Source: Planomicrobium okeanokoites
GTDB lineage: Bacteria > Bacillota > Bacilli > Bacillales_A > Planococcaceae
Reading direction: 5' to 3'
Length of the DNA stretch: 64,000 bases
NCBI RefSeq assembly: GCF_003428875.1
Contig: NZ_QQRS01000002.1
Location: 310,001 to 374,000, forward strand
A model generated the notes under the pieces. The model was not told the origin of the DNA, did not search any database, and saw only the letters and a list, made by a program, of their open reading frames with translations. Positions 1 through 64,000 of this stretch are shown here, piece after piece. Both the position numbers and the translations under genes were made by a program. The first letter of the stretch is position 1. Each line of letters opens with the position of its first letter.

Positions 1-428
1 TCCAACCCTTTACGTGCCATCGTTTTGATTACTTCTTCTCCACCGAAAACGCCTTCTGGATCTTCAAGGTATTTCAGGTCGTATTTCTGGAACTTCCAGT
101 GCGGGCTCCAGCCCGTTACGATGATCGGTTCTTCGTTGTCGATCGCTTCGCCAAGTGCAGTCGCCATCGCGCCGCTTGAAGAAGTTACAACTTCCCATCC
201 TTCAAGGCTGTCGTATTCTTCAGTAGCTGCTTCAGAAGCTGCTACAACACCAGCACCAGGTTCGATGCCTGTGATTTTATAGTCCATTTCTTCGCCGTAA
301 TTCACTTCGCCTGAATCGCTGGCAGTCCCTTCGTCCGTAGTTGCTTCGTCATCTCCGCAAGCTGCAAGCAGCATCATTGGTGTTACTGCAAATGCTAAAC
401 CTAAATGTTTCCATTGTGCTTTTTTCAT
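1..428 (-). CDS. opuAC: Glycine betaine ABC transporter substrate-binding lipoprotein OpuAC (3' end outside window)
   Basis: This is the N-terminal part (about 142 residues) of the substrate-binding protein of an OpuA-type osmoprotectant importer; the C-terminus lies beyond the left edge. A lipoprotein signal is visible: MKK, a hydrophobic stretch, then the lipobox LLAAC followed by an acidic linker. The mature part contains IVTGWSPHWKF, typical of the ligand-binding domain of this family, which cages quaternary amines with aromatic side chains. The start at 428 is preceded by AAAGGAG. It is the last gene of the opuAA-opuAB-opuAC operon, 69 bases after opuAB. In the cell it is a lipid-anchored extracellular receptor that delivers glycine betaine to OpuAB. 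The family call is secure; exact substrate range is inferred. Confidence 0.93.
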   Translation of the reverse strand, partial: MKKAQWKHLGLAFAVTPMMLLAACGDDEATTDEGTASDSGEVNYGEEMDYKITGIEPGAGVVAASEAATEEYDSLEGWEVVTSSSGAMATALGEAIDNEEPIIVTGWSPHWKFQKYDLKYLEDPEGVFGGEEVIKTMARKGL

Positions 429-497
429 AAATAGATCAATCTCCTTTTTCTTTAAAATTGTATGGTATTTCCCTACTCAGGAAAAATTCCAGCTGGA

Positions 498-1358
498 TCA
501 GATGTTCGTTCCTTTTTTCAACGAGAAGCTTTGCGTGAAACGGTCGATGATGATTGCCAGGATGACAATCCCAAGACCGGCGACAAAGCCGGTTCCGACG
601 TCTGCGCGCTGCAGAGCCGAGAGAACTTCACGGCCAAGTCCAGGTGCGCCGATCATCGATGCGATGACCACCATGGACAAGGCCAGCATGACTGTCTGGT
701 TGATGCCGGCCATGATCGTAGTCTTGGCCATCGGCAATTCAACTTTGAATAATTTTTGCGCACCGGTGCTGCCGAATGCGTCGGCTGCTTCCACTAATTC
801 TTCCGATACCTGACGGATACCGAGGTTTGTAAACCGGACCGTCGGCGGTGTCGCGAAAATCAGGGAGGCGAAAATTCCGGGCACCATCCCGATGCTGAAA
901 AATGCGACCGCAGGAATCAAGTAAACGAATGCGGGCATCGTCTGCATGAAATCGAGAACCGGTGTAATGATGTTCTCGGCAACTTTGCTCTTCGACATCA
1001 GAATGCCGATCGGCACACCGATGATGACCGAGAGCAGACTGGCGACGAGCACCAGGGAGAAGGACAGCATAAGCTCTTCCCAAAGCCCCTGGTTCCAGAC
1101 GAGCAGCAAACCGACGACCGAGAACGCGGCAAGGCCAAATCGTTTGCCGCTGAGGAAGAATGCAATGACCGCAACGATCAAGATGACGATGACCGGCGGC
1201 ACTGCCGCCAGCATGTCGGCGAAACTTTCCAGCCCGTCCCCGAATTCATTTTTGATCGGATCGAACAGGAACGCGAAGCTGTCGGAAATCCATCCTGTAA
1301 AATCGGATACCCATGAACTTAAAGGCAATTTTTCGATGTTCTCCATGAAGTTAAGCAT
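498..1358 (-). CDS. opuAB: Glycine betaine ABC transporter permease OpuAB
   Basis: A 286-residue integral membrane permease of the OpuA/ProW family. About six hydrophobic segments are visible after an N-terminal region that begins [16 protein letters not shown]. The ABC permease coupling loop lies in the second half ([20 protein letters not shown]), where the family carries the EAA motif. It forms the channel for glycine betaine uptake under osmotic stress. The start codon overlaps the 3' end of opuAA by 8 bases (1351-1358), so translation is probably coupled. The substrate-binding gene follows directly. The family is certain. Confidence 0.95.
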
Positions 1359-2550
1359 GTGTCAAATTCACCTCACCCTGTCCTGCCAGTGCTGAAATGA
1401 CCGCGCCGCGCACGATGATCCCAAGCAATTTGCCGTCTTCCACGACCGGAATCGGTACCGGCGAGTTGTGGCTGATTTCGAAGATGGCGTTCATCAGCGT
1501 ATCTTTCGTGACGGTCGGCGCATCTGTTTTCAGAATCGCCATCAGGCTCGTCACATCACTGCGGAGTGCAGTGGATGCGTCATCCGCCGTTACATAGCCT
1601 TTCAGATTCCGTTTGCCGTCTGTTACGTAAATGCTGGAGATGCCTTCTTTTTGCATCCGTTCCAGCGCAACCCGCGGGCCATGTTTTTCGATGTTGACTG
1701 TTTCCGGACGTTTCATGATGTTGTAAGCCGTCAGGACTTTTGAACGGTCCACGTCTTCAACAAATTTCTCTACATAATCGTTTGCCGGGTTCATCAGGAT
1801 TTCTTCCGGTGAACCGACCTGTACGATCGAGCCATCTTTCATCAAAGCGATTTTGTCGCCGATGCGGAGTGCTTCATCCAAGTCGTGCGTGATGAAAATG
1901 ATGGTTTTCTTCATCTTTTCCTGAAGGTCCAGCAATTCATCCTGCATTTCTTTGCGGATCAGCGGATCCAGTGCCGAAAACGCTTCGTCCATCAGCAGGA
2001 CTTCCGGGTCGTTGGCAAGCGCTCTCGCTAAACCGACGCGCTGCTGCATTCCGCCGGAAAGCTGGGCTGGATACTGTTCGATATAATTGCCCAATCCAAC
2101 CATTTCAAGCGACTTGCGGGCTTTTTGGCTCCGCTCTTCTTTCGCCATCCCTTGTATTTCTAAGCCATATTCTGCATTTTCCAGGATCGAGCGGAACGGG
2201 AAAAGTGCGAATTTCTGGAATACCATGCTCATTTTCGTACGTCTCACACGCAGAAGGTCTTTTTTGTTCATCGTCGCGAGGTCTTCCCCGTCTACGATTA
2301 CATGGCCTTCCGTCGGATCGATCAATCGGTTGAGCAGCCGAACCAATGTCGATTTGCCGCTTCCAGACAATCCCATGATGACGAAAATCTCGCCCGCTTC
2401 CACTTCAAAGGAAGCGCGGTTTACCCCGACGGTGCTGCCTGTCTGTTTCAGTATTTCTTCTTTCGTCTTGCCGGCTTCCAATAACTTTAAAGCCTGTTTT
2501 GCATTTTTGCCGAATACTTTCGACAAGCCGTCCACTTTTATGACTGGCAT
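1351..2550 (-). CDS. opuAA: Glycine betaine ABC transporter ATP-binding protein OpuAA
   Basis: A 399-residue ATPase of the OpuAA/ProV type. The Walker A motif is GLSGSGKST (about residue 60), the signature is [15 protein letters not shown], and Walker B is [14 protein letters not shown]. After the ATPase domain two CBS repeats follow (about residues 280-390, for example [18 protein letters not shown]). In this family the CBS pair senses ionic strength and gates transport. The Shine-Dalgarno AGAGGTG precedes the ATG. It is the first gene of the operon, with a promoter at 2741-2769 giving an untranslated leader of about 185 bases. Confidence 0.96.
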
Positions 2551-2740
2551 GTTTCATACACCTCTTTTACCATTTTTTTGCTTCTCATGGCTGTAAGAGT
2601 TTTTAAAATCTCTTGTGCCTCAATCTATTTGCAGGCTGTTTATGCTACGCAGAAAATCCGCCTTATTCTGTCGTCAATCAAACAAAAACCTATGTAAATA
2701 AACTCTTTTCGTGCCAAATAACCTAAGCCGCATGTTCACA

Positions 2741-2769
2741 ACTATACGCTTAATTACCTATGATTTCAA
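2741..2769 (-). promoter_or_regulatory. Predicted sigma-A promoter of opuA operon
   Basis: On the minus strand a -35 TTGAAA (2764-2769) and a -10 TATAGT (2741-2746) are separated by exactly 17 bases. The expected start point is near 2734, leaving a leader of about 185 bases before opuAA. The rest of 2551-3091 holds no gene that I can support; the only other element seen there is the terminator of the downstream hydrolase. Confidence 0.65.
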
Positions 2770-3019
2770 ACCGGTTCTCTAAAATTACGGCTTACGAAAG
2801 GCTTTTCTACCTGCAAAAACCACCTTTAAAAACCGCAATTTTTTATTATAATTAAAGGGCTCGTTCGCTCTATGGCGGGAGCTCAAAAAGTTGATAGAAA
2901 AATCTGATTCTTTAGGACTATACTTTGTTTAAATTTTTTAAAATATTTTTTTGAGGAGCGTAATTCAGAGGTGATTTCGCCCGCATTTATTGCATTCGAA
3001 CAGCGGATTTTCCCCGAAT

Positions 3020-3062
3020 AAAAAAACGCTGTTCCGACGGAAATTTCCATCGGAACAGCGTT
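3020..3062 (-). terminator. Intrinsic terminator of the carbon-nitrogen hydrolase gene
   Basis: A long GC-rich stem (AACGCTGTTCCG pairing with CGGAACAGCGTT, with an extended inner stem) is followed on the minus strand by a run of T. It lies about 30 bases past the stop codon at 3092. Confidence 0.9.
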
Positions 3063-3091
3063 GATATTGGCTATAAAATTGGCTGTTCACC

Positions 3092-3889
3092 TTATATTTC
3101 TTTCTTATATAAATGCGGTACGCGACTGGTAAAGATAGGCACTTCTTTGCGCACCTTCTCTACTTTATCCAGATCCAGAGAAATTGATAAGGTTTCTTCA
3201 TCTTCTTCACTTGCCTCAAGGAGTACGTCTCCCCATGGATCAATGGCCATCGATGCTCCCGCGAACTCCACTCCGTCATATTCACCGACACGGTTGGCGG
3301 AAACCACATACATCTGGTTTTCGATTGCCCGTGCCGTCTGCAGCACCTTCCAGTGGCGGGTTCTTGCTGCCGGCCATTCGGCTACGACATGGAGAACCTG
3401 TGCACCGTCCAGCGCGAGGCTCCGGATGATTTCCGGGAATCTCAAATCGTAGCAGATGATCAACCCCATTTTGATGCCTTCAAGTTCGAATACTTCCGGC
3501 ACTTTTTCGCCGCCGGCCAGAAAGTCATGTTCATTGAGCATCGGCACCAAATGGACTTTATCGTATTCATACACCAAGTCGCCGTTCCGCGAGAAAACAA
3601 AAGATGAATTAAAAAACTTGCCGTCCTTCTGATTGGCGACGGAACCGCCGATAATATTCACTTTGAACGTCAAGGCCAATTCCTTCAGGAAACTCTTTGT
3701 CTTTGCGCCGTTGGTATCGGCGACTTTGTCCAGGGCTTTCAGCGTATAAGCGGTCGTCCACATTTCGGGCAGCACCACAATATCGGGCTTATTCTCTTTC
3801 ATCTCCGCTTCAAGCCAATGTCTGACCTTCATGCGATTCGCGTCAGGTTTTCCAGCTATAATGTCCATCTGGTAAATAGAGTATTTCAT
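3092..3889 (-). CDS. Carbon-nitrogen hydrolase (nitrilase superfamily, omega-amidase/MtnU-like)
   Basis: A 265-residue cytoplasmic hydrolase with the complete catalytic triad of the nitrilase superfamily: Glu42 in VVLPEMW, Lys111 in YEYDKVHLVP and Cys146 in MGLIICYDLRFPE. Length and motifs resemble MtnU (YkrU) and other omega-amidases, which deaminate alpha-ketoglutaramate or alpha-keto-methylthiobutyramide analogues. It is monocistronic, with its own terminator at 3020-3062 and a terminator of the neighbouring operon upstream at 4107-4139, so a link to methionine salvage cannot be drawn from context. The superfamily is certain; the substrate is inference. Confidence 0.85.
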   Translation of the reverse strand: MKYSIYQMDIIAGKPDANRMKVRHWLEAEMKENKPDIVVLPEMWTTAYTLKALDKVADTNGAKTKSFLKELALTFKVNIIGGSVANQKDGKFFNSSFVFSRNGDLVYEYDKVHLVPMLNEHDFLAGGEKVPEVFELEGIKMGLIICYDLRFPEIIRSLALDGAQVLHVVAEWPAARTRHWKVLQTARAIENQMYVVSANRVGEYDGVEFAGASMAIDPWGDVLLEASEEDEETLSISLDLDKVEKVRKEVPIFTSRVPHLYKKEI

Positions 3890-4106
3890 CTGAACCTCTC
3901 CCCACAGGCTTTATTTACACTGATTTGCAGCTGGAACTTCTTGTTGAATGTCTCTAGGCCAAGACATTAACAATATTATACAAATAAAAATCCACGCATT
4001 TCAGTATCGTATCTCAAGAATACCCATTAAAAGGCAGTAAAGTCCATCTTTTCGGATGACATGTTTATTACAATTGTATGTCAGCCATGAACTTTGCTAA
4101 ACACAT

Positions 4107-4139
4107 ACAAAAAGCTGTCGAGCATCTCCTCGACAGCTT
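4107..4139 (-). terminator. Terminator of the TTT/GGT operon
   Basis: The stem AAGCTGTCGAG (4112-4122) pairs with CTCGACAGCTT (4129-4139), with a T run on the minus strand. It closes the minus-strand operon 10 bases after the stop of tctA at 4150. Confidence 0.9.
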
Positions 4140-4149
4140 CTTCCTATAT

Positions 4150-5679
4150 TTATTTCTCGCCCATTGACTTTTTCAGGCGATAATTCGTCCGGTACGTCTG
4201 CCAAACGGTATAGACAATTGACAGGACGGCTAGAATTAAGAACACGAGCGAAATCGGACGGGTGAAAAATAACGTCCAATCAGGGTCTGCCATAGCGGCT
4301 CTCCGCAAATTCACTTCGGCGATTGGCCCTAGGATGACGCCGATAATAGCGGGGGCTAGAGAAAAATCATATTTGGTAAAGATGTAGCCGATCAACCCCA
4401 TAGCTAGAAGGATATACAAATCAGTAAAACGGTTATTAAGTACGAAAGTACCGACCACGCACAATACCAGAATGACTGGCACGAGTACTTGGACCGGGAT
4501 TTGTGTTACTTTCATAAAATACTTCATACCCAAAAATTGTGTGATCAGCATCCAGAAAGATGCGACCAGGAAGGCGAAGAAAATCCCACCGACGATATTC
4601 GGTTCATTAACGATTAGTAAAGGTCCTGGCGTGATGCCATGTACCATCAATGCGGACAATAACACTGCCGTAACGGCAGAGCCTGGAATACCCAAGGCTA
4701 CCGTTGGGATGAGGTCACCGCCGACAGTAGAGTTGTTGCCGGCTTCAGAGGCAATAATGCCTTCTTCGCAGCCGGTGCCGAATTTCTCCGGATTCTTCGA
4801 CCATTTTTTCGCCTGGTCATAGGCGACGATGTTGGCGATACTGCCGCCCGCCCCTGGAATTGCACCAATGATGGAACCTATAGTGGAAGCGCCGAACAAC
4901 GTACCCGGCTTTTTCAACACAACCATCAGTGTCTTTATCGGCCGCATGACAAACTTCAAATTCTTAATTTTGTCTTCCTGGCGCTTGATATCGTCTTTAT
5001 TGATTTCCTTCGCTTCCAAAGATTGAAGCAGGCGGGAAATTGCGAACATACCGATCAGCACGACAAGGAACGGGATCCCCGCCCGCAGTGTTGCCAAATC
5101 AAACGAAAAGCGGGAAATACCAGTAATCGGATCCGCTCCGACTGTGGCAATCAGCAGTCCGAATAAGCCTGCAATCAGCCCTTTAATAATGGAATCACCA
5201 GTGACACTCGCAATGATGGTGAGGGACACAACGATCAAAGAAAACATTTCCCATGGACCCATCATTAATGCAAAACGCGATATTTGCGGTGCGATGCTTA
5301 CCAGCAGGAAGAAGCTGATGATCGAGCTCAGGAAAGAAGCCCAGATTCCAATTGACAATGCCTTGCCCGACTCGCCTTTTTGCGACATCGGATAAGCATC
5401 GAAAGTTGTAGCGATGGACGATGGCGTCCCCGGGATACCGAGCAGTGCTGCTGTAATCAGTCCGCCGGACATACCGCCGACAAAGACTCCAATCATTGCT
5501 GACACACCCGCCACCGGATCCATCCCGAATGTGAGCGGCAACGTTAGGACGATCGCCATCGCCACAGTAAATCCAGGAATCAGCCCTGCCAGAATGCCGA
5601 CAACGACCCCAATCAAAATGACGATTAAAATTCGCAGCTGAAATACTTCAGCAATTCCCAATAAAAATAAATCCGACAT
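4150..5679 (-). CDS. tctA: Tripartite tricarboxylate transporter large permease TctA (copy 1)
   Basis: A 509-residue membrane protein with roughly twelve hydrophobic segments. The TctA signature is present near the N-terminus: GLIPGFTVAMA, followed by a second conserved GIPGTPSSIATTFD. TctA is the large permease of sodium-coupled carboxylate importers that use a periplasmic or lipid-anchored TctC receptor. The Shine-Dalgarno GAGGAG precedes the ATG. It is the last gene of this set, 24 bases after tctB, and ends at a strong terminator. A second complete set lies at 10001-13055. The substrate is unknown; the family name citrate/tricarboxylate should not be taken literally. Confidence 0.92.
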   Translation of the reverse strand: MSDLFLLGIAEVFQLRILIVILIGVVVGILAGLIPGFTVAMAIVLTLPLTFGMDPVAGVSAMIGVFVGGMSGGLITAALLGIPGTPSSIATTFDAYPMSQKGESGKALSIGIWASFLSSIISFFLLVSIAPQISRFALMMGPWEMFSLIVVSLTIIASVTGDSIIKGLIAGLFGLLIATVGADPITGISRFSFDLATLRAGIPFLVVLIGMFAISRLLQSLEAKEINKDDIKRQEDKIKNLKFVMRPIKTLMVVLKKPGTLFGASTIGSIIGAIPGAGGSIANIVAYDQAKKWSKNPEKFGTGCEEGIIASEAGNNSTVGGDLIPTVALGIPGSAVTAVLLSALMVHGITPGPLLIVNEPNIVGGIFFAFLVASFWMLITQFLGMKYFMKVTQIPVQVLVPVILVLCVVGTFVLNNRFTDLYILLAMGLIGYIFTKYDFSLAPAIIGVILGPIAEVNLRRAAMADPDWTLFFTRPISLVFLILAVLSIVYTVWQTYRTNYRLKKSMGEK

Positions 5680-5703
5680 TTTCAGTAGCTCCTCTCGCTG
5701 TTC

Positions 5704-6186
5704 TCAGATGAATATTCCTGAAGGAAAACGGACATACAGCACGTTTTCGAAAAAGAAGTAAATGGTCAATGTAAGAATTACCGCGACTGCGGAGATGGTC
5801 ATTACTTCTTTTCGCTTCCGGTAGCCGATTAAAATGGCAGCGCCGATAATGAAGAGGATCGTAGAAACGACAAAGCCGATAAACTGAAGCAAAAAGATAT
5901 ATACGAAAAATACCACTGTTGTTAAAATGACCAGTCTGTATTCTCGATAAAATGAACCCATTTTTTCTTTGTTGCTGACTTTATCCTCAACCGGCTTCCT
6001 CTTCCGCAATTCCAGTACTTTTGAAAGAATTAAGATGAGTGACAATAAAATCAGCAACCCTGCTATCAGTCTCGGAAAAGAACCTGCATTGAAAAATGCT
6101 TCATTCAATGAAGGCAGGTCACCGCCCTGTACATAGATAATGAGGCCCAAGGCAATCAAGGCCAATCCAATTATTATTTCTCCCAT
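5704..6186 (-). CDS. tctB: Tripartite tricarboxylate transporter small permease TctB (copy 1)
   Basis: A protein of about 160 residues with four hydrophobic segments and the pattern of TctB: a first helix near the N-terminus (IIIGLALIALGLIIYVQ), a charged cytoplasmic loop (KRKPVEDKVSNKEK) and a pair of C-terminal helices. I placed the start at the ATG at 6186 because a weak Shine-Dalgarno (AAGCGGG) precedes it and TctB proteins begin just before the first helix. An in-frame GTG at 6219 is possible but has no good ribosome site. It sits between tctC and tctA of the same transporter and behind a hairpin at 6232-6260. Confidence 0.82.
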   Translation of the reverse strand: MGEIIIGLALIALGLIIYVQGGDLPSLNEAFFNAGSFPRLIAGLLILLSLILILSKVLELRKRKPVEDKVSNKEKMGSFYREYRLVILTTVVFFVYIFLLQFIGFVVSTILFIIGAAILIGYRKRKEVMTISAVAVILTLTIYFFFENVLYVRFPSGIFI

Positions 6187-6231
6187 ATGCCATCCCGCTT
6201 TCTGATTTTTTTCGCCCACGATCTCATTAGC

Positions 6232-6260
6232 AAAAAAAGGAGGGTCAGTTCACCCTCCTT
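6232..6260 (-). terminator. Intercistronic hairpin with T run between tctC and tctB
   Basis: AAGGAGGGT (6237-6245) pairs with ACCCTCCTT (6252-6260), followed on the minus strand by seven T. It looks like a leaky terminator after the receptor gene, which would make more TctC than TctA/TctB. Confidence 0.75.
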
Positions 6261-6295
6261 CCACCCCGCACATGACTTCTGCAGGACTAACTTGC

Positions 6296-7267
6296 TTACT
6301 CGGAAATTTCAGAGACGATTTCGCTGATCAATTCATTTTGTTTGTCAAGGTATTCGCGGTAGGCGTCTGGCCCCATGTAATTGACAGACGATCCGACATT
6401 ATTGACTGCTTCAATGTATTCCTGGTCCTCAGCAGTTGCTTCAAAAGCTGCTGCCAGTTCTTCGATGATTGCAGGATCTGTTCCTTCAGGTGCTACATAA
6501 CCACGGTTGATGCTCATATTGATATCGTAGCCTTCTTCCTGGAAAGTAGGAACATCCGGCAAGTTTTCAACTCGCTCATCCGTACCGATGGCGATAAATT
6601 TCATAAGGCCCGCTTCAACAAATTCATTGGCAGAAGAATAATCGACAATTGCTGCGTCGATATGGCCGCCTGAAAGTGCTTGGATCGCTTCACTTAATCC
6701 TTCATAGCCCACCAGGTTGTAGTTGATCTCAAGCTCTTTACCTAATTGCTCCACCCATACGCGTGGAATGCCTGCCACTGTTCCGCCAAAACGGATTTCA
6801 TTTTCCTTGCCGTAAGCCACAAATTCCTCAAGGGTATCTGCTTCGAAATCGCTCGGCACCGCTAAAATCTGGTCGGAAGAAGACATCGCAGCAATCGGTA
6901 TGAACGTATCATAATTGATCGTTGTGATATCAGTATGATGTGCCACCAGCAGCCCTTCATGGATTTGGCCTATATTATAGCCGTTGGCTTCTTTCTCAGC
7001 CAGTTCTTCAAGGCCCACAGTGCCGCCCACTCCAGGAGAATTGATGACAACAAACGAAGTATCCAGGTTTTGTTCTGTATGCTGAGCAACCAGTCTGCCT
7101 TCGATGTCGCTGCCGCCACCTGGAGACCACGGGATAGTCAGTTCAATTTCACGTTCTGGATATGATTCAGCAGAACCGCCGCTTTCTTCGCCGCAAGCCG
7201 TCAGACCAAGCGCTGTCAAAGCCATAGCGGCTGTCATCATCGTTTTTTTAAATGTTTTATTGGTCAT
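6296..7267 (-). CDS. tctC: Tripartite tricarboxylate transporter receptor lipoprotein TctC (copy 1)
   Basis: A 323-residue extracellular solute receptor. A lipoprotein signal with lipobox ALGLTAC is followed by a Gly/Ser/Glu linker and the start of the TctC (Bug) domain, YPEREIELTIPWSPGGGSD. The PGGGSD loop is the conserved carboxylate-binding segment of the family. The Shine-Dalgarno AAGGGGAG precedes the ATG. It follows the CHR pair by about 20 bases and is separated from tctB by a terminator-like hairpin. It presumably feeds TctAB copy 1. Confidence 0.92.
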   Translation of the reverse strand: MTNKTFKKTMMTAAMALTALGLTACGEESGGSAESYPEREIELTIPWSPGGGSDIEGRLVAQHTEQNLDTSFVVINSPGVGGTVGLEELAEKEANGYNIGQIHEGLLVAHHTDITTINYDTFIPIAAMSSSDQILAVPSDFEADTLEEFVAYGKENEIRFGGTVAGIPRVWVEQLGKELEINYNLVGYEGLSEAIQALSGGHIDAAIVDYSSANEFVEAGLMKFIAIGTDERVENLPDVPTFQEEGYDINMSINRGYVAPEGTDPAIIEELAAAFEATAEDQEYIEAVNNVGSSVNYMGPDAYREYLDKQNELISEIVSEISE

Positions 7268-7286
7268 ATCAATTCTCCCCTTTGTT

Positions 7287-7817
7287 TTAAATTCCGGTGA
7301 CCGCTCCGTATGCTAGAGCCAACGCAATTACCGCTGCCGGATGCACTTTCATCCGCTCCAGCATCAAATAACTTATAGCCATTATAGCAACAGTCTGAAT
7401 ATTTCCAAGTGCGGATTGAGATTCAATTACAAATTGCAATGTCATAAAGCCAATGAGCACAGCGATGACCGGCTTCACCACTTTCGAAATATTTTTTACT
7501 TCCGCTGAATCCTTATATTTAAACAGAATCGCCATTAATCCAAGCATCAGGATAAGGGATGGTGCGATTGTGCCGAACAGGCCGATAAACGCTCCCAGCA
7601 ATCCGCCTTCCATATAGCCGATATAGCCTGCCATTTTTGTGGCGATTGGGCCAGGAAGTGCATTGCCGAGTGCCAGCACTTCACCGAATTCTTGTGTCGA
7701 CATCCAGCCATACCGCTCGACCACTTCTTCTTCAACGAGCGGAATGGATGCAGGACCGCCTCCATAACCCAGAATACCGGGTATGAAAAATGCAATGAAA
7801 ATTTGCCAGTAAATCAT
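7287..7817 (-). CDS. CHR-family (chromate-type) transporter, second half protein (YwrA-like)
   Basis: A 176-residue membrane protein of the short-chain CHR family. The diagnostic N-terminal block is present: GYGGGPASIPLVEEEVVERYGWM followed by GNALPGPIATKMAGYIGY. Short CHR proteins work as heteropairs; here the start ATG overlaps the stop of the upstream partner by 4 bases (7814-7817). The pair sits directly after a YwrD-like gamma-glutamyltransferase. In Bacillus subtilis ywrD also neighbours ywrB and ywrA, a CHR pair, so the association is conserved. This argues that the natural substrate may not be chromate. That last point is inference. Confidence 0.9.
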   Translation of the reverse strand: MIYWQIFIAFFIPGILGYGGGPASIPLVEEEVVERYGWMSTQEFGEVLALGNALPGPIATKMAGYIGYMEGGLLGAFIGLFGTIAPSLILMLGLMAILFKYKDSAEVKNISKVVKPVIAVLIGFMTLQFVIESQSALGNIQTVAIMAISYLMLERMKVHPAAVIALALAYGAVTGI

Positions 7818-8380
7818 TTACTCACCACCCTTTTAATAAAGGGAACCAGGACCACCGCAATGAGGGCCGCAATCAGAATTGCCGGATGAACTCCGAGGAC
7901 TTCCATTACGATGATTGAAATCACGATGAGGAAAATAGCGACGCCCCAGCCAAGAGCTTTTTGAGATTGCTGGACGAAATTCCAGGTGAGGACTCCGAGC
8001 ATAACCGCAACGACGGGTACGACTGTCTGAGACATATTCTGCACCCACGGTACATCTTTATAGCTCTGGAGCACACCAAGCAGCAGCACCATCAGGACCA
8101 CTGTCGGAATGACCGACGCCGCGAGCGCAACAAGCAAGCCCCATAACCCGCCGATCTTGTAGCCAATATAGCCCGCCAGTTTTGTCGCGATCGGCCCCGG
8201 CATCGTGTTCGACAAAGCGATGGTATCGCCGAACTCATCGTCGTTCATCCAGTGGTAGCGTTCCACCACTTCTTTTTGAAGTAGCGGTATGACTGCGGGC
8301 CCTCCTCCGAATCCCAGCATCCCTGATCGGAAAAACGCCATAAAGACGTTGCTGTATCGAATTTTATCTGTTTTTACCAA
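7814..8380 (-). CDS. CHR-family (chromate-type) transporter, first half protein (YwrB-like)
   Basis: A 188-residue partner of the preceding CHR protein with the same block (GFGGGPAVIPLLQKEVVERYHWM and SNTMPGPIATKLAGYIGY). About six hydrophobic segments follow, the last one close to the C-terminus. The start is a TTG at 8380, overlapping the last codons of the gamma-glutamyltransferase gene by 7 bases; a GGAG lies 10 bases upstream. The tight overlap on both sides shows that the transferase and both CHR proteins are made together. Confidence 0.88.
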   Translation of the reverse strand: MVKTDKIRYSNVFMAFFRSGMLGFGGGPAVIPLLQKEVVERYHWMNDDEFGDTIALSNTMPGPIATKLAGYIGYKIGGLWGLLVALAASVIPTVVLMVLLLGVLQSYKDVPWVQNMSQTVVPVVAVMLGVLTWNFVQQSQKALGWGVAIFLIVISIIVMEVLGVHPAILIAALIAVVLVPFIKRVVSK

Positions 8381-9978
8381 GCTGCAACCGCTCCGTCCGT
8401 CCGAGATTCGGTTCCGCCGGCAAGCACCCCCGTCTCTGGATTTCTCCAGATGATTTGTCCTCTTCCAAAGGTGCCGCCATCCGGCAATACTTCAATGTCG
8501 TGGCCTTTGCGCTGCAATGCCTGAACGAGGTAATTTGGGAATTCAGGCTCCACGTGAATTTTCTTGCCGCCGACCCATTGCCATCTCGGCATATCGAGGG
8601 CTGCCTGCGGGTTAAGCAGGTAATCCAGCGTATTCACCACAACCTGGAAATGTCCTTGAGGCTGCATATAGCCGCCCATCACTCCGAACGGTCCGACGGC
8701 TTTTCCGTCTTTTGTCAGGAAGCCTGGAATGATTGTATGGAATGTTTTCTTGCCCGGCTTCAGCACATTCGGATGGCTTTCATCGAGTGAGAAATCTGCT
8801 CCGCGATTCTGCAGGCCTATGCCCGTTCCCGGGATGACGATTCCGGAGCCGAAGCCCATGTAATTGCTTTGAATAAAGGAAACCATATTGCCTTCCGCGT
8901 CAGCTGTCGACAAGTAAACTGTCCCGCCTGCCGGAAGATCGTAGGGCACCGGTTCGATTGCCGTGTCGCCGAGAAGAACCGCCCGTTTTTTGGCGTATTC
9001 TTCAGACAGCAGATGTTCCGCTGTTACCGGCATATGTTGTTGTTCAGTGATAAATGCCTGGCCGTCCGTATACGCCAGTTTCATCGATTCAATCTGCTGA
9101 TGAAATGTCTTCGCCGATTGCCATTCAGGTGCGTCGAGCTGACTGAAAATATTCAGCGCCATCTGCGCGACCATGCCTTGCCCGTTCGGTGGAATTTCCC
9201 ACACTTCGTGGCCTTTGTAAGTCGTTGAGATCGGCTCCACCCATTCCGGCTGATAGCTGGCAAGATCTTCTTTTCGCAGGAAGCCGCCATGTTCCTGCAT
9301 GAATGCGTCGATCTCGTCGGCAATGGAACCTTCGTAAAACTCTCGGGCATCGCTTTCGCCAATTTTACGAAGCGTCTCTGCGTGACCTGGCGACTTCCAA
9401 ACTTCTCCGATTGCTGGCGCTTTACCATCTGGCGCAAACGTCTCAAACCAGCCTTCGAATTCTTTTGCCGTAAATGATCCTTTGAAACTGTTATAGGCTT
9501 TTTGCCAGAATTTCCCGAGAATTGGCGTCAGCGGATAGCCCTCTTCGGCGTAGCTGATTGCCGGCTGCAGTGTTTCAAGCAGTGAAAGTTTGCCGAATTT
9601 CTGTGAAAGCTCCGCCCAGGCAGCGGGGACACCCGGCACCGTTACCGGAACCAGGCCATGCACCGGCATCTTATCGTGGCCGAGGCCTTTCACGGCTTCT
9701 ATGGTCAATCCTTTTGGCGAAGGCCCTGAGGCATTCAATCCGTATAACTCGCCCTTCACCCATACCAATGCAAAAGCGTCCCCGCCGATGCCATTCGATG
9801 TCGGTTCGAGCACCGTCAAGGATGCGGCTGTTGCAATCGCAGCATCAATGGCATTGCCGCCTTTTTTCATAATTTCAATTCCGGCCTGTGCCGCTAGGGG
9901 CTGTGAAGTTGCCACCATACCTTTTTTTGCGAATACTGTATTTCTCTTAGATGGAAACGGGTGATTTAAATAATCCAA
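8374..9978 (-). CDS. Gamma-glutamyltransferase family protein (YwrD-like)
   Basis: A 534-residue Ntn-hydrolase of the gamma-glutamyltranspeptidase family. It has no signal peptide, like Bacillus YwrD (about 525 residues) and unlike secreted Ggt. The large-subunit part carries GGNAIDAAIA and NGIGGDAF. The autoprocessing site is the Thr in AGGTVYLSTAD (about residue 353), which becomes the N-terminal nucleophile of the small subunit. The later Gly-Gly of VMGGYMQPQGH is also kept. The start is TTG at 9978 behind AGGAGGAG. It lies between two TTT transporters and in front of the CHR pair, suggesting a pathway that takes up and cleaves a gamma-glutamyl or related amide compound. That role is inference. 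Confidence 0.9.
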   Translation of the reverse strand: MDYLNHPFPSKRNTVFAKKGMVATSQPLAAQAGIEIMKKGGNAIDAAIATAASLTVLEPTSNGIGGDAFALVWVKGELYGLNASGPSPKGLTIEAVKGLGHDKMPVHGLVPVTVPGVPAAWAELSQKFGKLSLLETLQPAISYAEEGYPLTPILGKFWQKAYNSFKGSFTAKEFEGWFETFAPDGKAPAIGEVWKSPGHAETLRKIGESDAREFYEGSIADEIDAFMQEHGGFLRKEDLASYQPEWVEPISTTYKGHEVWEIPPNGQGMVAQMALNIFSQLDAPEWQSAKTFHQQIESMKLAYTDGQAFITEQQHMPVTAEHLLSEEYAKKRAVLLGDTAIEPVPYDLPAGGTVYLSTADAEGNMVSFIQSNYMGFGSGIVIPGTGIGLQNRGADFSLDESHPNVLKPGKKTFHTIIPGFLTKDGKAVGPFGVMGGYMQPQGHFQVVVNTLDYLLNPQAALDMPRWQWVGGKKIHVEPEFPNYLVQALQRKGHDIEVLPDGGTFGRGQIIWRNPETGVLAGGTESRTDGAVAAW

Positions 9979-10000
9979 AATCTCTCCTCCTGACTAATGT

Positions 10001-11521
10001 TTACAGATCTGATGAACTTTCCGTTTCTAGCTGTTTCATTTTTTTCGTATATCTGATTTCAGTGATGATTCCATACAGAATAGATAGAATTGCCAATACA
10101 AGTATGACTCCTGATAAAGGACGAGTGAAAAACAGCGTCAAATCCGAGCTTGTAGCTACCGCTCTCCGTAAATTTTCTTCTGTCAAAGGACCAAGTATAA
10201 TGCCGAGTACAAAAGCCGGGAGTGAAAAACCTGAGTTTTTCATCAAATAACCGATTACACCGAACAGCAAGAGAACCCAGATGTCAAAAACCCTGTTGTT
10301 TAATGCAAAACTTCCTAAAGCACATAAGATGATAACGACCGGCAACAGGAAGTGCATTGGAATATCATTGATTTTCAAAAACAATCTTATGCCCAGAGAC
10401 TGGACGACCAGCATCAATATAGCTGAGATAAAGAAAGATAGGAAAATGCCGTATGCCAGTACCGGCTGAGATACGAAAAAATACGGACCTGGCTGGATTC
10501 CATGGACCAGTAATGCGCCCATCATCATAACCGTAACAGCACTTCCAGGTATCCCCAGTGCCAGCGTCGGAATCAACGCACCACCTTCTGAGGAATTATT
10601 TGCCGTTTCAGCGGCAATAACTCCATCTTTCGTTCCAGTTCCATAAAGTTCTGGTTTTTTGGATAGTTTCTTTGCAACGTCATAACTCATGATATTGGCA
10701 ATGCTCGAACCTGCTCCCGGAAGAGCACCAATAATTGTTCCGATAATAGAAGAACGAATAACGTTCACAAAAGAGCCGCCCATATCTTTCAATGTTTTCC
10801 CTATCGGATATGACAGACTGATTTTCGTATCGACTTCACTTTTTCCACCTGAATGCTTGCCAATTTCAGATAATAACTGGGAAAAAGCAAAAATACCGAT
10901 CAGTACTGGGAGATAGCTGAAACCTGCCATCATTGATACTGCTCCAAACGTAAACCTCTCAGTGCCAAGAACCGGATCCAGCCCGAACATTCCAAAGAAC
11001 ATTCCCAGCAAACCTGCCAAGATCCCTTTGATCAAGCTGCCATTTCCGAGACTCGCGATTGCACTTAAACCTAATACCATCAGTGCGAAAAATTCCCAAG
11101 GTCCAAATTGAATAGCCCATTGAGATAATAGAGGCGCCCCGATTATCAATATGGCTCCACCAATCAAAGAACCAAAAAATGAAGACCATAAGCCGATTGC
11201 CAAAGCACGCCCCGGTTCACCTTTCTTAGCCATCGGAAAACCATCAAATGTAGTGGCCACCGACGAAGGTGTTCCCGGAATTCCAAGCAGGATGGATGAA
11301 ATCAGGCCACCCGAAGCTCCTCCCAGCCAGACACCCATCATCAACGCAATTCCTGATAAAGGCTCCAATCCGAAGCTGAACGGCAAAGTTAAAGCAACGG
11401 CCATCGTAATAGTAAAACCCGGTATTGAACCGAAGATTATACCCATAATTACTCCAATTAGCATTAAGAGCAATACTTCCCATTGAGTAACTGCCTGCAG
11501 ACTCATCATTAAATTCCCCAA
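10001..11521 (-). CDS. tctA: Tripartite tricarboxylate transporter large permease TctA (copy 2)
   Basis: A 506-residue TctA paralogue, similar in length and organisation to the copy at 4150. It has the signature GSIPGFTITMAVAL, the GIPGTPSSVATTFDGFP block and about twelve hydrophobic segments. The start is TTG at 11521 behind GAGGTG; an ATG pair at about 11506-11509 with GGGG in front is an alternative. It is followed 22 bases later by the YwrD-like transferase. Two different TctA proteins in one transcription unit suggest two related substrates, or one substrate and its product. Confidence 0.92.
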   Translation of the reverse strand: MGNLMMSLQAVTQWEVLLLMLIGVIMGIIFGSIPGFTITMAVALTLPFSFGLEPLSGIALMMGVWLGGASGGLISSILLGIPGTPSSVATTFDGFPMAKKGEPGRALAIGLWSSFFGSLIGGAILIIGAPLLSQWAIQFGPWEFFALMVLGLSAIASLGNGSLIKGILAGLLGMFFGMFGLDPVLGTERFTFGAVSMMAGFSYLPVLIGIFAFSQLLSEIGKHSGGKSEVDTKISLSYPIGKTLKDMGGSFVNVIRSSIIGTIIGALPGAGSSIANIMSYDVAKKLSKKPELYGTGTKDGVIAAETANNSSEGGALIPTLALGIPGSAVTVMMMGALLVHGIQPGPYFFVSQPVLAYGIFLSFFISAILMLVVQSLGIRLFLKINDIPMHFLLPVVIILCALGSFALNNRVFDIWVLLLFGVIGYLMKNSGFSLPAFVLGIILGPLTEENLRRAVATSSDLTLFFTRPLSGVILVLAILSILYGIITEIRYTKKMKQLETESSSDL

Positions 11522-11533
11522 AATCTCACCTCT

Positions 11534-12022
11534 TTAGAAAAATAGCCCTTTTGGCAGATACACTGACAGGAACCTCTCAAATATGAATGTCAGTGTTATT
11601 GAAACCACCAGCAAAAACCCTATCGATACAGCATGTTTCTTAACAGTCTTTTTAAGTGGCGTTGCAGTAATAGCGATTAAATAAACAATTGTCATAAATA
11701 GAAACGATGAAAAGGTGAAGCCTAAAATGTCTATCAGCAAAATATAGATTGCAAACAAGACAAATATCAACGGAACTTTCCACCATTTTCTTGATGGTCC
11801 TGATTCTTCACCTTGTTCGACTTTCTTCACGGCTGCACTTTTAATAAAGAACGATCTTATCAATAACAGCAGAGCAAGCGCTGCGATTCCGACAAGTAAA
11901 ACCCGTGGAAAGAAAGTGGCTTCCAAGCCAGTCAAATTTTGATTGCTGATTCCAAAACTTTGATAGTAGAAGAACGCACAAAATACTAGAATAACAATAC
12001 CTGCTATGCGGTCATGATTCAT
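11534..12022 (-). CDS. tctB: Tripartite tricarboxylate transporter small permease TctB (copy 2)
   Basis: A TctB protein of about 162 residues with four hydrophobic segments and a basic middle loop (KSAAVKKVEQGEE). I chose the ATG at 12022 because GAGGGAG lies 7-8 bases upstream and the first helix (RIAGIVILVFCAFFYYQSFG) starts right after it. An in-frame TTG at 12064 overlapping the tctC stop has no ribosome site. It lies between tctC copy 2 and tctA copy 2 and should form a complex with that TctA. Confidence 0.83.
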   Translation of the reverse strand: MNHDRIAGIVILVFCAFFYYQSFGISNQNLTGLEATFFPRVLLVGIAALALLLLIRSFFIKSAAVKKVEQGEESGPSRKWWKVPLIFVLFAIYILLIDILGFTFSSFLFMTIVYLIAITATPLKKTVKKHAVSIGFLLVVSITLTFIFERFLSVYLPKGLFF

Positions 12023-12056
12023 TTTCCGTCTCCCTCTCGCGATTCTTAGAACTTCA

Positions 12057-13055
12057 TTATTCAATAATATTCTGGCGGGTAAGCATTCCTTCCAGGTGTT
12101 CTACATCGTCCTCTAAGTAGTTCGTGTATTCTTCAGTGTCTTTATAATTCACATCGACTCCCATTGCTTCCATTTCTTTTATAAACTCAGGATTTTCAGC
12201 TACGTTCTTCAGCGCTTCGTCCATGACATCAACAATTTCCTGTGGAGTGTCTTTCGGGAAGAAGTAGCCCCGATTAGTCGCATTCACGAAATCAATGCCT
12301 TGCTCTTTTAAAGTAGGAATATCCGGTAATGCCGGATTTCTTTCTTCAGAAGCGATTCCCAGCATTTTTAATTGATTGGCTTTCATATATTCTTTCGCAG
12401 CAGGGATTGTAGTGGATCCGAGGTCCAAATGATTCCCTAATAATGCCTGCGTACGCTGAGCCGTTCCTTCATAGGCTACGATATTGAACTTCACGTCCTG
12501 GCTATCCATTATTCCGAGTGGGACAATGTGTGTCGTTGATCCGATACTCGCTCCGAAACTTATGGATTCAGGGTTTTCTTTTAATTCATCGACAACGTCC
12601 TGCATATTTTCCCAATCGTTTGCCACGTTTGTCGCTATCAATTGATTTGCTGTCGTCATCAATGATACCGGTTCAAAATCATCGTATGAAAAATCTGCTT
12701 TGCCCATGAGATGGGATACTGCGATTGAATCGTGGCCAGCCAGCATGGAATACCCATCCGGATTTTGCTTCATAAATTCCTGAGCTCCGATGGTGCCGCC
12801 TCCGCCGCCCATATTCGTCACTACGATTTTCACATCCAACTCTTCTTCGAGATATTTATTGATGGTACGCGCTATTACATCAGAGTCCCCGCCTGCACCC
12901 CATGGAAGCATCAATTGAATTTGCTTGTTCGGATATCCCTCTGCCGTTTCTGCCGAACCAGAAGAACCTTCAGATGAACAACCTGCTAATAGTAATCCTG
13001 CAGCCACAGCTGCTGTGGCCGTCTTAAACATTTTCGACTTTTTGAATATATTCAT
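12057..13055 (-). CDS. tctC: Tripartite tricarboxylate transporter receptor lipoprotein TctC (copy 2)
   Basis: A 332-residue extracellular receptor. The lipobox is LLLAGC after a 20-residue hydrophobic signal, followed by a Ser/Glu/Gly linker and YPNKQIQLMLPWGAGGDSD, the conserved opening of the TctC fold. It is the first gene of the minus-strand TTT/GGT/CHR operon and faces the LysR gene at 13267 across 211 bases. GAGGGGG lies upstream of the ATG. LysR-type regulators usually control the divergent operon, so induction by the transported compound is likely. Confidence 0.92.
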   Translation of the reverse strand: MNIFKKSKMFKTATAAVAAGLLLAGCSSEGSSGSAETAEGYPNKQIQLMLPWGAGGDSDVIARTINKYLEEELDVKIVVTNMGGGGGTIGAQEFMKQNPDGYSMLAGHDSIAVSHLMGKADFSYDDFEPVSLMTTANQLIATNVANDWENMQDVVDELKENPESISFGASIGSTTHIVPLGIMDSQDVKFNIVAYEGTAQRTQALLGNHLDLGSTTIPAAKEYMKANQLKMLGIASEERNPALPDIPTLKEQGIDFVNATNRGYFFPKDTPQEIVDVMDEALKNVAENPEFIKEMEAMGVDVNYKDTEEYTNYLEDDVEHLEGMLTRQNIIE

Positions 13056-13266
13056 GAATTTTTTTCCCCCTCATTTTTTTGTTTTTACTAGATTTATTAT
13101 CTTATGAAGTTCTTTCGATGTATTTATACAATCCACCCTCCAACCTTTTCAAAGAATAAATAATTGATAATTTAAACTTATTGCAATCTTACAAAACATT
13201 GTATGGATTAGTAAAATTAAATATATTTAATGTTATAATTAATAAAACTCAATATGGAGGTGTACC
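13056..13266. promoter_or_regulatory. Divergent promoter region between tctC (copy 2) and lysR
   Basis: An AT-rich 211-base region. For lysR a -10 TATAAT is visible at 13234-13239 with a poor -35. LysR-type T-N11-A sites cannot be singled out by eye in such AT-rich DNA. It probably carries both divergent promoters and the LysR site. Confidence 0.5.
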
Positions 13267-14190
13267 ATGGAACACAAACTTGAAATCTTTGTCACGACAG
13301 CCGAACAGAAAAGCTTTACCCGGGCGGCTGAATTACTGCATATGACGCCCTCTGCCATCAGTCTGAGCATTAAAGCTTTAGAAAGTAAACTTGAGTGCCG
13401 ACTCTTCGATCGGACCAACAAATATGTTCAATTGACACCAGAAGGCTCAGTTGTATACACCCATGCAAAAGAGATTCTTATGCAATACCATGATATGACA
13501 CAATCACTTATTAACTTGGATCCTTCAAAGAATATACCGATTTCGATAGGCGCCGCTTATACATTCGGTGAATATTTCCTTCCCGCCATCCTTTATGCTT
13601 TTAATAAGAAACATCCCAATATCCTTCCTAATATCACCATTCAGAATTCTAAAGTCATTGCGGAACAAATTCACAAACAGGAACTTGACATCGGCTTTAT
13701 CGTTGAAGCTGATGTCGCCGAATATGATGTCGATGTCAATCTGTTTTCAGAGGAGATGATGCTTATTGTGGCTCGTCCCGACCATCCCATCAATAAAAAC
13801 TCATCCATTGATAAGAAAATGCTGGAAGCAGAAACCTGGATCATCCGTGAAGAAGGTTCAGGAACTCGAGATGTCACTAATAAATTCTTCTCCCAGCTCG
13901 GCATTGCGCCAAAACGCATCATGAGTTTCGGAAGCTCGCAGACCATTAAGGAGTCGGTGGCACTCGGGCTTGGAGTCTCATACCTGTCGGAATCGGTCAT
14001 TAAATCCGATGTACAGGTCGGCACGCTAAAGGGCGTCAGTCTTAGTGATTACCCAAATGAAACCAGTTTCCATTACATCACCCACCAATCGAAACTACAC
14101 ACACAGGCCGTGCAGATCTTTAAAGAATTTTTAGATTCCTATGTACTCGGCGAGAAAATTTCTGTCCACACCAAAAAGAAAATTAAATAA
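13267..14190 (+). CDS. LysR-family transcriptional regulator
   Basis: A 307-residue LysR-type regulator. The winged helix-turn-helix is at residues 1-60 (SFTRAAELLHMTPSAISLSIKALESKL), followed by a linker helix and an effector-binding domain (IPISIGAAYTFGEYFLP onward). GGAGG lies 6 bases before the ATG. It is divergent from the two-transporter operon that starts with tctC at 13055, so it most likely controls that operon in response to the imported acid or gamma-glutamyl compound. Its 3' end shares a two-way terminator with the FAA hydrolase gene. Confidence 0.93.
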   Translation: MEHKLEIFVTTAEQKSFTRAAELLHMTPSAISLSIKALESKLECRLFDRTNKYVQLTPEGSVVYTHAKEILMQYHDMTQSLINLDPSKNIPISIGAAYTFGEYFLPAILYAFNKKHPNILPNITIQNSKVIAEQIHKQELDIGFIVEADVAEYDVDVNLFSEEMMLIVARPDHPINKNSSIDKKMLEAETWIIREEGSGTRDVTNKFFSQLGIAPKRIMSFGSSQTIKESVALGLGVSYLSESVIKSDVQVGTLKGVSLSDYPNETSFHYITHQSKLHTQAVQIFKEFLDSYVLGEKISVHTKKKIK

Positions 14191-14242
14191 AACTATTGCA
14201 GAATTCATAGGAATGTTGATTCCCCATAAATGCGTGTCCACG

Positions 14243-14282
14243 AAAAAAAGCTGTCTTCCTTTTAACAAGGAGACAGCTTTTT
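14243..14282. terminator. Bidirectional terminator between lysR and FAA hydrolase
   Basis: AAAAAGCTGTCTTCCTT pairs with AAGGAGACAGCTTTTT around a 5-base loop (one bulged base). A T run is present on both strands, so it serves both convergent genes. Confidence 0.9.
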
Positions 14283-14283
14283 A

Positions 14284-15144
14284 TCATCCCTTCAAATCCA
14301 TTACCGGATTCACCAGCGTCTCAAATCCGTCAATGCGGCATTCCACCACATCGCCGTCACGGATGACGACGGCTCCCGGTGTGCCCGTCGAGATGATGTC
14401 TCCCGGCAAAAGCGTCATGACTTTTGAGTGGAAGGAAATCAGCTGCTGCGGCCGGAAGGTCATATTGGACACGAGGTTATCGCGATGGATTTCCCCGTTG
14501 ATGACAGTCGCCACCTTCAGGTCGAGCACATCTTCCACTTCTTCCGCTGTCACGAGCTGCGGACCGAAACTGAAAAAGGTGTCAAAACTTTTCGCGCGTG
14601 TCAGGTAGCGCGGATTTTTCTGCAGAATGTCTTCCGCGGTCATGTCGATGATGGTCGTGTAGCCCGCAATGACGCTGAGCGCGTCTTCCTCTTCGACGTC
14701 TTTGCATTCCTTGCCGATGACGATGCCAAGTTCAGACTCCGCCGTCGTGCGTTCGGATTGCAGCGGCACACGGATCGTATCTCTGGGTCCAATGATTGTC
14801 GTATCAGGTTTCATAAAACTGGCGGGCTCCATGTTCGGCGAGACTTCGCTGAGGTCTGCGGCATGTTCGACGTAATTCAGCCCGATGCCCCAGATTTTAC
14901 GCGGATGGCGGTAAAGCGGACCGAATTTGGCGTCCTGAATAACCAATTGCTCGAGCGCTTCCGTATTTTGTCCGGCGATCCATTCTTTGAATGGCTCCAA
15001 TTTCTCGAGCGGCAGCAGGTCAAAAAGTTGTGTCGGCCACTGCTGGCCAAACTCTTTATTGATGGTTTCGACTGGAATTGCCCCAGCTGCTGTGACGACG
15101 GCAGCCGTCTCTTTTCCGTCCAGTTGAATGGTTGCTAAGCGCAT
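14284..15144 (-). CDS. Fumarylacetoacetate hydrolase family protein
   Basis: A 286-residue FAA-hydrolase-fold enzyme. Metal-binding motifs are visible: the Glu pair in TTAESELGIVIGKE and the GTPGAVV loop near the C-terminus (GDIISTGTPG). The family covers acylpyruvases, oxaloacetate decarboxylases and diketo-acid hydrolases. It is probably cotranscribed with the SDR gene 80 bases upstream. FAA hydrolase plus SDR pairs occur in oxidative sugar-acid routes, for example L-fucose or L-rhamnose diketo pathways, but nothing here fixes the substrate. AAAGGG precedes the ATG. Confidence 0.88.
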   Translation of the reverse strand: MRLATIQLDGKETAAVVTAAGAIPVETINKEFGQQWPTQLFDLLPLEKLEPFKEWIAGQNTEALEQLVIQDAKFGPLYRHPRKIWGIGLNYVEHAADLSEVSPNMEPASFMKPDTTIIGPRDTIRVPLQSERTTAESELGIVIGKECKDVEEEDALSVIAGYTTIIDMTAEDILQKNPRYLTRAKSFDTFFSFGPQLVTAEEVEDVLDLKVATVINGEIHRDNLVSNMTFRPQQLISFHSKVMTLLPGDIISTGTPGAVVIRDGDVVECRIDGFETLVNPVMDLKG

Positions 15145-15224
15145 ATGTATCTACCCTTTCGTATCGTTAGTCTATAGAATAAAACCGCCTCCCACCAAAT
15201 AGATGGACGGCGATTCCATTTTTC

Positions 15225-15965
15225 TTATTGTGCCGTGTAGCCGCCGTCCACCAGTATAGTGGCGCCTGTCATGAAATCATTTTCACTGAGGAAGATGATG
15301 GCATGTGCGATTTCGTCCGCTGTGCCGAGGCGTCCGATCGGATGTTTCTGGACCAGCTGATCGTAGAATTCCGGTCCCAGTGCGTCGCGGCTGACCATGC
15401 CGGATTCCACATAGCCCGGCGCCACTGCATTGACGCGGATATTCTTATTGGCATACTGAAGCGCCAGTGATTTAGTCATCAAGTTGACGGCGCCTTTTGA
15501 AGCATTATAGGCAAAAGCCCCGCCCTCCCCGACACTGCCAAGGATAGAAGCGGTGTTGACGATGACGCCGCCGCCGTTGTTCATCATGTGGCGAACGGCA
15601 TGTTTCGAGCCGAAGAACACGCCATCCTGGTTTACCGCAATGACTTTGTGATAATCTTCATAGCTCAGTTCGTGTGTTTCGCCCAGTGCGCCGATGCCGG
15701 CATTATTCACCAGTATGTCGATTGTGCCAAACGTGTCGATGGCAAACTGAATCATGTTCTGAACCGATTCTTCGCTTGCCACGTCCACTTGGACAAACTC
15801 CACTTCGCCGCTGCCCTTCAGGTTTTCAGCTTCCTTCTTGCCGCCTTCTTCATTGAAGTCCGCAATCACCACTTTCGCGCCTTTTGCCAGATACGCTTTT
15901 GCTGCGGCAAGCCCGATTCCCGAAGCGCCGCCTGTCACTACTGCCACTTTTCCTGCTAAATCCAT
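15225..15965 (-). CDS. Short-chain dehydrogenase/reductase (glucose/ribitol type)
   Basis: A 246-residue classical SDR. The NAD(P) site is TGGASGIGLAAA at residues 11-22; NNAGIG is present and the catalytic Ser-Tyr-Lys is given by NTASILG and YNASKGA. Asp at the end of beta-2 (VVIADFNEEG) favours NAD over NADP. The C-terminus GATILVDGGYTAQ is standard. It precedes the FAA hydrolase gene on the same strand and probably forms a two-gene operon. The specific substrate is unknown. Confidence 0.88.
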   Translation of the reverse strand: MDLAGKVAVVTGGASGIGLAAAKAYLAKGAKVVIADFNEEGGKKEAENLKGSGEVEFVQVDVASEESVQNMIQFAIDTFGTIDILVNNAGIGALGETHELSYEDYHKVIAVNQDGVFFGSKHAVRHMMNNGGGVIVNTASILGSVGEGGAFAYNASKGAVNLMTKSLALQYANKNIRVNAVAPGYVESGMVSRDALGPEFYDQLVQKHPIGRLGTADEIAHAIIFLSENDFMTGATILVDGGYTAQ

Positions 15966-16096
15966 GTACGTGTCCTCCTTTTTTATGATGGTTCACTCTT
16001 ATATTATCGAAATAGTTAATTTATTGATAATAAAATCACTTGTCTCTGCCATAAGTCTCTTCGTGTATACTGTTAGTTAAAAAGGGGGGATCCAGT

Positions 16097-16879
16097 TTGA
16101 TCATACTTCGACGGCTCTATCTGCAGGCGACAAGCTTGTCCTGGCTAATCCTTACGCTAAGCACAATGCTGCTGATCGCTTTCAGCACCCTGTTGCTGCC
16201 TGCAATCGAGCCATCCACTTTCACCAGCTATGCCGATTCGTTATGGTTCACGATGACGACCATGCTGACTGTCGGTTACGGTGATCTTTACCCTTCCACA
16301 ACCGGCGGAAGAATCTTCACTGTCTTTTTCCTGTACATAATCGGCATCGGGCTGTTTGCATCATTTATTGGAAAGGCGTTTGAAAGCCTGAGCCTGCACA
16401 AAAAACGCGAAGAAAGGGGTGAGCTGATGTTTAAAGGAAAAAACCATATCGTCATCATCGATTGGTCCCACAAAGCTGAAAATGCAATTGCCGAAATTCT
16501 GAAACAGGATGACCAAACCGATGTTGTGGTGATCGACCGGCTGGATAAAGCGAAAGAGATCCACCCGCGCATCCATTACGTGAAAGGCAATGCCACCCAC
16601 GAAGATGTGCTTCGCCAGGCCAATATCCAGCAGGCCAAGGCAGTGCTGATTTTTGCGGATGACCGGATTGAAGACCAGAAGCTGACTGACGGAAAGTCCC
16701 TGTTGATCGCCACTGCCGTGGAACGGATGTCGCCGGATGTTTTCACGACTGTCGAAGTCGAACGGGAAGAGCACCTTCCGAACTTCTCACATGTCAAAGT
16801 CGATAAGTTCATCATGTCCAACGGCACGATTGCCCGTATGGCCGTGAATTCCATTTTTACTGAAACAAGCGAAATGTAA
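16097..16879 (+). CDS. Potassium channel protein with TrkA-N (RCK) domain, YugO-like
   Basis: A 260-residue two-helix potassium channel. Transmembrane segment 1 is at about residues 15-37, the pore loop holds the selectivity filter TVGYGD (about 58-63), and transmembrane segment 2 is at about 74-95. A cytoplasmic RCK/TrkA-N domain follows (NHIVIIDWSHKAENA onward). The architecture matches Bacillus YugO and MthK-type channels. The start is TTG at 16097 with a run of six G about 7 bases upstream; there is no better ATG. It is single and convergent with the GAF-STAS gene. Confidence 0.92.
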   Translation: MIILRRLYLQATSLSWLILTLSTMLLIAFSTLLLPAIEPSTFTSYADSLWFTMTTMLTVGYGDLYPSTTGGRIFTVFFLYIIGIGLFASFIGKAFESLSLHKKREERGELMFKGKNHIVIIDWSHKAENAIAEILKQDDQTDVVVIDRLDKAKEIHPRIHYVKGNATHEDVLRQANIQQAKAVLIFADDRIEDQKLTDGKSLLIATAVERMSPDVFTTVEVEREEHLPNFSHVKVDKFIMSNGTIARMAVNSIFTETSEM

Positions 16880-16929
16880 AAAAGAACGCCGGGCTGGCCA
16901 TTTTTAATGGCTTCACCGGCGTTCTTTTT
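16878..16929. terminator. Bidirectional terminator between channel and GAF-STAS genes
   Basis: GAACGCCGG (16884-16892) pairs with CCGGCGTTC, with a nested GCCATT/AATGGC stem and A/T runs on both sides. Confidence 0.88.
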
Positions 16930-16933
16930 AACT

Positions 16934-17797
16934 TTACGAGCAGGATTCAATTTTCTTCGTCAGCACAAATCCCATTTGTTCAATAGCGATCTTCAGTGTC
17001 GCTTCCATTCTTTCACCTTTCAGCGAATGGGCGAAATGCGGAACATTCAATGCGATGGATGGAGTGATTCCTGTAATGACCGGGGTCACACCCATGATTT
17101 TCAAGATTTTCACCAAATCCAGCAATGGCTGCTCGATTTGCGGATCGATTTCTGTGATTCCTGAAAAATCGATGATCAGAAAATCGAGCTCACCGCCTGC
17201 TTTATTGACTGTGTCCTCAATCATCTGTTTGGCACGTGTAAGGGTGATGTGGCCAATGATCGGCAGAATGGAAATGCCATCGGTCAAAGGAACAAGCGGA
17301 GAGGAAAGTTTCTGTATTTCCTTTTTGGCCGTTTCGAGTTCCAAAATATACGTCAGCAGCGAAGACATCATCTCGAACATTTCCTGGTCTTCCGGAGTGA
17401 AGTCATATGGATGCTTATCCAAGCCGCAAATGGTGCCGTAGACCTTACCGTTTTCATAATAAATCGGGATGCCCATGAAGGAACCTTTATCGAAATTGGA
17501 TGCAATTTCAAGAGTCTGGGCATTTTCATCCTTCGATATATCATCTATCCTGAGCACATCCTGGCCATGTTGGATCGAGAGGTTGCAGAAAGTCTGGTTC
17601 AAAGGCGACTCACTGCCTTCTTTGACCAATTCTTCGTCCCGATTAAAAGCTTTCTTAATGGTATTGGTTTCGCCGTCATTTTTCGCGATGAACAGCGTAT
17701 TTATGTTCATGCGGCCGCTTAGCATTTTGAGCACCTGATCGGCTGCCTCATTGAAATTTTCGAATTGCCGGGATGAACCCGCAGTTGACTGTGCCAT
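16934..17797 (-). CDS. GAF-STAS sensory protein (RsbR-like)
   Basis: A 287-residue soluble protein. Residues about 15-150 look like a GAF sensor domain (FMGIPIYYENGKVYGTICGLD is the typical GAF core). Residues about 165-285 form a STAS domain with ITLTRAKQMIEDTV and FLIIDFSGITEID, as in RsbR stressosome proteins. Where RsbR has a phosphorylated Thr after V-D, this protein has Pro (EIDPQIE), so regulation by phosphorylation may differ. I use the ATG at 17797 because GGAGG sits 6 bases upstream; the ATG at 17800 is too close. Confidence 0.82.
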   Translation of the reverse strand: MAQSTAGSSRQFENFNEAADQVLKMLSGRMNINTLFIAKNDGETNTIKKAFNRDEELVKEGSESPLNQTFCNLSIQHGQDVLRIDDISKDENAQTLEIASNFDKGSFMGIPIYYENGKVYGTICGLDKHPYDFTPEDQEMFEMMSSLLTYILELETAKKEIQKLSSPLVPLTDGISILPIIGHITLTRAKQMIEDTVNKAGGELDFLIIDFSGITEIDPQIEQPLLDLVKILKIMGVTPVITGITPSIALNVPHFAHSLKGERMEATLKIAIEQMGFVLTKKIESCS

Positions 17798-18115
17798 CAT
17801 ATTCCTCCATTTTGGGATTCTACTTGATCTATATTGCTGCACTTTTACTTACGATCATTTTCAGACACCAACTAATATGATACCCGTTAACAATAAAGTA
17901 TAACCTTCCAGTGTCAGAAATGCTCACTGGCACATCCGGTTTCAGAAAGAATTTTCACAGTGGGTTGCCGTGCCGGGAAATCGACTGTTTCTTATACCCC
18001 TCACCTGAAAATTTTCATGAATGAAGAAAAAGACCAGCAGCAAAGATTTTTTTGTTGCATTTGCAATAAAAATAGAGTAGATTTTATTTATACTAATTAG
18101 ACGGAGGCTGTTTCA
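17798..18115. other. Intergenic region upstream of marR, no gene seen
   Basis: About 320 bases between the divergent GAF-STAS and marR genes. The only feature I can point to is a small inverted repeat TTGC-ATTT-GCAA at 18055-18066, about 50 bases before marR, which could be a MarR operator. Confidence 0.35.
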
Positions 18116-18568
18116 ATGACTGAAATTCTGCGTGAAATCGGCATGATTGCCCGGGCTTTGGATTCCATCAGCAATATCGAATTCAAAGAGCTTGATCTGA
18201 CCAAGGGCCAGTACCTCTATCTGGTAAGAATCTGTGAAAATCCCGGAATCATCCAGGAACAATTGCTGGAATTGATAAAAGTGGACCGCTCTACAGCGAC
18301 CCGCGCTATTCAAAAACTGGAGCTGAACGGTTTTATTGAAAAAGAGCCCGACACCGAAAATAAGAAGATTAAGCGATTGTTTCCGAGCGAAAAAGGGAAA
18401 GAAGCATACCCTTTCATCAAAAGGGAAAATGAGCATTCCAATCACGTTGCGCTGGAAGGGTTCACAGAAACAGAAGCCGAAATGGCCGCCAGCCTGCTGC
18501 GACGGATCCGAAAGAATATCGAAAGGGATTGGGAAGCGGTCAAAAAAGGACAAAAACGACATTATTAA
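18116..18568 (+). CDS. MarR-family transcriptional regulator
   Basis: A 150-residue winged helix-turn-helix regulator. The recognition part is QEQLLELIKVDRSTATRAIQKLELNGFIEKEPD, followed by the wing and a C-terminal dimer helix. ACGGAGG lies before the ATG. The gene is followed 15 bases later by a PaiA-like acetyltransferase and then by a PaiB-like protein, so it probably regulates its own operon, perhaps in response to a polyamine or another small molecule. A possible operator (TTGCATTTGCAA) lies upstream. Confidence 0.9.
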   Translation: MTEILREIGMIARALDSISNIEFKELDLTKGQYLYLVRICENPGIIQEQLLELIKVDRSTATRAIQKLELNGFIEKEPDTENKKIKRLFPSEKGKEAYPFIKRENEHSNHVALEGFTETEAEMAASLLRRIRKNIERDWEAVKKGQKRHY

Positions 18569-19093
<525 letters not shown>

Positions 19094-19120
19094 TGCTGTT
19101 ATTCAGAAAGGCGGTTTGAA

Positions 19121-19741
19121 ATGTATATCCCAAAGTTTTATAAAGTGACCGATATTGATGAGATAGTGGAATTTGTGCAGCATCATTCGTTCGGCACGCT
19201 TGTCACGACAAGAAAAGGCAGACCTATCGCGACTCATTTGCCCCTGCAGCTGGTGAAAGAAGAGGATGATTATTACGTAACCGGCCATATGGCATACGGA
19301 AATCCCCAGTGGCGGACTTTTGAGCAGGATGAAGAAATATTGATCATGTTCCAGGGACCGCATTCCTATATCTCCTCTTCCTGGTATGAGCAGGAAAACG
19401 TCCCGACATGGAATTACCAGGCAGTCCATATATACGGCGTCGCCCAAATTCTGGACGGAGAAGAATTGAAGCAGGATTTGACGAAGCTGATGGAGAAATA
19501 CGAGCACCACCGCCCGGATACCGTTCTGTGGGACAAGCTGTCCCCTTCTCTATTAGAAACAGAAATGAAAGGCATCGTCGGCTTCAAAGTGAAAGTGAGC
19601 GATATCCAAGCTGCCTTCAAGATGAGCCAGAACCGCAACGACACGGATTACCGCAATATCATCGAGCAGCTGCGGAATGAAGGCAACACGGATTCCAGCC
19701 GGATGGCGGATGAAATGGAGAAGAAAAGGAAGGAGCGTTGA
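19121..19741 (+). CDS. paiB: PaiB-family FMN-binding regulator
   Basis: A 206-residue protein of the PaiB/FMN-binding family. Features are the N-terminal MYIPKFYKV, HSFGTLVT, ATHLPLQL, and the block SSWYEQENVPTWNYQAVHIYG, which is nearly diagnostic. In Bacillus subtilis PaiB acts with PaiA as a negative regulator of sporulation and degradative enzyme genes; the biochemical activity is uncertain. GAAAGG precedes the ATG. It ends the marR-paiA-paiB operon at a strong terminator. Confidence 0.9.
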   Translation: MYIPKFYKVTDIDEIVEFVQHHSFGTLVTTRKGRPIATHLPLQLVKEEDDYYVTGHMAYGNPQWRTFEQDEEILIMFQGPHSYISSSWYEQENVPTWNYQAVHIYGVAQILDGEELKQDLTKLMEKYEHHRPDTVLWDKLSPSLLETEMKGIVGFKVKVSDIQAAFKMSQNRNDTDYRNIIEQLRNEGNTDSSRMADEMEKKRKER

Positions 19742-19756
19742 GCTTCTGGTTAAATG

Positions 19757-19799
19757 TAAAAGCTGTCCTGTTGAATTTTCTCAACTGGACAGCTTTTTT
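19757..19799 (+). terminator. Terminator of the marR-paiAB operon
   Basis: AAAAGCTGTCC pairs with GGACAGCTTTT; a nested GTTGA/TCAAC stem lengthens it and six T follow. The A run on the other side means it could also serve the small minus-strand gene at 19812. Confidence 0.92.
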
Positions 19800-19811
19800 G
19801 CTTGGAACTTT

Positions 19812-19901
19812 TTAATTTTTTTCTTCTTTATCACTCACTTCCGCCGATATCACCAGCACCAAGAATGCAGTGACGATAAGAGCGATGGCCATGACGAGCA
19901 T
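19812..19901 (-). CDS. Predicted 29-residue membrane protein
   Basis: A short reading frame encoding one hydrophobic helix followed by an acidic/basic tail: it opens MLVMAIALIVTAFLVLVI and ends EVSDKEEKN. The ribosome site is excellent (GGAGGAGGAA, five bases before the ATG at 19901), and the frame closes with TAA just before the two-way terminator. Single-helix proteins of this size are often subunits or regulators of membrane complexes, and the oxidase genes start 300 bases away on the other strand. The function is unknown; coding status rests on ribosome site and composition. Confidence 0.55.
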   Translation of the reverse strand: MLVMAIALIVTAFLVLVISAEVSDKEEKN

Positions 19902-20199
19902 CGGATTTCCTCCTCCATATTTGACGTATGGCTATCTTCATCTTCAGACTTTCACGGTTTTTACATATTTGAGCAATTCAGACTAAAAAATTATATATTT
20001 TCTAATGAATTTACCAATTTATTGTGTATACTTTAATTAAATAAATATTTTAAATATTTCTTTAATTGCATTCTATAGGTTTTTAACGGTATTCTCCATC
20101 CTTTTCAGGAATTAAGTTTTCATCGTCCAACAATAGTCTTTGATCGGCAGATAACAAGCTTCGGCAAAACGACATGCAGATGAAAGGAGGAATTCCGTA
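19902..20199. other. Divergent upstream region of the small membrane protein and oxidase genes
   Basis: About 300 bases, AT-rich, without a supportable gene. A TATACT hexamer at about 20025 could be a -10 element but has no clear -35. The region probably contains promoters for both directions. Confidence 0.35.
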
Positions 20200-20355
20200 A
20201 TGAAGAATGCTCCGAGAGACACTAACAAGAACCGGAATCATACCGATTCCGCGGAAACATCATTAAAAGGCACCTTTACATCCGTACTGATCATCGCCGT
20301 TTTCATGCTGATATCCTGGTTCAGTGTTTTCATCTTATTTTTGGAGCGCAATTAA
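20200..20355 (+). CDS. Heme-copper oxidase subunit IIa (ba3-type small subunit)
   Basis: A 51-residue protein with a charged N-terminus (MKNAPRDTNKNRNHT) and a single transmembrane helix (LIIAVFMLISWFSVFILFL) ending in ERN. Its size, the KGTF start of the helix and the location directly before subunit II fit subunit IIa of B-type (ba3) terminal oxidases. AAAGGAGG lies 7 bases before the ATG. It is the first gene of the oxidase operon, 39 bases before subunit II. Confidence 0.8.
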   Translation: MKNAPRDTNKNRNHTDSAETSLKGTFTSVLIIAVFMLISWFSVFILFLERN

Positions 20356-20394
20356 GAGCGGGCCACTACAGAAATCGGAAAGGAGATTCAACAT

Positions 20395-20862
20395 ATGCAT
20401 ATCCATCGTTATGAAAAGCTGTGGCTGATCATCGGTTCCATCATCCTGTTCATCTTTCTTGGCATTGTTGCGGTTCAAACATTCTTCCTGGATATGGGGC
20501 CGCCGAGCCATGCAGAAATGATCGATCCCCAAAGTGTCCGGGAATCAGAAATTTTTGCAGATCCGGAGCTGAAAGAAATCGGTGATAACGAATACGAAAT
20601 TGCCATCATCGCGGAAATGTTCACTTTCCAGCCAGGAGATCTGGAAATTCCTGCAGGAGCAACCGTCCATTTCACTCTGGCTTCCCCGGATGTGACGCAC
20701 GGGTTTAAAATCACTGACACCAACGTCAATGTCATGGTGGTGCCCGGCCATATCTCGAAAGTCAGCCACACGTTCGACGAACCCGGCGAATACCTGATTC
20801 TTTGCAACGAATATTGTGGTCTCGGCCATGAGTTCATGGCAAATACCATCACAGTCAAATAA
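20395..20862 (+). CDS. Heme-copper oxidase subunit II with CuA site (B-type)
   Basis: A 155-residue subunit II with one N-terminal transmembrane helix (LWLIIGSIILFIFLGIVAV) and an extracellular cupredoxin domain. All CuA ligands are present: His102 in VTHGF, then Cys137, Glu139, Cys141, His145 and Met148 in CNEYCGLGHEFM. Cytochrome c, or a donor domain, would pass electrons here. Short single-helix subunit II is typical of ba3 oxidases. Because subunit I lacks the usual active-site Tyr, this CuA subunit could belong to a CuA-type NO reductase. Confidence 0.92.
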   Translation: MHIHRYEKLWLIIGSIILFIFLGIVAVQTFFLDMGPPSHAEMIDPQSVRESEIFADPELKEIGDNEYEIAIIAEMFTFQPGDLEIPAGATVHFTLASPDVTHGFKITDTNVNVMVVPGHISKVSHTFDEPGEYLILCNEYCGLGHEFMANTITVK

Positions 20863-20883
20863 CCAAAGAAAGAAGGGGAAATA

Positions 20884-22581
20884 ATGGCTCATATCAATGA
20901 AGCACCGATTCTCCATAAAGGAGTGGCCGTGAATGACGCAGCGGCTTCCGGTATCACCAGCCGCGATATCCGTTTATCCGCCGCCAATTTATCCATTGCT
21001 TTTATCGCCATTATGGTAGGCGGGATTGCAGGCCTCCTGCAGGGACTGGTTCGGAGCGGCTTTTTGGAGCTCCCTTCCTGGATCAGCTATTACGCACTTC
21101 TGACCGCTCACGGCGTGATGTTCATCCTGGTGCTGACTTCGTTTTTCAGCATCGGTTATTTATACGCCGGCACTTCCCGGGTCCTTGGCGGACTGGCCGA
21201 TAAAACAATCGCTTTCGGCTGGGCCGGTTTTGCGCTCATGTCCGTCGGAACGGTAATGGCCGCGTTCTTCATCCTGACGGGCAATGCGAATGTGCTGTAT
21301 ACCTTTTATACGCCTATGCAGGCACATCCCTGGTTCTACGTCGGACTGGCGCTCATCGTCGTCGGCATCCTGTTGAATTGCGTCGGCATGTTCATCACTT
21401 ATCAAAGCTGGAGAAAACGGAATCCCGGAAAATTGACGCCGCTGTTCGCCTTTTTCGCAAATGCCGTCTTCGTGCTGTGGGTTTTCGCTTCCTTGTTCAT
21501 AGCAGTGTTTGTTGTCGGCATGGTCATACCTTGGGCATTCGGGTGGGTACCGACCATCGACCCGATGATGGGACGAACCTTGTTTTGGGCATTCGGCCAC
21601 ACGCTGGTGAACATTTGGATGCTGACAGCCATATCCGCCTGGTATGTCTCCATGCCAAAAATCATCGGCGGGAAAGTCTTCAGTGACTCACTTGCGCGTG
21701 TAGCAGTGGTCATTCTTGTGGTAGCCAATGTCCCGGGAGGGTTTCACCACCAGATTCTTGACCCGGGCTTGTCTGTCGAACTAAAATTCCTGCACGTCAT
21801 CCAGACGTTTATGATCATCTTCCCATCGCTAATGACCGCTTTTGCGATGCTTGCGACTATGGAGCGCGCGGGAAGAGCGAAAGGCGTGAGAAGCTTACTG
21901 GGCTGGTGGAAAACACTTCCCTGGTCTGACGCTCGCTTCTTCGCATTGATCGTCGCGATGTTCGCGTTCATCCCCGCCGGACTCGGAGGCATCATCAACG
22001 CCAGCAACCAGATCAACCAGGTGGTCCATAATTCCATCTGGGTCACCGGCCATCTGCACTTGACGGTCGGCACAACGGTCATGCTGACGTTTTTCGGAAT
22101 TTCCTACTGGCTCATCCCTTATTTGAGCGGACGGAGGATGACGCAGACCATCAACCGTCTGGCGGTTATACAAACCATCGTCTGGGCAGGCGGCATGCTG
22201 CTTATGTCCGGCGCGATGCACATCAACGGTCTCCTCGGAAGTCCGCGACGCACCGCCAATACGACTTACAACGGAAGCAGCGCCGCAGCCGACTGGGCAA
22301 TGTACGAAACGCTGATGGCCATGGGCGGGGTCATCCTCGTCATCGGCATGGCTTTGCTGCTTTATATCTGGGCGCAATTGGCGTTCTTCGCACCAAAAGG
22401 AGATGCCGACTTCCCAATCGGCGAAGATTACAGCCCTTCTGACGCTTCGCCGCTGTTCATGGATCGCTGGTCGATTTGGGTCGCGCTGGCGACAGTTTCG
22501 ATTGCCATCGCATATGTAATCCCGCTGATCGATTTTGCATCCGGCACGAATCCAGGCTCACCGCCGTTTTTAATGCCTTGA
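20884..22581 (+). CDS. B-type heme-copper oxidase subunit I with Tyr-to-Asn change in the active site
   Basis: A 565-residue catalytic subunit with about 13 hydrophobic segments. Metal ligands are all present: His76 in LLTAHG and His392 for the low-spin heme, His390 for the high-spin heme, and CuB ligands His239, His288 and His289 (FGHTLVN and GFHHQILDPG). In ba3 oxidases the CuB helix reads GHPxVY, and its Tyr is cross-linked to His. Here the segment is GHTLVN, so residue 243 is Asn (codon AAC). O2 reduction normally needs that Tyr; its loss is a known mark of NO reductases in this superfamily. The neighbours are subunits II and IIa. The subunit call is certain; the activity, O2 versus NO reduction, is open. 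Confidence 0.92.
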   Translation: MAHINEAPILHKGVAVNDAAASGITSRDIRLSAANLSIAFIAIMVGGIAGLLQGLVRSGFLELPSWISYYALLTAHGVMFILVLTSFFSIGYLYAGTSRVLGGLADKTIAFGWAGFALMSVGTVMAAFFILTGNANVLYTFYTPMQAHPWFYVGLALIVVGILLNCVGMFITYQSWRKRNPGKLTPLFAFFANAVFVLWVFASLFIAVFVVGMVIPWAFGWVPTIDPMMGRTLFWAFGHTLVNIWMLTAISAWYVSMPKIIGGKVFSDSLARVAVVILVVANVPGGFHHQILDPGLSVELKFLHVIQTFMIIFPSLMTAFAMLATMERAGRAKGVRSLLGWWKTLPWSDARFFALIVAMFAFIPAGLGGIINASNQINQVVHNSIWVTGHLHLTVGTTVMLTFFGISYWLIPYLSGRRMTQTINRLAVIQTIVWAGGMLLMSGAMHINGLLGSPRRTANTTYNGSSAAADWAMYETLMAMGGVILVIGMALLLYIWAQLAFFAPKGDADFPIGEDYSPSDASPLFMDRWSIWVALATVSIAIAYVIPLIDFASGTNPGSPPFLMP

Positions 22582-22603
22582 TTCAATTAAAACTGATTTA
22601 AGC

Positions 22604-22643
22604 AAAAAAGGAGGAGGCACGTGACTGTGCCTCCTCCTTTTTT
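22604..22643 (+). terminator. Terminator of the oxidase operon
   Basis: AAAAAAGGAGGAGGCAC pairs perfectly with GTGCCTCCTCCTTTTTT around a 6-base loop. The A run also makes it usable for the convergent gene at 22701. Confidence 0.95.
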
Positions 22644-22700
22644 GTCTTCCTCTGTCATTCAGCTAGTCTATGGTAGAAAATCGCTATGAGTTCTGGAACG

Positions 22701-23033
22701 CTAGCCTAATTTTTTAAAAGTGACCGATTCATACAGCGGCGTAAAATGATACAGCGTCTTCAATTGCTCTTTGGACACCCGCTCCATTTCGCGAAAAACG
22801 GGTTCGGATAGTTGAAAATAATATGCGCCATTCGGCAGCTGCTGAATTTGCCGGCTGGCCTGATGCCACGCAACTTCTTCTATTTCCACCCAGACATTCT
22901 GATTCCGTTCCGGTGTCTTGATGGACAGCCGGGCGAACAAAGTGATGAACGTTTGGCCCTCTTCGACATGGATGTCTTTCACACGCGATAGATAATAACC
23001 GATATTCTTTGGAGGCTCTGTCTGCTTCTGCAT
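22701..23033 (-). CDS. Hypothetical protein, 110 residues
   Basis: I do not recognise a family. The protein is soluble and of mixed charge, with a predicted beta-rich first half (GQTFITLFARLSIKT, VWVEIEEVAWHQ) and a C-terminal YHFTPLYESVTFKKLG. AGGAGAAG precedes the ATG at 23033. The coding case rests on ribosome site, length and codon pattern. A terminator-like hairpin with eight T lies in its leader at 23064-23099, so expression may depend on read-through. It is convergent with the oxidase operon. Confidence 0.7.
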   Translation of the reverse strand: MQKQTEPPKNIGYYLSRVKDIHVEEGQTFITLFARLSIKTPERNQNVWVEIEEVAWHQASRQIQQLPNGAYYFQLSEPVFREMERVSKEQLKTLYHFTPLYESVTFKKLG

Positions 23034-23063
23034 AGATCTTCTCCTGTCCTAAATGGATTTGAA

Positions 23064-23180
23064 TAAAAAAAACCGCAAAGAATCAAAGATTCTCTGCGGC
23101 TTTGCAGGCAGCACTATTGTCCCCTGCATTTTACCGATTGCCCTGTTAAATTGTGTGTTAGTGAGTTTTTAGTTATTTAA
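23064..23180 (-). ncRNA. Candidate small RNA or attenuated leader ending in a strong terminator
   Basis: On the minus strand, a TATATT element near 23180 is followed by about 110 bases without a gene and then two hairpins. The first is TGCAGG/CCTGCA (about 23103-23128). The second is a terminator, CCGCAGAGAATC pairing with GATTCTTTGCGG, followed by eight T (23064-23099). It lies only about 30 bases before the start codon of the 110-residue hypothetical gene. It could be a free-standing small RNA or a leader controlled by attenuation. I could not match it to a known riboswitch class. Confidence 0.4.
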
Positions 23181-23299
23181 TATACTAAAAGAAGTGCAGC
23201 TTTGCGTAAAGCGATAAGGCTTTAACCGGGTTTATCCATTAACTCCAATCCTTCAGCAAATTTGCGAAGCTTGTCGGAAAATCGCATAAAACAGCTATT

Positions 23300-23336
23300 A
23301 AAAAACACGGCGAAAAAATTTTGCGCCGTGTTTTTT
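23300..23336. terminator. Terminator of the two-component operon
   Basis: AAAAAACACGGCG pairs with CGCCGTGTTTTTT around an A/T-rich loop. It overlaps the final codon of the response regulator gene. Confidence 0.9.
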
Positions 23337-24018
23337 AAATTTGTTCTGCTTCGTTTGTCCATTTATAGCCGATGCCCCAGACGGTGATGAAATGGTCATC
23401 GACAGGAAAGCCTGATTGCCGTATTTTTTCGCGGACATTTCGCACATGCGAATCGATGGTGCGTCCTTCCGTCTCAGAGTCATATCCCCAAATCAGCTGA
23501 ATCAGCTGGTCTCTTGTAAATACTTTGTTGTTATTTTTCATCAGGTGGCCCACCATCAGGAATTCTTTCGGTGTCAGCTTGATGGCGTGTTTGCGGTAAC
23601 TGAGTTCAAACTGTTCTTCATTCCACAGCAGCCCATTCACTTCAATAATGTTTTTTGGCGTTCTTCTGCGCAATAATGCTGTCATCCGTGCCAGCAGTTC
23701 TTCTTCGTTGAATGGTTTCGTGATGTAATCATCCGCTCCAAGATTCAATCCTCTTATGATATCTTTCTGCTGCTCCCGGGCTGTCAGCATAATGATGGGC
23801 ACATCTGAAAACGTCCGGATTTCACGGCACAATTCCCAGCCATCCATTTCCGGCATCATGATATCCAGCAGCACAATGTCGAAAGGCTCCTGCTCCAGAT
23901 ATGAAAGTGCTTCCTTTGCTCCCAATGCTTTTTTGCAAAGATACTGGTGGGGCTGCAAATACAAAGCCAGTAAATCCAACATCCGTTTTTCATCATCAAT
24001 CAACAGAACTTTCTTCAT
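23335..24018 (-). CDS. OmpR-family response regulator
   Basis: A 227-residue response regulator. The receiver domain has the acidic pair Asp8/Asp9, the phosphorylation site Asp52 in LLDIMMPEMDG and the Lys in YITKPFN. The C-terminal winged helix contains LTPKEFLMVGHLMKN and RTIDSHVRNVREKIR. I place the start at ATG 24018, with GAGGTG eight bases upstream; an in-frame GTG at 24027 would be part of that ribosome site. It overlaps the 3' end of the kinase gene by 23 bases. The target is unknown, but the divergent YdhK and DUF305 genes suggest a metal or envelope-stress role. Confidence 0.93.
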   Translation of the reverse strand: MKKVLLIDDEKRMLDLLALYLQPHQYLCKKALGAKEALSYLEQEPFDIVLLDIMMPEMDGWELCREIRTFSDVPIIMLTAREQQKDIIRGLNLGADDYITKPFNEEELLARMTALLRRRTPKNIIEVNGLLWNEEQFELSYRKHAIKLTPKEFLMVGHLMKNNNKVFTRDQLIQLIWGYDSETEGRTIDSHVRNVREKIRQSGFPVDDHFITVWGIGYKWTNEAEQI

Positions 24019-25399
24019 CCGATTCACCTCTTTTCAACTCAATCCGGACAGTTGTTCCTTGTCCTTGCTCACTTTCAAGAGTGATCTGGCCATCATGCGA
24101 TTCGACGATCTCTTTGGCAATCGCCAATCCCAGCCCACTGCCGCCGAATTGCCGCGACCTGGATTTGTCTACACGGTAGAGCCGTTCGAATATAAAAGGA
24201 ATATCCTTCTCGGGTATGCCCTCCCCTTCATCACTGACCCTTATCCAAGTCCGCTGTTCATCACCGCCCCCAGCCAGTGTGACACGCGTCCCTTCCGGCG
24301 AGTGCTTGCGGGCATTGTCCAATATATTAAGCAGCACCTGCTGGAACCGTTCGGGATCGATAAAGGCGATTATGGCTGGATCACATCTTATGGACAATTC
24401 GATTTTCTTCTCATCGAAAGCTGGACGCACCAGAGCGACGACAGATTGGAAAAGCACATTCAAGGAGAACTCCTCTTTTTGTATCTCAAACTGGTTGTGA
24501 TCCAGCTGCGCCAATTCGAATAATTGCCGGATCAATTCTGTCAGATGGGCAGTTTCCTCCCGTATGATCGTGATATATTGGGCTTTTTCCTCATCAGAGG
24601 CAGTCGGGCGGCTCGCAATATCCGCATACCCTTTTATATAGGTAAGCGGAGTCCGCAGCTCATGGGCGATATCCGCCAGAAATTCATTTCGTTCATTTCT
24701 TAAGCGATCCAAGTCACTTGATAAAGTAGTGATGGCAAACGCCAATTCACCCAGCTCATCGTTGCGTTCAATATTCAGCTTCACTTTGTTATTTCCGCTC
24801 TTTAATTGTTCTGTCGCTTTCTTCATTCTGATCAGCGGCAATGTGATAAATCGTGATAATAAAAAAATTGTAATGATTGTCAGCCCGAGTGCCATAAGAC
24901 CCGCAGCGAGGAATTGGTTTCTCAGGTGGCTGACCATCTGCTGGATCTGATTCGTTCCTGCAAACATAAAGACGTGGCCACGATGTTCCCCATCAATCGT
25001 AACCGGGCTGTCAGTCGCGATAAATTCTTTTTCATTCCATCTCTCTTCCACTATTTCCCCTTCGTGCACAATTTCATCAAAATCCGTATGCTCCAAAACA
25101 GCATTCATCTCAGGTTCAATCGAATCCGAATGAATCAATTCATTGCCGGCAGCGTCGGTTATGATGACGATGAAATCGGATGCAGATTCCATCAGGGCCA
25201 CATGTTCCAAAGTTGCCGGTTCAAAACTGCCGGCCAATACTTCGCTGTGTGTATTGCCTCTTGCAAGCAAGTTTGTCATGACTTCATCGACCCGTTCGTT
25301 GACAAAAGTAATATACAAAGTCAAAAACAGAACCGATTCAATAAGTATGATGAACCCCAAAAATAGTAATCCAATTTTTAATGCAAGGCGATTTAGCAT
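23996..25399 (-). CDS. Sensor histidine kinase (HAMP, HisKA, HATPase)
   Basis: A 467-residue membrane kinase. Transmembrane segments lie at about residues 8-30 and 165-185 around an extracellular sensor domain of about 135 residues. A HAMP segment follows (FITLPLIRMKKATEQL), then the phosphorylated His in LADIAHELRTPLTYIKG and the ATP-binding N, G1 and G2 boxes (LLNILDNARKHS, VSDEGEGIP, GGSGLGLAI). AGAGGG precedes the ATG. It is the first gene of the kinase-regulator pair and is divergent from ydhK. Confidence 0.94.
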   Translation of the reverse strand: MLNRLALKIGLLFLGFIILIESVLFLTLYITFVNERVDEVMTNLLARGNTHSEVLAGSFEPATLEHVALMESASDFIVIITDAAGNELIHSDSIEPEMNAVLEHTDFDEIVHEGEIVEERWNEKEFIATDSPVTIDGEHRGHVFMFAGTNQIQQMVSHLRNQFLAAGLMALGLTIITIFLLSRFITLPLIRMKKATEQLKSGNNKVKLNIERNDELGELAFAITTLSSDLDRLRNERNEFLADIAHELRTPLTYIKGYADIASRPTASDEEKAQYITIIREETAHLTELIRQLFELAQLDHNQFEIQKEEFSLNVLFQSVVALVRPAFDEKKIELSIRCDPAIIAFIDPERFQQVLLNILDNARKHSPEGTRVTLAGGGDEQRTWIRVSDEGEGIPEKDIPFIFERLYRVDKSRSRQFGGSGLGLAIAKEIVESHDGQITLESEQGQGTTVRIELKRGESDEESSVD

Positions 25400-25613
25400 A
25401 GCGTCCCTCTTTTTAATTCAAATAGTATTTCTTTGCCGCTGACCTTTATTGTCAATAGTATACTTCATCAAGCGGGTCATTGCCGTATAGCTTTCAAAAC
25501 AGTTTAGCGGAAAAGTTTCAAGTTTTTGTGCAGTTTCTTCTATAGTCAAAAACTTTCTTTGAAACTCCCCGTTGCCACCGATAATTTCATTGTCCTTGAA
25601 ATGTCATGGTTCC

Positions 25614-25628
25614 TGCACACATTGTGCA
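25614..25628. promoter_or_regulatory. Palindrome upstream of ydhK
   Basis: A perfect inverted repeat TGCACA-CAT-TGTGCA, centred about 57 bases before the ydhK start and between the divergent kinase and ydhK genes. It could be an operator for a dimeric regulator. No stronger evidence is available. Confidence 0.4.
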
Positions 25629-25677
25629 TTCTTTTTGGGTAAAGTGAGAACAGAAAAACATGGAAAGAGGGATTTAT

Positions 25678-26265
25678 ATGCATAAAAATAGATGGACGAT
25701 GGGATTTTTGTCTTTATTGGCAGCATTGACGTTAAGCGCATGCAACACAGGAAACGATATGCCAAACGAAAACATGGACATGGATCCTGTAAACGAGGAC
25801 AGCATGAACCATGATTCCGGACACATGGAGATGGAGCATTCCGGTTCCGGGGAACTGCCGGCTGGATTGGAAGAAGCCGAAAATCCGTTATACGAAGTCG
25901 GCAGCCAGGCCGTCATCAACTCCGATCATATGGAAGGGATGAAAGGTGCTGAAGCTACGATTGTCGGCGCTTACGATACGACCGTTTATGCTGTCACTTA
26001 TACCCCGGCCAATGGCGGCGAACCGGTTTCCAATCATAAATGGGTAATTCATGAAGAACTTGAAAATGCCGGGGAGGAACCGCTGGAACCCGGAGATGAA
26101 GCTGTTCTTGCTGCAGATCATATGAAGGGAATGGATGGGGTTACAGCCACGATCGATTCCGCTGAGCAAACTACCGTCTATATGATCGACTTCAACACGA
26201 CGACTGGCAATGATAAGGTGACCAACCATAAATGGGTGACTGAAGACGAGCTTTCAGCGAATTAA
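25678..26265 (+). CDS. ydhK: YdhK-family lipoprotein (DUF1541 repeats)
   Basis: A 195-residue lipoprotein. The signal ends in the lipobox LTLSAC. A Met/His/Asp-rich linker follows (NMDMDPVNEDSMNHDSGHMEMEH), which looks able to bind soft metals. Two DUF1541 repeats come next, each with the pattern DHM.GM.GA/V and ending in NHKWV (about residues 75-130 and 140-193). Family members are often found near copper or heavy-metal genes. The start at 25678 follows AGAGGG; the upstream TTG or ATG has no ribosome site. It is divergent from the two-component system. Confidence 0.88.
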   Translation: MHKNRWTMGFLSLLAALTLSACNTGNDMPNENMDMDPVNEDSMNHDSGHMEMEHSGSGELPAGLEEAENPLYEVGSQAVINSDHMEGMKGAEATIVGAYDTTVYAVTYTPANGGEPVSNHKWVIHEELENAGEEPLEPGDEAVLAADHMKGMDGVTATIDSAEQTTVYMIDFNTTTGNDKVTNHKWVTEDELSAN

Positions 26266-26287
26266 CGAATATTGAATGCTATGGAAG

Positions 26288-26320
26288 AACCACTGATTCT
26301 TAATCGGATCGGTGGTTTTT
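26288..26320 (+). terminator. Terminator of ydhK
   Basis: AACCAC..GAT pairs with ATC..GTGGTT, followed by five T, 20 bases past the stop codon. Confidence 0.8.
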
Positions 26321-26460
26321 CCGTTTTATCTTTAAAATGTTCTACCGGCTTAATTGTGCACTTTCTATGGAGTTTATTCATACGTCTAAATGGTATACAA
26401 ATAGTGAACGGACTTTTCCGGTGGACAATCACATAAACTATGACGAAAGGAGAAGGTTTT

Positions 26461-26913
26461 ATGAACAGTTATTTAAAATTCGGAATCATGATTTTAACTT
26501 CGACTTTTCTAATGTATTGGCTGATGTTTTTGAATGTGTTCCAGTTCGAACATGTCACATACAGTGAAACCCGAATCTACATGGCATTGATCATGGGTTC
26601 CGTCATGGCCATAGTCATGCTGCTATTCATGTGGCCGATGTATAAGAACAAGAAAGTAAATTCCATCATTTTAGCCGGCAGCGCTGTGGTGTTCGCACTG
26701 TCACTTTGGCTGGTCCGCAGCCAGGTGCTGATTGAAGATGAGGGTTGGATGAAAGCGATGATTCCGCACCATTCCATTGCTATCCTGACTAGTGAACGTG
26801 CCGACATATCAGATCCTGAGGTCAGAGAACTTGCAGATACGATCATCAAAACACAGCGTGAAGAAATTGCCAAAATGAAAGAACTGATAGAAAAGCTTGA
26901 AAACGAAGAATGA
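26461..26913 (+). CDS. DUF305-family membrane protein
   Basis: A 150-residue protein with three N-terminal transmembrane helices (residues about 5-25, 38-58 and 68-87) and a soluble C-terminal DUF305 tail. The tail has the family motif WMKAMIPHHSIAILTSERA and the helix ELADTIIKTQREEIAKMKELI. The HH pair and Met residues are thought to bind metal in this family. I chose the ATG at 26461, behind AAAGGAG; an in-frame ATG at 26440 lies inside the ribosome site. It follows ydhK with its own terminators on each side. A metal-resistance role is inference. Confidence 0.87.
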   Translation: MNSYLKFGIMILTSTFLMYWLMFLNVFQFEHVTYSETRIYMALIMGSVMAIVMLLFMWPMYKNKKVNSIILAGSAVVFALSLWLVRSQVLIEDEGWMKAMIPHHSIAILTSERADISDPEVRELADTIIKTQREEIAKMKELIEKLENEE

Positions 26914-26924
26914 TTTAAAGCGAA

Positions 26925-26969
26925 AAAGGAAGGCCAAAAGCGAAGATGTTTCGCTTTTGGCCTTCCTTT
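26925..26969. terminator. Strong terminator after the DUF305 gene
   Basis: A 20-base perfect stem, AAAGGAAGGCCAAAAGCGAA with its complement around the loop GATG. It can serve both strands. Confidence 0.93.
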
Positions 26970-27011
26970 CTGTTTCGGTGTCATCAGCTCATCTTTACCA
27001 ATTGCCGACTC

Positions 27012-27149
27012 TTACTTCTTATCCCTTATTTCTTCCAGCAGTTCAATTACCCGTTTATTCTGTTCGCCGAGCGAATCCAGTTTCTTTTCAGTGGTGCTTG
27101 AAATGATCAAGACAACGCCTATCAGTATAATTTCCATCATAAAATCCAT
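27012..27149 (-). CDS. Small membrane protein, 45 residues
   Basis: One N-terminal hydrophobic helix (MMEIILIGVVLIISS) is followed by a charged amphipathic segment rich in Glu, Lys and Leu (LDSLGEQNKRVIELLEEIRDKK) that could form a coiled coil. GGAGAGGTG precedes the ATG at 27149, which I prefer to the longer frame starting at 27200. It is downstream of a lipoprotein gene on the same strand, separated by 40 bases. The function is unknown. Confidence 0.6.
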   Translation of the reverse strand: MDFMMEIILIGVVLIISSTTEKKLDSLGEQNKRVIELLEEIRDKK

Positions 27150-27189
27150 TACACCTCTCCCGTTTCTTTGGATGTATACGGCGAAGCCC

Positions 27190-27633
27190 TCACTGCTCAA
27201 ACTCGACTGTCCCCTGCACCACTTCTACATCGCCTTTCGCTTCAATAAAATCTTTTATTTCCTGTGCAGATTCTTCATCCATCCGGAACGTTGCGTTTTT
27301 ATGCGGATGCAAGCTCTGCAGATAACCTTCACCATCTTCAGTGACCCATAGATGGTAAGTCCGGTTTTCTTCATCTTCCATCATGAACTCCATCGTGAGC
27401 ACAGGTCTTGTGGTAATGATGCTGCCTTCTTCCATCTCCTCTGCAGAATTGACTGCTTCTGTGAAGATTGCGAGCCCGTTGCTCCCGTCCAGGTATTCTT
27501 GTTCAGCCAGCTCTTCCGAACCTTCTGTTTCCCAATAATCCATCCGCAAATTTTCCGCTTCTTCAATGACGGCTGAAGAACAGGCCGAGCAGAAAAGAAG
27601 CATCAGAATCGGCGACCATTTAGCAATCTGCAT
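27190..27633 (-). CDS. Putative lipoprotein, 147 residues
   Basis: The protein begins MQIAKWSPILMLLFCSACSS, a lipoprotein signal with lipobox FCSAC. The mature part is acidic and predicted to be beta-rich (VLTMEFMMEDEENRTYHLWVTEDGEGYLQS). The ATG at 27633 has AAAAGGGG seven bases upstream; an in-frame ATG at 27672 has no ribosome site and would give an atypical signal. I do not recognise a family. It is probably cotranscribed with the small membrane protein downstream. Confidence 0.75.
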   Translation of the reverse strand: MQIAKWSPILMLLFCSACSSAVIEEAENLRMDYWETEGSEELAEQEYLDGSNGLAIFTEAVNSAEEMEEGSIITTRPVLTMEFMMEDEENRTYHLWVTEDGEGYLQSLHPHKNATFRMDEESAQEIKDFIEAKGDVEVVQGTVEFEQ

Positions 27634-27831
27634 ATCAGCACCCCTTTTTCCCACAAACATTATTTTCTTCATGAATTAACTGTCTATTTCAAGTCTACAG
27701 GAAAATTACCGTTTTATGTAAAATAATTTCCCTTCTTTTATCTTTTAATGAATTGATTAAAAACGAATTTCGATTTTTACGATTTTCTTCCTCAGCTGCT
27801 TTGAATTGTATTCTACATTAATACGTGTTAA

Positions 27832-27857
27832 TTTTAGAGTGACCGTTATATCTAAAA
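27832..27857. promoter_or_regulatory. TetR operator upstream of tetR
   Basis: TTTTAGA and TCTAAAA flank the core GTGACCGTTATA. The same core and half-site reappear before the MFS gene (28428-28447), which points to autoregulation and control of the transporter by the TetR protein. The core resembles the GTGACC/GGTCAC boxes of the Bacillus LmrA/YxaF regulators. Confidence 0.7.
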
Positions 27858-27876
27858 ACTAGAGGAGGCCGATTCT

Positions 27877-28404
27877 ATGAGTTCTAAAAGAGAAGATTTA
27901 CTGGTAGCCGCAGAACGGCTTTTCTATACCCACGGCTTTCATGCCATTGGCTTGAAGGCGATTGTACAGGAAGCAGGGGTTGCGCTTATGACCCTCTACA
28001 ACCATTTCGCTTCTAAAGAAGAATTGATTTTAGAAATCCTCAATAGAAGAGAACAGGCCTATTTTGATGTGCTGCGGAAAGTCATCACCGAGGAGACAGG
28101 TACTGTGCAGGAAAAGCTTGCTTCTGCCCATCTGGCATGGCTGAAAGACACAGCTTCGAACGGCTGTATGTTCCTGCGGGCGAAAGAGGAATTCAGCAGC
28201 GATTCCGACCATCCGATTGTCACCAGTGTGAATTCCCATAAAGAAAATACGATCCGCTTTATACAGGCATACGGATTGGACAGAAGCGAGGCTTTGAAAT
28301 TATCGCTGTTGTTTGAAGGTACGACTTCACTGGCTGAGACCACCGATATCAAAGAAGTGGAAGGTGTTTTGAAGTCATTTGTCGACTGTATTGAAGTAAG
28401 TTGA
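27877..28404 (+). CDS. TetR-family regulator
   Basis: A 175-residue repressor. The helix-turn-helix is at residues 8-50 (AERLFYTHGFHAIGLKAIVQEAGVALMTLYNHFASKEEL). The ligand-binding half contains GCMFLRAKEEF, a motif common in the LmrA/YxaF-like branch. GAGGAGG lies before the ATG. An operator-like repeat lies directly upstream of its own start and again before the MFS gene that follows on the same strand, so it likely represses both and is released by the transported compound. Confidence 0.9.
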   Translation: MSSKREDLLVAAERLFYTHGFHAIGLKAIVQEAGVALMTLYNHFASKEELILEILNRREQAYFDVLRKVITEETGTVQEKLASAHLAWLKDTASNGCMFLRAKEEFSSDSDHPIVTSVNSHKENTIRFIQAYGLDRSEALKLSLLFEGTTSLAETTDIKEVEGVLKSFVDCIEVS

Positions 28405-28447
28405 CAGCTTACTTTTTTTACCTCATTTATAGAGTGACCGTTCTATA
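28401..28447 (+). promoter_or_regulatory. Promoter and TetR operator of the MFS gene
   Basis: A -35 TTGACA (28401-28406) overlaps the tetR stop codon and an ATTTAT -10 lies 18 bases further. The inverted repeat TATAGA-GTGACCGT-TCTATA (28428-28447) covers the -10/+1 region, a classical repressor position. Confidence 0.65.
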
Positions 28448-28468
28448 TAAAAATAGGAGTTGATTGTT

Positions 28469-29596
28469 ATGTGGAAAATTGTCTTGCCTGGCATATCCAT
28501 GATCGGCGTTACATACGCATTTGCCAGATACAGCTTCGGTCTCTTCCTGCCGAATATCAGTTCAGACTTGAATCTGTCAGAAAGCCAAGCCGGCTATGTG
28601 GGGTCCGCTGCCTATTTAGCCTATACCGCGGCTTTAATCACAGCCTCGATCTTCATCTCCAAATCCGGAGCACGGCATATCGTCCTGTTATCAGGTGTCA
28701 CTGCCATCCTCGGCATGCTTGGAATGGCGGCTTCACCCAATTTCATCATATTGCTTCTCAGCGCATTCATTGCGGGTCTTGGCAGCGGCTGGATTTCACC
28801 AGCCTTCAGCCAAATCGTGGTTCAATCCTTGACTCCCGATCTTCAGGATAAAGGGAATACATGGATCAACACCGGCACCAGCGTCGGTATTGTCCTGACC
28901 GGTCCTGCAGTTTTGCTTTTTTCCGAACAATGGAGATGGGGATATGTCCTGTTTGCGGTCCTCGCTTTTGGTTCGGTTTGGTGGAATGCGGCTGCTTTAA
29001 CGAATAAAACAGAGGATTCCGCCGCTCCAGCCCGTCTCAAATTCGGGAAGAAGTTATTGATGGACGCTCGTTTTCTCATCATTGCTTCTATTGGCATCGG
29101 CTTGGCCTCCTCCATCTACTGGACATTTTCAAGAAGTTACGTGACCATGGTACACGATAACACCACGGCAGAAAGCGCTGTGTTCTGGATCATCATGGGA
29201 GCCGCCGGCATACTCGGTGGAATCGCCGGTGCCACAATCAGCAAACTGGGACTGGCCAAGTCTTATCGCTTAGGGATGCTGACTTTATCAGCTTCCCTTT
29301 TCGTCCTGACACTCCCTTATCAGGCCAGCATCTACCTGTCAGCTGTACTCTTTGGCATCTCATTCATTTTCATGACCGGATTAATCATCGTTTGGGGTAC
29401 CCGCCAATTCCCCGATTCGCCTTTCATCGGCGTCAGCATCGCCTTCTTCTCTTTGGGCATCGGGCAGTCGATCGGTTCGGTCATCGCCGGGCTGCTGATT
29501 GACGGAACTTCTTTCCCTTTCGCCTTTATCGCATTTTCAATCGCCGGCGCTCTCTTTGTCTTCTGCAAAATTAAGATTTCCGAAACCAAAGCGTGA
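28469..29596 (+). CDS. MFS transporter (YbfB-like)
   Basis: A 375-residue major facilitator protein with about 12 hydrophobic segments. The first helix (GISMIGVTYAFARYSFGLFLP) and the region DLNLSESQAGYVGSAAYLAY resemble YbfB and related exporters. The start is the ATG at 28469, with GGAG nine bases upstream; a TTG at 28460 is not needed. It is controlled by the TetR protein encoded immediately upstream through the operator at 28428-28447. The substrate is unknown; a role in efflux of a toxic compound is inferred from the regulator. Confidence 0.88.
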   Translation: MWKIVLPGISMIGVTYAFARYSFGLFLPNISSDLNLSESQAGYVGSAAYLAYTAALITASIFISKSGARHIVLLSGVTAILGMLGMAASPNFIILLLSAFIAGLGSGWISPAFSQIVVQSLTPDLQDKGNTWINTGTSVGIVLTGPAVLLFSEQWRWGYVLFAVLAFGSVWWNAAALTNKTEDSAAPARLKFGKKLLMDARFLIIASIGIGLASSIYWTFSRSYVTMVHDNTTAESAVFWIIMGAAGILGGIAGATISKLGLAKSYRLGMLTLSASLFVLTLPYQASIYLSAVLFGISFIFMTGLIIVWGTRQFPDSPFIGVSIAFFSLGIGQSIGSVIAGLLIDGTSFPFAFIAFSIAGALFVFCKIKISETKA

Positions 29597-29603
29597 AGCA
29601 AAT

Positions 29604-29653
29604 TAAAAAAAGAACGTCCGCAAATGTCCTGAGACTTTTGCGGACGTTCTTTT
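29604..29653. terminator. Bidirectional terminator between MFS gene and rpiA
   Basis: AAAAGAACGTCCGCAAA pairs with TTTTGCGGACGTTCTTTT; A and T runs flank both sides. Confidence 0.93.
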
Positions 29654-29667
29654 ATTGTTCAGTGGCA

Positions 29668-30351
29668 TTAATTTTTATTGATTACCTGCGCACCATCCGG
29701 CCCCGCCAGAATGACTTTGTCGGTCATATCGATGAACAGGCCTGTTTCGACGACACCGAGCAGCAGTTTAAGTTGGTTGTGAAGGGCGCGCGGGTCTTCA
29801 ATCGACTCAAAAGCGCAGTCGAGAATGTAGTTGCCGTTGTTCGACACGAACACTTCGCCGTCCCGCTCCCGCAGCACTGGCTTGGCACCAAGCGCCTCGA
29901 TTTTGTCGGCCGTGCGCTGCCACGCAAATTGCAGCACTTCGACCGGCAACGGGAATTTCCCGAGCCGGTCGACCATTTTTGACTGGTCCGCGATGATGAT
30001 GACTTGCTTGGCATGCGCGTTGACGAGCTTCTCACGGACGAGCGAACCGCCGCCGCCTTTGGTGAGCTGAAAAGCCGGATCGATTTCATCCGCTCCGTCA
30101 ATCGCCAGATCGAGTGTTTCGACTTCCGAGAAATCGGTCAGCGGAATGCCGAATTCCTTCGCCCAGCCTGCTGTCCGGAGTGATGAGGGGATGCCTTTAA
30201 TATTGAGTCCCTGATCGACCAGTTCTCCGAGACGCTTCAGCAGCCAGTAGACGGTCGTGCCGGAACCCAGTCCAAGCACCATGCCGTCTTCCACGTATTC
30301 CACCGCCTGTTCAGCAGCGGCTTTTTTATAAAGGTCCTGATTCTCTGTCAT
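29668..30351 (-). CDS. rpiA: Ribose-5-phosphate isomerase A
   Basis: A 227-residue isomerase interconverting ribose 5-phosphate and ribulose 5-phosphate. Family motifs are LGLGSGTTVYWLLKRL (phosphate loop), DGADEIDPAFQLTKGGGGSLVREKLV (catalytic Asp, Glu and Lys) and the C-terminal DKVILAGPDGAQVI. AAGGAGG precedes the ATG. It is the last gene of a minus-strand unit with the HPr-like gene 13 bases upstream, and it ends at a two-way terminator. With gnd in the same region it links sugar-acid catabolism to the pentose phosphate pathway. Confidence 0.96.
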   Translation of the reverse strand: MTENQDLYKKAAAEQAVEYVEDGMVLGLGSGTTVYWLLKRLGELVDQGLNIKGIPSSLRTAGWAKEFGIPLTDFSEVETLDLAIDGADEIDPAFQLTKGGGGSLVREKLVNAHAKQVIIIADQSKMVDRLGKFPLPVEVLQFAWQRTADKIEALGAKPVLRERDGEVFVSNNGNYILDCAFESIEDPRALHNQLKLLLGVVETGLFIDMTDKVILAGPDGAQVINKN

Positions 30352-30364
30352 CCGAAACGCCTCC

Positions 30365-30631
30365 TTAGCCTTGGCTCAAATAGGAAACGACGTCTGCCAT
30401 CGCTTCTTCCGCATCTTCACCGACAGTACGGATATTGAGTTCGTCCCCATTGCGCAATTGCAGCGTGATCAGTCCAAGGAAACTTTTCAAGTTGATTTCG
30501 TAAGGCGTGCCGTTGACTGATTTCTTCAAATAAATCTCCGATTGGTATTTCTGTGTCGCTTTGCTGACTTCGACGATGGTCGTCTTGTCTGAAATATTGA
30601 CGGTGATGTCTTTCGATACGCTTTTCTCCAT
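30365..30631 (-). CDS. HPr-like protein lacking the active-site His (Crh-like)
   Basis: An 88-residue protein of the HPr fold. The regulatory-Ser region is conserved (INLKSFLGLITLQLRNGDELNI, equivalent to the Ser46 loop of HPr), and the C-terminal helix EEAMADVVSYL fits. The N-terminal active-site segment, GIHARPA in HPr, is replaced by DKTTIVEV, so the phosphotransfer His is missing. Crh of Bacillus also lacks that His and acts only as a CcpA cofactor when phosphorylated on Ser. This protein may do the same for the surrounding sugar-acid genes. It is not the general PTS HPr. Confidence 0.8.
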   Translation of the reverse strand: MEKSVSKDITVNISDKTTIVEVSKATQKYQSEIYLKKSVNGTPYEINLKSFLGLITLQLRNGDELNIRTVGEDAEEAMADVVSYLSQG

Positions 30632-30651
30632 GAAAATTCCTCCTTTATTGG

Positions 30652-31647
30652 TTACAGCTTGTCTTCCAATTTCACTTTCTCTTTCACGGCTTTATTGACG
30701 AGATAGGTCGGATAATAACCCGACAGCACGTCGGCCACGTTTTCAGCCGTCTTGCGCTTGAGTTCCGTTTCCGCTTCAACAGAATAAAAAGCGGAATGCG
30801 GGTTCAGAATGACATTGTCCATTGCCAGAAGCGGGTTGTCGGCGGCAATCGGCTCTGTTTCAAGCACATCAAGGCCGGCGCCGGCAATCGTTCCTGCCTG
30901 CAGCGCTTCGATCAGTGCCTGTTCATCGATGATTGGCCCGCGCGCCGTGTTGATGATAAATGCTTCTTTTTTCATCATAGCGAATTCTTTCGTGCTTATC
31001 ATCTTTTCCGTATGCGCATTGAGCGGCACATGGACAGAAAGGTAATCCGAACGTCCGCAGAGTTCTTCGAGCGTCACGAGTTCGACGTTTTGCGCGGCAG
31101 CGACTTCCGGTGCCACGAATGGGTCGTAGGCGATGACGTTCAGATCGAATGCCTTCGCTTTTCTCGCTACGGTCTGCGGGATGTTGCCGAAACCGACAAG
31201 GCCGAGCGTCTTCCCTTGCAGGCGATAAATCGGCACAGCGACTTTAAAATCCCAGACACCGTTTTTCACCGAGTTATTGAGGAGCGTCACTTTGCGCGCC
31301 AGCGACAGCAGCAATGCCATCGCGTGGTTTGAAACTTCATCTAGACAATAGTCAGTGACGTTCCCGACGATGATGCCTTTTTCAGTCGCTGCGTCAACGT
31401 CAATCGTGTTGAAGCCGACCCCGTAACGTGAAATGACTTTGCAGTTATCAAGCTGTTCGATGACTTTGCGCGAGATTGGCGCGTATTGGTTGATCAGTGC
31501 ATCGGCGTCTTTGCAGGCGGCGATGACGTCGTCTTCCGTTTTGCATTGTTCGAAAGTCAGTTTGATGCCGAGCTTGTCCAGAACGGCTTCTTCCGGTGCG
31601 AATGTGCTGTATTCGTAGTCGGTGACGACCACTTTGAATGGGCTCAT
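30652..31647 (-). CDS. D-isomer-specific 2-hydroxyacid dehydrogenase (CtBP-like)
   Basis: A 331-residue NAD-dependent dehydrogenase. The nucleotide site is GKTLGLVGFGNIPQTVA, with Asp after beta-2 (VIAYDPFVAPE). The catalytic Arg is in NTARGPIIDE, with Glu and His in LDVLETEP and NPHSAFYS. The class reduces 2-ketoacids such as glyoxylate, hydroxypyruvate or keto-aldonates. AAAGGAG lies before the ATG at 31647, so I reject the longer frame reaching 31707. It is the first gene of the unit with the HPr-like gene and rpiA. Confidence 0.9.
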   Translation of the reverse strand: MSPFKVVVTDYEYSTFAPEEAVLDKLGIKLTFEQCKTEDDVIAACKDADALINQYAPISRKVIEQLDNCKVISRYGVGFNTIDVDAATEKGIIVGNVTDYCLDEVSNHAMALLLSLARKVTLLNNSVKNGVWDFKVAVPIYRLQGKTLGLVGFGNIPQTVARKAKAFDLNVIAYDPFVAPEVAAAQNVELVTLEELCGRSDYLSVHVPLNAHTEKMISTKEFAMMKKEAFIINTARGPIIDEQALIEALQAGTIAGAGLDVLETEPIAADNPLLAMDNVILNPHSAFYSVEAETELKRKTAENVADVLSGYYPTYLVNKAVKEKVKLEDKL

Positions 31648-31703
31648 GGGGTTCTCTCCTTTTGTTGAATGTATAAATAATAAATTATAATAACCGATAT
31701 TCC

Positions 31704-31848
31704 GCAAAATAACTTCGCTTTCCTGGGGGCTTGAGCTGAGCTAACTCGGACTCAGTAACCTTCGCCCGAGTGGATCTCAGCACTTCGCTCGAAACGGAGT
31801 TGGAAACCAACTCCGTTTCTTTTCCCCTGGGAGTCTTCGTTATTTTGC
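31704..31848. repeat. MITE-like palindromic intergenic element
   Basis: The ends are perfect inverted repeats, GCAAAATAAC (31704-31713) and GTTATTTTGC (31839-31848). Inside are further complementary stretches (CTGGGGG against CCCCTGGG) and a perfect 11-bp hairpin, AACGGAGTTGG/CCAACTCCGTT (31793-31817). The layout resembles miniature elements known between genes in Bacillaceae. The rest of 31849-31998 holds no gene that I can support. Confidence 0.7.
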
Positions 31849-31998
31849 TCCATATCTCTAGAGATTTCTCTCAACGCCGTCGCGCCTCCGGACTGGACGA
31901 AACAATAAGACGAGTGGTCTTCTCGGCTTATTCTGAAAGTCTTGTCCTAAGCGCCGAAGCGATTTGCAAATGCTGACAACTTAAATAAGTTGTTCTTT

Positions 31999-33147
31999 TT
32001 ACCACTCAGCAATGGAGCCGTCTTTATGGCGCCATACCGGGTTTTTCCAGTTATGGCCGATTTTCGCCTGTTCGCGGACAAAGTCTTCATTGATGGAAAT
32101 GCCGAGGCCTGCGTTTTGCAGCATGTCGACATAACCGTCTTTGTATTCGAAGACCGTTTTGTCGTTCAGGTAATCGAGCAGATCGCTGCCCTGGTTGTAA
32201 TGGATGCCGAGGCTCTGTTCCTGGATGAAGACGTTATGCGACGTAGCGTCGACCTGCAGGCATGATGCTAACGCGATCGGACCGAGCGGGCAATGCGGCG
32301 CAACCGCCACATCATAAGCTTCCGCCATTGCGAAGATCTTCTTGCATTCCGTGATTCCGCCTGCGTGCGACAAATCCGGCTGGATGATGTCGACGTAGCC
32401 GTCCGACAGGATTTTCTTGAAATCCCATTTCGAGAACATGCGCTCACCTGTCGCAATCGGAATATTGGTGATGTGCGCGATTTCACGCAGGGCTTCATTG
32501 TTTTCCGGCAGGACCGGCTCTTCGATGAACATCGGGCGGAATTGCTCGAGTTCTTTGACGAGGATTTTCGCCATCGGTTTATGTACACGGCCGTGGAAAT
32601 CGATGCCGATGCCGACATATTTGCCGACCGCGTCACGGACTGCCGCGATGCGTTCAACCGCCTGGTCGACTTTTTCGTAGGAGTCGATGTATTGCAGCTC
32701 TTCCGTACCATTCATCTTCACAGCGCTGAACCCTGCTGCAACAGCTTCTTTGGCTGCCGTGCCGACATCGTTCGGACGGTCCCCGCCGATCCATGAGTAG
32801 ACACGGACTGAATCGCGGACGGCCCCGCCCATCAATTCTGAAATCGGTGCGTTGTGGTATTTCCCTTTGATATCCCACAGCGCCTGGTCGATTCCGGCAA
32901 TCGCGCTCATCAAAATCGGACCTCCGCGGTAAAAGCCTGAACGGTACATCATCTGCCACAAATCTTCGATGCGGCGCGGGTCTTTGCCGATCAGGTAATC
33001 GCCAAGCTCATGGACAGCAGCTTCGACTGTAGCGGCGCGGCCTTCAACGACCGGCTCTCCCCAGCCCACAATGCCTTCGTCGGTTTCGATTTTCAGGAAC
33101 AGCCATCTCGGCGGAACGATAAATGTTTCCAGCTTCGTGATTTTCAC
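31999..33147 (-). CDS. dgoD: Galactonate dehydratase (enolase superfamily, DgoD)
   Basis: A 382-residue enzyme, the same length as Escherichia coli DgoD. It is a mandelate racemase/muconate lactonizing type protein that dehydrates D-galactonate to 2-keto-3-deoxygalactonate. Metal ligands and the catalytic His are in [34 protein letters not shown] and APHCPLGPI. The start is GTG at 33147 behind GAGGG; the upstream frame to 33216 has no ribosome site. The neighbours kdgK and eda supply the next two steps. The specific sugar is predicted from family similarity. Confidence 0.9.
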
Positions 33148-33330
33148 AATAAAACCCTCGTTTCTTTTTTTATGATCTTTATGTCCGGTTTTTCGCTTTT
33201 CGCGTGCGAAAAGCATCCGTTCGTCTTTTGGTTTTGGTTTTTGCAGAGATTTTGATGGAAATAAAACCTGAAACTACTCATAATCAGCTTTTTGCGCCGG
33301 TTTCTTAGCGACTTCTTCCGATGAGTTAAC

Positions 33331-33450
33331 GGATATGCGCGTTCGGGAGATTATATCGGCGCTCAGGAAATTATATCGGCGTTCAGCGATTTATATCGGC
33401 GTTCAAAAAATTATATCGGCGCTCAGCGAGATATATCGGCGTTCGCCGAT
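33331..33450. repeat. Tandem array, six 20-bp units (ATATCGGCG core)
   Basis: Units start at 33331, 33351, 33371, 33391, 33411 and 33431, exactly 20 bp apart. The consensus is TTATATCGGCGYTCA followed by five variable bases; the first unit is degenerate. The array occupies the gene-free stretch 33148-33533 between eda and dgoD. It shares the ATCGGCG core with the arrays at 43063 and 52659. Confidence 0.9.
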
Positions 33451-33510
33451 TCATCACCCTTCCACCCGCTATTCCCCCACCTAACGTCAGCCTTATTTCC
33501 AACCAATGCT

Positions 33511-33551
33511 AAAAAAACGCCAGTTTCAGCGCTTTAGCTTCTGGCGTTTTT
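33511..33551 (-). terminator. Terminator at the end of eda
   Basis: AAAAACGCCAG pairs with CTGGCGTTTTT with a nested AGCGCT stem. It overlaps the last codons of eda (stop at 33534), so dgoD probably has its own promoter or depends on read-through. Confidence 0.85.
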
Positions 33552-34178
33552 AATTTTCCCGATAAATTGGCGGGACAGGTCCGTCAATACTTCGTAGCGT
33601 TCTTCCGCGATCGCTTTACTGTCGACTAAAGAGCCGCCAGCTCCGACTGCCACGGCGCCATTCCGGATGAAGGTTTCGACGTTGTCCAAAGAAACGCCGC
33701 CGGTCGGCATCATCGGAATGTGGCCAAGTGGCCCTTGCAGATCTTTGATATAGGCTTCACCGAGTGCGGCACCCGGGAAGATTTTCAACAGGTCGGCGCC
33801 TGCGGAATAAGCGTTGACGATTTCAGTCGGCGTCATGACACCCGGAATGGAGATGCGCCCGTAGCGGTTCGCCATCTGGATGGTTTCGATATCGAAGCTC
33901 GGGCAGAAGATGAAGTCCGACCCGGCATCGATGGCCATTTTGGCAGATGGCGCGTCGAGGACGGTTCCAGCGCCGACAAGAACGCGGTCGCCGAATTTCT
34001 CTTTCAGGTCGCGGATCATGCCGAGTGCACCGGGCGTGTCCAATGTGATTTCAAGGGCACCGGTGCCGCCTTCGACAAGCGCTTCCGCGATTTGGTGGAT
34101 CTGTGATTGTTTGGGTTTACGGATGACTGCGATGAGTCCTGATTCTTTCAGGCGAATAAGGTTTTCCCATTTTTTCAT
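33534..34178 (-). CDS. eda: 2-dehydro-3-deoxy-phosphogluconate/galactonate aldolase
   Basis: A 214-residue class I aldolase that splits KDPG or KDPGal into pyruvate and glyceraldehyde 3-phosphate. Motifs seen are GLIAVIRKP, the Glu in LEITLDTPGA, GAGTVLDAPSA and the Schiff-base Lys in LLKIFPGAALG. Length is typical (about 210). It is preceded at 19 bases by kdgK. With dgoD nearby, a DgoA-like role on KDPGal is as likely as classical Eda. Confidence 0.92.
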   Translation of the reverse strand: MKKWENLIRLKESGLIAVIRKPKQSQIHQIAEALVEGGTGALEITLDTPGALGMIRDLKEKFGDRVLVGAGTVLDAPSAKMAIDAGSDFIFCPSFDIETIQMANRYGRISIPGVMTPTEIVNAYSAGADLLKIFPGAALGEAYIKDLQGPLGHIPMMPTGGVSLDNVETFIRNGAVAVGAGGSLVDSKAIAEERYEVLTDLSRQFIGKIKNARS

Positions 34179-34196
34179 GGCTGCTTCCTCCTCGGT

Positions 34197-35165
34197 TTAA
34201 CGTTTTACGTCGCGGTTGGCCCCGGCTGGTTTCATGAAGCGTTCGACTGCCTCGAATGTCGGCAGCCCCTCGATGTCTCCGCTCACACCGACGACCATTG
34301 CACCGATTGCATTGGCGCGGCGGACCGTTTGTTCCAGCGGCTGTTCGCGCAGCAAGCCGCTGATGACACCTGCGGCGAAGCCGTCTCCGGCGCCGACAGG
34401 GTCGACGATGCGGTCTACTGGAAAGCCTTCAATGTAAGTTTTCTGCTCACCCGCGTGCAGGTAAGCGCCTTTATCACCAAGCTTGATGACCACAATTTTT
34501 TCATTGTCACCATCAGCGAGCGTCTCCGCCACTGCTTCGACGTCTGTTTCACCGGTCATCAGCTGGCCTTCATCGAGTCCAGGGAGGATGACATCGGCGT
34601 TTGCGGCAATTTCGTTGAACGTTTTCTTCGCCTCTTCAGCGCTCCACAATTTCAAGCGCAGATTCGGGTCAAAAACGATTTTCGTGCCATTGCGTTTCGC
34701 GATCTCGATTGCTTCCATAACAGTGGCGCGTGCCGAATCGCTTAGCGCCGGCGTGATACCGCTGATATGGAGAATGCGTGCCGCCGCAATCGCGCCGGCA
34801 TCCAGTTCTTCCGGCTGCATCAGACTGGCTGCAGACCCCTTCCGGTAATAATAGACGTTCATGTCTTCCGGCGATAATTGTTCCTTGAACAGGAGGCCAG
34901 TCGGCGCTTCATCCGTCTGCAGACAGGATGAAACGTCGACGCCTTCCCCGCGTATGCTTTTCACTACAAAACGCCCGAATGGGTCGTTGCCGAGTTTGCT
35001 GAACCAAGTGACGGAATGGCCAAGTCTCGTAAGGCCGATCGCGACATTTGATTCCGCTCCCCCGATTTTCTTTGGAAACTGATGGATGTATTCCAGCGGC
35101 AGCATCTGCTCAGGCTGGAACAGCACCATCGTTTCGCCAAATGTAAACACTTCTGATTTCTCCAT
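34197..35165 (-). CDS. kdgK: 2-dehydro-3-deoxygluconokinase (PfkB family)
   Basis: A 322-residue sugar kinase. The N-terminal FTFGETMVLFQPE and GGAESNVAIGLTRLG are typical of KdgK, and the PfkB signature with catalytic Asp is DPVGAGDGFAAGVISGLL. It phosphorylates 2-keto-3-deoxygluconate, or the galacto isomer, before aldol cleavage by the product of the next gene. GAGAAGG lies upstream. It belongs to the TRAP transporter operon, 38 bases after dctM. Confidence 0.92.
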   Translation of the reverse strand: MEKSEVFTFGETMVLFQPEQMLPLEYIHQFPKKIGGAESNVAIGLTRLGHSVTWFSKLGNDPFGRFVVKSIRGEGVDVSSCLQTDEAPTGLLFKEQLSPEDMNVYYYRKGSAASLMQPEELDAGAIAAARILHISGITPALSDSARATVMEAIEIAKRNGTKIVFDPNLRLKLWSAEEAKKTFNEIAANADVILPGLDEGQLMTGETDVEAVAETLADGDNEKIVVIKLGDKGAYLHAGEQKTYIEGFPVDRIVDPVGAGDGFAAGVISGLLREQPLEQTVRRANAIGAMVVGVSGDIEGLPTFEAVERFMKPAGANRDVKR

Positions 35166-35203
35166 TTAAGACACAACCTTCTCTAACGTAATTCCCGGTT
35201 TCA

Positions 35204-36478
35204 TTACTCCGGAATGAAGAACATCGTGATAGCCGGAACGAATGTCAGGAATAATAATGTGATGATCATTGAAAGGACGAATGGCAACACGGCGCGGGAC
35301 AGCGCTTCGATCGATACGCCGGAAATACCGGATGCGACGAATAAGTTGACTCCGACCGGTGGCGTGAAGAAACCGATTGCCAGGTTGACGACCATCAGGA
35401 TACCGAAATGGACCGGATCATAACCGATCTGGACTGCAATCGGAAGCAAGATCGGCGTCAGGATGATGATGGCGGCAAGTGTATCCATGAACATGCCGAC
35501 GACCAGCAACAATAGCATGATCAGCAGGATGATGACGTACTGGTTCGTGGAAATTGACAGCATCGCCTCAGCAATCTGGTTTGGCACCTGCTCGATTGTC
35601 AAAAGACGTCCGAAAGCGTTCGCCGTTCCGACGATGATCAGCACAGTCGCTGTCGTCAGCGCGGAATCGATGATGACTTTCGGCAAATCACGGATTTTCA
35701 ATGCGCGGTAAAGGATCATCGCTGCGAATAAACCGTAGACGACTGCAATGACAGCGGCTTCTGTCGGTGTGAAATAACCGCCGTAAATACCGCCGAGGAT
35801 GATGATCGGAATGAGCAATGCCCATTTCGCTTCCCAGAAAGCGACACCGATTTTTTTGAATGAAGTCTTTTCTTCAAGGCCTTTATAGCCTTTTCTCTTC
35901 GAATAGAAGTATGCCCATGCAATCATAGACAGACCTACAAGGATCCCGGGAACGATACCGGCGATGAAAAGATCGCCGATAGAAACGCTGCCGGTTACCC
36001 CGTAGATGACCATCGGGATACTCGGCGGGATGATGACACCGATCGATCCGGCTGCTGCTACAGTAGCCGTTGCGAATTTGATGTCATAACCCTGGCGCAC
36101 CATTGCCGGAATCATGATTCCGCCGATTGCCGCAACTGTTGCGGGACCGGAACCGGATATGGCTGCAAAGAACATACATGTGATGATTGTCGCAATGGCG
36201 AAGCCGCCGGTTCTGTTGCCGACCAGCGCGTTCGCTACATTGAAGAGGCGTTCGGAAATACCGCCCTTGCCCATGATTTCACCGGCAAGGATGAAGAACG
36301 GAACCGCCATTAACGGGAACGAATCGACAGATGTGATCAATTCCTTCGCGAGGAATTCGACCGGCAGACTGCCTGTATACATAATTGTGATAAGTGTTGA
36401 TAAGCCGATGGCGATACCGATTGGCACCGTCAGGATCAGCAAAAGCGCAAAGCTGCCAAATAACACTGCAATAGTCAT
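35204..36478 (-). CDS. dctM: TRAP transporter large permease DctM
   Basis: A 424-residue membrane protein with about 12 hydrophobic segments, the ion-coupled channel of a TRAP importer. DctM hallmarks are FPLMAVPFFILAGEIMGKGGISERL, SGSGPATVAAIG and ITPILLPIAVQIGYDPVHFGI. AGGAGG precedes the ATG. It is flanked by dctQ upstream and kdgK downstream. TRAP systems of this context import aldonates or uronates. Confidence 0.95.
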   Translation of the reverse strand: MTIAVLFGSFALLLILTVPIGIAIGLSTLITIMYTGSLPVEFLAKELITSVDSFPLMAVPFFILAGEIMGKGGISERLFNVANALVGNRTGGFAIATIITCMFFAAISGSGPATVAAIGGIMIPAMVRQGYDIKFATATVAAAGSIGVIIPPSIPMVIYGVTGSVSIGDLFIAGIVPGILVGLSMIAWAYFYSKRKGYKGLEEKTSFKKIGVAFWEAKWALLIPIIILGGIYGGYFTPTEAAVIAVVYGLFAAMILYRALKIRDLPKVIIDSALTTATVLIIVGTANAFGRLLTIEQVPNQIAEAMLSISTNQYVIILLIMLLLLVVGMFMDTLAAIIILTPILLPIAVQIGYDPVHFGILMVVNLAIGFFTPPVGVNLFVASGISGVSIEALSRAVLPFVLSMIITLLFLTFVPAITMFFIPE

Positions 36479-36511
36479 TCTATAAACCTCCTAGATGTTT
36501 CATTCCGGGAC

Positions 36512-37021
36512 CTACCCTAGTTTTTCGATTTGCTTATCCTGGTTCATTTCATGCTTTAACGCTTTGATGTGTTTCACAAGGTTCTGCACCAGACGGATCA
36601 GCGTCAAGCCCATGCCGACCGGTGTCGCCAGGTAGATGAGCCCCATCGGAATCTGGTTGGCCGGAGATTTCTGGCCGAATGCCAGCAGCTGGCTCGCTAT
36701 GTCGTAGCCATAGCGGATCACGAAGATGGCGAAAGCGATGAACAGCAGATTAGCGATGATCGTCAGAATGATTTTGCCTTTGTTTTTAAGTACCAATAGC
36801 AGGACATCCACTTTGATGTGACGGTCTTTTTTGACGCCGTAGCTGATGCCGATATAGACCAGCCAGATAAAGCTGTAGCGCGCCAATTCTTCAGTCCAGG
36901 ACAAAGAGCTGTCGAGTTGTCTCATGACCACTTGCAGGAAAATGACCGCTACCATGATCGTGGTAAAAAGCACCAATAGCACTTCTTCGATATGCCGGTC
37001 TAACCAATGTATGATTTTCAT
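36512..37021 (-). CDS. dctQ: TRAP transporter small permease DctQ
   Basis: A protein of about 169 residues with four transmembrane helices and the DctQ features WTEELARYSFIWLVYIGISYG. The start is ATG 37021 behind GAAGGAGA; a longer frame to 37039 is not needed. It bridges the receptor DctP and DctM. It lies between dctP, from which it is separated by a terminator-like hairpin, and dctM. Confidence 0.9.
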   Translation of the reverse strand: MKIIHWLDRHIEEVLLVLFTTIMVAVIFLQVVMRQLDSSLSWTEELARYSFIWLVYIGISYGVKKDRHIKVDVLLLVLKNKGKIILTIIANLLFIAFAIFVIRYGYDIASQLLAFGQKSPANQIPMGLIYLATPVGMGLTLIRLVQNLVKHIKALKHEMNQDKQIEKLG

Positions 37022-37101
37022 GTCGGTCTCCTTCATCAATAAAATTTTATTTGTCTACAAGGGGAGTAGAAAGATGTAAATTCCATTTCCAGAAAAGCAA
37101 G

Positions 37102-37137
37102 AAAACGGCTTTGAGGAAATATTCCTCCTCAAAGCCG
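37102..37137 (-). terminator. Hairpin with short T run between dctP and dctQ
   Basis: CGGCTTTGAGGA (37106-37117) pairs with TCCTCAAAGCCG (37126-37137) and four T follow on the minus strand. It probably acts as a leaky terminator that raises receptor over permease levels. Confidence 0.75.
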
Positions 37138-37148
37138 CTGCCTATTTA

Positions 37149-38207
37149 TTATTCTGCCAATTCTGCTTCAGCTTCTGCGACAGCGTCGTAGACTTCCTGA
37201 ACAGTTTCTTTACCGATTTTTTCTGCGTACTCATCAAGGACCGGCTGAACGATTTTCACCATTTCCGCACGGGCTTCAGGAGATACTTCGTTGTAGTTCA
37301 TGCCTTCAGCTTTCAATTCGTCAGCATATTCCGCAACAGCTTCACGGTTAAGTTCACGGTTCATTTTACCCGCTTCAACAGCCGCTTCTGTTACGATTGT
37401 CTGCTGCTCTTCAGTCAAGCCATCAAAGAATTCCTTGCTCATCAAGAATACGAATGGGCTGTAGATATGGTGTGTTGTAGAAACGTAATCCTGTACTTCG
37501 TAGAAACCTTGCAGGTAGATTGTCGGGATCGGGTTTTCCTGTCCATCGACAGTACCTTGCTGCATTGCTGTAAACAATTCACCGAATGCCATTGGCGTCG
37601 GGTTAGCTCCAAGTGCTTTGAAAGCGTCAAGGTGCAGATCGTTTTCCATTGTACGCAATTTCAAGCCTTCGAAATCACTTGCAGATTCGATTGCGCGTTC
37701 GCTGTTCGTTACATCACGGAATCCATTTTCCCAGTAAGCAAGGCCGACAAGGTTCTGGTCTTCCAATTTATCAAGAAATTTCTGTCCGACTTCGCCGTCC
37801 AATACTTTATCCGCTACTTGCTCGTTCGGGAACAGGAACGGGAAATCGAATACGCTGTATTCAGGTACAAAGTTAGCGATTGGTGCCGTTGAAGGAATTG
37901 TTACTTCCTGTGAACCAAGCTGCAACGCTTCAGTCATTGCGCGGTCATCGCCCAATTGGCTGCTGTGGTAAGTTTCAACTTTGATCGCGCCGTCAGTTTT
38001 CTCTTCAACAATTTTTTTCCATTCCAATAATGCCAGGTATTGCGGGTGTGAATCGTTAAGGCCGATACCAGCGCGGATTGTTTTTGTTTCGCCTGATCCT
38101 TCGCCTTCGCTTGCCGAACCTTCAGATGCTTCGTCGTTTCCGCCTCCGCATGCTGCAAGAACCAATACCATCATTGCCAATACGAATAAAGAAAAAATCT
38201 TTTTCAT
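37149..38207 (-). CDS. dctP: TRAP transporter receptor lipoprotein DctP
   Basis: A 352-residue solute receptor. The lipobox is LVLAAC, followed by a Gly/Ser/Glu linker and the DctP fold beginning IRAGIGLNDSHPQYLAL. The carboxylate-binding Arg is probably in GLKLRTMENDLH. AAAGGGGAG lies before the ATG. The genomic context (kdgK, eda, dgoD, gnd) predicts an aldonate or related sugar acid as ligand. Confidence 0.94.
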   Translation of the reverse strand: MKKIFSLFVLAMMVLVLAACGGGNDEASEGSASEGEGSGETKTIRAGIGLNDSHPQYLALLEWKKIVEEKTDGAIKVETYHSSQLGDDRAMTEALQLGSQEVTIPSTAPIANFVPEYSVFDFPFLFPNEQVADKVLDGEVGQKFLDKLEDQNLVGLAYWENGFRDVTNSERAIESASDFEGLKLRTMENDLHLDAFKALGANPTPMAFGELFTAMQQGTVDGQENPIPTIYLQGFYEVQDYVSTTHHIYSPFVFLMSKEFFDGLTEEQQTIVTEAAVEAGKMNRELNREAVAEYADELKAEGMNYNEVSPEARAEMVKIVQPVLDEYAEKIGKETVQEVYDAVAEAEAELAE

Positions 38208-38285
38208 GTCAGTCTCCCCTTTTTCATGTTTTATTTGGTGTAAAATTTGTAAAAGATTTTATGTGGTGAAGCGTGTGTAACTGAA

Positions 38286-39182
38286 CTATTTTTTGACGAC
38301 TGCGTGGCCGCCGAATTCATTGCGGAGCGCTGCTACGACTTTACCGGTGAAGGTATCGTCTTCCTGTGAACGGTAGCGCATCAGCAGTGACATGGTGATG
38401 ACCGGTGCCGGCACCTGAAGGTCAAGTGCGGTTTCAACCGTCCATTTCCCTTCACCCGAAGAGTTCATGACGCCGCGGATCTCTTCCAGTTTCGGATCTT
38501 TCGAAAATGCGCTTTCGACCAATTCCATCAGCCATGAGCGGATGACGGAACCGTTGTTCCAGACTTTCGCCACGCCTTCCAGGTCATAATCGTACTCGCT
38601 CTTCTCGAGGATATCGAAGCCTTCAGCCATCGCCTGCATCATGCCGTACTCGATGCCGTTATGGATCATCTTAAGGAAATGTCCGCTGCCGAGTTCGCCG
38701 GTATAGAAATAACCGTTTTCGACAGAAACGCTCTTGATGACCGGTTCGATGATTTTAAATGCTTCAGGGTCGCCGCCGATCATTGTGCAGATTCCTTCAC
38801 GCGCGCCGGAAACACCGCCGCTTGTTCCGCAATCCATGAAGTGGATGCCTTTTTCTTTCAGGCTTTCACCCAGTCTCACCGATTCTTTATAATTGGAGTT
38901 GCCTCCATCGATGATGATGTCGCCTTCGTCAAGAAGCGGTTTTAATGTCGCAATGACATTTTCCGTAATCTCGCCGTGCGGCACCAGCATCATCAAAACG
39001 CGGGGTTTTTCTAATTGCTGAACGACTTCTTCGAGTGAATATGCGCCAATCGCGCCATCAGCCGCGATTTTGTCGACTTGCTCACTGTTTGCATCGTGCG
39101 CCACTACCTGATGGCCATTGTCCATCATGTTCAACGCCAGGTTGTAGCCCATCTTGCCGACGCCTATCATTGCTAATTTCAT
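38286..39182 (-). CDS. gnd: 6-phosphogluconate dehydrogenase, decarboxylating, short YqeC type
   Basis: A 298-residue enzyme of the short, often NAD-dependent Gnd family (like Bacillus YqeC, and unlike the 470-residue GntZ). The nucleotide site is IGVGKMGYNLALNMMDNGHQVVAHDAN, where the Asp favours NAD. The catalytic Lys/Asn region is SGHFLKMIHNGIEYGMMQ. It produces ribulose 5-phosphate from 6-phosphogluconate. AAAGGGG precedes the ATG. It follows the SDR gene in the same unit. Confidence 0.93.
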   Translation of the reverse strand: MKLAMIGVGKMGYNLALNMMDNGHQVVAHDANSEQVDKIAADGAIGAYSLEEVVQQLEKPRVLMMLVPHGEITENVIATLKPLLDEGDIIIDGGNSNYKESVRLGESLKEKGIHFMDCGTSGGVSGAREGICTMIGGDPEAFKIIEPVIKSVSVENGYFYTGELGSGHFLKMIHNGIEYGMMQAMAEGFDILEKSEYDYDLEGVAKVWNNGSVIRSWLMELVESAFSKDPKLEEIRGVMNSSGEGKWTVETALDLQVPAPVITMSLLMRYRSQEDDTFTGKVVAALRNEFGGHAVVKK

Positions 39183-39295
39183 GCTTGTAACCCCTTTCTT
39201 TCCACTTCAGAAAACATTCGGCGCCCGTCAAACTTTATCGTATGCCGCTGTCCATTTCAAGAAGTATTTTATTATTTTTTTGCTGTTTTAGTGAT

Positions 39296-40117
39296 TTATC
39301 TTCCGAGCCAGCCCCCGTCCACCGGAATGGTGATGCCGTGGAGATAATCGGAAGCAGCGGAAGCCAGAAAAATGGCTGCCCCTTGCATATCCTCAGGTTT
39401 GCCCCAGCGTCCCGCCGGAATGCGTTCAAGGATTTGGCGGTTGCGCGTTTCGTCAGCCAGCAATGCCGTATTCATCTCCGTATCCATATAGCCCGGAGCG
39501 ATGGCATTGACGTTGACGCCGCGATGCGCCCATTCATTGGCCAGCGATTTCGTAAACTGGATCACGGCTCCTTTGCTCGCCGCGTAAGCAGGAACCCGAA
39601 GGCCGCCCTGGTAAGAAAGCAGCGAAGCCAGATTGATAATCTTGCCTCTGCCGTTTTCCAGCATATGCGCCCCGAATGTCTGGCACATGAAGAATGCCGC
39701 ATTGGCGTTGACGTCCATTACAAAATCCCAGTCCTGCTTAGGGAAATCGGTTGAATCATGCCGCTTTTGAACACCGGCATTGTTGATGAGGATGTCGATG
39801 CTGCCAGTCAATTCCTTGCAGCGCTCCAGCAACTCGCCGTACTGTTCAAAATTCAGCAAGTCGAATTCGACTTTTGCCGCTTTCACGCCGAGTTTTCGAA
39901 TTTCATCCAGCACCGCTTCATCGATGGTTCTTGCAACAACGACGATATCCGCTCCTGCTCTCGCCAATCCCAGTGAAATTTCTTTCCCGAGCCCCCGGTT
40001 GCCGCCGGTGATCACCGCGGTTTTTCCTGTCAGATCAAAAAGTGATTGATTGATAATCGAACCCCCGCTTTCTGCCGTCGGCTTGATGGTGTGTGTTGAA
40101 TTTTCCAGTGCCAACAT
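39296..40117 (-). CDS. SDR dehydrogenase, KduD/gluconate 5-dehydrogenase type
   Basis: A classical SDR with VITGGNRGLGKEISLGLA, NNAGVQKR, the catalytic YAASKGA and the ending GITIPVDGGWLGR. It resembles 2-deoxy-D-gluconate 3-dehydrogenase (KduD) or gluconate 5-dehydrogenase. It is the first gene of the aldonate operon. The true start is unclear: the ATG at 40117 has no ribosome site and gives an odd 20-residue extension, whereas an AUU at 40057 (SLFDLTGK follows soon after) has GGGGG just upstream. I list the ATG but suspect initiation near 40057. Confidence 0.85.
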   Translation of the reverse strand: MLALENSTHTIKPTAESGGSIINQSLFDLTGKTAVITGGNRGLGKEISLGLARAGADIVVVARTIDEAVLDEIRKLGVKAAKVEFDLLNFEQYGELLERCKELTGSIDILINNAGVQKRHDSTDFPKQDWDFVMDVNANAAFFMCQTFGAHMLENGRGKIINLASLLSYQGGLRVPAYAASKGAVIQFTKSLANEWAHRGVNVNAIAPGYMDTEMNTALLADETRNRQILERIPAGRWGKPEDMQGAAIFLASAASDYLHGITIPVDGGWLGR

Positions 40118-40122
40118 ATATT

Positions 40123-40139
40123 ACGGAAATAAATTCCGT
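40123..40139. promoter_or_regulatory. Operator copy A of the aldonate operon
   Basis: A perfect 17-bp inverted repeat ACGGAA-ATAAA-TTCCGT just before the first gene. Two related sites lie at 40243 and 40309. Confidence 0.7.
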
Positions 40140-40230
40140 GGTGCTATTCAGTTAATAATGCGTTTACCTCGCGAAATCGTGAAGGTAATTTCGTTTGAAA
40201 GAAAAGAATGTAAACCCTTCCATAAACTTT

Positions 40231-40259
40231 ATTATAAAGCGTACGGAAATTATTTCAAC
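40231..40259 (-). promoter_or_regulatory. Promoter of the aldonate operon with operator copy B in the spacer
   Basis: On the minus strand a -35 TTGAAA (40253-40258) and a perfect -10 TATAAT (40231-40236) are 16 bases apart. The operator half-site ACGGAA (40243-40248) lies inside this spacer, with the other half overlapping the -35. A bound repressor would block the polymerase directly. The start point is near 40224. Confidence 0.75.
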
Positions 40260-40308
40260 CATTATTTTAAATTATCGAAAAATGTTTTATCTAAATGCAA
40301 TGTTACTT

Positions 40309-40325
40309 ACGGAATTTAGTTCCAT
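40309..40325. promoter_or_regulatory. Operator copy C of the aldonate operon
   Basis: ACGGAA-TTTAG-TTCCAT, the same half-sites and the same 5-base spacer as copy A, about 50 bases upstream of the -35. It could support looping with copy A. Confidence 0.6.
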
Positions 40326-40439
40326 GCGACTGGGTAACCGGTAGGAAGAGATGTGGAGATTAGGGGAAGTTGCCACTTTATTGGAGATAGGAAAACCGCC
40401 TAGTGGATTGGCTGGAGTTATAGGTGTGGGTGAAATACG

Positions 40440-40480
40440 TTGAGTGATCATAGAATCGTTTGAGTGACCATAGAAATTTT
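40440..40480. repeat. Two-unit direct repeat, 20 bp
   Basis: TTGAGTGATCATAGAATCGT is followed immediately by TTGAGTGACCATAGAAATTT. The two 20-bp units differ at a few positions. The unit length matches the larger arrays in this window, but the sequence does not. Confidence 0.7.
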
Positions 40481-40525
40481 TCTAGCCTTCCACTGATTAA
40501 ATTTCCACTTCCTTTTAGCCAAAAA

Positions 40526-40567
40526 CAAAAAGCGGCAGGCTTTTCGTAGACGAAAAACCTGCCGCTT
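40526..40567 (-). terminator. Terminator of the pabA-pabBC operon
   Basis: AAGCGGCAGG pairs with CCTGCCGCTT, with an inner TTTTCG/CGAAAA stem and a T-rich tail on the minus strand. Confidence 0.9.
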
Positions 40568-40577
40568 CATTTTTTCT

Positions 40578-42320
40578 TCAAATCATTTCCACCCGCAGCC
40601 AGCCACGGACGCTATTGATGAACCAAACAGCATTATAATCTACAAGTTCATCTCTGCGGATGACTTTTTCCTTAATTTCTCCTGCATCCAATAACTGCTG
40701 GCGGAAAGTCCCCGGCAATAATCCGCAGCTCACGGGCGGCGTGAAAAACTCTCCATCTTTTTCGACTGCCAGATTGCCGATCGCAAATTCCGTGAGTTCC
40801 TGTCTTTCATTCCATAATAATACCGAAAAAGCATCCGCCGGCACTGTTTCCGCGGCTTGTTCATAAACCTGGCGGTACGTGGTTTTATGATAAAGAAATG
40901 GATTCCCGCTGTCGATGGCGGCGTCAGCCAGACTGCAATGCACCGGCTCAGTGATTGTCGCCGTTTCCTGCGCCTCCATATTGAACTCGCCTGTGCGGCT
41001 GAGCAATAACCGTACTTTGAAGGTCCCCTGCGGAAATTCCTTTGCAAGTTCGGAAAGGCTTGTGATTATCGCCGCTTCATCCACTGGGAAATTAAAATAA
41101 GCGGCAGAGTCGAGCATCCTCTTCATATGATAAGAGTGTAATGGATACGTTCTATTCTCAAGCTTCAGCGATTCAAGCAGCTCGAACTCTGGCCTGCGCG
41201 TTGTCAGCACTTCGGCTTTCGTCTGCAGTTCTTTGAATTCGCCTTCCGAAGTCGAATCCCAAGTCACTCCCCCACCAACGCCGTAACGCGCGCGATTCGT
41301 TTCCTTGTCAACAACCACTGTGCGGATCGGCACACTGAACACTGCATCTTTAGCTGGCGTTATGTATCCGATAGCCCCGCAATATACTTCCCGCGGTGTC
41401 GACTCAAGTGCCGCGATCGTCTCCATCGTGCTGATTTTCGGTGCGCCGGTGATTGACCCGCAAGGAAATAAAGCCTTGAACCAGTCCATCATCGTTAAAT
41501 CCGGAGTAAGCTCCGCCGTGATTGTCGACGTCATCTGGTGGACGGTCGGATACGTTTCCACTTCGAACAGTTTGTCGACTTTGACCGATCCTCTCTTCGC
41601 AAGACGGCTCATATCATTTCGAAGCAGGTCCACGATCATCAGGTTCTCTGCCCGCTCTTTTTCAGAAGCCCGCAGTTTGGCAATGTGCATCTTGTCTTCA
41701 TCGAGTGTGCGGCCTCTTGGAGCTGTGCCTTTCATCGGCTTGGTTGTCAGCTTGCCATTCTGCACTTTGAAGAAAAGCTCAGGTGAAGCGGACAGGATGC
41801 TGTAATCGCCGATATTGAGATAAGCACCATAGCCTGCCTGTTGATTACGCGCCAGCTGGCGGTAAAACGCGAAATCACTGCCACTGAAATCCGCATGCAG
41901 CCTTTCAGTGTAATTGACTTGGTAAGTATGGCCTTCCGCAATCGCGTTTTTGATGCTGGCAATGCCATTTTTATAATGCGCTGGCGAGCCAGTGAGCTTC
42001 CAGTCGCCAACTGAGTAAGTATCAGAATCGGATAAACTCTCTTTCCTAACGTCAGGGTTTTTATAAATCCCAAACCATAATAATGGAAGGGAAGCGATTT
42101 CGCGGGTTTTCATTTCAGGGTGAAAAGCCGGTGCCGCTTCGTACGAGACAAATCCAGCGGCGTAATAGCCCCGCTCTGTAGCCTGATCGATTTCTTCTAT
42201 AATAGAAGGAACTTCTGAAAGCTCCCTTGTTTGCAGAATCCGAACCGGCTCTGAAAATGCGAGCGGTTCAATGTTTCCCTGCTCGTTTTGAAACTCAAAA
42301 AGAAGATAGGGTTTCTTCAT
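40578..42320 (-). CDS. pabB: Aminodeoxychorismate synthase component I fused to aminodeoxychorismate lyase (PabB-PabC)
   Basis: A 580-residue fusion. Residues about 1-365 are the chorismate-binding PabB domain, with KPMKGTAPRGRT and GSITGAPKISTMETIAALE. Residues about 375-580 form a class IV aminotransferase-fold lyase (PabC), with the likely PLP Lys in YHKTTYRQ. Together with PabA it makes p-aminobenzoate for folate. The ATG at 42320 is used because AAGGAG lies 8-9 bases upstream; the ATG at 42329 is too close to it. It overlaps the end of pabA. The fusion is known in other bacteria. Confidence 0.93.
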   Translation of the reverse strand: MKKPYLLFEFQNEQGNIEPLAFSEPVRILQTRELSEVPSIIEEIDQATERGYYAAGFVSYEAAPAFHPEMKTREIASLPLLWFGIYKNPDVRKESLSDSDTYSVGDWKLTGSPAHYKNGIASIKNAIAEGHTYQVNYTERLHADFSGSDFAFYRQLARNQQAGYGAYLNIGDYSILSASPELFFKVQNGKLTTKPMKGTAPRGRTLDEDKMHIAKLRASEKERAENLMIVDLLRNDMSRLAKRGSVKVDKLFEVETYPTVHQMTSTITAELTPDLTMMDWFKALFPCGSITGAPKISTMETIAALESTPREVYCGAIGYITPAKDAVFSVPIRTVVVDKETNRARYGVGGGVTWDSTSEGEFKELQTKAEVLTTRRPEFELLESLKLENRTYPLHSYHMKRMLDSAAYFNFPVDEAAIITSLSELAKEFPQGTFKVRLLLSRTGEFNMEAQETATITEPVHCSLADAAIDSGNPFLYHKTTYRQVYEQAAETVPADAFSVLLWNERQELTEFAIGNLAVEKDGEFFTPPVSCGLLPGTFRQQLLDAGEIKEKVIRRDELVDYNAVWFINSVRGWLRVEMI

Positions 42321-42921
42321 CTGCCGCATCTCCTTTCTGCGCTGACTTCCAGGCTTTCGCTTGCTCGCAGGCGCTTTTCAACATCTGAAAGCCATCGAGC
42401 GTCATGATGGATTCGGGATGAAACTGAATGCCGGTTATGGGCAATTCAAGATGGCGGACGGCCATCACTGACCCGTCATTTGTTTGGGCAGTGATTTCCA
42501 GGCAGTCCGGCATTGACCCTGCTTGAGCTTCCAATGAATGATAGCGGGTAATTTGTGTCGGCGAATGGATGCCTTCAAACAACCCTCTCCTATCGTGAGT
42601 CATCTCGAATACCTTGCCATGGACGGGCTGGCTGCCTTTGACAATGGCACCGCCGAAATATTCGACAATCGCCTGATGGCCGAGGCAGACGCCTAAAATC
42701 GGCATTTTGCACCCCAGCTTTTCAAGCACTTCGCGGCTGGCCCCTTCCATTGAAGGACGGCCGGGACCAGGCGACAGGACGATGAGGTCCGGAGCCAGTT
42801 TGTCGATTTCTTCTGCCGTGATTTCGGCATTCTGAAAAACCCGCACTTCGGGGTCTAGCTGTTCAAAATAATGCACAAGATTATATGTGAATGAATCGTA
42901 ATTATCGATAATAAGAATCAT
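42295..42921 (-). CDS. pabA: Aminodeoxychorismate/anthranilate synthase glutamine amidotransferase (PabA)
   Basis: A 208-residue class I glutamine amidotransferase. The nucleophile is in GVCLGHQAIVEYFGG and the His-Glu pair is in GIQFHPESIMT. It starts MILIIDNYDSFTYNL, typical of PabA/TrpG, with GAGGTG eight bases before the ATG at 42921; the longer frame to 43050 is not coding. It overlaps pabBC by 26 bases. No trp genes are nearby, so folate is the clearer role; dual use for tryptophan is possible. Confidence 0.92.
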   Translation of the reverse strand: MILIIDNYDSFTYNLVHYFEQLDPEVRVFQNAEITAEEIDKLAPDLIVLSPGPGRPSMEGASREVLEKLGCKMPILGVCLGHQAIVEYFGGAIVKGSQPVHGKVFEMTHDRRGLFEGIHSPTQITRYHSLEAQAGSMPDCLEITAQTNDGSVMAVRHLELPITGIQFHPESIMTLDGFQMLKSACEQAKAWKSAQKGDAADEETLSSF

Positions 42922-43062
42922 GGAAAACACCTCTTCAATAAGGTTGTTAGGCTGTTTCATTATACGTGTTTCACCGGATAATTGAAAAGCGGACTTCTGC
43001 CCAAATATCAGATTGTATCTGAACTGCAAGAAGCCATGGAAAGGATTCAAGGCCAGCTTGCG

Positions 43063-43183
43063 TTTATCGGCGATTTTTTGGGATTTATCGGCGATTTTCG
43101 GAGGTTTATCGGCGATTTTTCATGGTTTATCGGCGATTTTTTTGCTTTTATCGGCGATTTTTCATGGTTTATCGGCGATTCCT
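43063..43183. repeat. Tandem array, six 21-bp units (TTTATCGGCGATTTTT)
   Basis: Units start at 43063, 43084, 43105, 43126, 43147 and 43168, exactly 21 bp apart, with consensus TTTATCGGCGATTTTT plus five variable bases. Because 21 is a multiple of three, it keeps frames open and would encode a FIGDF heptad repeat on one strand, but there is no ribosome site. It lies between pabA and the amidase gene. Confidence 0.92.
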
Positions 43184-43212
43184 TAAAATCCACAAGCCAC
43201 ACTCAAGTCCCA

Positions 43213-44709
43213 TTAAATTTTCAAGCCGGGATTCTTCTTCATTCCTTCCCATAGATCCGTTTGTTCAATCTGGCGCGCCAATTGCAGCAGCAGATGCTCC
43301 TGCCCTTTGCCGGCCATCACCTGCACACCCAGCGGCAGACCGTTTTCCGTAACATGGACCGGAATCGATACCGCCGGCTGGCCTGTTAAATTGGCAAGTT
43401 GCGTATACGGCGTATAAGTCAGGCTCGGCAGGAACATATCGTAGATGATCTGCTGCTGAGCCGCCATCGTCGAAGCCTGTTCCCAACTGCTGAGCAATCC
43501 TGCGCGCGATTCCCGACTATGCGTCAGTTCGCCGACTTTCGGCGCCGGAAAGGCCGTTGCGGGAGTCAGATAGAAGTCATAGCTTTCATGCAGCACGGCC
43601 ATCTTCGCTGCAGCCGCATCCCATGAAGCGAGACTCGCTGAATAATCGGCAGCCGACACTTTCAATCCCGCCTGGCTCAGCAGCCACGATTCGATTTCCA
43701 TATCCCCGGCTGTCAGTTCCCGGCCCGCACCTTTTTCCAGATTGCGTACGAGCAGTGCCATTTCTCCGCTGTTCATCAAGTAATAATCCCGCATCAACCC
43801 GATACCATCGATGCCATTGCCCTTTTCTTCAACGTGATGCCCTTGCTGTTCGAGCCACTTCGCTGTTTTCATTACCGCTTGGCGCGCATCTGCCGAAACC
43901 GGCGTACCAACCGGTGAGTCGATTGAAAAAGCGATTCTTAACGGCCGCTGAAAATCCTTTTCCATTTCTTCGCTGTATTTCCCGGGAAATAAAGGCGTGT
44001 GAAAAGCGGCTGCCGGCTGCACTGTCTGCAATAAATCCAGCATGGCCGCACTGTCGCGGATTGATTTCGTCAACACGAAATCGATGGATGCTCCTTGCCA
44101 TTGCCGCCCCGCACCGGGTCCGACGGGCATGCGTCCGCGCGTCGGCTTTAATCCGAACAGTCCTGTAAAAGAAGCTGGAATGCGGATCGACCCTCCTCCG
44201 TCACTTGCTCCGGCAATCGGCACAATACCGGAAGCGACCGCGGCAGCTGAGCCGCCGCTTGACCCGCCCGGGGAATGATCCGGATTCCACGGGTTACGGC
44301 TCGGACCATAAAGTTCCGGTTCGCTGATATTTTTCAATCCGAATTCCGGTGTATTCGTATGTCCCACAAACGTAAAACCGGCACTTCTGAGTTTCGCCGT
44401 TAAATGGGAATCCTGGGCAGCTTTCATTTCTTTCAGTAATTTCGAGCCGGCCGTCAGCCCTTCCCCTTTCAACGCCTGTGAAATATTTTTCAAAGCCATC
44501 GGGACGCCGGAAAACCCTCCGTCGGCCAGCCCATCCAGCGATTGTTCCGCCAGCTCCCTGCGTGTTGCGGTGAAAGCATTCAGCGCCGGCTCCACCTGCT
44601 CCAGCCGTTTAAAGCTGAGTTCCAGCAATTCCGCAGCACTCACTTCTTTATTCTTCAAGGAAGCGGCCATTCCGACTGCATCCAGTTGCATATAATCCTT
44701 CAAGTTCAT
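43213..44709 (-). CDS. Amidase (amidase signature family)
   Basis: A 498-residue Ser-Ser-Lys hydrolase. The triad can be assigned: Lys74 in PMALKN, the cis-Ser at about 150 in GGSSGGS and the nucleophile Ser at about 174 in [13 protein letters not shown]. It resembles 6-aminohexanoate-cyclic-dimer hydrolase and general amidases rather than GatA, since it stands alone without gatB or gatC. It is monocistronic, with no clear terminator downstream before the 21-bp array. The substrate is unknown. Confidence 0.9.
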
Positions 44710-44844
44710 TGTGATTCCCCTTCTGTTTCAAATTTCGTTTCATGTACAAAAAGTATAGCATCTATTTTTTTCCATCACATATGTCGGTAATAAGAAGATG
44801 GTTTATTATTTTTTATATAATATTAAAATTTTATGATTTAGGCA

Positions 44845-44892
44845 TTGACTTTTAGTTTCACATCACTACAATTGATATTGAGAATCATTTTC
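44845..44892 (+). promoter_or_regulatory. Promoter and Fur box of the iron transporter
   Basis: A -35 TTGACT (44845-44850), a 16-base spacer and a -10 TACAAT (44867-44872) are followed by GATATTGAGAATCATTTTC (44874-44892). The latter closely matches the 19-bp Fur consensus. Fur with iron would cover the start point and repress. Confidence 0.85.
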
Positions 44893-44920
44893 ATTTAAAA
44901 TAAAAGGAGAGAAATTATTC

Positions 44921-45988
44921 ATGAAAAAGCTTTTATTTCTTGTCATTGCATTATCAGCTCTGATCCTTGCTGCATGTGGCGGCCAGGCGAAAGAAGAGGA
45001 AACAGACAGCAAAACTGCTACTGAGGCAACAGACAGCAAGGAAGTTAATCTTTATACAGCACGTCATTACGACGTCGACGATGAATTATACGCAAAATTC
45101 GAAGAAGAAACAGGCATCAAAGTGAATGTCATCAAAGGCGAAGCCGATGAATTGCTTGAGCGCATCAAACGCGAAGGCGACGCGACACAGGCAGACCTGT
45201 TCCTGACAGCTGACGCCGGCCGTCTGCACCGCGCAAAAACAGATGAATTGCTGCAGCCGGTTTCAAGCGACCTGTTGGATGAGCAAGTTCCTGAAAACTT
45301 CCAGGACAGCGACCAGATGTGGTATGGCCTGACGAAACGTGCACGTGTCATCCTGTATGATAAAGAAACAGTAAAACCTGAAGATCTTTCCACTTATGAA
45401 GCTTTGACTGAAGAGCAATGGAACGGCCGCGTGCTGATCCGCAGCTCTGAAAACGTTTATAATCAATCCCTGTTGGCTTCGTTCATCGAAATCAACGGTG
45501 AAGAACAAGCTAAAGAATGGGCAGCCGGCATGGTCAATAACTTTGCGCGTGACCCTGAAGGCGGAGACCGCGACCAGGCGAAAGCCATTGCTGCAGGTAT
45601 TGGCGATGTGGCAATCATGAACACGTATTACTTCGGCCAGATGCTGAATTCCGAAGATCCTGAAGAAGTGAAAGTTGCAGAAGGCCTTGGTGTCTTCTTC
45701 CCGAACCAGGACACAACCGGCACACACGTCAATGTCAGCGGCGCTGGTGTTGTCAAAGCAGCGAAAAACAAGGATAATGCAGTGAAGCTGCTTGAATTCC
45801 TATCCGCTCCGGAAGCTCAGGAGACTTTCGCTTCCGCTAACTATGAGTATCCGGTCAACCCAAATGTTGAACCGAGCGAATTATTGGCATCATGGGGTGA
45901 TTTCAAAGAACAGGATATCCCGTTATCCGTTCTTGGCGACAACAATTCTAAAGCCATCCTGATCTTCAATGAAGTCGGCTGGAAATAA
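44921..45988 (+). CDS. Ferric iron ABC transporter substrate-binding lipoprotein (FbpA/FutA type)
   Basis: A 355-residue receptor of the Fbp/FutA family. The lipobox is LILAAC, then an acidic linker, then EVNLYTARHYDVDDELYAKFEEETGIKVN, the typical opening. Ferric ligands are likely the Tyr residues in the N-lobe and in the NTYYFGQ segment. AAAGGAGAG precedes the ATG. A Fur box overlaps its promoter. The permease and ATPase genes follow after a 330-base gap containing a structured repeat. Confidence 0.93.
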   Translation: MKKLLFLVIALSALILAACGGQAKEEETDSKTATEATDSKEVNLYTARHYDVDDELYAKFEEETGIKVNVIKGEADELLERIKREGDATQADLFLTADAGRLHRAKTDELLQPVSSDLLDEQVPENFQDSDQMWYGLTKRARVILYDKETVKPEDLSTYEALTEEQWNGRVLIRSSENVYNQSLLASFIEINGEEQAKEWAAGMVNNFARDPEGGDRDQAKAIAAGIGDVAIMNTYYFGQMLNSEDPEEVKVAEGLGVFFPNQDTTGTHVNVSGAGVVKAAKNKDNAVKLLEFLSAPEAQETFASANYEYPVNPNVEPSELLASWGDFKEQDIPLSVLGDNNSKAILIFNEVGWK

Positions 45989-46000
45989 AGAAAAGCGGAA

Positions 46001-46181
46001 ACGGCCGTTCAGCTCCGATAAGCAAGAGATGGTCCAAATGTAATTTGGACATCTCTTTGCGACGAAGCTAGCGAAGCGATGCAGGAGCAGTAAGGTTTTT
46101 CGCGATTTGGCGAAATGGCGTCTTTTCAGCCATGCAGCCAAAGTGGCTTACGACTCGAGGAGCTGGCCGTTGGAGTCTGGA
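46001..46181. repeat. Structured intergenic repeat element inside the iron transporter operon
   Basis: Outer arms ACGGCC..AGCTCC (46001-46016) and GGAGCTGGCCGT (46159-46170) can pair, and an inner hairpin AGAGAT-GTCCAAAT/ATTTGGAC-ATCTCT spans 46025-46056. The element looks like the folded intergenic repeats common in Bacillaceae and Planococcaceae. No gene is supportable in it. Confidence 0.6.
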
Positions 46182-46250
46182 CACGAATAGACTCATACAA
46201 AGAAACTTCAAACTTTTAATAATTTGATTTTCTTATCCATTAAAGAAAAG

Positions 46251-46296
46251 CGCAAGCCCTTGCTGCAACTACAATTGCAGCAGGGGATTTCTTGCG
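46251..46296 (+). promoter_or_regulatory. Strong hairpin before the iron permease gene
   Basis: CCCTTGCTGCAA (46257-46268) pairs with TTGCAGCAGGGG (46275-46286, one G-T pair), and flanking CGCAAG/CTTGCG extends it. It has no proper T run. It ends a few bases before the ribosome site of the permease and could attenuate transcription or protect mRNA ends. Confidence 0.55.
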
Positions 46297-46318
46297 ATTG
46301 GAAAGAGGTGCCAGAAAC

Positions 46319-47950
46319 GTGCAACACAGATTCGCAAATATAAATGCCTGGACAGTCGGCGCGGTGATCATCATCATCCTGCTGTTCCTGCCGAACCTGA
46401 CGATTGTATCCGGTCTGTTCACCCCTTCCAACGAAAATTGGGAGCACATGAAAGAATTTGTGCTATGGGGCTTTGTAAAAAACTCGTTGATCCTGACTGC
46501 CGCAACGGCCTTTTTCACCATCATGATCGGTTTGAGTCTGGCATGGCTGATTGCGCAATATGATTTCCCGATGCGCCGGTTCCTGAAATGGGCGCTGATC
46601 CTGCCGCTTTCCATTCCGCCGTTCATCGGTGCCTACACCTATCACGGCATGCTGAGCCATACGGGAATCATTCAAACGACATTGCGCGATACGTTTGGTG
46701 TCACCCTTAATCCCGCGTTTTTCGATATCATGAATCTGCCGGGTGCGATTTTCATTTACACGATGTTCCTGTTTCCTTATGTGTATTCAATTACGCAAGT
46801 TTATCTGTCCCAGCAATCCGCTTCGTTGATTGAGAGCACACGCATCCTCGGCAAAGGGCCATGGAAGACTTTCTTTCAGGTCGTGCTGCCGATTTCGCGG
46901 ATTTCCATCATTGCGGGAGCCAGCCTGGTCGTTCTGGAAGTATTGAATGACTATGGTGTGGTAAAATATTATGGTGTTCAGACTTTTACAACCGCTATTT
47001 TTCAAACCTGGTTCGGACTCGGTGATATCGAATCATCGATCAAACTCGCCGCATCGCTGATGGGCTTTGTCATTTTGATCCTGATGATCGAGAAACTTCT
47101 CCGGGGCCGGCGCCAATACAGTTATTCAACTACAAAGGTCCGCCCGCTTCCGCTGATTACACTATCAGGCTGGAAAGCGGCCGCCGCGACAGGATACGGC
47201 TTCATCATCCTGTCACTGGCCTTTTTCATACCGGTCGCTCAATTGATTGACTGGACCGTCCTCACCTTCGGCACCATTCCGATGGGTGAATTTATGAGTT
47301 ACGTGAAAAATTCCGTTTTCGTTGCCGGACTCAGCGCGAGCTTGATCATCATTTTCGCACTGATTGTCGGCAATTTCGCCCGTATGGTGCGCGGCCGCCT
47401 CGGCAAATTGCTGCCGCGTTTGACGGTTCTTGGCTATTCGATACCCGGTGCCGTCATCGCCGTCGCAGTGGTCACCGCCTTTATTGGGCTGGACCGCTTC
47501 CTGGCACCGGTTTACGTATGGGCAGGCTTCAGCACGACGCTTGTCCTGAGCGTCAGCATCGTGCTGCTGGTGACAGCGTATATTATCCGGTTCTTTGCCA
47601 TCGGCTATAATTCCATTGAAACAGGTTACGATAAAATCGGCACCAATTTCCGGGACGCTTCCCGCACCCTCGGCCTCGGCGTCACGAAAACATTCTTCAA
47701 AGTCGATATGCCGATGATGAAAGGCGCCATTATCAGCGGCTTTATCCTGGTATTCATCGATGTTTTGAAAGAAATCCCGTTGACGCTGATTTTGCGTCCG
47801 TTCAATTTCGATACACTTTCCACCAAAGCTTTTCAATACGCAAGTGATGAAAAAATCATGGAAGCTTCACAGGCTTCCTTGCTGATTGTCGGTATTAGTG
47901 CCCTGGCCATTGTTTTCTTTTATAAGTTCCTTGAAAGGGAGTTGGATTAG
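46319..47950 (+). CDS. Ferric iron ABC transporter permease (FbpB type)
   Basis: A 543-residue double permease with about 12 transmembrane helices and two ABC permease domains. Each has an EAA-like loop, for example ESTRILGKGPWKTFFQVVLP and DASRTLGLGVTKTFFKVDMP. I place the start at GTG 46319, with GAGGTG eight bases upstream; a TTG at 46292 has no ribosome site. One base separates it from the ATPase gene. It is the membrane channel of the Fur-regulated iron importer. Confidence 0.92.
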   Translation: MQHRFANINAWTVGAVIIIILLFLPNLTIVSGLFTPSNENWEHMKEFVLWGFVKNSLILTAATAFFTIMIGLSLAWLIAQYDFPMRRFLKWALILPLSIPPFIGAYTYHGMLSHTGIIQTTLRDTFGVTLNPAFFDIMNLPGAIFIYTMFLFPYVYSITQVYLSQQSASLIESTRILGKGPWKTFFQVVLPISRISIIAGASLVVLEVLNDYGVVKYYGVQTFTTAIFQTWFGLGDIESSIKLAASLMGFVILILMIEKLLRGRRQYSYSTTKVRPLPLITLSGWKAAAATGYGFIILSLAFFIPVAQLIDWTVLTFGTIPMGEFMSYVKNSVFVAGLSASLIIIFALIVGNFARMVRGRLGKLLPRLTVLGYSIPGAVIAVAVVTAFIGLDRFLAPVYVWAGFSTTLVLSVSIVLLVTAYIIRFFAIGYNSIETGYDKIGTNFRDASRTLGLGVTKTFFKVDMPMMKGAIISGFILVFIDVLKEIPLTLILRPFNFDTLSTKAFQYASDEKIMEASQASLLIVGISALAIVFFYKFLERELD

Positions 47951-47951
47951 C

Positions 47952-48704
47952 ATGTTTGTGGCGATCGAAGATGTCTGTTTTTCGTACTCAAATGCAGAAA
48001 CCAAAGCACTGGATAATTTCACACTGAAGATTGAAAAAGGGGAAGTCATCTCCATCCTCGGACGCAGCGGCAGCGGCAAAAGCACGGTGCTGCGCTTATT
48101 GGCGGGCCTCGAAAAACCTGAAAAGGGGCGGCTCGTCATCCAGGATGAAGTACTTTTTGACAATAAAACCTTCCTGCAGCCTGAAAAACGCGGCATCGGC
48201 ATGGTATTCCAGGATTACGCACTTTTCCCTCATCTGACCGTTGCCGAGAACATCCTGTTCGGCTTGTTCCGAATGAAAAAAGCAGAGAAGAAAAAACGCC
48301 TTCAGGAAGTCTTGGAGCTAGTGGAATTACAGGATTTCGGAAAACGCTACCCGCATCAATTGAGCGGCGGCCAACAGCAGCGTGTCGCCATTGCGCGCGC
48401 CGTTGCACCGAATCCTCACCTTATCCTGCTGGATGAACCGTTCAGCAACCTCGACGCGGAACTTCAAGGTAAAATCCGCGAAGATCTGCGCGATATCCTG
48501 AAAAAAGCGAATATCACATCGATTTTTGTTACACACGATGAAAAAGATGCCCATATTCTCGCCGACCGCATCGTCCGTTTAAAAGATGGGCGCATCGATT
48601 TTGTCGGACGCCCTTGCGATATGCTCGATACCTATCGCCAGCCGGGCATGCAGCAGCCATCGACAAAAGGTTTTGTCGAGAAGAATCTGATCGGCATTAA
48701 CTGA
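47952..48704 (+). CDS. Ferric iron ABC transporter ATP-binding protein (FbpC type)
   Basis: A 250-residue ATPase. Walker A is GRSGSGKST, the signature is LSGGQQQRVAIARAV, Walker B is LILLDEPFSNLDAEL, and the switch His is in FVTHDEKDA. It lacks the long C-terminal regulatory domain of sugar-type ATPases. The start ATG at 47952 is behind AAGGGAG in the 3' end of the permease gene; I reject an upstream frame beginning at 47886. It completes the iron importer. Confidence 0.93.
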   Translation: MFVAIEDVCFSYSNAETKALDNFTLKIEKGEVISILGRSGSGKSTVLRLLAGLEKPEKGRLVIQDEVLFDNKTFLQPEKRGIGMVFQDYALFPHLTVAENILFGLFRMKKAEKKKRLQEVLELVELQDFGKRYPHQLSGGQQQRVAIARAVAPNPHLILLDEPFSNLDAELQGKIREDLRDILKKANITSIFVTHDEKDAHILADRIVRLKDGRIDFVGRPCDMLDTYRQPGMQQPSTKGFVEKNLIGIN

Positions 48705-48746
48705 AAAAATCCCCGTTGCTCGATTGAAGAGCGGCGGGGATTTTTT
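48704..48746 (+). terminator. Terminator of the iron transporter operon
   Basis: AATCCCCGTTGCTC pairs with GAGCGGCGGGGATT and six T follow. Confidence 0.92.
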
Positions 48747-48848
48747 CGGCGTCTTTCGGATGCACGAATAACACCATGAAAGCCTGATAATTATTAAGTT
48801 GAGCATAAACCTGCTATTTGCGCGCATAACCGTCAGAAAACACTTCCT

Positions 48849-48883
48849 AAAATAGCGGCCCGGAATTCTCCAGGCCGCTATTT
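48849..48883 (-). terminator. Terminator of the cardiolipin synthase gene
   Basis: AAATAGCGGCC pairs with GGCCGCTATTT around a 12-base loop; the A/T tails are short but on the right side for the minus-strand gene. Confidence 0.75.
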
Positions 48884-48906
48884 CCATCTTTTCTCCGTTT
48901 TTCTGA

Positions 48907-50328
48907 TTATAAAATCGGCGAAACCAGCTTCGCAATGTCCTGTTTCCCTTTCTCAAGCCAAGTTTGATTCTTGAAAGTCTCTTCCGTTAATTCGACTGAC
49001 AGCTTCTTGTCCTGGAAGAAGGTGTCCGCCATATTGCGGCTCGCTTCCACGCCGTAGACGAACGCGTTCAATTCGAAATTCAATGCGAAACTGCGGATAT
49101 CCATATTCGCAGAGCCGACCGTATACGCTTTTTCGTCCACAATCAGCGTCTTCGCATGCAGAAATCCATTCTTGTAGCTGTACACTTTCACCCCGTCCGG
49201 CAGCAGCTCCCGCACGAAAGACAGTGTCGCCGAATGCACAAACATATGGTCTGCCATGTGCGGAATCATGATTTGAACATCGACTCCTCCGAGAGACGCC
49301 GTCTTCAGCGCGTCCATTATGGATTTATCCGGAATAAAATAAGGCGTCTGCAGATAGATCGATTCGCGCGCATGATGAATCATCTTCAAAAATCCATTTT
49401 TAATGTCTTCATGCGTTTCCAGTGGACCGCTTGCAACAATCTGCATGGGCACACCTTCTTTATTGTCCAGCTTCGGAAAATAATTTTCGGCGTACTTCAT
49501 CGGGTATTTGGCGGCCGCCTGATTCCAGTCGATGAAAAAGCGGTTTTGCAGCGAATGGACAATCTCCCCTTCGACGCGGAGATGCGTGTCCCGCCAGTAG
49601 CCGAACTCTTTTTTCCTGCCTATATATTCATCGCCCACATTAAAGCCGCCGATATAACCGACCTTTCCGTCCACCACCACCAACTTTCGGTGATTCCGGT
49701 GGTTCAGCCTTGGATTGATGCTCGACAAAATCGCGGGCAGAAACGCTGTTGCCCTTCCGCCGGCTCTATTCAAATCCTCGAAGAAATCTTTCGGCAGACT
49801 TCTGGATCCCAGGTCATCATAGAGGAACAGGACTTTTACTCCCTGCTGTGCTTTTTCCGTCAATAAAGCCAGCAGCCGCTTGCCGATATCATCGTCTTTC
49901 ATAATGAAATACTGCAAGTGGATATGATTTTGCGCCTGCCTTATGTCATTGAATAAAGCTTCAAATTTGTTTGCTCCGTCGTTATAAATGATAATATCCG
50001 TGGCAGTCGACAATGGGGCTTCCGTCCGGACCATATTCATCTGGACAATATCTTTCATTTCCTTGGCGACAGGTGAAGAAATTGCTGATTCCCCTGATTT
50101 TATTTCTTTCAGCTGCTGGTCCACCATCGCTTCAAAATCATCATTTTCGTAGGCAGCCGGCCGTTTCAGCCGATCTCTCCGCAACGGTTTTCCGAATAAC
50201 AGGTAAAGGATGAAGCCCAGAATCGGGATGAAAAAGAGGATCAGGATCCAGGCCCATGCGGAAGAAGCTGTTTTGCGTTCAAAAAACAAGATGAAAAACG
50301 CCAGCACTATATTCAATATGATAAACAA
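48907..50328 (-). CDS. cls: Cardiolipin synthase
   Basis: A phospholipase D superfamily enzyme of at least 473 residues that joins two phosphatidylglycerols. Two N-terminal transmembrane segments are followed by two HKD motifs, HRKLVVVDGKVGYIGG and HAKTLIVDEKAYTVGS. The first usable standard start is TTG at 50328, but it has no ribosome site and cuts into helix 1. A perfect GGAGGAGG stands 7 bases before an in-frame AUU at 50361, which would add 11 residues and restore a normal Cls N-terminus. I list the TTG and flag AUU initiation as likely. Confidence 0.93.
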   Translation of the reverse strand: MFIILNIVLAFFILFFERKTASSAWAWILILFFIPILGFILYLLFGKPLRRDRLKRPAAYENDDFEAMVDQQLKEIKSGESAISSPVAKEMKDIVQMNMVRTEAPLSTATDIIIYNDGANKFEALFNDIRQAQNHIHLQYFIMKDDDIGKRLLALLTEKAQQGVKVLFLYDDLGSRSLPKDFFEDLNRAGGRATAFLPAILSSINPRLNHRNHRKLVVVDGKVGYIGGFNVGDEYIGRKKEFGYWRDTHLRVEGEIVHSLQNRFFIDWNQAAAKYPMKYAENYFPKLDNKEGVPMQIVASGPLETHEDIKNGFLKMIHHARESIYLQTPYFIPDKSIMDALKTASLGGVDVQIMIPHMADHMFVHSATLSFVRELLPDGVKVYSYKNGFLHAKTLIVDEKAYTVGSANMDIRSFALNFELNAFVYGVEASRNMADTFFQDKKLSVELTEETFKNQTWLEKGKQDIAKLVSPIL

Positions 50329-50443
50329 GTTACTTAATGTACTGATCCATTCGAATGAAATCTGAATCCCTCCTCCAGTTCCGGCTTTTGTTTATAAAAC
50401 ATACTTATTTAATCCATACCCGCCGCACCTGCGTTTAAAAAGT

Positions 50444-50470
50444 AAAAAACCAACCGCATTTTGCGGTTGG
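50444..50470 (-). terminator. Terminator of the small lipoprotein gene
   Basis: CCAACCGCA pairs with TGCGGTTGG around TTT, followed by six T on the minus strand; it starts 5 bases after the stop codon. Confidence 0.9.
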
Positions 50471-50475
50471 CTTGT

Positions 50476-50670
50476 TCAGTCTTCCTCTTCTTCGTCTTCT
50501 TCGCCTTCTTTCGGCTCTTCTTCCGGAATAATTTCTTCTTCGCCTTCTTCCGGCGTTACATCGATATCTTCGTCGTTATTCTGTTCGTTTTCTGCATCAC
50601 CACAGGCAGCCAGCATACCGACAGAAAGAAATGCGGCCGCACCGAGTTTTGCCCATTTGGCTTGTGCCAT
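50476..50670 (-). CDS. Small acidic lipoprotein, 64 residues
   Basis: A lipoprotein signal with lipobox GMLAAC is followed by about 40 residues that are almost entirely Glu, Asp, Asn and Pro (for example TPEEGEEEIIPEEEPKEG). GGAGG lies before the ATG at 50670 and a terminator follows the stop. Similar short acidic lipoproteins are common in Bacillales and unassigned. The extreme charge may help hold cations at the wall; this is speculation. Confidence 0.75.
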   Translation of the reverse strand: MAQAKWAKLGAAAFLSVGMLAACGDAENEQNNDEDIDVTPEEGEEEIIPEEEPKEGEEDEEEED

Positions 50671-50767
50671 CTGAATTCCTCCTTTTCTGATCGGTTGTTC
50701 TATGCTATACCTTTACCCTCTGTGCTTGGGTTAAACACATTTTGAAGGCAGACTGTCGCCAGGTGAA

Positions 50768-50914
50768 TTATTCTTCGCTTTCTGCCAACCTGCTGGAACG
50801 GGTGATTTGAAAAATGTTCTCACCCTTAAGTTTATTTGAATAACCAGTCAGATCTTCGAGTACTGCATGTTCATCGGCAGTCGCCTGCCATGCTTCCCTA
50901 TTCGCCGTTTCCAT
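50768..50914 (-). CDS. Small hypothetical protein, 48 residues
   Basis: The frame begins METANREAWQATADEH and ends SSRLAESEE. It is hydrophilic with no membrane segment. An AGGGAG lies 12 bases before the ATG, a long spacing, so coding is only moderately likely. It fills the otherwise empty stretch between the acidic lipoprotein and the DUF2812 gene. I do not recognise a family. Confidence 0.4.
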   Translation of the reverse strand: METANREAWQATADEHAVLEDLTGYSNKLKGENIFQITRSSRLAESEE

Positions 50915-50985
50915 GCGCTAATGCAACTCCCTTCAAAGATTAGACGGGTGCCGAAACCGTTTTGACCCCTAACTTTTTATTATAA

Positions 50986-51015
50986 ATGAAAAAATGGCTC
51001 CGCAATTGCGGAGCC
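50986..51015 (-). terminator. Terminator of the padR-DUF2812 operon
   Basis: A perfect 20-bp palindrome GGCTCCGCAATTGCGGAGCC (50996-51015) with a T run on the minus strand. Confidence 0.9.
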
Positions 51016-51041
51016 TTTGGAATGATGTAAAAGTCACTGTT

Positions 51042-52226
51042 TCAATTACTCCAGGCGGCTGCCTGTTTTCTTAAGCGGCCATAATATGACCAGATGCGCA
51101 CGATGAATGTGCCAAATATCAGTACTGCCAGAAGCATCATGCCGCTGCTGTTCCATAAAAACCTATCCTGAATTGTATCTGCACTACTCATAATATTGAT
51201 GATGAAATAAATATAGAAAGCAACAAGCGGCGAGAACATGGCCGTATAAGTCAGCGCAATCCTTTTTGCGTGTTTGAGCCGGCTGCTTTGATCGCTGTAC
51301 AGTTGCGGCCGCTCTTCGGTTTCACCATAAGTTTTGCTCCAGATCGTCCACTTCTCCATATTCGAAAACGAAGTGAACTCTTCATGCCATCCCGCTTCCC
51401 GGTGGATGGCAAAATAACTCTCGGTCGGCCCTCGCTGATAATCTATACTGTATGCAATCCGGCGGGGCTCACCTTTAACGAAGTGGAAGATGGTACCGAT
51501 TTTATTGACCCGGTAAAGGTTTAAACCGCGCTGTTCCATCGACTCCAGCCATTGTTCCATTTTATCGGGCGAATACATCCAGCTGAATTTTACCTTCGTC
51601 ACCCAGCGCCCGGCCTTCTTCAATTCCTTTTCACCCTGCTGATCGATTTCATCGACTGGCCAGAATCCATCTGTCGTTCCATCAAGTTCCTTATTCGTCC
51701 CGGTGATTTTGGCGATCGAATAAATTCCGAGAACCATGGTTCCCAACAGGATCGCGAAGAAGATAAATGTCAGGATCCACAGCGGACTTTCCACTATATT
51801 AATGCCGCCGTCCTGTCTGTAGGAAGAAGCGAGCATTGAAATATTCGCCATCAGCATACCGGCGACATAAAAGGAAATTCCATAGTAAATGTATGTAATC
51901 ATGCGGTTATGCTTAATGATCCCCTCACGAATCGGTGATGTTTTTATAGCGCTTTCGGGCTGCTCATTAAAAGTGAATTCCCAGTTGCCTGCGGTTCCAG
52001 CCTTTTCCCAGCCTTCCGCCTGCAGCGTTTTCGGCAATACGGACGAACTCATCTTGTTATAGGCTATGCGGTACACGCGAGTCGCCGGTTCCTGCTCCTG
52101 AAAATAAAAGCAGCGCGTCCAACGGTTCAGCTTGGTAAAGATCAACCCTTGTGCCGCCATCTCTGCCAGCCAGTCTTCTGTTTGCTTCACATCATAACTC
52201 CAGAATGGCCTGTAAATTTTCTTCAT
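51042..52226 (-). CDS. DUF2812 domain membrane protein
   Basis: A 394-residue protein with two DUF2812-like soluble parts, residues about 1-85 (KKIYRPFWSYDVKQTEDWLAEMAAQGLIF) and about 205-295 (SWMYSPDKMEQWLESMEQRGLNL). Each is followed by a pair of transmembrane helices (about 110-180 and 320-385). The duplication is visible in the repeated W-L-E/A-M-QGL motif. DUF2812 proteins are almost always encoded next to a PadR regulator, as here, with a 4-base overlap. Their function is unknown. Confidence 0.88.
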   Translation of the reverse strand: MKKIYRPFWSYDVKQTEDWLAEMAAQGLIFTKLNRWTRCFYFQEQEPATRVYRIAYNKMSSSVLPKTLQAEGWEKAGTAGNWEFTFNEQPESAIKTSPIREGIIKHNRMITYIYYGISFYVAGMLMANISMLASSYRQDGGINIVESPLWILTFIFFAILLGTMVLGIYSIAKITGTNKELDGTTDGFWPVDEIDQQGEKELKKAGRWVTKVKFSWMYSPDKMEQWLESMEQRGLNLYRVNKIGTIFHFVKGEPRRIAYSIDYQRGPTESYFAIHREAGWHEEFTSFSNMEKWTIWSKTYGETEERPQLYSDQSSRLKHAKRIALTYTAMFSPLVAFYIYFIINIMSSADTIQDRFLWNSSGMMLLAVLIFGTFIVRIWSYYGRLRKQAAAWSN

Positions 52227-52552
52227 CCGAATTCCCCCTCGAACGCAATTGCATTGCGATGCACTTCTTTAATCCTCGTTATTTCCACTTTCATCAATTC
52301 TTTGCCGGCATCTGTGATCTCATAGACGGTCTTCCGCTGTTCATCAGCGAACACCGTGATCACGCCATCTTTCTGCATCTTCGTCAACGTGCCGTAAACC
52401 GTGCCGGAGCCAAGCACCAGGCGGCCGGCTGTAATATCTTCCACATGCTTGACGATGCCGTAGCCATGCCGCGGCTCCGTTAATGACAATAAAATATAAA
52501 AAGCCGTCTCGGTCATCGGCACATATTTCTTCAGCATTTTCTGGATTTCCAC
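52223..52552 (-). CDS. PadR-family transcriptional regulator
   Basis: A 109-residue winged-helix regulator. Typical features are PMTETAFYILLSLTEPRHGYGIVKHVE and LGSGTVYGTLTKMQKDGVITVF. The start is GTG at 52552 behind GAGGG. It overlaps the DUF2812 gene by 4 bases, so the two are made together and the regulator probably controls its own operon. PadR proteins often respond to membrane or antibiotic stress; the signal here is unknown. Confidence 0.9.
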   Translation of the reverse strand: MEIQKMLKKYVPMTETAFYILLSLTEPRHGYGIVKHVEDITAGRLVLGSGTVYGTLTKMQKDGVITVFADEQRKTVYEITDAGKELMKVEITRIKEVHRNAIAFEGEFG

Positions 52553-52658
52553 GGGCAGCCCTCTTTTTCACTATGTCATACCTTGACTATATCACGACGT
52601 GACATAAAAGGGTAGATTTTTTTCTGATGAAATGTGGGAGGCTTGTCGGGGTTTTACG

Positions 52659-52784
52659 TTTATCGGCGATTTCTGAGGATTTATCAGCGATTTTTCCCTG
52701 TTTATCGGCGATTTTTTTGGGTTTATCGGCGATTTTCAGACGTTTATCAGCGATTTTTTCTAATTTATCAGCAATTCTCCATAA
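52659..52784. repeat. Tandem array, six 21-bp units (TTTATCRGCGATTTTT)
   Basis: Units start at 52659, 52680, 52701, 52722, 52743 and 52764, exactly 21 bp apart. Some units have CAGCGA instead of CGGCGA. The sequence and period are the same as in the array at 43063, 9.6 kb away. It lies between the flavodoxin and PadR genes. Confidence 0.92.
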
Positions 52785-52816
52785 ATCCGTCAAAAAAACG
52801 CAAAGCGACTCCACTT

Positions 52817-53296
52817 TCAAGTCGCTTTGCGTTTTCTCTTTTCATCAGCTTCCACCAGTCGCCTGACCACTGCTTCCACAAACTTTTCACACCGCACCAG
52901 ATCTTGTTCCTGCGGCATCAGTTCGATCTTCAGCGTCGCAGCCAAATTAGTGTGAACATACAGCATGTCACGGAAGCGGTTGACCGCTCCGCAGAATTCC
53001 GCAAAGAAGCTGTCCCCTGTCCCGAACACGGCCGTCACCAGTTCGGGACGCCGCAATTCTTCAAATGCTTCAAACAGCTCCTGCATCTCTGCCGGAATTT
53101 CTCCGCTTCCCCATGTATACGTGCCGACGATAACTATATCGTAACGTCCGAGTTTATTTATATCGAAATGATCGATCTCATAGACGTCGGGCAAAAAGCC
53201 TGCAGCCCGGAAACGTTCCGTCAAAACTTCAGCCACCGCCCCAGTATTGCCGGTGACCGATGCATAGACAAGAGCGATTTTCTGATTACAATTCAT
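52817..53296 (-). CDS. Flavodoxin-like protein of the ribonucleotide reductase operon
   Basis: A protein of about 159 residues with the FMN phosphate loop ALVYASVTGNTGAVAEVL and later loops VGTYTWGSGEIP and FGTGDSFFAEFCGAV, as in short-chain flavodoxins. It is longer than typical NrdI (about 130) and I cannot call it NrdI. The gene overlaps the end of nrdB by 11 bases if the ATG at 53296 is used, or 20 if the ATG at 53305 is used. The position suggests it supplies electrons for making or repairing the NrdB metal-radical cofactor. Confidence 0.85.
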   Translation of the reverse strand: MNCNQKIALVYASVTGNTGAVAEVLTERFRAAGFLPDVYEIDHFDINKLGRYDIVIVGTYTWGSGEIPAEMQELFEAFEELRRPELVTAVFGTGDSFFAEFCGAVNRFRDMLYVHTNLAATLKIELMPQEQDLVRCEKFVEAVVRRLVEADEKRKRKAT

Positions 53297-54332
53297 CAAA
53301 CCCATTGGATTGGGACACTTTCGAATACGTGCGCGATTTCTGTTCGAAGAAATCCGATTTCGTGCCGTTCATCATATCATCGCCGAATACCTGGATCCAT
53401 GGCATGGGATTGCTGCGTTCTTCGTAGAGATTTTTCATGCCCAGCTGGCGCAACCGTTTATTTGCAAGATATTCGACGTAATCGCCGAATTCATCCAAAT
53501 CGAGTCCTTCGATATCCCCCAGGATATACTCGGCCCATTCTTTTTCAAGCTGTACGGCCTGATCCACCGTCCGGTATATATAAGCGATATTCTCTTCATT
53601 ATTCAACTCGGGATTTTCCGTCAATAGGATGCGGACAAACTGACCGATGAAGTAAGCATGCTGCATCTCGTCACGCTGGATATAACTGATCATCGTGCTC
53701 GTTTTCAGCATCTTCTGCTGACGCGCCAGGTGATAGAAGAATGCAAAGCCGGCATAGAAATAAATGCCTTCGAGGTTGATCGAATTGATGCCCAGCTGGA
53801 ATAAAGTCTGCGGCGTCGGGTTCTGGCGGAATTCTTCGTAAGCATCAAGAATCAAATCATTGCGCTTCCGCACGACCGGATCGCTTTTCGCCTGGTTGAA
53901 GCGCTCGTTCTGCTCAGCGACCGACACAAGCGAACTCAGAATATAGGAATACGATTCGTTATGGACCGCTTCCTGCTGCGAGATGACCGCAAAAATCGCT
54001 TTGAAACTTGAGTCGGTCACATAATCCATCGCCATCGTCATTGTCGGCGTCTGCAAGGAATCGAGAGAGGCCAGCTGCGTATTGATGCGCAGGAAGACAT
54101 CGCGCTCCGTATCCGTCAGGTGATCCCATTGTTTGATGTCGTCCTGCATATTGATTTCCTGCGCTTTCCAGAAATTCGACAGTAACGTTTGATACAAATC
54201 GTACATCTGCGGATAGGCAATATCGTTCCAATTCAATAATCCGGAAGATTTACCGTTCAGTATGCCTGTCGATTTATTTGGGTGCTCAGGGTTGAGCAAT
54301 TTGATCTTCGTTAATGGTGAATCGATTGCCAT
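53286..54332 (-). CDS. nrdB: Ribonucleotide reductase class I small subunit
   Basis: A 348-residue R2 protein that holds a dimetal site and a Tyr radical. Ligand motifs are QEAVHNESY (Glu, His and the radical Tyr four residues after His), NLEGIYFYAGF (Glu) and QRDEMQHAYF (Glu, His). The Tyr argues against the Tyr-less class Ic type. The start is ATG 54332, 7 bases after GGGAGG; ATG 54335 is too close. It lies 13 bases after nrdA. Confidence 0.94.
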   Translation of the reverse strand: MAIDSPLTKIKLLNPEHPNKSTGILNGKSSGLLNWNDIAYPQMYDLYQTLLSNFWKAQEINMQDDIKQWDHLTDTERDVFLRINTQLASLDSLQTPTMTMAMDYVTDSSFKAIFAVISQQEAVHNESYSYILSSLVSVAEQNERFNQAKSDPVVRKRNDLILDAYEEFRQNPTPQTLFQLGINSINLEGIYFYAGFAFFYHLARQQKMLKTSTMISYIQRDEMQHAYFIGQFVRILLTENPELNNEENIAYIYRTVDQAVQLEKEWAEYILGDIEGLDLDEFGDYVEYLANKRLRQLGMKNLYEERSNPMPWIQVFGDDMMNGTKSDFFEQKSRTYSKVSQSNGFDEL

Positions 54333-54345
54333 CATTAGTCCTCCC

Positions 54346-56628
54346 TTAGCTTTGGCACGCTTCGCATTCTTCGATTTCTGCCTGTGAAGTGCTGCGTACG
54401 TAATAAGTCGTTTTCAATCCCTGCTGCCATGCTTCCAGGTGAAGTTCCAGCAATTCCTTCGCTTTCACGGTATGCGGTACATACAGATTGAAGCTGATTG
54501 CCTGGTCGATATGGCGCTGTCTCGCCGCATTTTGGCGGATGCTCCATTTCTGATCCAGTACATGTCTCGCACGGCGGTAATAATCATACGTCCGGTGATC
54601 GAGATCCGGCGCTGTCACTTTAAATTTGAAGTTCTTCTTCTCTTCCGCATACTCCACGGCATAGAGCGGATCGATTCCGTCTGTGGAGCCGCCGATTTTT
54701 GCGGTCGACGAGTTCGGTGCAACAGCCATCATCCAGCCATTGCGGACGCCGTGTTCGGTGATTTCTTTTTGCAGCTCCTGCCATTTCTCACCTTCATAGC
54801 CTTTGCGGCTGAAGTATTCGCCCGTCTGCCATTCCGAGCCGGCAAATTCACTATAGCTGCCTTTTTCTTTCGCCAGTTCCATCGACGAGCGGATAGAGTG
54901 ATAGGCAATTTCTTCATATAATTTATCCGCAAATTCAACGGCTCTTTCCGTTTCCCAGTGGATGCCTTCAAGCGCCAATAAGTGATGCCAGCCGAAAGTT
55001 CCGAGACCAACTGCGCGATATTTTTTATTCGTGGCATCGGCCTGCCCTACAGAAATCGTGTTCAAGTCGATGACATTATCCAGCATGCGCATCTGAATCG
55101 GCACCAAGCGCTCTAGAACGTCCGCTTTCACCGCGCGCGGCAGATTGATCGATGACAGGTTGCAGACCACGAAATCGCCCGGTTTGCGTACCATCACCAG
55201 ATTGCCGTCTTCGTCCGTGAATTCTTTGACAATTGTGGTAGCTGACATATTTTGAGTGATTTCGCTGCACAAATTACTGCAATAAATCGACGTCAATCCA
55301 CGTCCACGCAGATGCTTGTTCGGATTCTGGCGGTTGACTTCATCGCGGTAGAACATATACGGCGTGCCAGTTTCAAGCTGTGACACCATAATGCGCGCCA
55401 TGATATCCATTGCCCGGTACGTCTTTCTCGGCAATAAAGGATTAGCAACCGCTTCTTCATATTTTTCGGTGAAGTAGGCACGGTCGGTATCATCATAGAA
55501 ATCTTCCAGACCAAGTGCGTTGCCGTTCGCATCTTTCCAGCCCATCACTTGCTTAACCTGATGCGGGCAGAATGTGTTCCACTCGCCGACACTGCGGCCA
55601 TTTTCATCCGTTTCCTTCAATTTCTCCATAAACAGATCCGGAATTGAAACACCCGTGAAAATATCATGTGCTTTCCGGCGCTCATCCCCGTTATTCGTTT
55701 TCAGATCCAGGAAGCCGTTCATGATGTCTTTATGGAAAACGTCCAGGTAAACCGCCACCGCTCCCTGACGCTGCCCGAGCTGATCGACGCTGACCGCCGT
55801 ATCGTTTACGAGGCGGATCCACGGGATGATGCCTGATGAATTGCCTTTGAATTTCTTGATGTCCGATCCAAGCGCGCGCACTTTGCCATAATAAATGCCG
55901 AGTCCGCCGCCGTCTTTGCTGAGCCGCGCAATGTCCCAATTGTTCAGGTAGATGCCGTCCAGCGAATCATCCACCGTGTCGATAAAGCAGGAAGACAATT
56001 GGCCAAAGCTTTTGCCTGCATTCGACAGAGTCGGCGTCGCCACCGTCATATACAGATTACTCATAGCCCAGTAAGCTTCCCGCACAAGTTCCGTCCGCTT
56101 GTCAGCCGGCTCGTTCTGCATCAGCGCCATCGCAATGACCAAAAAGCGCTCCTGCGGCAATTCATGGAGATTGCCTTCATAATCTTTTGCCAGGTAGCGG
56201 TCCGCCAACAGGAACAAGCCGATGTAATTGAATAATTGGTCGCGTTCCGGCTCGATGACTGCACCCAGTTCCCTGATTTCCGCTTCGGAATAAGCTGCCA
56301 GCAACTCATTCGAATAAATATCGATACGTGAGAGTTTTTCAACAAGCTGATAGAAATCACCGTACTTTTCCTGCGCTTCGTAGCCGCGGCTCGCAGCCGC
56401 TTGCCGATAAAGCTCGCTGCAATAAAGTTCTGCTGCAAGAAATGTCCATTTCGGTTCATCCATCGAAATGCGGTTCAGCGCATAAAGCATGGATTGTTCC
56501 GTATCAATCTTGCCATCCAGCTCGCCGATTTTATTGCGCAACGCTGTAGTATCGAGACCATGCAACCGCTCTGCACGTTCCAATGCTTTTTCGACTGCAT
56601 CCATTTCTGTTGAGATTCCCATTTTCAT
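54346..56628 (-). CDS. nrdA: Ribonucleotide reductase class I large subunit, shortened ATP-cone
   Basis: A 760-residue R1 protein that reduces ribonucleotides. The active site has Asn452, Cys454 and Glu456 in SNLCSEITQ, the redox Cys pair Cys214 (QLSSCF) and Cys489 (VVCNLSS), the radical-path Tyr pair Tyr742-Tyr743 and the C-terminal thiol pair CEAC. The N-terminus lacks the usual VxKRDG start of the ATP-cone and only the end of that region remains, so dATP feedback inhibition may be weak or absent. One base separates it from the thioesterase stop. The operon is preceded by NrdR boxes and a cobalamin riboswitch. Confidence 0.95.
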   Translation of the reverse strand: MKMGISTEMDAVEKALERAERLHGLDTTALRNKIGELDGKIDTEQSMLYALNRISMDEPKWTFLAAELYCSELYRQAAASRGYEAQEKYGDFYQLVEKLSRIDIYSNELLAAYSEAEIRELGAVIEPERDQLFNYIGLFLLADRYLAKDYEGNLHELPQERFLVIAMALMQNEPADKRTELVREAYWAMSNLYMTVATPTLSNAGKSFGQLSSCFIDTVDDSLDGIYLNNWDIARLSKDGGGLGIYYGKVRALGSDIKKFKGNSSGIIPWIRLVNDTAVSVDQLGQRQGAVAVYLDVFHKDIMNGFLDLKTNNGDERRKAHDIFTGVSIPDLFMEKLKETDENGRSVGEWNTFCPHQVKQVMGWKDANGNALGLEDFYDDTDRAYFTEKYEEAVANPLLPRKTYRAMDIMARIMVSQLETGTPYMFYRDEVNRQNPNKHLRGRGLTSIYCSNLCSEITQNMSATTIVKEFTDEDGNLVMVRKPGDFVVCNLSSINLPRAVKADVLERLVPIQMRMLDNVIDLNTISVGQADATNKKYRAVGLGTFGWHHLLALEGIHWETERAVEFADKLYEEIAYHSIRSSMELAKEKGSYSEFAGSEWQTGEYFSRKGYEGEKWQELQKEITEHGVRNGWMMAVAPNSSTAKIGGSTDGIDPLYAVEYAEEKKNFKFKVTAPDLDHRTYDYYRRARHVLDQKWSIRQNAARQRHIDQAISFNLYVPHTVKAKELLELHLEAWQQGLKTTYYVRSTSQAEIEECEACQS

Positions 56629-56629
56629 A

Positions 56630-57115
56630 TCAGACCAGCTCCTTCGCGAATTCGTTCAGTTTCATACGGCGTTCTTTCCGTGCCTGTGCACTTTTGAAAA
56701 GATTCTTTTCTTTGTCCGTTTCAGGGATGACTCCGGGAACAGGCGTCGGCTTGCTGTTTTCATCGACGGCCACCATTGTCAGGATGGCGGTGGTCGTCAG
56801 CGTGCGTCCGCGCGTTTCAATATCCTGGCATTCCGCTTTCACATACACTTCCATCGAAGTCCTGCCGGTTGAAATGACCACGCCTTCCAGGATCAGCACA
56901 TTGCCGATCCTTGCCGATGACAGGAAATTGACTGAATCGATCGATGCCGTCACCACGACTTTGCCGCTGTGCTTCATCGCCGTGATCGCAGCGATTTCAT
57001 CAATATAGGCGAGCACCGTTCCGCCAAAAATCGTGCCCATATGATTCGTATCCGGCGGCAGCACCAGCCTCGTTTGAATTGTCCTCGATATGCCCGCTGA
57101 AATCTGCTGTTCCAT
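56630..57115 (-). CDS. Acyl-CoA thioesterase (hotdog fold, YkhA/YciA-like)
   Basis: A 161-residue hotdog thioesterase with NHMGTIFGGTVLAYIDEIAAITAMKHS and VTASIDSVNFLSSARIGNVL, the YkhA/YciA type. The ATG at 57115 follows GAAGGG at about 11 bases; the upstream frame runs into a terminator and the riboswitch and cannot be coding. It is the first gene behind the riboswitch, directly joined to nrdA. A metabolic link between an acyl-CoA thioesterase and deoxynucleotide synthesis is not obvious. One idea is cobalamin status and propionyl or methylmalonyl-CoA turnover; this is speculation. Confidence 0.9.
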   Translation of the reverse strand: MEQQISAGISRTIQTRLVLPPDTNHMGTIFGGTVLAYIDEIAAITAMKHSGKVVVTASIDSVNFLSSARIGNVLILEGVVISTGRTSMEVYVKAECQDIETRGRTLTTTAILTMVAVDENSKPTPVPGVIPETDKEKNLFKSAQARKERRMKLNEFAKELV

Positions 57116-57152
57116 TAAATCATCATCCCTTCCGAATAAAAAACAACCATAG

Positions 57153-57183
57153 AAAAACCCATCTTCTCCGGAGAGAGGATGGG
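57153..57183 (-). terminator. Riboswitch-controlled terminator with antiterminator partner
   Basis: CCCATCCTCTC pairs with GAGAAGATGGG (one mismatch), followed by five T on the minus strand (57153-57157). An upstream leader segment, CTTCTCCGG (57266-57274), is fully complementary to CCGGAGAAG of this hairpin. That provides an alternative antiterminator pairing. Confidence 0.85.
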
Positions 57184-57286
57184 TTGAATAACGCAGCATA
57201 AAAGGAATGGAGCAGCCGAAAATTGCTTCGGTTCCTGTTAAGACCATCGTTACACCCCCCAGCTCCCGGAGAAGGCAATTAACATA

Positions 57287-57443
57287 TAACGAAGGCAGGT
57301 CTCCTGGCTTGTGCGTCATCCTTTGCTATGGCCTTCCCATCTTTCGACAGTGGTTTCCATAGCTCGTCAGCACTTACAGTTGCGGGTACAGCTCCGGATT
57401 TTCACCGGCTTCCCTATTAAGCCTTTTCAGGCACCTTCGTTAT
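57287..57443 (-). promoter_or_regulatory. Adenosylcobalamin riboswitch
   Basis: About 157 bases on the minus strand with all hallmarks of the class: a closing stem ACGAAGG..CCTTCGT, GGTGCCTG near the 5' end, AATAGGGAAGCCGGTG, AATCCGGAGCTGTACCCGC, AACTGTAAGTG, and the B12 box AGCCAGGAGACCTGCC at the 3' side. It is followed by a terminator, so binding of adenosylcobalamin should turn off the thioesterase-nrdA-nrdB-flavodoxin operon. Confidence 0.95.
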
Positions 57444-57449
57444 CGGTTT

Positions 57450-57465
57450 TTACTATATATTGTGT
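57450..57465. promoter_or_regulatory. NrdR box 1
   Basis: On the minus strand ACACAATATATAGTAA, matching the NrdR consensus acaCwAtATaTwGtgt at 14 of 16 positions. It lies about 32-47 bases after the predicted transcription start. Confidence 0.8.
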
Positions 57466-57480
57466 TTTCTTATGTACTAT

Positions 57481-57496
57481 ACACTAAATATTGTAT
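57481..57496. promoter_or_regulatory. NrdR box 2
   Basis: On the minus strand ATACAATATTTAGTGT, again 14 of 16 matches. The distance to box 1 is 31 bases start to start (three helical turns), as in known NrdR operators. Confidence 0.8.
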
Positions 57497-57502
57497 TTCT
57501 AA

Positions 57503-57531
57503 ACTATATCTTAGCCAGTATGTTTTGGCAA
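57503..57531 (-). promoter_or_regulatory. Predicted promoter of the ribonucleotide reductase operon
   Basis: -35 TTGCCA (57526-57531), 17-base spacer and -10 TATAGT (57503-57508) on the minus strand. The start point would be near 57496, at the edge of NrdR box 2. The remaining bases up to 57776 are AT-rich and hold the promoter region of the divergent MFS gene. Confidence 0.65.
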
Positions 57532-57776
57532 TGGCAGATTTCATTTTTTCTTAAAATCCACTCTCTCGATTATAGCAATCCAGCACAAATATGAAAGGGA
57601 TAAATGATTATCTGAAAATAACAATTATCAGATAGATTTCATTTCTATTACTGTAGTCTTATATACTTTATTTCAAAATTAATTATGCTATGATAAGAAA
57701 CTGATGTTTGCGTATTAAATATACATATCGATGCTGTATTACGGAATAAAAAATAAACTGGAGATGCAATTTTAAG

Positions 57777-59084
57777 ATGAAACAATTCGCCCCCAACAAC
57801 TTCCACTATGGCTGGGTGATCGTCGCGATTGCGGCGTTATCGCAGTTCTTCTCAGGTCCCGGACAAACTTATTCAAACTCGATTTTCATCGATTATTATA
57901 TACAGGACTTTGGCTGGAGCCGTTCGACGGTTTCCGGCATCTATTCAGGCGCAACGCTAGCTGCGGGATTTCTGCTGTTTTTCGTGGGACGGCTGATCGA
58001 CAGGAATGGTTCGAGGAAAATGGCGGTGATCGTATCGGGATTACTGGCGGTTGCCTGTCTGTTCAACAGTTTCGTCACCAGTCTGCTTATGCTGTTCATC
58101 GGTTTCTTCTTCATCCGTTTATTGGGACAAGGTTCGATGGCGCTGATTTCGAATTCACTGATTCCCCAATGGTTTGTGAAAAAGAGGGGACGCGCACTCA
58201 GCATCGCTGCAATCGGCGGACTGGTCAGTTCAGCGGCGTTTCCGCTGCTCAATGTCTGGCTGATTGAAGCGTTCGGCTGGCGCATGTCCTGGATGGTGCT
58301 TGGCGCGATCATCATTGTGCTGTTCACACCGCTCGCCCTTTTCCTGATTCGGAATTCTCCTGAAGATGTCGGTTTGCTGCCGGATAACGGAGCTGCGGAA
58401 AAAGCGGATAAAAAGAAAAAGCCGGTCGAAGAAGTCAGCTGGTCTGTCAGCGAAGCTTCCAAAACACGCGCTTTTTGGCTTCTGCTCATCTGTGCCGCCA
58501 TCCCCGGTATTGTGAACACCGGATTGACGTTTCACCTGGTGTCTATTTTCAAGGAAAATTCGCTGTCACTTGAAGCCGCTGCAGGCATCCTGAGTTTAAC
58601 GGCGCTGATTGGTCTGCCAGTCACTTTCCTGACGGGCTTGCTGCTCGATAAAGTAAAAGTGCAGTATATGCTGGTGCTGGTGTTTGCCGGCGAAATCGTT
58701 TCGCTCCTGCTGCTGCAAAATGCGAACTTCATGGCAGCTGCCGTTATCTTTGGTCTGGTATGGGGCATCAGTATGGGGATGGAACGCATCGTCATGGCAG
58801 TTGTCTGGCCAAATTATTTCGGACGCAAACACATCGGCAGCATCAGCGGCATTTCGATGGCGATGATCGTCACCGGTTCGGCGCTCGGCCCGTTGCCGCT
58901 CGGCATTGCTTTCGACGTATTCGGCGGCTACGCGGAAATTCTCTGGGCTTTGATGCTGTTCCCGGCAATGGGCATGGCAGCTGCTTTGATGGCGAATCCG
59001 CCGGTCAAAGCAACGGCAAAAGAAAAGACGGCTGCATTACCGGCACCGCAAACTGCTAAGCAAGTACCGCTTCCAAGCGAATAA
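57777..59084 (+). CDS. MFS transporter, oxalate/formate antiporter-like (OFA)
   Basis: A 435-residue major facilitator protein with 12 hydrophobic segments in two halves split by a charged loop (EKADKKKKPVEE). The opening NNFHYGWVIVAIAALSQFFSGPGQTYSNSIF is typical of the OFA and monocarboxylate branch. The C-terminus is cytoplasmic and Ala/Pro/Thr-rich. It is divergent from the ribonucleotide reductase operon and ends at its own terminator. The substrate, probably a small carboxylate, is inferred. Confidence 0.85.
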   Translation: MKQFAPNNFHYGWVIVAIAALSQFFSGPGQTYSNSIFIDYYIQDFGWSRSTVSGIYSGATLAAGFLLFFVGRLIDRNGSRKMAVIVSGLLAVACLFNSFVTSLLMLFIGFFFIRLLGQGSMALISNSLIPQWFVKKRGRALSIAAIGGLVSSAAFPLLNVWLIEAFGWRMSWMVLGAIIIVLFTPLALFLIRNSPEDVGLLPDNGAAEKADKKKKPVEEVSWSVSEASKTRAFWLLLICAAIPGIVNTGLTFHLVSIFKENSLSLEAAAGILSLTALIGLPVTFLTGLLLDKVKVQYMLVLVFAGEIVSLLLLQNANFMAAAVIFGLVWGISMGMERIVMAVVWPNYFGRKHIGSISGISMAMIVTGSALGPLPLGIAFDVFGGYAEILWALMLFPAMGMAAALMANPPVKATAKEKTAALPAPQTAKQVPLPSE

Positions 59085-59122
59085 AACAGGAGAATTCTCA
59101 ATTGAGAACGCTCCTGTTTTTT
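59083..59122 (+). terminator. Terminator of the MFS gene
   Basis: AAAACAGGAG pairs with CTCCTGTTTT, a nested TTCTCAATTGAGAA forms a second stem, and six T follow. Confidence 0.88.
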
Positions 59123-59180
59123 GTTTCCAGTTTTCTGGTACAATGAAGATAGAATTATCAAAAAATGGAGGTGTCCGAAA

Positions 59181-59360
59181 ATGACGTGGTTTTTCGTAAT
59201 GATATTCGGCATGATTGGGTTCGCAGGTTTTATTGATTGGAGAAGAAAACGGAATAATAACACAGCGCTGAAGTCGATCAACTCACATGCAAAGCCGGGT
59301 GAAAGTTCTAATTATACTGCAGGGGATGGGAACACTGACCATTATGGAGGCGGACACTGA
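59181..59360 (+). CDS. Small membrane protein, 59 residues
   Basis: One N-terminal transmembrane helix (MTWFFVMIFGMIGFAGFIDW) is followed by an Arg/Lys stop signal (RRKRNNN) and a polar tail ending in Gly/His (DHYGGGH). TGGAGGTG lies about 8 bases before the ATG at 59181; the frame upstream of it is not coding. I do not recognise a family. It sits between the MFS gene and the convergent mreB-like gene. Confidence 0.7.
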   Translation: MTWFFVMIFGMIGFAGFIDWRRKRNNNTALKSINSHAKPGESSNYTAGDGNTDHYGGGH

Positions 59361-59385
59361 TTTAACACAATTATCGCTTCCACCA

Positions 59386-60405
59386 TTAAGATGAAGCCAG
59401 CCGCAAACTGTCCAGATTGCGCATCGCTCTTTCTGTGCCGAGCGCAACACAGTCCATCGGATTTTCCGCAAGTATGACCGGCACCTTGATTTCTTCAGCC
59501 ATCTTCTTGTCTAGCCCATGCAAAAGAGACCCGCCGCCGGTGAGGACAATCCCCCGGTCGTGGAGATCAGCTGCCAGTTCGGGTGGCGTGACTTCCAGTG
59601 TTCGCCGCACGCCGTTGATAATGCCTGCTACTGTTTCTTCCAGTGCTTTTTCTACATCCAGCCCCGTGATTTCAATCGTTTTCGGCCGGCCGGTCATCAG
59701 GTCATTCCCGCCGATTTCCATTGTTTCTTCACGTTTTCCATCAATCAGTCCATAAGCCGTCCCCAGACGGATTTTCAATTGTTCTGCTGTCCGGGAACCA
59801 ATCTTCAATTCGTAGTTTTTCAGGATATACTCTGCCACTACACGATCCATCGCCTGCCCCGCATTCTTCAGGGACTGGCTGACAGCAATGCCATTTGACG
59901 AAATGACCGCCATTTCTGTAGTTCCTCCGCCAATATCCACCACCATCAGGCCTTCAGGTTCCCACACAGGAAGATTGGCTCCAATAGCCGCCGCCAAAGG
60001 CTCTTCTATCGTCAGTGTTTCCCGGGCACCCACCCTTTTGGCCGCTTCGATGATTGCCCGTTTCTCGACCGAGGTAATGCCGATGGGCACACTGATAACA
60101 AAGATTTTCCGCTTTAAATTCCCGACGGTTTTGGTGATTTCCTTCAAAAAGCGGGCTATCATCACAATGGCTTTTTCGTGATCCGCAATCACGCCCCAGC
60201 GCATCGGATAGCTGACTTTAATACCGCCGGAAGTGCGTCCGTTCATTTCATAAGCGTCCCTTCCGACAGCTATCACCTCACCATTTCCGCCGTCCACCGC
60301 CACCATCGACGGCTCCCGCATAATAATTCCTTTGTTTTGAAGCACTAATAAGGTGTTGGCGGTACCAAGATCGATTCCCACCTCTCTTATACCAAAGTTC
60401 AACAT
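59386..60405 (-). CDS. MreB/Mbl-family rod-shape protein (paralogue)
   Basis: A 339-residue bacterial actin. The nucleotide motifs are GIDLGTANTLL (phosphate 1), VVDIGGGTTEMAVIS (phosphate 2) and GIVLTGGGSLLHGL (adenosine). It is full length but stands alone, without mreC, mreD or minCD, so it is probably the MreBH/Mbl-like paralogue and not the main mreB. It directs cell-wall synthesis at the membrane. A small coiled-coil gene and an XRE-type regulator lie upstream on the same strand. The shape function is established for the family; the paralogue role here is inference. Confidence 0.92.
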   Translation of the reverse strand: MLNFGIREVGIDLGTANTLLVLQNKGIIMREPSMVAVDGGNGEVIAVGRDAYEMNGRTSGGIKVSYPMRWGVIADHEKAIVMIARFLKEITKTVGNLKRKIFVISVPIGITSVEKRAIIEAAKRVGARETLTIEEPLAAAIGANLPVWEPEGLMVVDIGGGTTEMAVISSNGIAVSQSLKNAGQAMDRVVAEYILKNYELKIGSRTAEQLKIRLGTAYGLIDGKREETMEIGGNDLMTGRPKTIEITGLDVEKALEETVAGIINGVRRTLEVTPPELAADLHDRGIVLTGGGSLLHGLDKKMAEEIKVPVILAENPMDCVALGTERAMRNLDSLRLASS

Positions 60406-60463
60406 ACGGTTTCGTCCCTTCCATTGCTATCTAGTGGAGTCATGCTGTGAGCGCCGGGCCCAG

Positions 60464-60898
60464 TCAATGGCGCTTGAAAGTCGGCTTGTCCTGTTCTTCC
60501 ATCGCAAAGTCGATTTCCTTCAATTTGCGCCGGCAGCTGTGAACCAGGTTTTTTGCCGATTCGCGCAATGAAAAATAATGCTGGCGAATATGTGATTCGT
60601 TTTCCATGTTAATCGGAATTTTAATGATTTTCGCGTACTCCTCGGTCCACCGGCTGAAGTAGCGAAGCATTTCTTTCGAACGGTACTTTTCGCTTTTCAA
60701 CTCTTCCTTCAGCTCTTTTTTATCATGAAGCAGCGTATCCTTGTCCCGCCGCAATAATTGAACTTCCCGCTTCAGCACCTGAATCTCCCATAAGGCGTTT
60801 TTGGCAATTTCCTGCTCATGCCCACTCAGTCTTTCAGTAAATTCAGTAAAGGCTCTTTCCCTGTAAAAATGATTAGTTGAAGTTTCGGTGTTTTTCAT
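60464..60898 (-). CDS. Coiled-coil protein of unknown function
   Basis: A 144-residue protein whose central part (IQVLKREVQLLRRDKDTLLHDKKELKEELK) is a strongly predicted coiled coil rich in Lys, Glu and Leu. The C-terminal part is basic. The ATG at 60898 has AAGGGG five bases upstream; an ATG at 60949 that touches the stop of the XRE gene is an alternative without ribosome site. It is between the XRE regulator and the MreB paralogue, which suggests a cytoskeleton or regulator-associated factor, but no family is recognised. Confidence 0.7.
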   Translation of the reverse strand: MKNTETSTNHFYRERAFTEFTERLSGHEQEIAKNALWEIQVLKREVQLLRRDKDTLLHDKKELKEELKSEKYRSKEMLRYFSRWTEEYAKIIKIPINMENESHIRQHYFSLRESAKNLVHSCRRKLKEIDFAMEEQDKPTFKRH

Positions 60899-60949
60899 GA
60901 AGTCCCCTTCCTTCTCGATTATGCCGTCAATAAGGTTGGCTGTTTTCAT

Positions 60950-61147
60950 TTATTCCGTAAGCAATGTTTCCATCGGAACGTCGAAAAAGGCTGCCAGACG
61001 TTCGGCGTGATCTTCCGAAATTTGTTTGGTGCCGTTTTCGTATGCCCATATCGCGCTGGTTGCGACGCCGATTTGCTGGGCAAGTTCTTTGGAAGACATT
61101 CCTTTGGCTTTCCTCAAGTCACGTAATCCACTGAGCGCATTCACCAT
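60950..61147 (-). CDS. XRE-family small DNA-binding protein
   Basis: A 65-residue protein that is essentially one Cro/C1-type helix-turn-helix (LRDLRKAKGMSSKELAQQIGVATSAIWAYENGTKQIS) with a short C-terminal helix. I take the ATG at 61147 because GAGG lies about 9 bases upstream; the frame to 61168 runs through that site. The gene is followed by the coiled-coil and mreB-like genes, so it may regulate them. The family is certain. Confidence 0.85.
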   Translation of the reverse strand: MVNALSGLRDLRKAKGMSSKELAQQIGVATSAIWAYENGTKQISEDHAERLAAFFDVPMETLLTE

Positions 61148-61204
61148 CTTCCATGACCTCTTTTCCATATATTTTAGTTGGACAGTTTCCCCGATTGTGG
61201 CCGG

Positions 61205-61498
61205 TTATGCCTGGTGCAAGCCGATCATGCCATTGCGGCGATAGATGAATTGTTTGTCTTCCAGGGTTTTCAACACCCGCGTCAAAGCTGCATGCGACAT
61301 ATTCAAATCTGTAGTGATTTCTTTTATCGTCTTAAATAAAACACCTTCCGACGAGCAGTTATTCAGGAAATAAATCATGAATACCTCCCCGTTCCTTATA
61401 CTTTTATCGTCCTGTCCCGCGAAGCATTGCCGTGATTTCTTCAGCAGATCTTTTTCTTCCATTCTTAAGTTGCCATATACCGCAGATTTACCAACCAC
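61205..61498 (-). CDS. Small winged-helix protein, RepL-like
   Basis: A 97-residue protein. The second half (GEVFMIYFLNNC, TIKEITTDLNMSHAALTRVLKTLEDKQFIYRRNG) is a winged helix similar to that of RepL plasmid replication proteins and MarR-type regulators. The start is GTG at 61498, eight bases after AGGAGG. It is 57 bases before the XRE gene on the same strand. A chromosomal regulator is more likely than a replication protein, because no origin or plasmid gene is seen. Confidence 0.65.
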   Translation of the reverse strand: MVGKSAVYGNLRMEEKDLLKKSRQCFAGQDDKSIRNGEVFMIYFLNNCSSEGVLFKTIKEITTDLNMSHAALTRVLKTLEDKQFIYRRNGMIGLHQA

Positions 61499-61675
61499 AA
61501 CTAGCACCTCCTATAAACTTACAAATATATATTTCTTCTTACATATTTACCCTCCATTTAAACCCCTAATCATATTTTTAATAGATTTATCAGAAAATAA
61601 TATTTGTAACACGAAATACTTTTTGTCATTCGGTTCCGTGTGCTCCCCCAAGCCTGTTGTTATACGATTTCATAG

Positions 61676-61709
61676 AAAAACCGCCCGTGAAGTCATGACT
61701 TCAGGACGG
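61676..61709 (-). terminator. Terminator of the copC-copD-hydrolase operon
   Basis: CCGCCCGTGAAGTCA pairs imperfectly with TGACTTCAGGACGG, with five T on the minus strand, about 12 bases past the hydrolase stop. Confidence 0.85.
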
Positions 61710-61721
61710 CAATATTACGGT

Positions 61722-62330
61722 TCAATTTAATATAGTGGAATGGGTTTTTTGGAAATTTTTCAATAAATCCAACGCTTTTTGGCGGGAATTTTTATCGAAT
61801 ACCGGCGCAAAAGGATCTGCAAAACCATGTTCTCCAGGTAAACTCACTGCTTCAATGGAACCGTCGGCAACTTCGGCTATAAAATCAGCTACATTGAACG
61901 ACTTTTCACGCTCGCCATAAATCAGGAGCACTGGACAAAGCGGCGTAATTTCCCGGTAGTCCCGGATTCTTGATCCATAAAATGCTGTTACGCTGGCAAT
62001 ATGGTCCAATTGACTGCAAAGCCAGGCGACAGTCGCCCCGACACTGAATCCGACAATATGTATTTCATCGTAATCTTTTGCCTCTTCAGCAAGCAGCTTT
62101 TTTACCTGTTCAAAAGCAGAGTCGAATCCGACAGCATCCATAAAGTTTCGATAGGCCCTTTCGCTTTGATCATATGAAAACGGCGGATTTCTGTCAATTA
62201 GATCGGGTACTAAAACATCGAACCCTTGCTCCGCGAATGAAGCCGCAGCCAATTCCATGTGATCATTTATTCCATAGATTTCATGCAGGACAAGCACAAG
62301 CGCCCGGTTTCCATGTTTTATTGCCAGCAA
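61722..62330 (-). CDS. Dienelactone hydrolase family protein
   Basis: An alpha/beta hydrolase of about 202 residues. The nucleophile elbow is GFSVGATVAW, with Ser in place of the Cys used by true dienelactone hydrolases, and the late His is in PGEHGFADPF. The N-terminal LVLVLHEIYGINDH fits the family. I take TTG at 62330, eight bases after AAGGAG, over the GTG at 62339 that overlaps the ribosome site. It follows copD by a few bases and so forms the third gene of the cop operon; its link to copper is unexplained. Confidence 0.82.
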   Translation of the reverse strand: MLAIKHGNRALVLVLHEIYGINDHMELAAASFAEQGFDVLVPDLIDRNPPFSYDQSERAYRNFMDAVGFDSAFEQVKKLLAEEAKDYDEIHIVGFSVGATVAWLCSQLDHIASVTAFYGSRIRDYREITPLCPVLLIYGEREKSFNVADFIAEVADGSIEAVSLPGEHGFADPFAPVFDKNSRQKALDLLKNFQKTHSTILN

Positions 62331-62342
62331 TTTCCCCACTCC

Positions 62343-63404
62343 TTAAAAATTCATATTCAACATTAAGCCCAGATACACGCTTACGATAAAACCGAATCCA
62401 AAGATGAATGACAGCCATAAAGGCATCTTTTTAAAGAAGCTCATGATCATCAGGCCGATTGCCAGCGCACCGATCAATAACAGCAGGATGCCGTTAAGCG
62501 AGAAGACAAATTCCGGTGTGATCGGCAAGTATTGTTCACCGATCAGGCTTTCGAGCAGCGGAGCCGTCCCTTCTGTCAAAAATGTGTTGTTGACGTTATG
62601 CGGCGGCGCCAGCTTGCTCATGACAGCGGTAGAAAGAAAAACCAGCCCCAGCATGAAAGTTTCGAGCTTCAAGAGATTGTGCGAAGGTTCCTTCGCTTTA
62701 TTGCCAAAGCCGTTAAGGAAAGCCGCCACCAATAAAGGCAGGATGCTCAAGTGCTTCAAGAGCAGCATCTGGCCATAAGGCAGCACCCAGGAAGCCGCAT
62801 AGTCAGCGGGTTTTGAAAACAGCAGCCAGACAACGAAACCACTCACCAGGATAATGGCCATCAAGCTGAATGCGAACGGTGTAAACCATTTCAGGAAGCT
62901 GCGCCAATTCGTAAGTGCCGGTGCACCCCAGGCAACCAGGATCAACACTCCTGCCCATAGCGTCAGCGATAAAAAATGGATGGTGTGGCTGAACAGGCCG
63001 GGCAGAAAATCGAGTGATGCGGCATGGCTGCCGAATCCCATATTGAGGACGGACAACAGGAACCAGAATGCCTGAATGTATTTCGAGCTATTGACGGCTG
63101 TTGCGCCGAACCAGAAAAATGAAAGAAAAATGCTGAACGCGAAACTTTGGCCGACCTGGAATTCGGTGATAGATGTCCAGACTGCGGAACCGAAACTGGC
63201 ATTATTCAGCAACAAGCCGAGCAATTGGATTGCCGGAGCCGCCGACAAAAAAGGAATGGATGCAATCCCCAGCAGGACCGCTGAGTTTCTAATCGAAATT
63301 TTCGGCTTCAGGTGCTCGGGAACAAATTGCAGAACCAGCACACCAGCCAAAAATGACATGACCAGGTAAAGCAGAAAATCAGAAAGGATGGTAAACAGGA
63401 TCAT
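62343..63404 (-). CDS. copD: Copper resistance membrane protein CopD
   Basis: A 353-residue protein with eight or nine transmembrane helices and the CopD pattern LSLTLWAGVLILVAWGAPAL and WVLPYGQMLLLKHLSILPLLVAAFLNGFGNK, which contain conserved His and Lys residues. With CopC it is thought to move copper across the membrane. The ATG at 63404 overlaps the copC stop by 4 bases, so the frame further upstream is not used. In Bacillus YcnJ the two functions are fused; here they are separate. Confidence 0.92.
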   Translation of the reverse strand: MILFTILSDFLLYLVMSFLAGVLVLQFVPEHLKPKISIRNSAVLLGIASIPFLSAAPAIQLLGLLLNNASFGSAVWTSITEFQVGQSFAFSIFLSFFWFGATAVNSSKYIQAFWFLLSVLNMGFGSHAASLDFLPGLFSHTIHFLSLTLWAGVLILVAWGAPALTNWRSFLKWFTPFAFSLMAIILVSGFVVWLLFSKPADYAASWVLPYGQMLLLKHLSILPLLVAAFLNGFGNKAKEPSHNLLKLETFMLGLVFLSTAVMSKLAPPHNVNNTFLTEGTAPLLESLIGEQYLPITPEFVFSLNGILLLLIGALAIGLMIMSFFKKMPLWLSFIFGFGFIVSVYLGLMLNMNF

Positions 63405-63988
63405 TTTCTTCTGGCCATCACGAAGAATGCAGCTGCCGCGATTGCCAAAATGGCGATGATCAGAATGGTCACCCAAGGCGTTTCCGCTTTTGCAGGCTCA
63501 ACAGCTGATGCAGAATCTTCCTCGGCTGACTGCTCCTCCGAAGCAACGTCTGTTGTTTCAGTTGCTTCTGTTGCTTCTTCTGAAGCCGGCTCTTCTGCAG
63601 CTTCTTCAGTTGTTGTTTCTTCTTCAGCCGCTACTTCCGTTTCTTCCGCTGCGATATTAAATGTTAAAGTCCCTGTAATTTCATGGCTGTCCTGGCTGAT
63701 TACACTCCAATCGACTGTGTAGGCACCGTTCGGAAGTTCGTCCGCCAATTGGCCAGTCAATTCCATTTCAGAAAAGCTGATGTCGGCAACTTCAATCGTA
63801 TTGCCCGCTTCATCTTTTATTATCATATCCCCTTGCTGGATAGGCGACTCGAAAAGGAATTGGATTTCTTCCGGCGATCCTTCAAGTGTCGCGCCTTCCG
63901 CTGGTGTGGAAGAAGATAAACCTGAATGTGCGTGTGCCGTGACCGGCAAGAATAATAATAGAAATGCGATTGCTATAAATTTTTTCAT
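63401..63988 (-). CDS. copC: Copper-binding protein CopC with membrane anchor
   Basis: A 195-residue exported protein. The signal peptide ends at AHA, leaving His21 as the mature N-terminus, the first Cu(II) ligand in CopC proteins; Asp100 and His102 in SQDSHEITG complete the site. A Glu/Thr/Ala-rich linker (about residues 115-165) leads to a C-terminal transmembrane helix and the basic tail MARRK, so it is anchored outside. It is the first gene of the copC-copD-hydrolase unit, close to the right edge, so its promoter is not visible. Confidence 0.93.
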   Translation of the reverse strand: MKKFIAIAFLLLFLPVTAHAHSGLSSSTPAEGATLEGSPEEIQFLFESPIQQGDMIIKDEAGNTIEVADISFSEMELTGQLADELPNGAYTVDWSVISQDSHEITGTLTFNIAAEETEVAAEEETTTEEAAEEPASEEATEATETTDVASEEQSAEEDSASAVEPAKAETPWVTILIIAILAIAAAAFFVMARRK

Positions 63989-64000
63989 GATGTGCTCCCT

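What the first reader, a model, noticed from the sequence alone, without database searches (positions are those of the whole stretch)
57287..57443. Cobalamin riboswitch in front of an aerobic class I ribonucleotide reductase operon
A complete adenosylcobalamin riboswitch precedes thioesterase-nrdA-nrdB-flavodoxin. The only well-known case of B12 control over class I ribonucleotide reductase is in Streptomyces. In a Planococcaceae-type genome this predicts that the B12-independent enzyme is replaced by a B12-dependent class II enzyme when cobalamin is present.
Basis: partly seen in the sequence, partly recalled or inferred. Interest (0 to 1): 0.85.

Follow-up and report, generated by a model that had tools for sequence, protein, structure and literature searches.

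The report
Vitamin B12 switch on DNA-building genes
A vitamin B12-sensing RNA switch sits in front of the genes for this Planococcus-type bacterium's B12-independent DNA-precursor enzyme, very probably turning it down when B12 is available and a B12-dependent enzyme can do the job; the kind of switch is already known, but here relatives that lack the B12-dependent enzyme also lack the switch.

Summary
A complete cobalamin riboswitch (Rfam RF00174, 119.3 bits, E 2.5e-29) lies on the minus strand at 57277-57453, ahead of a tight thioesterase-nrdA-nrdB-flavodoxin operon, with a terminator and a competing antiterminator between. The genome (Planococcus/Planomicrobium type) has a class II enzyme NrdJ, no class III enzyme and no other class I small subunit. 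Tandem NrdR-like boxes precede the aptamer.

Comparison is the strongest evidence. Within the family, 119 of 120 NrdJ-bearing genomes examined carry the riboswitch on a class I operon (nrdAB or nrdEF), against 0 of 20 NrdJ-less genomes, which still have cobalamin riboswitches elsewhere. One NrdJ-less genome keeps a decayed aptamer. Outside the family the link runs one way: 30 of 30 tested riboswitch-bearing Bacillaceae-type genomes have NrdJ, but so do 8 of 20 without it.

The rarity claim is not: cases are in print for Bacillus methanolicus, Priestia megaterium, Propionibacterium acnes and delta-proteobacteria. A new member of a known kind, with unusually clean co-occurrence evidence.

The parts
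57481..57496 (.). upstream NrdR-like box, 31 bp from the next
   Evidence: 14 of 16 matches to a recalled NrdR consensus; the pair is the only one in the window scoring over 24 of 32 at spacing 30-32
57450..57465 (.). downstream NrdR-like box, touching the 5' end of the aptamer
   Evidence: 14 of 16 matches
57277..57453 (-). cobalamin riboswitch aptamer (RF00174); P1 pairs 57434-57443 with 57286-57295
   Evidence: cmscan; P1 read from the sequence and the fold
57163..57274 (-). antiterminator: long hairpin that uses the 5' arm of the terminator
   Evidence: 57163-57276 folds at -45.6 kcal/mol, z -3.98, 0 of 200 shuffles as low
57156..57185 (-). intrinsic terminator hairpin, followed by a U run
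   Evidence: 57151-57187 folds at -18.4 kcal/mol, z -4.77, 0 of 200 shuffles as low; the simple consensus scanner did not report it
56630..57118 (-). hotdog acyl-CoA thioesterase, first gene of the operon
   Evidence: PF03061; closest solved chain 1vpm acyl-CoA hydrolase, E 3.4e-58
54346..56628 (-). nrdA, class I ribonucleotide reductase large subunit, 760 aa
   Evidence: NF006665 1206.9 bits, cut-off 1057; PF00317 and PF02867, no ATP-cone match at E 0.001
53286..54335 (-). nrdB, class I small subunit, 349 aa
   Evidence: NF007184 401.2 bits, cut-off 310; closest solved chain 2rcc, E 1.7e-104
52817..53305 (-). flavodoxin, overlaps the end of nrdB
   Evidence: PF00258; a homologue follows nrdB within 250 bases in 80 of 80 named loci

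Best explanation
A transcription-attenuating, cobalamin-OFF riboswitch selects between two ribonucleotide reductases. Shown by sequence: aptamer, terminator and a mutually exclusive antiterminator ahead of the only class I operon; a class II NrdJ elsewhere with no riboswitch found at its gene; NrdR-like boxes ahead of both. NrdR (present) probably sets the overall level of both; the riboswitch decides which enzyme is used. The switch is useful only while NrdJ is there, so it disappears when NrdJ does.
For: Aptamer 119.3 bits. NrdJ present and one class I small subunit only; no class III NrdD. Terminator and antiterminator overlap, each better than all 200 shuffles; the two full-leader states are within 1.4 kcal/mol by a rough calculation. 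A terminator-like hairpin follows the aptamer in 85 of 91 family leaders, against 56 of 273 crude shuffles. Family survey: riboswitch on a class I operon in 119 of 120 NrdJ-bearing and 0 of 20 NrdJ-less genomes; lack of NrdJ confirmed by HMM in all 21 NrdJ-less family genomes. Those genomes still have cobalamin riboswitches elsewhere (151 of 151 genomes have at least one), so B12 sensing in general is not lost. In 13 riboswitch-less nrdA operons a NrdR-like pair remains. The nrdA tree of 40 rows needs 6 changes of the riboswitch label, at least 4 forced by well-supported branches. G113, which lacks NrdJ, keeps a remnant (37.4 bits with my model; no Rfam hit) with changes in core positions. Outside the family 30 of 30 tested riboswitch-bearing genomes have NrdJ.
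Against: No expression or binding data. In Gracilibacillus-type genomes 8 of 20 riboswitch-less ones do have NrdJ, one of them in fragments (no Rfam cobalamin hit in those 8 loci), so NrdJ does not demand the switch. Three family genomes have a second class I operon without it (G041, G121, G150), and G098 has NrdJ but no switch, though its NrdJ is on a 4,031-base contig of a genome flagged 8% contaminated. In the fold with the terminator enforced the aptamer's P1 is rearranged, so the energy balance is only rough. A test for an L5-L13 kissing loop did not beat mismatched leaders. Promoter-like matches are at chance level. The Fisher p of 2.5e-23 ignores relatedness; the number of independent losses is about five.
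Confidence: 0.92

Rival explanations
1. The element senses a corrinoid other than adenosylcobalamin, or corrinoids broadly, and acts as a general starvation signal rather than a switch matched to NrdJ's cofactor.
For: A paper's title in the search listing says cobalamin riboswitches are broadly sensitive to corrinoid cofactors (PMC9600662; passages only). Ligand choice cannot be read with these tools.
Against: Tight co-occurrence with NrdJ says the output is matched to that enzyme, whichever corrinoids it accepts.
Confidence: 0.2
2. The riboswitch acts mainly on the thioesterase, first gene of the operon, and nrdAB is carried along.
For: The thioesterase is nearest the switch and is in the operon in 22 of 60 riboswitch-bearing named loci (two of them short fragments) and 0 of 20 without.
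Against: In the family the thioesterase was found in 18 of 106 upstream regions, all in two genera and one a fragment, while 91 of the 106 have the riboswitch.
Confidence: 0.03
3. The riboswitch is a relic that no longer works in this genome.
For: Decay is seen in one relative, G113.
Against: Here all 189 positions match at 119.3 bits with terminator and antiterminator; 17 of 17 genomes of the genus, own included, have it ahead of nrdA.
Confidence: 0.04

Closest known systems
Streptomyces nrdABS cobalamin riboswitch (Borovok 2006; paper not held; cited in a passage of PMC4342826)
   Same: Cobalamin riboswitch ahead of a class Ia reductase operon in an organism with a class II enzyme (the latter recalled)
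   Different: Bacillota host; the operon here has thioesterase and flavodoxin, and no third gene nrdS
Bacillus methanolicus MGA3 (AdoCbl)-nrdAB (PMC4342826, passages)
   Same: Cobalamin riboswitch ahead of nrdAB in a Bacillus, seen in RNA-seq
   Different: No thioesterase named in the passages; that genome has three putative cobalamin riboswitches including one on metE, this one has two
Priestia megaterium nrdEF cobalamin riboswitch (PMC8390425, passages)
   Same: Cobalamin riboswitch on the B12-independent reductase in a genome with NrdJ
   Different: nrdEF instead of nrdAB; that species makes cobalamin, while here cobM/cbiF had no match over its cut-off
Propionibacterium acnes nrdAB and nrdDG (PMC3848588, passages)
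   Same: Riboswitch plus an NrdR box on nrdAB, NrdR boxes without riboswitch on nrdRJ
   Different: Not a Bacillota; one box instead of a pair on nrdAB; also has nrdDG

Membership tests
Cobalamin riboswitch (RF00174) | covariance-model score over the gathering threshold, whole model | tested here: met
   119.3 bits against 31.5, positions 1-189 of 189
Cobalamin riboswitch (RF00174) | expression platform with alternative structures | tested here: met
   overlapping terminator and antiterminator
Cobalamin riboswitch (RF00174) | L5-L13 kissing loop (recalled) | tested here: inconclusive
   complementarity no better than with other leaders' loops
Cobalamin riboswitch (RF00174) | binds a cobalamin | not testable with these tools
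   needs in-line probing or calorimetry
B12-controlled B12-independent reductase (Streptomyces type) | riboswitch directly ahead of a class I operon | tested here: met
   one gene, a thioesterase, comes first
B12-controlled B12-independent reductase (Streptomyces type) | class II reductase in the same genome | tested here: met
   NF005991 1642.2 bits, TIGR02504 590.6 bits
B12-controlled B12-independent reductase (Streptomyces type) | repression by cobalamin measured | not testable with these tools
   needs RNA or reporter measurement
NrdR regulon | tandem NrdR boxes about 31 bp apart (consensus and spacing recalled) | tested here: met
   28 of 32 matches at 31 bp; 84 of 91 family leaders score 24 or more, 0 of 1820 crude shuffles do
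NrdR regulon | NrdR protein in the genome | tested here: met
   TIGR00244 231 bits, cut-off 124.65
NrdR regulon | NrdR binds and represses here | not testable with these tools
   needs binding or expression data

The most novel reading that the evidence does not exclude
The operon is a 'no-B12' package rather than only a reductase switch: when cobalamin is missing, both NrdJ and the cobalamin-dependent acyl-CoA mutases stall, and the same riboswitch turns on nrdAB together with an acyl-CoA thioesterase that frees CoA from the acyl-CoAs piling up behind the stalled mutases.
Probability: 0.15. Interest if true: 0.55.

Novelty: new member of a known kind. Interest (0 to 1): 0.42.

Why it matters
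It shows on family scale that a metabolite switch lives and dies with the isoenzyme that makes it useful: 119 of 120 NrdJ-bearing genomes examined have it on a class I operon, 0 of 20 NrdJ-less ones do, for nrdAB and nrdEF alike. It also stacks an RNA switch on probable NrdR control, and predicts that cobalamin supplied by neighbours decides which enzyme makes DNA precursors in bacteria that, like this one, seem unable to make cobalamin.

Tried and rejected
L5-L13 kissing loop: own L5 against own downstream hairpin loops was no better than against other leaders' loops; not claimed.

Consensus promoter scan: 2 sites against 1.7 expected; not claimed. The same scanner did not report the minus-strand terminator, whose stem has an internal mismatch.

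NrdJ as a requirement in both directions: rejected by 8 NrdJ-bearing Gracilibacillus-type genomes without the riboswitch, one with a fragmentary NrdJ.

Rows dropped: in the NrdA survey I kept 106 hits of 55% identity or more and left out second pieces of split genes (G044, G058, G148, G139, G102) and a partial 54% hit in G140. The NrdE set is the 38 hits listed, whose list was cut. In all 140 of 151 family genomes were examined for the operon; 10 NrdJ-bearing genomes and NrdJ-less G050 were not. For NrdJ in named genomes I sent 50 of 61 non-Planococcus loci: all 20 without the riboswitch and 30 of 41 with it. 40 of 91 aptamers went into my model. G116 was NrdJ-less by elimination and confirmed. 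The NrdR-pair search in riboswitch-less operons covered about 1.9 to 2 kb each and had no shuffle control.

Papers not held: Vitreschak 2003, Borovok 2006, Nahvi 2004. All papers cited were seen as passages or listings only. Passages of PMC5962746, PMC8123684, PMC2667541 and PMC6461909 added nothing decisive.

Full report
What is there. On the minus strand, RF00174 matches 57277-57453 over its whole length at 119.3 bits, the only Rfam hit over threshold in the window. Downstream follow an acyl-CoA thioesterase (56630-57118), nrdA (54346-56628), nrdB (53286-54335) and a flavodoxin (52817-53305), with gaps of 1 and 10 bases and one 20-base overlap. The nearest named relatives are Planococcus and Planomicrobium, nrdB up to 98% identical.

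The genome's set of reductases. Two large subunits: this nrdA and an 852-aa protein that is NrdJ by NF005991 (1642.2 bits, cut-off 854). One small subunit. No class III NrdD. The second cobalamin riboswitch of the genome lies on the same strand as, and ahead of, a gene that looks like the B12 ABC-transporter binding protein, my reading of the ORF. The cobM/cbiF family has one match, under its cut-off, so the cell probably imports cobalamin; one family alone does not prove this.

How the leader can switch. Between aptamer and first gene is a terminator at 57156-57185 (-18.4 kcal/mol, z -4.77). A longer hairpin, 57163-57274 (-45.6 kcal/mol, z -3.98), uses the terminator's 5' arm, so both cannot form. 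For aptamer plus platform the antiterminated fold has -102.2 and the best fold with the terminator enforced -100.8 kcal/mol. This is rough, since the second fold also rearranges P1 and no ligand is modelled. That ligand tips the balance to termination is inferred from the known behaviour of such switches. In the family, 85 of 91 leaders have a terminator-like hairpin within 260 bases of the aptamer, against 56 of 273 crude shuffles.

A second control. Two NrdR-like boxes 31 bp apart (57450-57465, 57481-57496) lie at the 5' end of the aptamer. Of 91 family leaders 84 score 24 or more of 32, 72 of these at spacing 31-32; 0 of 1820 crude shuffles reach 24. NrdR is encoded. The own nrdJ also has such a pair, 26 of 32, and my aptamer model, run over the two nrdJ loci L004 and L009, found no riboswitch there at E up to 1. 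So NrdR probably governs both enzymes and the riboswitch only one.

The comparative test. In 151 genomes of the family (19 genera) NrdJ was found in 130 at E up to 1e-100. Upstream regions of 106 nrdA hits were fetched and scanned with Rfam: riboswitch in 91 of 94 from NrdJ-bearing genomes, 0 of 12 from NrdJ-less ones. My own model did not find it in the 15 negatives at E up to 1. For 38 nrdE regions: 28 of 29 from NrdJ-bearing genomes, and among 9 from NrdJ-less ones only one weak remnant. By genome: 119 of 120 against 0 of 20. Lack of NrdJ was checked with TIGR02504: of 38 genomes only the five with a known NrdJ passed the cut-off. The three extra operons without the switch (G041, G121, G150) are further class I operons in genomes whose other one has it; the single genome exception, G098, has NrdJ on a 4,031-base contig and is flagged 8% contaminated.

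Independence. Within genera g3, g7 and g17 single NrdJ-less genomes lack the switch while the congeners with nrdA have both; in g8 and g9 all ten lack the switch, and all but G098 lack NrdJ. On an nrdA tree of 40 rows, 11 without the switch, the label needs 6 changes, at least 4 forced; one of the six is the divergent pair G150 and G041 copy 2. In the 13 other riboswitch-less operons NrdR-like pairs score 25-28 of 32, 312-505 bases before the nrdA match. G113 looks caught in the act: NrdJ gone, aptamer still recognisable at 37.4 bits with my model but altered in positions that its relatives keep, and not listed by Rfam at threshold. Each of the 151 family genomes still has a cobalamin riboswitch somewhere.

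Outside the family. Of 80 named relatives, Planococcus included, 60 have the riboswitch ahead of nrdAB. All 30 tested with it, outside Planococcus, have NrdJ; of 20 without, 12 lack NrdJ and 8 have it (the 12 confirmed). So the switch implies NrdJ; the reverse fails in Gracilibacillus and kin.

What is known. The logic, B12 turning off the B12-independent isozyme, was proposed for nrdDG in delta-proteobacteria in 2004 (PMC545781, passages) and is reported for nrdAB in Bacillus methanolicus, nrdEF in Priestia megaterium and nrdAB and nrdDG in P. acnes. A search for Planococcaceae with riboswitch and ribonucleotide reductase found no paper (open-licence library only). I saw no mention of the co-loss pattern in the listings, or in the passages read, which is weak evidence.

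The thioesterase. It is ahead of nrdA in 18 of 19 genomes of genera g1 and g12, one as a fragment, and in 22 of 60 named riboswitch-bearing loci, two of them fragments, including Cytobacillus, Neobacillus mesonae and Mesobacillus, but 0 of 20 without the switch. The genome has 3 matches to the methylmalonyl-CoA mutase family, whose members use cobalamin (recalled). This suggests, and no more, that the operon also relieves acyl-CoA build-up when cobalamin is short.

Noticed in passing
L210:2385-2560 (genome G113, ahead of nrdE): Decaying cobalamin riboswitch in a genome without NrdJ, altered in core positions that its relatives keep.
   Followed up: yes
window 56630-57118: Acyl-CoA thioesterase carried by the riboswitch-nrdAB operon in Planococcus and some Bacillaceae; fragments in L018 (G130), L128 and L193.
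   Followed up: partly
L133:3016-4058; genomes G044, G058: nrdA is split by about 1 kb in some Planococcus; in L133 the insert holds a 206-aa ORF that looks like a GIY-YIG homing endonuclease (my reading), probably an intron.
   Followed up: partly
nrdJ genes of many genomes: nrdJ is often matched in two to four pieces at recurring places (about residues 265, 482, 653), which suggests repeated introns or inteins.
   Followed up: no
window 52817-57118: The nrdA of this genus is 55-64% identical to that of other family genera except g12 (78-81%), but 73-79% identical to 60 named genomes outside Planococcus, nearly all Bacillaceae types; the operon may have moved between families.
   Followed up: partly
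window 51042-52552: PadR-type regulator followed by a DUF2812 protein, about 260 bases after the flavodoxin, probably a separate unit.
   Followed up: no
L034:1563-1667 and L044:1619-1727: Guanidine-I riboswitches near nrdA in genus g4.
   Followed up: no
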